Source of the DNA: a virus
Virus record (IMG/VR): IMGVR_UViG_3300031232_000038
Location: 1 to 20,186 of that record
Reading direction: 5' to 3' (one strand)
DNA: 20,186 bases
Positions 1-20,186 of the stretch are shown here, in pieces. The position numbers and the translations under genes were made by a program. The notes under the pieces were generated by a model. It did not search any database. It saw nothing but the letters and a program-made list of their open reading frames with translations, and was not told the DNA's origin. Within the stretch, counting starts at the first letter, position 1. Each line of letters begins with the position of its first letter.

Positions 1-675
1 TGGACCTTCCGGTGCTGGTGCCGGACCGGCTGGTGCTGCTGGTGCCGGTTGCCCAGACATCATCGCTTCAAGCTGCTTTTCCAGATCCTCGACCTTCGTC
101 TGCGATGCTTTCAGATGCTCGTAATCCTTGGGCAGTGCTTGCAGGTATTTCTGGTGATGTTCCTCGTTCAGTCCCATCTGGGCAGCCTCACCAGACGAAA
201 ACAGTTCATTGATCCGGTCAACCATCTTCTGCCGGACGGTACTGAATGCCTCTGACATGGGCTTCGACTTGGACTCAGCCGCCAGATCCGCCAACGATTC
301 CTCGTACAGTGTCTTGGCCCATGTTGCCGACTGTTTCTTGTTGCTGATGTCGATGTCATGCAGGCGTTTCTTCTGCTCTGACATGGAACCAAGTGTCTGC
401 GCGTACTGGTGCGACACCTTACCGGCCCACTCTGGACCCAGTACACGCCCACCAGCGATGATGCCATTCGTATTCAGTCCACCCGTTTCCTTGTCAAGAT
501 ACTGCGGATTACTGAATATCTGCTTCATCTGCTGGTCCTGCTGCATCTTCTGCTGGCGTTGCTGATCGTCGAATCTGGCCTGCTTGACCTGTTGCTCGAA
601 GCCGAACGATTCCGCAGGCGACTGGATATGCGGTCGCAGCAGATTGGAAAGGGGAATATTGGTATCGAGTGCCAT
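1..675 (-). CDS. DNA-ejection/internal virion protein, partial (C-terminus beyond window)
   Basis: The frame opens with ATG at 675 and stays open for 225 codons to base 1, so the stop lies outside the window. The ATG overlaps the TAA of the preceding gp7-like gene by one base (TAATG), which indicates translational coupling. The visible part is hydrophilic and Gln-rich (FDDQQRQQKMQQDQQMKQIF, about residues 34-53). A helical region follows, containing a Leu/Glu/Lys segment near residues 185-208. The visible part ends in a Pro/Ala tract (PAPAAPAGPAPAPEGP). No enzymatic motif is visible. It directly follows the gp7-like gene, the slot occupied in P22 by gp20/gp16, the proteins ejected with the DNA. 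The ejection role is inferred from position and composition only. A scaffold-like or tail-assembly protein is an alternative. Confidence 0.6.
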   Translation of the reverse strand, partial: MALDTNIPLSNLLRPHIQSPAESFGFEQQVKQARFDDQQRQQKMQQDQQMKQIFSNPQYLDKETGGLNTNGIIAGGRVLGPEWAGKVSHQYAQTLGSMSEQKKRLHDIDISNKKQSATWAKTLYEESLADLAAESKSKPMSEAFSTVRQKMVDRINELFSSGEAAQMGLNEEHHQKYLQALPKDYEHLKASQTKVEDLEKQLEAMMSGQPAPAAPAGPAPAPEGP

Positions 676-1391
676 TAGCTGAATCCTCCAGCTCCTATCG
701 GACTACCACCTCCATAAGCTCCATACGTAGACTGCTGCTGACGCTGCAATATCTGGTTCTGCAGGTAGTTGTTGTACGCCTGCGTGCCACCGTTCAGAGC
801 ATTACCGACTGCGCCGGTATACCCTGCCGAGGTAGCCTCTCCACCCATGATCCCGTAATTGCCAGCAGCACCCGCCGCAGCAGCACCGAATCCACCCTGT
901 TGCACGGCTGCGTTCTGTCCCATGCCTGCCAGAGTATTCAGGCGCGAGAACGTATTTCCCTGATTCTGGTTGTACATGTTGTAGGCATTGGTGAACTCGT
1001 TCGAGGCCATGCCCTGTGAGAACTTCGACAGGTCTTGCAATGTCTGCGGTGCATACAGGTTGCCTCGTGCATTGGATGCCTTGTCGATGGCTTGCTGACC
1101 CTGTTGCAGGTTGAAGTTGTACGCGGGAGACGCCTGAAAATCAGCCAAGCTGAACGGCTTGACACCTGGCGCATTAGGATTGAATCCACCCGCACCGACT
1201 CCTGTATAGTCAGCCAGATTCGACATGGCCGTCTGACCAGTCTGCAGGAACGGCGCCAGATTCTTCTCAGTCTGTCCGAACTGCTGCTGACTCATTCTCT
1301 GCGCATCGGCTGCGGTATTCGCCATCCGCCGCCCTGAATCCATAGAGGATATGACGCCAACTGCGCCAACTGCTGCGGCTACCCAAGACAT
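675..1391 (-). CDS. P22 gp7-like DNA transfer/ejection protein
   Basis: This 238-aa protein has a hydrophobic Ala/Val/Gly N-terminus (residues 1-16). It then has a segment with FLQTGQTAMSNL and a conserved block SPAYNFNLQQGQQAIDKASN followed by ARGNLYAPQTLQDL. This block is typical of podoviral ejection proteins placed like P22 gp7. The C-terminus is low in complexity, with Gly/Ala-rich and Gln-rich stretches (LQNQILQRQQQS). P22 gp7 leaves the virion and helps form the conduit for DNA across the cell envelope. The gene starts at ATG 1391, overlaps the end of the cupin-like gene by 13 bases and ends in TAA overlapping the next ATG. The assignment rests on the family-like block and on gene order. 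The exact role in this phage is inferred. Confidence 0.72.
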   Translation of the reverse strand: MSWVAAAVGAVGVISSMDSGRRMANTAADAQRMSQQQFGQTEKNLAPFLQTGQTAMSNLADYTGVGAGGFNPNAPGVKPFSLADFQASPAYNFNLQQGQQAIDKASNARGNLYAPQTLQDLSKFSQGMASNEFTNAYNMYNQNQGNTFSRLNTLAGMGQNAAVQQGGFGAAAAGAAGNYGIMGGEATSAGYTGAVGNALNGGTQAYNNYLQNQILQRQQQSTYGAYGGGSPIGAGGFS

Positions 1392-1792
1392 GGCAACTCC
1401 TTCAATTTGTTTCGTGCATCAAATAGCGCGGTGCTGTCCTTCTCGACTAAATCACGCTCAATCTTGTCCAGATTCTTCTTGGCTGTCCTGTGTACCGTCA
1501 GACACACCGAGTCCTCCAGGGCCAGCACAGCTCGCTTCGTTCCAGGTTGCGACACGATCACCGAACCTGCCAGATATACGGTCTGCCCTACCTGTACCGC
1601 ACCCTTGGCCACGATGTAGAAGTGTTCTCTACGATGGACCTTACCCACGATCAGCGTTCCTGCTGCACGTGTCACGACTCGACAGTACATGCCATCTGCG
1701 AAGTAATGATCGGTCTTCAGCTCGACCTGCGGCATGGTCATCATGAGGGCTTGCAATGCCTCAACCTGTGAGCGTTCAGCGAGATCGTTCAT
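1379..1792 (-). CDS. Cupin-like small virion/tail-region protein
   Basis: This is a 137-aa protein whose start, ATG at 1792, overlaps the upstream TGA (ATGA). A longer in-frame extension lacks a coupled start and would run into the upstream gene. Residues 30-103 look like a single small beta-barrel of the cupin type. They include YCRVVTRAAGTLIVGKVHRR, then EHFYIVAKG and a PGTKRAV...VHRT strand. His53, His57 and His101 are positioned like cupin metal ligands. The C-terminus (about 104-137) is a charged helix. It sits where P22 has gp14, between the tail hub and the gp7-like gene. Cupin-fold proteins of this sort recur beside podoviral tail genes, but their function is not established. A structural, non-enzymatic role is as likely as metal binding. 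Confidence 0.62.
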   Translation of the reverse strand: MNDLAERSQVEALQALMMTMPQVELKTDHYFADGMYCRVVTRAAGTLIVGKVHRREHFYIVAKGAVQVGQTVYLAGSVIVSQPGTKRAVLALEDSVCLTVHRTAKKNLDKIERDLVEKDSTALFDARNKLKELPCLG

Positions 1793-2067
1793 ACCGTTGT
1801 CCCTGTCCCATCCTTCCAGATGAATGGATTGGTACTGGTCAGGAATATTGGCTTGTTCAGCGTCGTGTCGTAATATTGCATGCCGATGTAATAGCCCTTG
1901 ATGAGCGAGGTCGGGCGCGATGCGGTCGGTCCACTGCGCGTGATGTTGAATGTCGTCTGTTGCATGGCACGAAGCAAGGTCTGCCACTCAGGATGAACTA
2001 TACCGTTCTCATCAGTGAGCTGCTGGTAAGCAGTCGGGAGCTGGATTTTGGGGCCATTGATAGCCAT
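1789..2067 (-). CDS. Small virion-associated protein of unknown function, gp26 position
   Basis: This is a 92-aa protein. I chose ATG 2067 because it overlaps the gp10-like stop (TGATG) and has GGATGG eight bases upstream. An ATG at 2079 would add four residues (MVIL) with a poorer ribosome site. The sequence has an N-terminal GPKIQLPTAYQQ segment, a helix (HPEWQTLLRAMQQ) and a C-terminal beta-rich motif (GMQYYDTTLNKPIF ... WKDGTGTTV). A comparable YDTTLxKPI...W..GT ending recurs in phage tail, neck and fibre-associated proteins. P22 carries the much longer tail needle gp26 in this slot. This protein is too short to be a needle of that kind, so position alone does not give it that role. Confidence 0.62.
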   Translation of the reverse strand: MAINGPKIQLPTAYQQLTDENGIVHPEWQTLLRAMQQTTFNITRSGPTASRPTSLIKGYYIGMQYYDTTLNKPIFLTSTNPFIWKDGTGTTV

Positions 2068-3512
2068 CAGAATGACCATCCCGTCAGATCAGCCGTGGCA
2101 CCTGTCACGACTCGATGAATCGGGTCAGTAATGCGCAGCTTCAGCACCCAGTCCCGCGCAGCACCCAGACTGCGCCAGATACAGCGCGTGGTGTAGTTTC
2201 CAATCGGCCCCATGCTGGAGAATCCGACCGAGTAGAACGACTGTCCACCGTCCTTGCTGACCTGCAAATCCATGACAGGATTTACGCCCTGCCCGGTTGC
2301 GGTTCCTGATCCACTCTCGATATCAATCTGGATCTGATTGATACCGATGTACTTGTCATCGTTCCAGATATGCTTTGACCATACTTCCATGCCGAATGTG
2401 TTACCCGTGTCATCGTATGCGTTCGGGTCAAGCTCGTAGATGGTCCCGGTTGAGTAATCAGACAGCAGGAACATGCCCTGGAATGCCGAGAACTTCTGAC
2501 CCAGGAACCTCCCGCCATTCGTGTCCTGCCATTCAGACCATATATTGGTCAGTCCGTCATATGCCCATGTGTCAGTGCCGTCCACGTTCAGTAAGTAGAT
2601 GGGATGTCCGCCGATCATGAAGGCGCACCCGACCGCCTGCCCGACATCACTGGTCGCGTACTGGCTAAATATCTTGTCCATGTCAGAGTCGGACAGCTTG
2701 CGCAGTGCAAAGCCTTGCAGTCGTGATACGTTGACCGCGCCCATCTTGTTCTTGAACAGTCCGACTATTGAGTTGTCGAACTTGGACAGACTGAATGCTG
2801 ATGCAAGCCCGAACTCGGCTGACGATCCAGGAATCTGTCCATACGGCAGATCAGGCGTGCCATTGTCCTGCCAGAATTCCGAGGTATTGCCGCCGAACAC
2901 GTTCAGCACCGAGTGATCAGCCATGACTGCCTGCAACGAGTCCGCAGCACTCTGGGCAAACGCGATCTGCACGGCAGGCCACACGGCAGGGTCAACGCTT
3001 GGCGTGATCTGCGATAGCTGGAACTGCCTAGACGATCCCGCGTTGACTATAAAGTAGTTGTCCTGCCAAGTGACCGTCTTGGGAGATGTGGTGAAATTCC
3101 CATCCGTGATCTTGGTCAACGCACCTGGAGTCTGCATGTTGTACCAGTACCCGGCCGAGCCATCGACCAGTACCAGATACTTGCCATCATCAGCCATGCT
3201 CACATCGCCTGATGTCGTGGCAATCGTGCCAATGGTGGACACTGACCCTGCGTTGTTGATGCTGTACAGGGTCGCGTTGTGAACCGTGAAATTAAGTGGC
3301 GTTGACAGCGTATTAACCGCCCACATTCCACGAGATGGATTAGAGCCTAGCACTGTAGCCGATACGAATTGTGTAAGACCGGACCTCGCCACCAGTGCAA
3401 AAGCAGTCTTGTCCTGTTCCTGCCTGACTTCGACGAAGCAATTGATCCGCTTCTGCGCCGTGATAGCGGGCGAAGTGGATTTAGTTCCGACGCCGAACAG
3501 TTGAACCTTCAT
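2067..3512 (-). CDS. P22 gp10-like packaged-DNA stabilisation / tail hub protein
   Basis: This 481-aa protein is close to P22 gp10 (about 470 aa). It begins with the family-type opening (FGVGTKSTSPAITAQKRINC), in which a virion protein is anchored to the adaptor below the portal. It continues with beta-strand-rich repeats resembling a propeller, such as SMADDGKYLVLVDG, VTWQDNYFIVNAG and GGNTSEFWQDNGTPDLPYG. Near residue 300 it has GHPIYLLNVDGTDTWAYDG. In P22, gp10 hexamers extend the neck, bind the tailspike and help retain packaged DNA. Start ATG 3512 overlaps the adaptor stop (ATGA). Its place directly after the gp4-like gene matches P22 order. Family assignment is confident. Confidence 0.88.
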   Translation of the reverse strand: MKVQLFGVGTKSTSPAITAQKRINCFVEVRQEQDKTAFALVARSGLTQFVSATVLGSNPSRGMWAVNTLSTPLNFTVHNATLYSINNAGSVSTIGTIATTSGDVSMADDGKYLVLVDGSAGYWYNMQTPGALTKITDGNFTTSPKTVTWQDNYFIVNAGSSRQFQLSQITPSVDPAVWPAVQIAFAQSAADSLQAVMADHSVLNVFGGNTSEFWQDNGTPDLPYGQIPGSSAEFGLASAFSLSKFDNSIVGLFKNKMGAVNVSRLQGFALRKLSDSDMDKIFSQYATSDVGQAVGCAFMIGGHPIYLLNVDGTDTWAYDGLTNIWSEWQDTNGGRFLGQKFSAFQGMFLLSDYSTGTIYELDPNAYDDTGNTFGMEVWSKHIWNDDKYIGINQIQIDIESGSGTATGQGVNPVMDLQVSKDGGQSFYSVGFSSMGPIGNYTTRCIWRSLGAARDWVLKLRITDPIHRVVTGATADLTGWSF

Positions 3513-4240
3513 CCTCGTGGGCTAGAATCTGAATAAATGTTATATGTCGCGTTCGACTTGGAAATGATGGACGAGTCAAACTCCGCCACGACTTCCTTGA
3601 TATTCGCACGCTTGATATTGCCCTTGGCCTCTGCTGCGTTGGCTCGCAACTGGGCCAGACCATCACCCACCAGCAAGCACGGGAAGCCTGCCGACATCAT
3701 ATCCAGTGCCAGATTCAGCACAAAGGCGCGCTCATAGCCGACCGGCAGTGACAGAGATTGGGTCAGGCTGGTGAAATCCACCTGATCCGTCGTGCTGTTG
3801 AAATACACCACGTAATTGACCAGCGGAATCGGGAAGATATTGATGACCCCCAGCGGGTACTGTGAGTCATAGAACAGCGTGTCCGGGATCTGGCTGGTGA
3901 TGGTCTTCAGCCCGATCTTGTCCCACTGATCCTGATTGAATATCTGCATGGGATAGTCATTGCTGTTGTTATCCCGGATATACGCAGAGATCACGTCATA
4001 GGGACGCGTGCTGTTGATGTTGCCACCTGTCCCGATGGTGTACTGCTGCTGTCCAGCCACCATCGGGAAGCTCCGTTGCAGCTCAACATACGACATCAGG
4101 GCCTCATTCGACCATGAATCAAGCAGGGCGTTGAAACACACCAGACTGTCATTGGCATCCGCCGCAGACAGGACTTCAGTGCGTCCAAGGTAGCCCAGCG
4201 CCTTGGCTGAACGGGTCAAGATGTCGGATGCTGTGGTCAT
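3509..4240 (-). CDS. Head-to-tail adaptor, P22 gp4-like tail accessory factor
   Basis: This is a 243-aa protein with an N-terminal helical bundle typical of head-tail connectors (MTTASDILTRSAKALGYLG, then DANDSLVCFNALLDSWSNE). A beta-rich middle follows (PMVAGQQQYTIGTGG ... PYDVISAYIRD), and then a C-terminal helical region (ERAFVLNLALDMMSAGF ... AQLRANAAEAKGNIKRANI). It is longer than P22 gp4 (166 aa) and also resembles tubular adaptor proteins of other podoviruses. Such proteins form a dodecameric ring under the portal and dock the tail hub. ATG 4240 abuts the glycosyltransferase stop with no gap. An AAAGGCGG ribosome site lies inside the end of that gene. The stop overlaps the gp10-like start. 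Confidence 0.8.
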   Translation of the reverse strand: MTTASDILTRSAKALGYLGRTEVLSAADANDSLVCFNALLDSWSNEALMSYVELQRSFPMVAGQQQYTIGTGGNINSTRPYDVISAYIRDNNSNDYPMQIFNQDQWDKIGLKTITSQIPDTLFYDSQYPLGVINIFPIPLVNYVVYFNSTTDQVDFTSLTQSLSLPVGYERAFVLNLALDMMSAGFPCLLVGDGLAQLRANAAEAKGNIKRANIKEVVAEFDSSIISKSNATYNIYSDSSPRG

Positions 4241-6445
4241 TTATGCCGCCTTTGCCGCTTCCGCAGCCTTGTTTTCTGCCGATGCTCTCACCATGAACTG
4301 GTGATAGTTGCCCTGCCATCCCTTCACACCGTAGTGTCCAAAGGTGGCATTCGGGTAAATCCAGCCCTCTACACCAATTGCAGCCATGCGCCGGCCGAAC
4401 ACGCGATCCTCGCCCCAGCGCAGGGATAGACCTTCCTCGTTCAGTTCGCGCTGACAGGTGAAGAATTCGATGTACTTGCGATCAGGATAGGACGGGTCGG
4501 CGCCCATGTCGTGGTACACATAGTCCGGGTACGCATCGCGGTAGGCTTCCAGAGCCTGGCGCTTGATCCTGATGAATCCTCCGGCCAGATACGCAGCCTT
4601 GATCAGTGCTGAACCGTCCTGCAGGATGCGCCCGACTGGATGCTGGCGCCCGTCCTGCGTCTCCAGTACCGGCCTGGCTGTGTACACCTCCCACTGGTTC
4701 TTTTGCGGGTAGCTGCCCATCACAATCGGTTCCGGCAGCATCAGGAAGTCCACCACTGAGCGCGGCTCCCACTGCATGTCCGAGTCGATCATGAACAGGT
4801 CAGTCGCGTCCGGGTCTTCCAGGAACCGGCAGAACAGGGTGTTTTTCGCCCGATCCACGTAGCTATCACCAGACAGCTCCCAGAACTCGTGTTCGATACC
4901 CATGCGGGTCAGTTGCTGGATGGTCCCGCACAGGGATGCGATATACGGACTGAAGCCGCGCATCTCATAGAACGGTGTCATGATGATCACCTTCATGCGG
5001 GGCTGGTAGTACGGGAGCCGCGCATCGTGATATCGTTGCTTCAGCTTCCGTCCCTCTTCGACCGAAAGCAGGGACTTGTTTCCGTCGTGAATCCGCGTGT
5101 GGGTCAGATTCTCCTCGATAACCTTGATGTTCTCGCGCTGCAACAGGCGCAGATACATCTCGTAATCAGTCAGCACACCATGTGAGGCTTCCCAGCCGCC
5201 CACGTCCAGCAACACCTGCCTGCGGTACATGCCCACGCCGAAATACTGGTTTCCGTAGTAGAGCTGCTGCAGCCATACCTCGCGTGGCTTGTTGCTGGCC
5301 TTCAGGATGTGCTTGAACGGGTGATCCGCCTCGAACGGCTTGCCCTCTGCATCAATGAAGTCTGTCTGCGTGGCCACGAATTCCAGCCATGGATCATTCT
5401 TGAACTCGGCAAGCATCTTCTCAATGGCGTTCGGCTCCAGCACGTCATCAGCTGCCAGACTCACATAGAAATCACCTGTGCCAGTCGCAGCCATCTGGTT
5501 GATGGCCGCCACTGTGCCTCGGTTCTCGTCGAACTTGAGATACTTGATGCGCGGATCCGCAAAGGTCTGAATGACAGCCTCTGTCCCGTCCGTGCTGGCA
5601 TCGTTCAGCACCAGTATTTCCAGATCCTGATAGGTCTGGCTGATCACACTCGAGATGGCGCTGGCCACGAACTTGTCCATGTTGTAGACCGGAATCCCCA
5701 CCGTGACCTTCCCTGACGTGGGCGGGAAGTCCAGGCTGTGCAGGGTCCGCACATAGGCCATGTCTGACTGGAATTTCTCTGCCTGTCCCTCGTGAGGAGC
5801 GGTCAGTCGCGTATCTGGCTGGTCTGCATCGGCCCAGCGATACGGCAACACCACGCCATCATGCTTCTTGAAGAACCTTACAAACCATTCAAGGTCAGAC
5901 GGACCGAAGATGGCAGGGTCAAATCCGCCAATGTCCATGTAGGCGGTACGGCGCATGAGCATGGAGGCTCCGCCGATTGGAATGTTTTCGAGGTTGAGTA
6001 GTGTCCTGATCCAAGCTTCACGTGACCGGTTGTGAGCGCGGTACGCAAACTGCTGCCACGTCGGGACTGCGCCCCAGCCTTCCGCTTGTTTGCCAGGTAT
6101 GCCCCATACGCAGTCGATATTCGGATGCGAGTCGAGATATGAGACTTGATCTTCGAACTTACCCGGCTCGATCCACTCGTCAGCCGAGAGCGGTTGCAAA
6201 TATTCCCCTGCTGCGTTCTCAAGCGCCCAGTTAAGACCATGTGGAATCCCCTTGTTCTGTTCAAAGCGATGTAATTTGATGCGCGGATCATTGAACTCCG
6301 CGACCACTGCGGCGATATCTTCGGTGGAGCCGTCATCAACCAGCACGAGTTCCCAATCCTCGAAGGTCTGCGCACGCACGCTACCGATCATCCGCTTGAG
6401 ATAGTCGGTCTGGTTCAGAACTGAGGTACAGACGGAAATTTTCAC
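4241..6445 (-). CDS. Three-domain glycosyltransferase (two GT2 domains plus a third GT-A-like domain)
   Basis: This is a 734-aa protein starting at GTG 6445, which overlaps the GroES-like stop (GTGA). GGAG lies about 11 bases upstream. Domain 1 (about 1-235) is GT2-like, with SVLNQTDYLKRMIGSV, LVDDGST at 35-41 and ADEW at 88-91 where a DxD-type motif is expected. Domain 2 (about 246-470) is a second GT2 domain with TVGIPVYN, NDASTDGT at 281-288, AADD at 331-334 and TDYEM as a possible catalytic acid region. Domain 3 (about 484-715) has MTPFYE, an IDSDM motif at 553-557 and WGEDRVFGRR at 677-686. The C-terminus is Ala/Lys-rich. No membrane segment is visible, so it should act in the cytoplasm. 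Glycosyl donor and acceptor are unknown. Its location inside the virion operon suggests a virion protein, but modification of a host surface glycan is possible. Confidence 0.85.
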   Translation of the reverse strand: MKISVCTSVLNQTDYLKRMIGSVRAQTFEDWELVLVDDGSTEDIAAVVAEFNDPRIKLHRFEQNKGIPHGLNWALENAAGEYLQPLSADEWIEPGKFEDQVSYLDSHPNIDCVWGIPGKQAEGWGAVPTWQQFAYRAHNRSREAWIRTLLNLENIPIGGASMLMRRTAYMDIGGFDPAIFGPSDLEWFVRFFKKHDGVVLPYRWADADQPDTRLTAPHEGQAEKFQSDMAYVRTLHSLDFPPTSGKVTVGIPVYNMDKFVASAISSVISQTYQDLEILVLNDASTDGTEAVIQTFADPRIKYLKFDENRGTVAAINQMAATGTGDFYVSLAADDVLEPNAIEKMLAEFKNDPWLEFVATQTDFIDAEGKPFEADHPFKHILKASNKPREVWLQQLYYGNQYFGVGMYRRQVLLDVGGWEASHGVLTDYEMYLRLLQRENIKVIEENLTHTRIHDGNKSLLSVEEGRKLKQRYHDARLPYYQPRMKVIIMTPFYEMRGFSPYIASLCGTIQQLTRMGIEHEFWELSGDSYVDRAKNTLFCRFLEDPDATDLFMIDSDMQWEPRSVVDFLMLPEPIVMGSYPQKNQWEVYTARPVLETQDGRQHPVGRILQDGSALIKAAYLAGGFIRIKRQALEAYRDAYPDYVYHDMGADPSYPDRKYIEFFTCQRELNEEGLSLRWGEDRVFGRRMAAIGVEGWIYPNATFGHYGVKGWQGNYHQFMVRASAENKAAEAAKAA

Positions 6446-6747
6446 TGTTCAATAACTCCTATCAGGGACCCTTCCCGCAACACGACAAACTCTTCGCCGT
6501 TGATGTTGGTGATCTGGTGTCCGTTGGTTGAAAATAACACCTTGTCCCCCACCTTCACGGCAGGGGGCGCAGTGTGCTGGGTCTTGCAGGTCTTGCAGCC
6601 GTAAGTCTTGCCGTTACCCACCGCGGTCACGACTCCGATGTCCTCGCGGAAATCAGGGTCGTAGACCAGATGGATACCGCCATCCGACACCTCTTGAGGT
6701 GCCGAACGGCGGATGACAACGACATCGCCCAGAGGGGAGATGTTCAT
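6442..6747 (-). CDS. Phage-encoded GroES-type co-chaperonin
   Basis: This is a 101-aa protein with the Cpn10 layout: MNISPLGDVVVIRR, a glycine-containing mobile-loop region with GGIHL (residues 23-27, matching the GGIVL that docks on GroEL), GVVTAVGNG, VKVGDKVLF, and a closing block EEFVVLREGSLIGVIE. An insert carrying CKTC (Cys51 and Cys54) extends the region corresponding to the roof hairpin. It should cap the host GroEL ring and allow folding of a phage protein, as T4 gp31 does for its coat protein. It starts at ATG 6747 (ATGA overlap) and ends in the GTGA overlap with the glycosyltransferase gene. It lies just after the coat gene, so the coat protein is the obvious candidate substrate, by inference. 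Confidence 0.88.
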   Translation of the reverse strand: MNISPLGDVVVIRRSAPQEVSDGGIHLVYDPDFREDIGVVTAVGNGKTYGCKTCKTQHTAPPAVKVGDKVLFSTNGHQITNINGEEFVVLREGSLIGVIEQ

Positions 6748-6977
6748 CCTGCGACAGACGTGCAGGTAATGAGTCCCAGCTGCCCGAGGAACATTGCCAT
6801 GGAGCTGGCAAGCGCACCGGATGACTGCGACAGGGTTGCGAAGTTGGTGCCCGACTTGGCTACAGCAGGCGAGACACCATAGAAACCGATCAGGTCAGTT
6901 GCAGACTGACCGAATACGGTTCCGAGTGAGTTACCGTCAGAAATCTGACGGACTGCGTTACTGGACGAGAGCGGCAT
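6744..6977 (-). CDS. Small capsid-associated protein, unknown function
   Basis: This is a 77-aa protein with ATG at 6977, two bases after the coat stop. Its GGAGG ribosome site is encoded in the last coat codons, so its translation should be tied to coat synthesis. The sequence contains ISDGNSLGTVFGQSATDLIG followed by FYGV. The SDGN.xGT.xGQS.TD.xGFYG pattern recurs in small phage head or fibre-associated proteins. The C-terminal part (about 40-77) is Ala/Ser-rich and helical or moderately hydrophobic (MAMFLGQLGLI). It may be a decoration or minor head protein. Function is not established. The stop overlaps the GroES-like ATG. Confidence 0.68.
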   Translation of the reverse strand: MPLSSSNAVRQISDGNSLGTVFGQSATDLIGFYGVSPAVAKSGTNFATLSQSSGALASSMAMFLGQLGLITCTSVAG

Positions 6978-6979
6978 GA

Positions 6980-8176
6980 TTAACCTCCTAACCTTACGCC
7001 AAGTTCATCGTAGTACACGGTCGAGCCGTACAGGATGTCAATACGAGTCGGGAAGACATCGTTATTGATATCGTACGCACGGATCACCCGCATGCTGATA
7101 TTGCGGTACGTCTCGCGGGCCGCGAAGTCCACACCCTGCGGAATCTCCATCGGGACCATGACCAGACCAATCGCATCACGCGTGAATGCAGCGTTGTGAG
7201 GCGTTGCGATCTGCGCCGAGGTCGTACCCGTCAGGAACGTGACACCCGCACCAGTCGAGGCCGGGCCGGTCACGTTCTGGTACGGACCAGAGGTGACGAT
7301 GGCCGGGCTGAACGTTGCGGTCCAGGTGGATGACGTGGGCGTAGTGCTGGCAGTGATCACGAAGTTCTTCAGGACGCCGGTTGACTGACGAGACTGAGGA
7401 TTGACGTTGAACACACCGGCCACTGTGAACACTTCGCCTGCCTGGATGGTTTCCGTCGCCGTGCCACCAAAGAAACCGATGGACGTGCCGGAACCTGCCG
7501 CGGTCGTGACGACCATGGCGACCGACGTGTTGTGCTGCGCCGATGCCTGTTGCTGGATGTTCTGGTCCATGTAAATCTCGTAATTGCCGAGAGTCGCAAG
7601 GTAACCCTTGACCAGTGCATCCTTGGCGGTCGGCATCACGAACGAACCGACCTGACCGGCAGCCATCGACCAGTACGCATTCGGGTTCAGGACCAGAGTG
7701 CGATTGTCCTGCGGGGCCGCGTTGTCATCCATCCGACGTCCGACCAGCTGTACCGAGGATGAGAAGGCAGACGGCGTGACACCCGGCGTGCCCACGTAGT
7801 TGCTGAAACTGAACACGTTGGTCAGCACGTCGAAGTCGATCTGGTTCGCCAGCGAAGCCATCGAGGGCTTGAGGTAGCGTTCCGAGAACTCCTCGACGGT
7901 CAGCGTCAGGTCTTGCGACGTGAACTGGAAGTCAACGTGTTTCTGGTTGTTGATCGTGATCGTGACAGACGGCTCAGCGATGTTCTGCACCTGCAGGCCA
8001 GCACCACTCGCCACCGTGAACCGGTTCGGCTTGCGGATCGTGAGCTGGTTGCCGATCTTCACGAACTGATTTTCGAATTTGCGGTTAACCCTGTTGGCCG
8101 CAACTAAGTTGTTTTCGAGTATGACCAAGCTTTCCTTGGTGATCACACTCGGGGTTAGCAATACCTGGGAGGACAT
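6980..8176 (-). CDS. Major capsid (coat) protein, P22 gp5 family
   Basis: This is a 398-aa protein of the P22 coat family (HK97 fold). Family-type features are the N-arm ESLVILENNLVAANRVN, the strand IGNQLTIRKPNRFTV, and SVTITINNQKHVDFQFTSQD followed by EEFSERYLKPSM. The last approximately 80 residues contain RDAIGLVMVPMEIP, RVIRAYDINND and RIDILYGSTVYYDELGVR. The middle (about 225-310) is Thr/Ser/Gly-rich and beta-strand rich, as expected for the inserted I-domain region. P22 coat is 430 aa. CAGGAG lies eight bases before ATG 8176, a good site for a highly expressed protein. It follows the scaffold gene, as in P22. Confidence 0.92.
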   Translation of the reverse strand: MSSQVLLTPSVITKESLVILENNLVAANRVNRKFENQFVKIGNQLTIRKPNRFTVASGAGLQVQNIAEPSVTITINNQKHVDFQFTSQDLTLTVEEFSERYLKPSMASLANQIDFDVLTNVFSFSNYVGTPGVTPSAFSSSVQLVGRRMDDNAAPQDNRTLVLNPNAYWSMAAGQVGSFVMPTAKDALVKGYLATLGNYEIYMDQNIQQQASAQHNTSVAMVVTTAAGSGTSIGFFGGTATETIQAGEVFTVAGVFNVNPQSRQSTGVLKNFVITASTTPTSSTWTATFSPAIVTSGPYQNVTGPASTGAGVTFLTGTTSAQIATPHNAAFTRDAIGLVMVPMEIPQGVDFAARETYRNISMRVIRAYDINNDVFPTRIDILYGSTVYYDELGVRLGG

Positions 8177-8191
8177 TATCTAAACTCCTGT

Positions 8192-9154
8192 TCAGTGCCT
8201 TGCGTTGGCTCGCTTCTCGCGTTCGCGTCGGTACTGAGCGTACTCATCCATGGACATCTCGTCCGGGGACTTGGACACACTCTCGGAACCTGACGTAACG
8301 GGTCGAATCGGTTTCGGCGCGGCTGATATAGGGGGCTTGGGCTGGGCTGGCTCGCGTAGCTTTGCCGAGATCAATCCAAGTTCCATGAGCTGTAGGGGCG
8401 GTGAGAGTTGCATGATGCGTGCAGCCTCATTCGGATTCTTGCCGAGGTAGTATTGAATGTCCGGCCCATCTGGTGCATTGATGATGGCGTGTGCCATTGG
8501 TATGGAGACCTGAACATCTGGCGTCTCAGCGACTTCAGCGAAGTCGGGGTACTTTTCCATGACCTTCGATTTCCTGCCTGTGTAGGCTTCACGCGCTGCC
8601 CTCTCGCCCGCCTCAATGGCATCCTGCTGGGCTTTCGCCTGCATCTCTGCCTGGGCACGCACGATCTCCCGCTTGGCTGTCCACGTTGCCTTTTCCTCGA
8701 CGTATGTTTCCATCGCCAAGTCATACGCATCGGGGTCGGGATAATCGTTCTTGGAGGGCTTGACCGGTACCGGGTCCGTCTCGACTGTCTCTGACCTGCG
8801 GTCGGCCTGCGGCTGTTCACCACGGGTCTCCAACAGGGCCAGCAATCGAAGCTTCTCGGCCTTTTCTGCCTCGTACTGAGACTTTGCTTCCTCTCGTTGC
8901 TTCACCAGCTCGTCTAGTCGTTTCTGAACACCTCGGGCCTTTTTAGGCTCGGTTGTCTCGGATGGACTCTCCGGGGACTCTGCCGACTCGTCCTCTGTTT
9001 TGCCTTCCGTTTCGGGGACTTCCTCGTCCTCTACAACGTCAGGCGCGGCAATAGAATCTGGTTTTGTCTCTATGACTGGCAGATCAGACGTAGATGACAA
9101 AGCCGGACCCTGCTGATCCAGTATGTCGATGACTTGTTCCTTGATGATGTCCAT
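8192..9154 (-). CDS. Capsid scaffolding protein, P22 gp8-like
   Basis: This is a 320-aa, highly charged and mostly helical protein. Residues 1-75 are very acidic and Ser/Thr/Pro-rich. Residues about 76-115 form a Lys/Glu coiled-coil segment (KRLDELVKQREEAKSQYEAE). A second helical stretch covers about 150-205 (REIVRAQAEMQAKAQQDA). The C-terminus is a short basic helix, DEYAQYRREREKRANARH, like the coat-binding helix-turn-helix of P22 scaffold. Scaffold copolymerises with coat into the procapsid and leaves before or during DNA packaging. The gene lies immediately before coat. AGGAG precedes ATG 9154, and its TAG overlaps the end of the repeat-protein gene. Confidence 0.86.
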   Translation of the reverse strand: MDIIKEQVIDILDQQGPALSSTSDLPVIETKPDSIAAPDVVEDEEVPETEGKTEDESAESPESPSETTEPKKARGVQKRLDELVKQREEAKSQYEAEKAEKLRLLALLETRGEQPQADRRSETVETDPVPVKPSKNDYPDPDAYDLAMETYVEEKATWTAKREIVRAQAEMQAKAQQDAIEAGERAAREAYTGRKSKVMEKYPDFAEVAETPDVQVSIPMAHAIINAPDGPDIQYYLGKNPNEAARIMQLSPPLQLMELGLISAKLREPAQPKPPISAAPKPIRPVTSGSESVSKSPDEMSMDEYAQYRREREKRANARH

Positions 9155-9163
9155 GTATGGCTC

Positions 9164-10621
9164 CTAAAGTAAGTGGGCTATGACCGCAATGATCTCTTCT
9201 TCTTCCTGCTGTTCCTCAACACGTCTGGCGACTTCCTGTTTCCACTCACGACGAGCATCAGCACGTACGACGCCAGAAACACGTTGAATAAGCTGCTCGA
9301 ACTCCTGCCGCAGTTCCTTGACCACTGGCGCAGGCTTGGGCAGCGTGAGGACGGCCTCGACAGCCTCCTCGATAATCTCCTCAATCTCGTCGCATTCCTC
9401 ATCATCACACCCGTACTCGTCACGATATCTCCACCAGAACGGACCACCACCGCGTGGCGGTGCTGGCTGATCTGCTGGTTGCTGCTGAGTTTCGAGAGTA
9501 AATGCAGGCTGGTCTGATCCTTCCGTGACGATCCAGTCCGCAGTGATGCCGTTGACCGCACTGAGCAACCAGACTGCGTTGTCCTGACCTTCACTTGCAT
9601 TCCATGTGAGCAGATCAGATGCAGTGATATTCCACGCGGGAACGTCCTGACCTTCTGTTGCTGCCCATGTGATGAGAGTGGGCGAGGTAGCGGTGAGCGT
9701 CCAGACCGGCAGATCCTGCGCTTCTGTGCTGTTCCAGGCTGCGTTGACTGATGCTTCGAGAGTCCACTGCGCATTGTCAGCGCCTTCCTGAGCATCGACT
9801 GTGACCGATACGCCATTGATGTGGATGAGCTGCCAGGCTGCGTTATCCTGTGCCTCTGTGCTGTCCCAAGTGACTGCATCACTGAGGTTGACTGTCCATG
9901 CTGGGACGTCTTGTCCTTCAGTTGCATTCCACGCAACACCAAGGGACAGATTCGCTGTCCATGCTGCGTTGTCGGCGCCTTCTGTTGCGTTCCAACTGAC
10001 TTGAACCGATGCTGCAAGGGTCCAGGCTGGTACGTCCTGACCTTCAGTCGAGTTCCATGCAACGGCATCGGACAGGTTGACAGTCCACGCAGGGACGTCA
10101 GCACCCTCTGTGCTGTTCCAAGTAACGTTGTCAGTGCTGGTAAGCGTCCAGGCCGGAACGTCTGCGCCTTCAGTCGCTGACCAGTTGACAGTGACCGTTG
10201 CGCCAGCAGTAACCGTGACTTGCCAGTTAGGCGTGTCCTGCCCTTCAGTGCTGTTCCAGGCGACTGGATCACTTGCATTGAGCGTGAATGCTGGGCTGTC
10301 TTGGCCCTCTGTGCTGTTCCAGGCAACGCCGAGCGAGAGGCTGGCAGTCCATGCGGGAACGTCCTGACCTTCGGTTGCGTTCCAGGTAACGTTGTCGCGT
10401 ACCGTGAGCGCGAATGCAGGGACATCAGCGCCCTCTGTTGCATTCCAGGTTGCGGTGACGGTTGCAGTCGAGACACTGACAGCCCACGCTGCATTATCTC
10501 CGCCCTCCGTAGCGTTCCATGTGATGGTCGGAGTCGTTGCACCGGCTGGAGGTTGCTCGAATAGACCAATCGAACCCGCTCCAATTGGTCCATATCCTAG
10601 ATTTGGGCCTGAGCGTGCCAT
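9164..10621 (-). CDS. Virion-operon protein with 16 tandem W-N-x-T-E-G-x-D repeats
   Basis: This is a 485-aa protein with three parts. Residues 1-32 are Gly/Pro-rich (GPNLGYGPIGAGSIG). Residues 33-378 consist of 16 repeats following W-N-[AS]-T-E-G-[QA]-D-x-P-A-W and then about nine beta-prone residues. Most successive Trp positions (59, 80, 101, 122; then 147, 168, 189, 210, 231, 252) are exactly 21 residues apart. Longer steps of 23-25 occur at a few places. Residues 383-485 have a Pro linker, GGGPFWWRYRDEYG, a very acidic segment with CDDEEC, and a charged helical tail that ends in EEQQEEEEIIAVIAHLL. No signal peptide or membrane segment is seen. It lies between the fibre-like gene and the scaffold gene. 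I infer a beta-rich fibre or decoration protein with a helical anchoring or multimerising tail. I do not recognise a characterised family. Confidence 0.85.
   Translation of the reverse strand: MARSGPNLGYGPIGAGSIGLFEQPPAGATTPTITWNATEGGDNAAWAVSVSTATVTATWNATEGADVPAFALTVRDNVTWNATEGQDVPAWTASLSLGVAWNSTEGQDSPAFTLNASDPVAWNSTEGQDTPNWQVTVTAGATVTVNWSATEGADVPAWTLTSTDNVTWNSTEGADVPAWTVNLSDAVAWNSTEGQDVPAWTLAASVQVSWNATEGADNAAWTANLSLGVAWNATEGQDVPAWTVNLSDAVTWDSTEAQDNAAWQLIHINGVSVTVDAQEGADNAQWTLEASVNAAWNSTEAQDLPVWTLTATSPTLITWAATEGQDVPAWNITASDLLTWNASEGQDNAVWLLSAVNGITADWIVTEGSDQPAFTLETQQQPADQPAPPRGGGPFWWRYRDEYGCDDEECDEIEEIIEEAVEAVLTLPKPAPVVKELRQEFEQLIQRVSGVVRADARREWKQEVARRVEEQQEEEEIIAVIAHLL
9488..10525 (-). repeat. 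Tandem 63-bp coding repeat array (16 units, partly diverged)
   Basis: The DNA coding the WNxTEGxD repeats is itself a recognisable tandem array with a 63-bp basic period and a few longer units. The most recurrent + strand core is the complement of TEGQD/VPAW (for example gggacgtcctgaccttc and close variants). Units are diverged, with no two neighbours obviously identical. This suggests an old array rather than a recent slippage product. Unit number could change by recombination. Confidence 0.85.
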
Positions 10622-10624
10622 TCA

Positions 10625-11839
10625 TCAGTTATCCGACTCTTGGTAAATACTGATGATGGTGAGCGACATAGCGGCGGTACTCACTGAGAACATGTTCTTC
10701 ACTGCTCTCCAGCTCAACAACGTGTCAGCACTGACCACCACCGATGATCCGCCTGAATACACTTTGGTCGTGTACGTATCCGTGTTGATGTTGTACAACG
10801 TCATCGCCAGCGTATTGCTGGACGTCGCTGGAGCGAACATCGTCAGCTCATAACCCTGATTCGTGGTCTGCGCAGGGAATGCAGCTCCAAGATTCAATGC
10901 TGGTCCTGTCGATGATCCATTGCAGAACATCTGCCAATTGGCAAATGAACTCATCTGCACAATGCCAAAGGTATTCACGAACGTCGTGTTACCGAAATTA
11001 GTTCCCAGAGTTGGTGCCAAATTCGTGCTGGACATTCCCACAAATGCAACGCCAGTGGACATTGGCGTCGTATTGCCGTCCTGTATGCCAAAACGAATAT
11101 CCACCCAGAATCCACCACTTCTTGAACCGTCACCCGTTGTCAACTGGCTCAGGTTCTGCACGATTGATACCTGACTGGATGCGGCCCCGGTCGTGCCAAA
11201 TCCAATACGACGCATCCTCGTGTAAATGTTCGTCGTTGCAGTCGCCTGACTGCTGACAGTTCCCGCCGTACCTGGCGCGACCATGCCGAACACGCCCGGC
11301 ACCACCGTGGAATCGCCACCAGGGTTATAGAAGCCGATCTTGTTCGTTGCCATGAACGGCTGCAGTCTGGATGTCAGTCCGGACGGGCCACGCGTTGCAA
11401 GAAATGCCCTGTTTGCAAGCTCAGTTATAAACACGGCAGTCGAATTGTTCCCTGGCGCCGATGGGAATCCACCCTCAAGGTTCGGGAAGATCAGATCATT
11501 GTCCACTGACCAGTAAGGAGTACGTGCTGCAATCTGGGACATGGCAACGTAGGTCGTACCTGCCGGGAAGTTGACCGCTGCATTGCTGCTGCTGCTCTCA
11601 TAGACGGTCGTGCGCGTGACAGTGCTGTTCCCGTACGTGCCCATCCCTGACTCCCAGTCACCGCTGGGAACCCCGTTTGCATCCACTTGCCAGACAGAGT
11701 ACGGGAAGGTATCGGTGCTGGCACACACTGACGAGAACTTGCGGAAGCCCGCTATCCCCGTAGTTCCAAGCAGAGTGAGGACACCTGTCCCAGCAGTGGT
11801 ACAGATTTCCATCACCCGGTCATGAAACTGCTCAGCCAT
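10625..11839 (-). CDS. Tail-fibre-like virion protein with putative C-terminal receptor-binding domain
   Basis: This is a 404-aa protein. Residues 1-107 match a recurring phage fibre/appendage N-terminal pattern: DRVMEICTTAGTGVLTLLG, FSSVCASTDTFPYSVW, the GxGTYGNSTVTRTTVYESS block, and FPAGTTYVAMSQIAAR. Comparable modules attach fibres or spikes to the virion. The remaining approximately 295 residues are rich in Ser, Thr, Gly and Phe and strongly beta-strand prone. They include RSGGFWVDIRFGIQD and a C-terminal SWRAVKNMFSVSTAAM segment, suggesting a lectin-like sandwich. No endosialidase, pectate-lyase or chaperone motif is obvious. ATG 11839 directly abuts the TAA of the 132-aa gene. The stop lies three bases before the repeat-protein ATG. 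Fibre identity is likely; the target receptor is unknown. Confidence 0.7.
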   Translation of the reverse strand: MAEQFHDRVMEICTTAGTGVLTLLGTTGIAGFRKFSSVCASTDTFPYSVWQVDANGVPSGDWESGMGTYGNSTVTRTTVYESSSSNAAVNFPAGTTYVAMSQIAARTPYWSVDNDLIFPNLEGGFPSAPGNNSTAVFITELANRAFLATRGPSGLTSRLQPFMATNKIGFYNPGGDSTVVPGVFGMVAPGTAGTVSSQATATTNIYTRMRRIGFGTTGAASSQVSIVQNLSQLTTGDGSRSGGFWVDIRFGIQDGNTTPMSTGVAFVGMSSTNLAPTLGTNFGNTTFVNTFGIVQMSSFANWQMFCNGSSTGPALNLGAAFPAQTTNQGYELTMFAPATSSNTLAMTLYNINTDTYTTKVYSGGSSVVVSADTLLSWRAVKNMFSVSTAAMSLTIISIYQESDN

Positions 11840-12238
11840 TTACGGATTGCCTTCTGTGATCTTGGCCGAGGTGATCGTGACCGTCACGCCCGAGGTAAGG
11901 ACGTTAGTGTTCAGGATGAAATCAGCCGCTGCTGTGGACACCGAATAATCAGCGATGAAAGTTCCTGAGCTGGTCTGATGTCTCGCCCATGTCGCAGTCG
12001 AGCTGAACACGGCAGTCGTGGTCCACACAGCAGGAGAGGTGCTGTTGACCAGCAGAATCGCTGACGTGGCTGGCTGGGCGAACGTGCTGGACATCTGGAA
12101 CGATGCCAGCACAACGGTCGAGGTTCCGCCCGTTGCCGGTCTTGTCCCTGCGTAGATGGTAACGAGTGAGAGCGCACCGGATGTGTTCGTGATCCGGTCC
12201 ATGCGTTCGTTTCTGAGTGCTACGGCATACCCTGGCAT
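11840..12238 (-). CDS. Small beta-rich virion structural protein, unknown function
   Basis: This is a 132-aa protein, starting at ATG 12238 with TAGGAG upstream (the TAG is the portal stop). It contains AVALRNERMDRITNTSGALS, then IYAGTRPATGGTSTVVLASF and a C-terminal TSGVTVTITSAKITEGNP. An ALRN.RLD.I...G....IY.GTRPATGGT...L pattern ending in ...SAxITEGN is shared by many small phage proteins encoded with head or tail structural genes. I know no assigned biochemical function for them. Strand-rich composition and position between portal and the fibre-like gene suggest a virion component, perhaps a decoration or neck protein. Confidence 0.68.
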   Translation of the reverse strand: MPGYAVALRNERMDRITNTSGALSLVTIYAGTRPATGGTSTVVLASFQMSSTFAQPATSAILLVNSTSPAVWTTTAVFSSTATWARHQTSSGTFIADYSVSTAAADFILNTNVLTSGVTVTITSAKITEGNP

Positions 12239-12250
12239 GATGATTTACTC

Positions 12251-14605
12251 CTAAGTTGACGCCTTGACGACAGTCGGCGGTCCAATATCTTCGGCGGTGT
12301 AACTGCCGTCCTTGCCCTTGGTGATCTTCTTCTTGCCGGATGGCATGTGAATGTTGATCACTGGAGGTGTAACGGGCTTCTGCGCCTCCTTTTCCTTCTC
12401 TTTCTTGGCTTCCTCGCGTGACTTCTCATCACGCTCCATGGCCTTCATATCCAGTTCCAGCAGCTTTATGTGCTGATCTGCGGCAATCTTCTCCAGCTTG
12501 GCCTGGAAGTCGAGCAAGGTCTTCATGACTGCGTTGTTACCCTTGCTGCCATCATCAGCCTTGCCCTCGATGGCGGCCAGCTTGGTCATTACATCAGCCT
12601 GAATCTTCGCCATCTTGGCTTCGAAGTCCTTGCCGATGGCCTCACGCTCGTTCAGGACTGCCGCACGCTCGATATCGCGGTCTTTTTCCTTGTCGCCCAG
12701 CAACTGCACAGCCTGATCATGTTCCTGCTTGAGCTGCTGCATCTGCTGCATCAGGCTGGATACCAGTGCCTTGGCCTCTGGCGGCAACTGTTCGATCTTC
12801 TTGTCGAGCAGATGGGGCGGGAGCATGGATGCCAAGCGGCTGGCAATCTCATCAGCACCAGGCCAGTCCATGTTCTTGGCTATCAGGTCACTGATCAACG
12901 GGCCAGACTGGGGCACGAAGCGCATGAACTGGAGCATGCTGTCAGCAGCCTCGGCCCGTTTCGTGGCAAAACTGGGACCGACAGTGACAGTCACGTCATA
13001 GTCGCCCAGCTTCGGGTTATAGATGTGCTGCACACGCCCATCCATGCCTGTACCCTTGCTGTGTGGCGTGCCCTGCTGCGGATCAACCTTGACACGCTCT
13101 TCGCTGTCATCCTCGCGCAGGATGGTCAGCACACGAGGCGTGTCGTATATCTTGGGGATCAGGTCAATCAGTATCTTTCCAGTGTACTTGAGCGATCTCG
13201 ACAGGTTGTCAACGTAGTGGAAGTTCCCCAGATCCCCGATCTGCTTGAGTTCGCGCAGAGCTTTGCCACTCTCGTCGTACGTCCTTTCCTGGTGCGTAGC
13301 ATCAAAGCGTATTCCCGTGACTGCCTGCATGTCTTGGGCAGCCGATATCTTGGCTTGTACAACACCTGTAGGAGGCCCCGCGAACTGCTGTCTTTGGGGA
13401 GGAGGCGCAGGCTTACCAGCAAGATTGACTCCTTTGTAAAGTAGGTACGGCAGTGACTTGTTGTTGGCTTCCTTCCAGCGTTGCTCGTGGCCCTCGATCT
13501 GTCCCTCTTCCATCAGCCACGGGGCTTTAGGCGCCAGTGCGATCAGTTCAGTCTCGGATGTGCACCAGAAGTTGTACATGCGCTGCGGGTCTTTGGCTGG
13601 CCTGACCAGTCCCATGAGCTTGGTCTTGCCCTCGATGTCCAGCATCTCGCCGACAACCTTGATCACAGGGATGTATTTCCCGGCCCATTCGTTCTCTTCT
13701 AGGACTTCTTTGCTGGTGATCTTGCACCACTTGATCTTCTTGCAATGGACTTCACGCGACTCCACCACGCTATCAGGATTACCAGCGATCGAAGTCTGAA
13801 TGCTCTCAGAAAGCTCATCACGCCACCCTATGTGACCGTTATCCAGCTTGACCAGCTCACGCATTTCCGTGTCGGTGTAGTAATACTCAGCCACCCTGAC
13901 GTGCGATGACGTTGACCATGTTTTGTACTCATCACCCGGTCCACCCTCCTCCCACGGCCAGCTATCAGCATGGGGAAACTCGTCCTCGAACTCCTCGCGT
14001 ACCATCTGGGTTGTGATGAAACACCACTTGGCGTCAGATCCGTCCGGCATCTTGCTGTCAGGGTCCATGTAGACCGTGAACGGGTTCTCGATGGACTTGA
14101 CCTTGATCACCTGGTCAAAGGTATCTTCGTCCTCGTACTCAGTCAGGATGCGCCAGTATCCCCATCCCATCGTGCAGGCAGACTCGAACCCAACGTCATA
14201 GGCGATGTCTGCATTGCTGGTGCGCTCGATCTGCCTTATCAGGCCCTTGAGCATCTTGGCTGTGTCAGGGTCTGACTTATCTCCCACTGGGCTGACCTTG
14301 ATGGCTGGACGGTTCTGGCGCTGGTCATTCACTATCTGATGCACGAAGGTGCCAATCTTGTTGATGGTCAGGCAGGGTCGTTTCTCGATGGTCCTTTGCG
14401 CCTTGATCTGCTCGGGCCACTGGTCTCCGGCGCGGAACTTGAGGTCGTCGATCGCTTCCATGCGGTTCTTTGCTTCGGCAGACTCAACCTTCGCGAATCG
14501 TTTAACCGCTTTGTGGATGAACTCAGAATCATCTCTCTTCTTAGCCTTGCTTCCCTTTTGTTCATCCGTCGGTTCCCGAGCGGTTGATGCTGTGTACTCA
14601 GCCAA
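12251..14605 (-). CDS. Portal protein, P22 gp1 family
   Basis: This is a 784-aa protein (P22 gp1 is 725 aa). Family-type blocks are RPCLTINKIGTFVHQIVNDQ at 76-95, followed by RQNRPAIKVSPVGD, then GWGYWRILTEYEDEDTFD at 147-164 and NPFTVYMDPDS. The C-terminal third (roughly 600-750) is a long Gln/Lys/Glu-rich helix with coiled-coil character, as in the P22 portal barrel. It ends in a basic segment (SGKKKITKGKDGSY). Twelve copies form the DNA entry channel and packaging-motor docking site. The start is TTG at 14605, five bases after GAGGTG and overlapping the previous gene by eight bases. No ATG occurs before residue 49, which would remove conserved N-terminal sequence, so TTG is preferred. Confidence 0.92.
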   Translation of the reverse strand: MAEYTASTAREPTDEQKGSKAKKRDDSEFIHKAVKRFAKVESAEAKNRMEAIDDLKFRAGDQWPEQIKAQRTIEKRPCLTINKIGTFVHQIVNDQRQNRPAIKVSPVGDKSDPDTAKMLKGLIRQIERTSNADIAYDVGFESACTMGWGYWRILTEYEDEDTFDQVIKVKSIENPFTVYMDPDSKMPDGSDAKWCFITTQMVREEFEDEFPHADSWPWEEGGPGDEYKTWSTSSHVRVAEYYYTDTEMRELVKLDNGHIGWRDELSESIQTSIAGNPDSVVESREVHCKKIKWCKITSKEVLEENEWAGKYIPVIKVVGEMLDIEGKTKLMGLVRPAKDPQRMYNFWCTSETELIALAPKAPWLMEEGQIEGHEQRWKEANNKSLPYLLYKGVNLAGKPAPPPQRQQFAGPPTGVVQAKISAAQDMQAVTGIRFDATHQERTYDESGKALRELKQIGDLGNFHYVDNLSRSLKYTGKILIDLIPKIYDTPRVLTILREDDSEERVKVDPQQGTPHSKGTGMDGRVQHIYNPKLGDYDVTVTVGPSFATKRAEAADSMLQFMRFVPQSGPLISDLIAKNMDWPGADEIASRLASMLPPHLLDKKIEQLPPEAKALVSSLMQQMQQLKQEHDQAVQLLGDKEKDRDIERAAVLNEREAIGKDFEAKMAKIQADVMTKLAAIEGKADDGSKGNNAVMKTLLDFQAKLEKIAADQHIKLLELDMKAMERDEKSREEAKKEKEKEAQKPVTPPVINIHMPSGKKKITKGKDGSYTAEDIGPPTVVKAST

Positions 14606-14825
14606 TTGTCACCTCATGCGGAGGCATACGCTGGCTCATGCAGCCCAGCACGTAGTCCTTGAATGCTTCCCTGCGCGTGCGCAGCTTGGACGCTGGGCCT
14701 GATCCTGGCACTCGTGCGCTGTACGAGCCTTCGGGCGTCGTAGCCATCAACGTGATCACAGGTTCATCCTCCCAGACGTCATATTCCTCGTACTCAAGGA
14801 ACCGCACATGGAATGTTTCGATCAT
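14598..14825 (-). CDS. Hypothetical small protein between terminase and portal
   Basis: This is a 75-aa acidic-then-basic protein with no family I can name. ATG 14825 overlaps the large-terminase TGA (ATGA). A GTG at 14834 would add three residues but is not coupled, so the ATG is preferred. The N-terminal half is rich in aromatic and acidic residues (FHVRFLEYEEYDVWEDEP). The middle reads TPEGSYSARVPGSGPASKLR, and the C-terminal part is likely helical (RREAFKDYVLGCMSQ). It is embedded in an overlapping terminase-portal cluster, so a role in packaging or portal assembly is possible. This is positional inference only. Confidence 0.6.
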   Translation of the reverse strand: MIETFHVRFLEYEEYDVWEDEPVITLMATTPEGSYSARVPGSGPASKLRTRREAFKDYVLGCMSQRMPPHEVTIG

Positions 14826-16141
14826 CCCATCCACAGTGCGGACTCCTCTGATTTGCTGTAGCTGATGATGCGTACCTGTTCCTTGGCTACCCTTGGCTTG
14901 GCAAACTTGTGCCCGACAGCCAGTTGCATGAATGCATCAGCACCGTTCGATGCCCAGTCGTGGTACGGCTCATCACTGAATGCTTTGCGCTTGTCATTCC
15001 ACTCGTAGTGATAGCTGACCAGCGCATCCCGGCCACGCTCGGTCTTCTTGCGGTCGAAGTAGCACCTGGCAATGAATGACCGGCCAGCGTTGATCTGGCT
15101 CTGCTTGTCCAGCTTCTCGGTGATGCGGAACTGCAACCCGAGCTGTGCAGCCACATCACGCGTGGACTTGCCACCCGCAGCAAACTGATGCGCTTCCAGG
15201 TCATGCGGTCCATTGTGAGTGCCCCACACATAGGGCATGTTCTGCAGGTGCTTGACGTAGTGATCAATGCCCACGCCTGCGCCCGAGTTCTCGTAATAGT
15301 CGATCACATGAATCTCACGCCCGATGGTCTGCGTGAACCAGATGGCGGTCGGATCACCAGTGCCAATATCCCACCAGGTATCGACAGGCATGTCAGGCTG
15401 CCATGGGACGCCACATACTCGACCATCGTTGTCAGCATCCTGCATGGCCTTGCCGAACACTGAGCCAGACTGCACGCCCATGAACGAGCAATAGAACTCC
15501 TGCTGAATCATATCCTCGGTCATGCCTGAATTGCGCTCAGCCTCGATGTCTGCATCGGTCAGGACCTTGGTATCGTTGATCGTCAGCACCTCAGCGAACC
15601 AGTCAGGATTGTTCTTGGCCATCTCGTACAACGTGTAGCCGTGATTCTTGCCGCGTGGCGTGTAATCGAAGATGGCCCAGCCGCCGTTCTCACGCAGGAT
15701 CGGGCGGATGTAGTCCCACGCTGCAGGGTCTTGCAGTGAATACTCTCTGAACACATTCCCAATGGGATTCGTGCCCATGATCGAATCGTAATTGTCCGTA
15801 CCCACCAGCTGGAAGGCTGAACCGTTGACCAGCTCGATGCGCAGGTCTGACTCGTTCTTTTTCTTGATGATCTCTTTCGGAAAGTGATCCATGAACCTGA
15901 AGCCTGATCCGTCCCGGCCATCCCACAAAACACGCTTGGCCTGGGCAAAGGTGGGGAACAGGTAGAAATACGTTCCCACGCGCCTGAAAGCTTCCTTGGC
16001 GCAGTAGTTCACGAATGTCTTTTCCTTGCCAGCCCGGCGGTGCCAGACCGTGACAGCACGTTTGCAGCCGTTGTCTAGGGCTTTCAGGACAGGGAGCTGG
16101 TAGAAGCGTGGCTCGAAATTATGTGGAAGTAGGACTTCCAT
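14822..16141 (-). CDS. Terminase large subunit (packaging ATPase/nuclease)
   Basis: This is a 439-aa protein. The N-terminal ATPase has a Walker A-like VWHRRAGKEKT at 32-42, a region GNVFREYSLQDP at 128-139 that holds the candidate Walker B/catalytic acidic residues, and the motor motif IFDYTPRGKNHGY at 157-169. The C-terminal nuclease has acidic residues at WWDIGTGDPTA (256-266), HVIDYYEN (278-285) and DWASNGADAF (395-404). This is the usual three-site RNase H-like pattern. It cuts concatemeric DNA and pumps it into the procapsid. ATG 16141 lies inside the small-terminase gene (23-base overlap). The TGA overlaps the next ATG. Confidence 0.94.
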   Translation of the reverse strand: MEVLLPHNFEPRFYQLPVLKALDNGCKRAVTVWHRRAGKEKTFVNYCAKEAFRRVGTYFYLFPTFAQAKRVLWDGRDGSGFRFMDHFPKEIIKKKNESDLRIELVNGSAFQLVGTDNYDSIMGTNPIGNVFREYSLQDPAAWDYIRPILRENGGWAIFDYTPRGKNHGYTLYEMAKNNPDWFAEVLTINDTKVLTDADIEAERNSGMTEDMIQQEFYCSFMGVQSGSVFGKAMQDADNDGRVCGVPWQPDMPVDTWWDIGTGDPTAIWFTQTIGREIHVIDYYENSGAGVGIDHYVKHLQNMPYVWGTHNGPHDLEAHQFAAGGKSTRDVAAQLGLQFRITEKLDKQSQINAGRSFIARCYFDRKKTERGRDALVSYHYEWNDKRKAFSDEPYHDWASNGADAFMQLAVGHKFAKPRVAKEQVRIISYSKSEESALWMG

Positions 16142-16496
16142 AGTTGACCACGCTGACTGTTACATCGCCGCTATGCTCAACGTCGAGCTTGTCACCGTAA
16201 CGCTTGGGTCGTAGCTTGGCAGCAATCCACTTACGGGAATCTACCCTGACCCTACGGCTGTTTGCGTCCTCAGTCACATCATCCGAGATTTCGACAATCT
16301 CGTCAGCGAATGAGTCCGCCTGAATTTCGCGCGCGTGCGCGTATTGTTTTTGGAATTCCGCGTTCTGCCCCAGCCACTTGCAGATGGTTGATGCGCTTGG
16401 CATGTGCGGTGAATCACAGACCTTGCGCAGACTCTCCCCGGTGGCTATGCGCTCGCATACCTCATCGGCAATGGCTTGGCTGAATTCCAGTGCCAC
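16119..16496 (-). CDS. Terminase small subunit (Sf6 gp1-like)
   Basis: This is a 125-aa protein with an N-terminal helix-turn-helix (residues about 8-45: IADEVCERIATGESLRKVCD, then MPSASTICKWLG). A helical oligomerisation core follows (FQKQYAHAREIQADSFADEI), then RVDSRKWIAAKLRPKRYGDK, which matches the Sf6/P22-type small-terminase signature. It recognises the packaging site and stimulates the large subunit. The start is GTG at 16496 behind GGGGATGAG, four bases before the end of the upstream gene's stop. No ATG is available before the HTH. Confidence 0.88.
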   Translation of the reverse strand: MALEFSQAIADEVCERIATGESLRKVCDSPHMPSASTICKWLGQNAEFQKQYAHAREIQADSFADEIVEISDDVTEDANSRRVRVDSRKWIAAKLRPKRYGDKLDVEHSGDVTVSVVNYGSPTST

Positions 16497-16499
16497 GAC

Positions 16500-16736
16500 T
16501 CATCCCCGCAGCTTCTGGGAGTTCTTGGGAATACTTGACGGTATCTTCCCTGCCCCTCGTTTCATCAGAGCAGCTTGTGGCGTGGGCTTTGATCCGCCAC
16601 CCATGGCACCCTTGCCGCTGATCTTGAAACCATCCTTGCGGCTGGATGAGCGATCATTCGGCTCGTCAGGGTCCTGACCGTTACCCTGAGGCTGGCCGAA
16701 ATAGACGCCGGTGACCTTTGGCCCTATCTTGGTCAT
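16500..16736 (-). CDS. Small basic Gly/Ser/Pro-rich hypothetical protein (78 aa)
   Basis: This is a 78-aa protein starting at ATG 16736, two bases after the preceding stop, with a weak AAGGG ribosome site. It is basic and low in complexity, with no predicted fold I can recognise. The N-terminus is PKVTGVYFGQPQGN, the middle is charged (DPDEPNDRSSSRKDGFK), and the C-terminus has GGGSKPTPQAALMKRGAGK. The GS[KR]PTP motif also occurs in the equally long protein encoded just upstream. Position immediately before small terminase suggests a packaging-linked or late-start role, without further support. Confidence 0.55.
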   Translation of the reverse strand: MTKIGPKVTGVYFGQPQGNGQDPDEPNDRSSSRKDGFKISGKGAMGGGSKPTPQAALMKRGAGKIPSSIPKNSQKLRG

Positions 16737-16738
16737 GA

Positions 16739-16975
16739 TCAGCCCTTGTACCCGGTGCCGCCGATTTTGTTCGACGGGCGAATCATCTGCGAAGAGACAG
16801 GATTGCTCGACATGATCTTGACCTTGCTGGGCGTGGGACGGGAACCGGAACCGACTGCCGTACCCTGGCCCATGGAACCGCCGGTCTTGTTGCTGGTGGC
16901 CTGGCTGACGGTCATGTTCGAAACGCGATTACCTTGTGCTCCGGCACGAACGCCGGGTGCGGGCTTAGAGGCCAT
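16739..16975 (-). CDS. Small basic Gly/Ser-rich hypothetical protein (78 aa), first late gene
   Basis: This is a 78-aa protein. ATG 16975 with AAAGGA upstream is preferred over a TTG at 17029, which would lie in the terminator hairpin. It opens MASKPAPGVRAGAQGNRVSN and carries GSGSRPTPSKVKIMSSNPV and a Gly-rich C-terminus (NKIGGTGYKG). It looks disordered, basic and without membrane segments. It is the first gene after the leftward promoter-terminator element and shares a GS[KR]PTP motif with its neighbour. No function is recognisable. Confidence 0.57.
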   Translation of the reverse strand: MASKPAPGVRAGAQGNRVSNMTVSQATSNKTGGSMGQGTAVGSGSRPTPSKVKIMSSNPVSSQMIRPSNKIGGTGYKG

Positions 16976-16993
16976 GATCTGATCCTTTCGACG

Positions 16994-17034
16994 AAAAAAA
17001 AGCACGTGCTCGCAGGGGATGCGATGCAAGTGCT
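16994..17034 (-). terminator. Intrinsic (rho-independent) terminator
   Basis: On the minus strand, AGCAC-T-TGC-A-TCGCA pairs with TGCGA-GCA-C-GTGCT around the loop TCCCC. This gives 13 base pairs with one mismatch and one bulge. The hairpin occupies 17034-17001 and runs straight into eight consecutive T (17001-16994). It sits about 45 bases after the promoter -10 and 19 bases before the first late ATG. It would stop both read-through from the replication genes and transcripts started at the promoter, unless antiterminated. Confidence 0.8.
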
Positions 17035-17085
17035 GATTTACAAAACCATGCTGGCATATGCGCCTAATCGCTGGTGGATGTGTGC

Positions 17086-17113
17086 TTTATACCACGCTTT
17101 CAGGAGTTGTCAA
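17086..17113 (-). promoter_or_regulatory. Strong sigma70-type leftward promoter (candidate late promoter)
   Basis: On the minus strand, TTGACA (17113-17108) is a perfect -35. A 16-base spacer leads to TATAAA (17091-17086), five of six matches to the consensus -10. The start site should be near 17079. It points at the terminase/virion operon and begins just downstream of the stop of the 41-aa gene. Transcripts would meet the terminator within about 85 nucleotides. Confidence 0.72.
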
Positions 17114-17139
17114 CAGGTTTTGCACAGGTTTTACACAGG
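17108..17139 (-). repeat. Three head-to-tail 11-bp repeats entering the -35 box
   Basis: Read on the minus strand the units are CCTGTGTAAAA (17139-17129), CCTGTGCAAAA (17128-17118) and CCTGTTGACA (17117-17108). The last includes the promoter -35. The 11-bp period keeps the CCTGT cores and A-tracts on nearly the same face of the helix. They could bind an activator or act as an UP-like A-tract element. On the other strand, TTTTGCACA and TTTTACACA also resemble DnaA boxes. The first unit overlaps the end of the 41-aa gene. Confidence 0.7.
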
Positions 17140-17256
17140 CACGTCCTCAACCAGTCCTGAGCTGTGGATGATCTTGACGGCTTTGCCATCCACGTACACG
17201 ACCAGTGGCCACCGTGAATCTTCAGGCGATCTGACCTCAATCTGGATCTTTTGCAT
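17131..17256 (-). CDS. Small hypothetical protein (41 aa) overlapping the helicase gene end
   Basis: This 41-codon frame runs from ATG 17256 to TAA 17131. GGGAG lies eight bases upstream, and the first 20 bases overlap the helicase end. The protein is MQKIQIEVRSPEDSRW, then PLVVYVDGKAVKI, ending SSGLVEDVPV. It looks like a small beta-sheet protein (alternating hydrophobic strands and a DGK turn). No family is recognised. The ribosome site, the gene-like composition and the stop placed exactly before the late promoter support it as a real gene. Confidence 0.62.
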   Translation of the reverse strand: MQKIQIEVRSPEDSRWPLVVYVDGKAVKIIHSSGLVEDVPV

Positions 17257-18121
17257 GCTTGTAATCTCCCATGGAAACAACGGATTCGACTGTCGAATAC
17301 GTTCCTGTCTTGCGTGAATATCTCAGCTCCACCAGACCGGTCTTGCCGATGTGCTTGAACCTGACCTTATGCACCAGCACCTCGACCAAATTGTGCGATG
17401 CACTAACATCCCTCCACACCGTTATCGAGTTATCGCATTTTGCCCACCAGTGATGCGATCCGGCAACGTCATTCGGTCCTGGCTTGGGTGCTTTGCCATC
17501 CTTGTCCCGTTGCATTTTGGCTGGATGTGCAACGATCCAAACATGAACGTTCCATTCCCTAGCCCATGCCCTGATTTTCGACAGTGATTCCGAAATGTAC
17601 TCAGTCTCGGTTTTGTTTGCAGGGCGATTGTGCTCCAGCTCGTTCCATGGGTCTATCACCAGTCCCCACGGTCCGGTGTGGTTGCTGTTGTCCATGGTGT
17701 TCGATGCAGCCGTGATAATCGCTTTCACGTTGATCTGATCCGACGCCAGCACAAACTTGAAATTGTTATTCACCACGGCCAGTGACAGGTCCTTTTCATC
17801 GGTATTCATCCTGTCGGACGGTCCCTCAGAAAATGGCTTCATGGCGTATTTTTCCATCAGCTTTGCCAAGTGTATTTCTTGAGGCAAGTTCTCCGCTGAC
17901 CATACCACGAACTTCCACCCGTGCCGGGTCAGGTTAACCATGAGCGCATCGACGAATTCTGATTTCCCGTGTCCAGGGAAACCGGTCACCAGTGTCCATT
18001 GACCAGGTGCCACGGTGTACAGGCTATCCAACGATTTCCATCCGGTCGAATACCCAGTAGGCAAGCCTCGCTTGTATAGCTCATTGACTCGCTTGATCAG
18101 ATCCTTTTCGTTGTCGATCAT
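17237..18121 (-). CDS. Replicative DNA helicase, DnaB/RecA-like core (short form)
   Basis: This is a 294-aa protein that begins near the helicase core and lacks a DnaB N-terminal domain or a primase. Walker A is GFPGHGKSE at 47-55, a catalytic Glu lies in WSAENLP (Glu77), Walker B is GLVIDPWNE at 153-161, the sensor His lies in WIVAHPAK (His199), and a possible arginine-finger/loop region is HKVRFKHIGKTG at 251-262. It should form a hexamer that unwinds DNA at the phage fork. ATG 18121 overlaps the initiator stop (ATGA). A primase is not found in the window and may be elsewhere or supplied by the host. Confidence 0.88.
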   Translation of the reverse strand: MIDNEKDLIKRVNELYKRGLPTGYSTGWKSLDSLYTVAPGQWTLVTGFPGHGKSEFVDALMVNLTRHGWKFVVWSAENLPQEIHLAKLMEKYAMKPFSEGPSDRMNTDEKDLSLAVVNNNFKFVLASDQINVKAIITAASNTMDNSNHTGPWGLVIDPWNELEHNRPANKTETEYISESLSKIRAWAREWNVHVWIVAHPAKMQRDKDGKAPKPGPNDVAGSHHWWAKCDNSITVWRDVSASHNLVEVLVHKVRFKHIGKTGLVELRYSRKTGTYSTVESVVSMGDYKHAKDPD

Positions 18122-18825
18122 ACGAAGTCCCTCGTGTCCTGTTGAGCAACGATTTCATCATCCCACCCACCCGCATTCAGCCATGTGGCTGGCAATGGAC
18201 AAAACTGCCTTCCCTCCTTCGTCCAGTCTCTGGATTTGGCTAAAGCAGGTAACACGGTGAGTATTTTTTCCTGAATGGCTTGGGATGGCTTGATCTTGCT
18301 CCAAGCTTTCATTGCCGATTGCTTACTGCGCTTTTTCGGATATGCATCCCAGAAGCGTTCGAATCCGTCAGGATTTGAACAAGAGGGTTTATCTCTTCCC
18401 TTCCCTTCACTTCCCTTCCCTTCAGCAGACGCAAGCCTGTCTTGCACCTGTCTTTCGTCAGGTGAATTATCTGCAAGTGTTTGTTTTTCTTGGTCTGTAG
18501 TCCATGGGCTAAGAGGGAATATTCGCTTAACATGACGCAAACGCTGACCAAATCTAGGGATGTGCAAAAACTCCTTTGCACAAACTTGATACAAGCGTAT
18601 GAGGTCATGGTTGGTCAGCTCGGTTAGGGTTTTGGCTACCAGGCTGTCCGTGTTAATCCCGAAGTCTCGCCACAACCTCATCAGCCGGAACGGTTCGGCT
18701 GAGAAGTTACCCAGCGCATCGGCTTTAAGCAGGAGTGAAATGTATGCCAGTCGGTCGGCATTGTCCTTAAGGGATAGCCATCGTTCCGACTCCAGCAGTT
18801 CGTCTCGAATGATTCGATCAGGCAT
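18118..18825 (-). CDS. Replication initiator / helicase-loading protein (winged-helix plus C-terminal domain)
   Basis: This is a 235-aa protein from ATG 18825, five bases behind GAGGTG. A TTG at 18840 would overlap further and is less likely. Residues 1-105 look like a winged-helix DNA-binding domain of phage replisome organisers (RDELLESERWLSLKDNADRL followed by AYISLLLKADALG). Residues 106-153 are a polar linker with EGKGSEGKGR. Residues 154-225 carry FERFWDAYPKKRSKQSAMKA and FCPLPATWLNAGGWDDE, a C-terminal module common in phage helicase-loader or initiator proteins. It is directly followed by the helicase gene, so a role in recruiting that helicase to the origin is likely. The lambda O/P pair is an analogy, not a shown homology. 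Confidence 0.78.
   Translation of the reverse strand: MPDRIIRDELLESERWLSLKDNADRLAYISLLLKADALGNFSAEPFRLMRLWRDFGINTDSLVAKTLTELTNHDLIRLYQVCAKEFLHIPRFGQRLRHVKRIFPLSPWTTDQEKQTLADNSPDERQVQDRLASAEGKGSEGKGRDKPSCSNPDGFERFWDAYPKKRSKQSAMKAWSKIKPSQAIQEKILTVLPALAKSRDWTKEGRQFCPLPATWLNAGGWDDEIVAQQDTRDFV
18395..18423 (-). repeat. 29-bp purine mirror repeat with four GGG runs
   Basis: On the minus strand the tract is perfectly mirror-symmetric about T at 18409 and otherwise all purine. It contains GGG-AA-GGG, then AAGTGAA, then GGG-AA-GGG, matching a canonical intramolecular G-quadruplex pattern. It could also form triplex (H-)DNA. It encodes the duplicated EGKG[SR] segment in the linker of the initiator gene, where lambdoid phages carry their origin. 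Origin function is unproven. Confidence 0.7.
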
Positions 18826-18982
18826 CTGACCACCTCGCAACCAGCCGCAAGGCTTTGATCAGGGCATCCACGTCACATGAGGGTATGACTACGAACTCGT
18901 CTTGATCTTTATTGGCAACAACGATGTTGTTGTCTGGATTCAGATAGACACGAATGCAAACGTCGTCAGTGGTAACGCACAT
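18818..18982 (-). CDS. Small hypothetical protein, first leftward early gene (54 aa)
   Basis: This is a 54-aa protein. ATG 18982 is preceded by a strong GGAGGTG site. A longer in-frame version to 19171 would run through the leader structure, has a non-ATG start and lacks a ribosome site, so it is rejected. The sequence MCVTTDDVCIRVYLNP, then NIVVANKDQDEFVVIPSCDV and a helix DALIKALRLVARW suggests a small alpha/beta protein. The stop ends 7 bases before the initiator ATG. No family or function is recognised. It heads the replication operon and may be regulated by the leader. Confidence 0.62.
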   Translation of the reverse strand: MCVTTDDVCIRVYLNPDNNIVVANKDQDEFVVIPSCDVDALIKALRLVARWSDA

Positions 18983-18987
18983 TTTTT

Positions 18988-19047
18988 CACCTCCGGTAAA
19001 GGTTGGGTGGATAGCTGGGCCTGTTACCGGCAGGACACCAGCCATCC
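18988..19047 (-). promoter_or_regulatory. Structured leader: hairpin whose loop complements the Shine-Dalgarno region
   Basis: In leftward RNA, 19047-19038 (GGATGGCTGG) pairs with 19018-19009 (CCAGCTATCC) over 10 bases with one G-U. A four-pair upper stem CCTG/CAGG follows. The seven-base loop CCGGTAA (19030-19024) is perfectly complementary to TTACCGG at 18999-18993. That segment shares two bases with the GGAGGTG ribosome site of the 54-aa gene. A pseudoknot could therefore hide part of that site. Leader activity is inferred from the sequence alone. Confidence 0.45.
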
Positions 19048-19080
19048 GAACTACAGACCAGACTCTACCACACATTTCGC

Positions 19081-19130
19081 TTGACATCCTAAAGCTATTG
19101 CATAACACTGCCGTCAATAGTACAGTGCAA
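19081..19130 (+). promoter_or_regulatory. Candidate rightward promoter/operator region between divergent gene sets
   Basis: A perfect TTGACA lies at 19081-19086. The best -10-like hexamer, CATAAC (19101-19106), is at a short 14-base spacing. Another pair is TTGCAT (19098) with TACAGT (19121) at 17 bases. Inverted elements CACTG/CAGTG (19106-19110, 19123-19127) and TTGCA/TGCAA (19098-19102, 19126-19130) could be operator half-sites. No convincing leftward promoter was found, although one is expected for the replication operon. Confidence 0.35.
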
Positions 19131-19156
19131 CCGCAACAATATTGGAGGCAATATCC

Positions 19157-19324
19157 GTGATCGACCTTCACAAGATGCGTACCGATGAGCTGGAATCCAC
19201 TGTTAAAGGGCTTGTAGACATGATTCGTAACGAGGGTTTATGCGAAGAATCACCCACTTGGCGGTATGCCGTAGCACTGGCTGAATATATTTTGCGTAAT
19301 CCGCTTGACAAGCGGGTACAGTGA
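19157..19324 (+). CDS. Small hypothetical early protein (55 aa)
   Basis: This is a 55-aa protein from GTG 19157, eight bases after TTGGAGG. An upstream TTG at 19142 overlaps that ribosome site and is less likely. The sequence is helical (LHKMRTDELESTVKGLVDMI and TWRYAVALAEYILRN). It is the first rightward gene after the control region and starts about 50 bases beyond the promoter candidate. No family or function is recognised. Confidence 0.6.
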   Translation: MIDLHKMRTDELESTVKGLVDMIRNEGLCEESPTWRYAVALAEYILRNPLDKRVQ

Positions 19325-19366
19325 GCGCAGAGTTACACCATCAACAACGCAACGGGAGAAACTGAA

Positions 19367-19594
19367 ATGTTCAAAATGATCGAGAAAACACTGTCAGACG
19401 GAAGCAGAGTAGGCGACGTATACGCGGCAGTTGACGGTGAAAAGATGGACTTGTGTATTACGCCAGCGTCGATAGAAGAAGCAGATGGCATTGCAGACGT
19501 TTTGAACAAAGTAATTGGCCGTTTTGACAAGTGCGGCAGCTACACAGAGCACGCAGAGGTCTACAACCGGATTATCGAGGCTCTGCACAAATAG
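19367..19594 (+). CDS. Small hypothetical early protein (75 aa)
   Basis: This is a 75-aa protein with ATG 19367 and GGGAG upstream. The N-terminal half looks like three strands (KMIEKTLSDGSRVGDVYAAV followed by DGEKMDLCITP). The C-terminal half is two helices (IEEADGIADVLNKVIGRFDK and EVYNRIIEALHK). It lies 42 bases after the 55-aa gene in the same direction. It may be a small phage regulatory or host-takeover protein, but I recognise no family. Confidence 0.62.
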   Translation: MFKMIEKTLSDGSRVGDVYAAVDGEKMDLCITPASIEEADGIADVLNKVIGRFDKCGSYTEHAEVYNRIIEALHK

Positions 19595-19606
19595 GCTGAC
19601 TGGCCC

Positions 19607-19628
19607 ATGCGCCTCTCTAGGGGCGCAT
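19607..19628 (+). other. Short intergenic hairpin
   Basis: Arms ATGCGCCTC and GGGCGCAT (with one G-U and the flanking G) form nine pairs around TCTA, 13 bases after the 75-aa stop. No T-tract follows, so it is not a typical intrinsic terminator. It could be an RNA-processing or mRNA-stability element. Confidence 0.45.
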
Positions 19629-19652
19629 CAACGAGTCAACCAAGGCCCAACA

Positions 19653-19823
19653 ATGATCTCACCTAAAGTTCAACACGCACTGTCCCTCGTCCGCAAGGGC
19701 GAGACCTGGAAACGAGCCGCGGCCATTGCTGGATGCCATGAGTCCAGCATAGCAAAGGCTGTTTCAAAAAAACTCTGTCCGAACTGTGGGCAGACCATCA
19801 TCAACAAAAGGACGAAAGGATAG
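19653..19823 (+). CDS. Small HTH protein with C-terminal CxxC
   Basis: This is a 56-aa protein from ATG 19653. Residues 1-40 form a helix-turn-helix like small phage DNA-binding proteins (SPKVQHALSLVRKGETWKRA followed by AAIAGCHESSIAKAVS). Residues 41-56 are KLCPNCGQTIINKRTKG-like, with one CxxC that could help bind zinc, perhaps as a dimer. A weak AAGG precedes the ATG, and the downstream gene starts two bases after the stop. It may be an early transcription regulator, and its placement near the divergent control region fits. A longer frame from 19515 overlaps the 75-aa gene and is rejected. Confidence 0.64.
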   Translation: MISPKVQHALSLVRKGETWKRAAAIAGCHESSIAKAVSKKLCPNCGQTIINKRTKG

Positions 19824-19825
19824 TC

Positions 19826-20104
19826 ATGATCGGGAAACAAGTTATTGTCAGAACGTACTCGGCAGGTGTGCACTACGGCACCCTGTCCGGCCAGAATGGC
19901 AAAGAGGTACTGCTGACCAAGGCGCGTCGCATTTGGTATTGGGAAGGTGCATTTACCCTTTCCGCCGTTGCGACCAAAGGCATATCCAAAAACTCAAAAC
20001 TGAGCGTTTTTGTGGATGAGATTCTGCTGCTGGAGACCATCGAAATAATCCCCTGCACAGAGGAGGCTATCGCCATTTTGCGCGATATGAGGGCACATGA
20101 GTAA
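19826..20104 (+). CDS. DUF6948-like small phage protein
   Basis: This is a 92-aa protein from ATG 19826, behind AAAGGAT. It has the pattern VIVRTYSAGVHYGTLSGQNG, then KEVLLTKARRIWYWEGAFTL, ISKNSKLSVFVDEILLLETI and EIIPCTEEAIAILR. This resembles the DUF6948 family, found often in phages and prophages. I recall no characterised function. The C-terminal acidic helix and the beta-rich body suggest a compact single domain. The last eight bases overlap the start of the next gene. Confidence 0.72.
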   Translation: MIGKQVIVRTYSAGVHYGTLSGQNGKEVLLTKARRIWYWEGAFTLSAVATKGISKNSKLSVFVDEILLLETIEIIPCTEEAIAILRDMRAHE

Positions 20105-20186
20105 TACCGTGGCCGGGTCCGGGTACGGGGCCGGGGACGGGGACGGGTCCGGGTACGGGGACGGGTACGGGTACGGGTACGGGTCC
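20097..20186 (+). CDS. Gly-X-Gly-X repeat phage protein, partial (C-terminus beyond window)
   Basis: This frame opens at ATG 20097 (MSNTVAGSGYGAGDGDGSGY, then a run of GDGYGYGYGS) and is still open at the window end after 30 codons. It overlaps the preceding gene by eight bases. GAGG lies about 10-12 bases upstream (in gaggcta/atgagggcacATG). Proteins beginning MSNT followed by Gly-Tyr/Asp/Ser alternation are common in phage early regions, with no known function. The third codon bases are mostly G or C, and Gly is always GGG here, so DNA and protein repeats coincide. The length is unknown because the window stops inside the repeat. Confidence 0.68.
   Translation, partial: MSNTVAGSGYGAGDGDGSGYGDGYGYGYGS
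20108..20186 (+). repeat. Hexanucleotide GGG-NNC microsatellite-like array at window end
   Basis: From 20108 the sequence repeats with a 6-base period as GGG followed by TCC, TAC, GCC or GAC. It becomes more uniform (GGGTAC x3) at the right edge. It codes for the Gly-X repeats. Such an array can vary in unit number and can break short-read assembly, which may explain why the sequence stops here. Confidence 0.8.

What the first reader, a model, noticed from the sequence alone, without database searches (positions are those of the whole stretch)
9164..10621. 16-repeat WNxTEGxDxPAW protein in the virion operon
About 70% of the protein is 21-residue repeats, each predicted to be two short strands with an EG-x-D turn and two conserved aromatic positions. 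The acidic turn residues could bind cations. A charged helical tail with CDDEEC follows. The spacing is very regular, and I know no characterised family with this signature. It may be a beta-repeat fibre or capsid decoration.
Basis: partly seen in the sequence, partly recalled or inferred. Interest (0 to 1): 0.62.

Follow-up and report, generated by a model that had tools for sequence, protein, structure and literature searches.

The report
Phage beta-repeat adhesion-fibre stalk protein
A virus that infects bacteria carries a protein made of 16 copies of a 21-residue unit, predicted to stack into a thin rod; the same unit recurs (4-36 copies) in many unrelated bacterial viruses, nearly always beside a gene related to a small protein that binds attachment fibres on a virus tail, so it is most likely an adjustable-length stalk of the attachment machinery.

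Summary
A 485-residue ORF on the minus strand (10621 to 9164) carries 16 E[G/A]xD repeats; 10 of 15 intervals are exactly 21 residues, the rest 23-25. It lies in a P22-type head operon between portal and scaffold/coat. No significant Pfam, NCBIfam, PHROG or PDB sequence match exists. It belongs to a large unnamed family of 21-residue 'GTLAATEaxDtAAFaG' repeats (572 distinct units collected, 4-36 copies per protein, mostly metagenomic viral contigs, plus Rhizobium and Curvibacter phages). The window clade is a Trp-rich variant. The deeper model (51 sequences, pLDDT 67) gives two strands per repeat and resembles curlin and other parallel beta-solenoids. The key context: a phrog_3758 gene lies within 5 kb in 37 of 42 loci, against 8 for the next neighbour family; its profile matches a 141-residue protein, most likely the garland protein, in the tail-fibre structure of Agrobacterium phage 7-7-1 (PDB 9RKV). 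Between the two genes in the window is a fibre-like protein. Best reading: a length-variable beta-solenoid stalk in a mobile host-adhesion module, anchored through garland/connector dimers. Capsid decoration remains possible but is less supported. No virion proteomics or experimental structure was available.

The parts
9164..10621 (-). repeat-protein gene, 485 aa, ATG at 10621, 3 nt after the stop codon of the upstream gene (probable translational coupling)
10523..10621 (-). residues 1-33, short N-terminal string MARSGPNLGYGPIGAGSIGLFEQPPAGATTPTI, candidate anchor
   Evidence: anchoring is inference
9476..10522 (-). residues 34-382, array of 16 repeats (period 21, a few of 23-25), predicted two-strand beta-solenoid
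9167..9475 (-). residues 383-485, Pro-rich linker, predicted charged helices, acidic-hydrophobic end EEEEIIAVIAHLL
10625..11839 (-). fibre-like protein, 404 aa: N-terminal part resembles a putative tail fibre of phage CRP-603, C-terminal phrog_13925 domain
11840..12238 (-). phrog_3758 protein, 132 aa, homologue of the 141-residue (garland) protein of phage 7-7-1
12251..14605 (-). P22-type portal (context)
14822..16141 (-). terminase large subunit (context)
8192..9154 (-). scaffolding protein (context)
6980..8176 (-). P22-type coat protein (context)

Best explanation
The protein is an elongated virion component of the phage's host-adhesion apparatus. Each 21-residue repeat is one strand-turn-strand rung; 16 rungs stack in parallel into a two-sheet beta-solenoid rod of roughly 8 nm (assuming about 4.8 A per rung), and adding or losing rungs changes its length without changing its fold. 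The near-invariant E and D line one edge of the rod as ladders, probably neutralised by bound cations or by hydrogen bonds. The short N terminus is proposed to be gripped by dimers of the garland/connector-type protein encoded upstream (11840-12238). The fibre-like protein in between (10625-11839) would be the receptor-binding partner, and the helical, acidic-hydrophobic C terminus a capping or oligomerisation element. Shown: the repeats, their family, the gene linkage, and homology of the neighbour to a protein solved in a tail-fibre complex. Inferred from models: the solenoid fold. Inferred only: presence in virions, the anchoring route, cation binding and the stalk function.
For: Fixed 21-residue period across unrelated phages: 473 of 604 intervals. 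Gene order terminase / portal / phrog_3758 / others / repeat / scaffold / coat is shared with the divergent P22-type phage L031. The phrog_3758 plus repeat pairing also occurs in an HK97-type phage (L026), siphophage P26059A and Rhizobium phage TM3_14A. phrog_3758 is within 5 kb in 37 of 42 loci, next family 8; it ends within 2.2 kb upstream, same strand, in 30 of 34 testable loci. phrog_3758 profile to 9rkv_A E 7e-8, hhalign 95.8% to gp103 of phage 7-7-1; 9RKV is the tail-fibre entry, in which garland dimers contact both fibre types (PMC12796354). Milano garland proteins have the fold of connectors that tie receptor-binding proteins to the baseplate (PMC10811340). Reference phages place phrog_3758 by baseplate/tail-fibre or minor-tail genes and phrog_13925 after a tail gene. 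Relatives fuse the repeats to Gly_rich_2, TIG or Tail_P2_I domains. Fold. A 63-nt in-frame unit difference, with purifying selection, omega 0.14-0.16.
Against: Both models have limited confidence (pLDDT 47 and 67), and the curlin match has rmsd 8.8 A, so the solenoid could be a modelling default for beta repeats. In P22-type phages the module sits among head genes, and PHROGs files phrog_3758 under 'head and packaging'. No virion proteomics was found for any member. The garland assignment of chain 9rkv_A rests on matching lengths and copy numbers. No oligomer could be modelled.
Confidence: 0.58

Rival explanations
1. Capsid decoration or head fibre: the same kind of rod, but attached to the capsid surface.
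For: In the window, L031 and L039 the gene lies between portal and coat genes. PHROGs calls phrog_3758 a head protein. Phage 7-7-1 also has capsid fibres of unknown composition.
Against: The conserved partner is a homologue of a tail-fibre (garland) protein and lies by baseplate, fibre or minor tail genes in reference phages. A relative is fused to Tail_P2_I.
Confidence: 0.22
2. Trimeric fibre shaft that is not a monomeric solenoid: three chains intertwine, and the 21-residue unit is a beta-spiral or hairpin shaft repeat.
For: Phage fibres are commonly trimers; model confidence as a monomer is only moderate.
Against: The known triple beta-spiral repeat is about 15 residues (established knowledge); the monomer models resemble parallel solenoids.
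Confidence: 0.12
3. Not an adhesion part: an internal, ejected or morphogenetic protein, or a non-virion protein carried in the operon.
For: No proteomics is available; the gene lies next to the scaffold gene.
Against: Linkage follows the fibre-associated partner across phage types and not the scaffold; adhesin-like and tail domains are fused in relatives.
Confidence: 0.08

Closest known systems
Unnamed repeat proteins of Rhizobium phage RHph_TM3_14A (EVB41_008) and Curvibacter phage P26059A (gp7, matched by phrog_38872)
   Same: Same 21-residue E-x-x-D repeat (hhalign 96.4% and 96.5%), downstream of a phrog_3758 gene
   Different: Other residues in place of Trp, other N and C termini, other phage types; both annotated hypothetical
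Curlin CsgA (PDB 8ENQ, 8C50)
   Same: Top structural match; about 22 residues and two strands per rung in the predicted model
   Different: No curlin Pfam match and different conserved residues; rmsd 8.8 A or more; no sign of amyloid function
Garland proteins of Agrobacterium phages 7-7-1 (gp103) and Milano (gp125/gp127)
   Same: 7-7-1 gp103 is a homologue of the upstream neighbour, not of the repeat protein itself; Milano was not compared here
   Different: Those are baseplate-bearing myophages and no 21-residue repeat protein is described in them
RTX beta-roll
   Same: Parallel stacked turns with conserved acidic turn residues; RTX chains appear among the fold matches (Z about 7)
   Different: No GGxGxD nonapeptide and no RTX Pfam match

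Membership tests
Unnamed 21-residue TE-x-x-D phage repeat family (described here) | 21-residue period with near-invariant E and D three residues later | tested here: met
Unnamed 21-residue TE-x-x-D phage repeat family (described here) | phrog_3758 gene nearby | tested here: met
   gene at 11840-12238
Curlin repeat proteins | curlin repeat sequence profile | tested here: not met
   no curlin match in Pfam up to E 1
Curlin repeat proteins | two-strand parallel beta-solenoid fold | tested here: inconclusive
   top match 8ENQ E 2.5e-3, Z 13.2, rmsd 8.8, model pLDDT 67
RTX repeats | GGxGxDxUx nonapeptides | tested here: not met
   sequence and no Pfam match
RTX repeats | calcium bound in the turns | not testable with these tools
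   needs purified protein
Triple beta-spiral fibre shaft (adenovirus type) | repeat of about 15 residues | tested here: not met
   period is 21
Triple beta-spiral fibre shaft (adenovirus type) | trimeric assembly | not testable with these tools
   only monomers can be predicted here
Garland/connector family (for the neighbour 11840-12238) | sequence homology to a structurally located garland protein | tested here: met
   profile of 36 members to 9rkv_A E 7.3e-8, hhalign 95.8%; chain identified as 7-7-1 gp103; that this chain is the garland protein is inferred from residue counts
Garland/connector family (for the neighbour 11840-12238) | homodimers bound to tail fibres in the virion | not testable with these tools
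   reported for 7-7-1 in PMC12796354, not for this phage
Virion structural protein | present in purified particles | not testable with these tools
   no proteomics found in the papers searched

The most novel reading that the evidence does not exclude
Unrelated tailed phages share an undescribed, swappable host-adhesion cassette: a garland/connector dimer plus a length-adjustable, cation-stapled two-strand beta-solenoid stalk whose flexible N terminus is the 'string' threaded through the garland-type dimers, a role whose occupant is unidentified in phage Milano.
Probability: 0.25. Interest if true: 0.75.

Novelty: new variant of a known kind. Interest (0 to 1): 0.55.

Why it matters
It gives a definable repeat family and a functional context to hypothetical proteins in dozens of viral contigs. 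It suggests that a garland/connector protein, seen in structures of Agrobacterium myophages, is widespread and genetically tied to one repeat architecture in podophages, siphophages and others. The repeat is simple and length-variable, so the relation between stalk length and attachment can be tested directly. It also suggests what kind of extended chain could hold garland dimers together.

Tried and rejected
Pfam, PHROGs and NCBIfam with the protein: nothing significant. PDB by sequence, single protein and repeat profile: no credible match (best E 0.021 to Cam1). Two scans of the bacterial and archaeal genome collection: patterns matched but no locus was confirmed; this may reflect masking of Ala-rich sequence and does not show absence. 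Plasmids and a consensus repeat stretch against phages: no match. Full-length AlphaFold with 4 sequences: pLDDT 47, used only for secondary structure and as weak support. First repeat alignments shifted register and were replaced by a gapless 51-row alignment. The C-terminal domain has no detectable homology outside the clade. A conserved CxxxxC: rejected, absent in L006. Literature searches for the repeat sequence: no paper. A general-synteny explanation for the phrog_3758 neighbour was considered and rejected by the neighbour census. Relatives cannot be drawn for a virus record.

Full report
WHAT IS THERE. The ORF is real and lies on the minus strand, 10621 to 9164, 485 residues, starting 3 nt after the upstream stop codon. 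Residues 34-382 hold 16 units of the form TWN[AS]TEG[QA]D[VN]PAWTxxxSxxV. Spacings are 21 in ten of fifteen intervals, otherwise 23 to 25. Shuffling the same residues gives on average 0.54 E[GA]xD motifs, never more than 5 in 5000 trials; autocorrelation peaks at 21, 42 and 63. A Pro-rich linker and a charged helical region ending EEEEIIAVIAHLL follow. The CDDEEC cysteines are absent from relative L006.

SURROUNDINGS. Everything from terminase to coat is on the same strand: terminase (phrog_2), P22-type portal (Pfam 3.6e-181), phrog_3758 protein, a 404-residue protein with a phrog_13925 C-terminal domain, the repeat protein, scaffold (phrog_8865) and P22-type coat (Pfam 1.3e-35). The record is a 20,186-base virus contig with no cellular genome behind it.

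CLOSE RELATIVES AND SELECTION. Seven IMG/VR loci carry near relatives. L004 has 17 repeats through one clean 63-nt in-frame difference. Omega for the repeat gene is 0.14-0.16, so the sequence is under purifying selection; the phrog_13925 protein is only 49% identical between the window and L006 while the portal is 95%, as would be expected of a receptor-binding part.

A LARGE UNNAMED FAMILY. Searches with repeat alignments and with one repeat segment brought in many further viral contigs. 42 non-redundant proteins carry 4 to 36 repeats. Outside the window clade 473 of 604 intervals are exactly 21. In 572 distinct units E is 94% (D 6%); the D three residues later was part of the motif used to collect units, so its 100% is by construction. 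A gapless alignment of 51 five-repeat segments also shows D invariant and E over 90%, but those segments too were chosen with a score that rewards E and D. The family consensus is GTLAATEAADTAAFAG; the window clade replaces L by W at E-4 and F by W at E+7. Reference phages contain it in Rhizobium phage RHph_TM3_14A and kin and in siphophage P26059A of Curvibacter. No family library names it; one PHROG of unknown function (phrog_38872) matches P26059A gp7.

MODULARITY. N and C termini vary freely: Gly_rich_2 domain (L048, 3e-12), TIG (L017, 7e-16), fusion to Tail_P2_I (L020, 1e-12), or short strings. The window's G-aromatic-x-x-I-G-x-x-x-I-G start is shared by three otherwise different members and by none of 696 other ORFs; the pattern was chosen after inspection, so this is weak. 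Several members end in an acidic cluster followed by hydrophobic residues.

THE PARTNER GENE. A phrog_3758 homologue is within 5 kb on the same strand in 37 of 42 loci; the next most common neighbour family occurs in 8. It ends within 2.2 kb upstream in 30 of 34 loci that have enough upstream sequence, and the four exceptions also have it, three further upstream and one just downstream. The pairing occurs in P22-type (window, L031, L039), HK97-type (L026, L029), P26059A and Rhizobium phages. The profile of 36 members hits PDB chain 9rkv_A (E 7.3e-8) and 44nx_B (2e-4). 9RKV is the tail-fibre model of Agrobacterium phage 7-7-1 (PMC12796354). The matched chain is the 141-residue gp103, encoded next to the 587-residue fibre gp102. 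Three copies of the 587-residue fibre, six of a 286-residue short fibre and four of 141 residues sum to 4041, against 4038 residues reported for that model, so the 141-residue chain is most likely the garland protein; this identification is an inference. In that paper garland dimers contact both fibre types. In phage Milano, garland proteins have the fold of T4 gp8 and A511 gp105, connectors between receptor-binding proteins and baseplate, and what serves as their 'string' is unknown (PMC10811340). Elsewhere phrog_3758 lies between baseplate and tail-fibre genes (Vibrio phage CKB-S1) and after minor tail genes (Mycobacterium phage Charlie). phrog_13925 matches the C-terminal part of the protein after the GTA TIM-barrel gene in RcKemmy, and an N-terminal stretch of the window protein resembles a putative tail fibre of CRP-603 (E 6e-4).

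FOLD. Full-length with 4 sequences: pLDDT 47, two strands for nearly every repeat. Five repeats with 51 sequences: pLDDT 67, pTM 0.55, ten strands. Best PDB match is the CsgA fibril (Foldseek E 2.5e-3, TM 0.38; VIA Z 13.2 but rmsd 8.8); the others are mostly parallel beta-helices at Z 6-9, a range that can be generic. The full-length model aligns with a long CsgA and with the Sf6 tailspike. Best viral match is a 182-residue model (A0A7S5QUV3) at TM 0.76, rmsd 2.7; its length and 34% identity fit the Rhizobium phage protein. A parallel two-strand solenoid is therefore the leading but unproven fold.

MECHANISM. Most likely the protein is a rigid stalk of the attachment apparatus, tied to the virion by garland/connector dimers, with length set by repeat number. 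Capsid attachment is the main rival, because in the P22-type phages the cassette sits among head genes.

NOVELTY. Beta-solenoid phage adhesins are known; this repeat family and its pairing with a garland homologue were not found described in the libraries and open-access papers searched. It is a new variant of a known kind.

Noticed in passing
window 4241-6445 (-): 734-residue protein with two GT2 glycosyltransferase stretches (TuaG-like, 1.9e-38) inside the virion operon; the repeat protein has 19 N-x-S/T sequons against 4.6 expected after shuffling.
   Followed up: partly
window 6442-6747 (-): GroES-like co-chaperonin (1.6e-16) downstream of the coat gene.
   Followed up: no
L006 3-806 against window 14822-16141: The L006 terminase is very different from that of the window except for nearly identical last residues (QVRIISYSKSEESALWMG), with the portal 95% identical: a mosaic exchange junction.
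   Followed up: no
window 20113-20186: Tandem 6/18-nt repeat at the contig end, possibly an assembly artefact.
   Followed up: no
L079 4334-4765 (phage 7-7-1 gp105): Second garland-like paralogue beside gp103 (hhalign 95.7%), separated by gp104, which has a Pro-rich N terminus and might correspond to Milano gp126.
   Followed up: partly
C termini of the repeat proteins of L026, L029, L031, L039, L048, L057, L059, L066 and of P0001: Acidic cluster followed by a hydrophobic end (for example DDDEAVVAWLLAA, MDDEETLLLAA, HDDEEALMMLI) in otherwise dissimilar tails; some resemble ssrA-type LAA ends.
   Followed up: partly
L026 7148-7890: Two adjacent phrog_3758 genes directly before the repeat gene, which is followed by a collagen-like tail fibre gene.
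   Followed up: no
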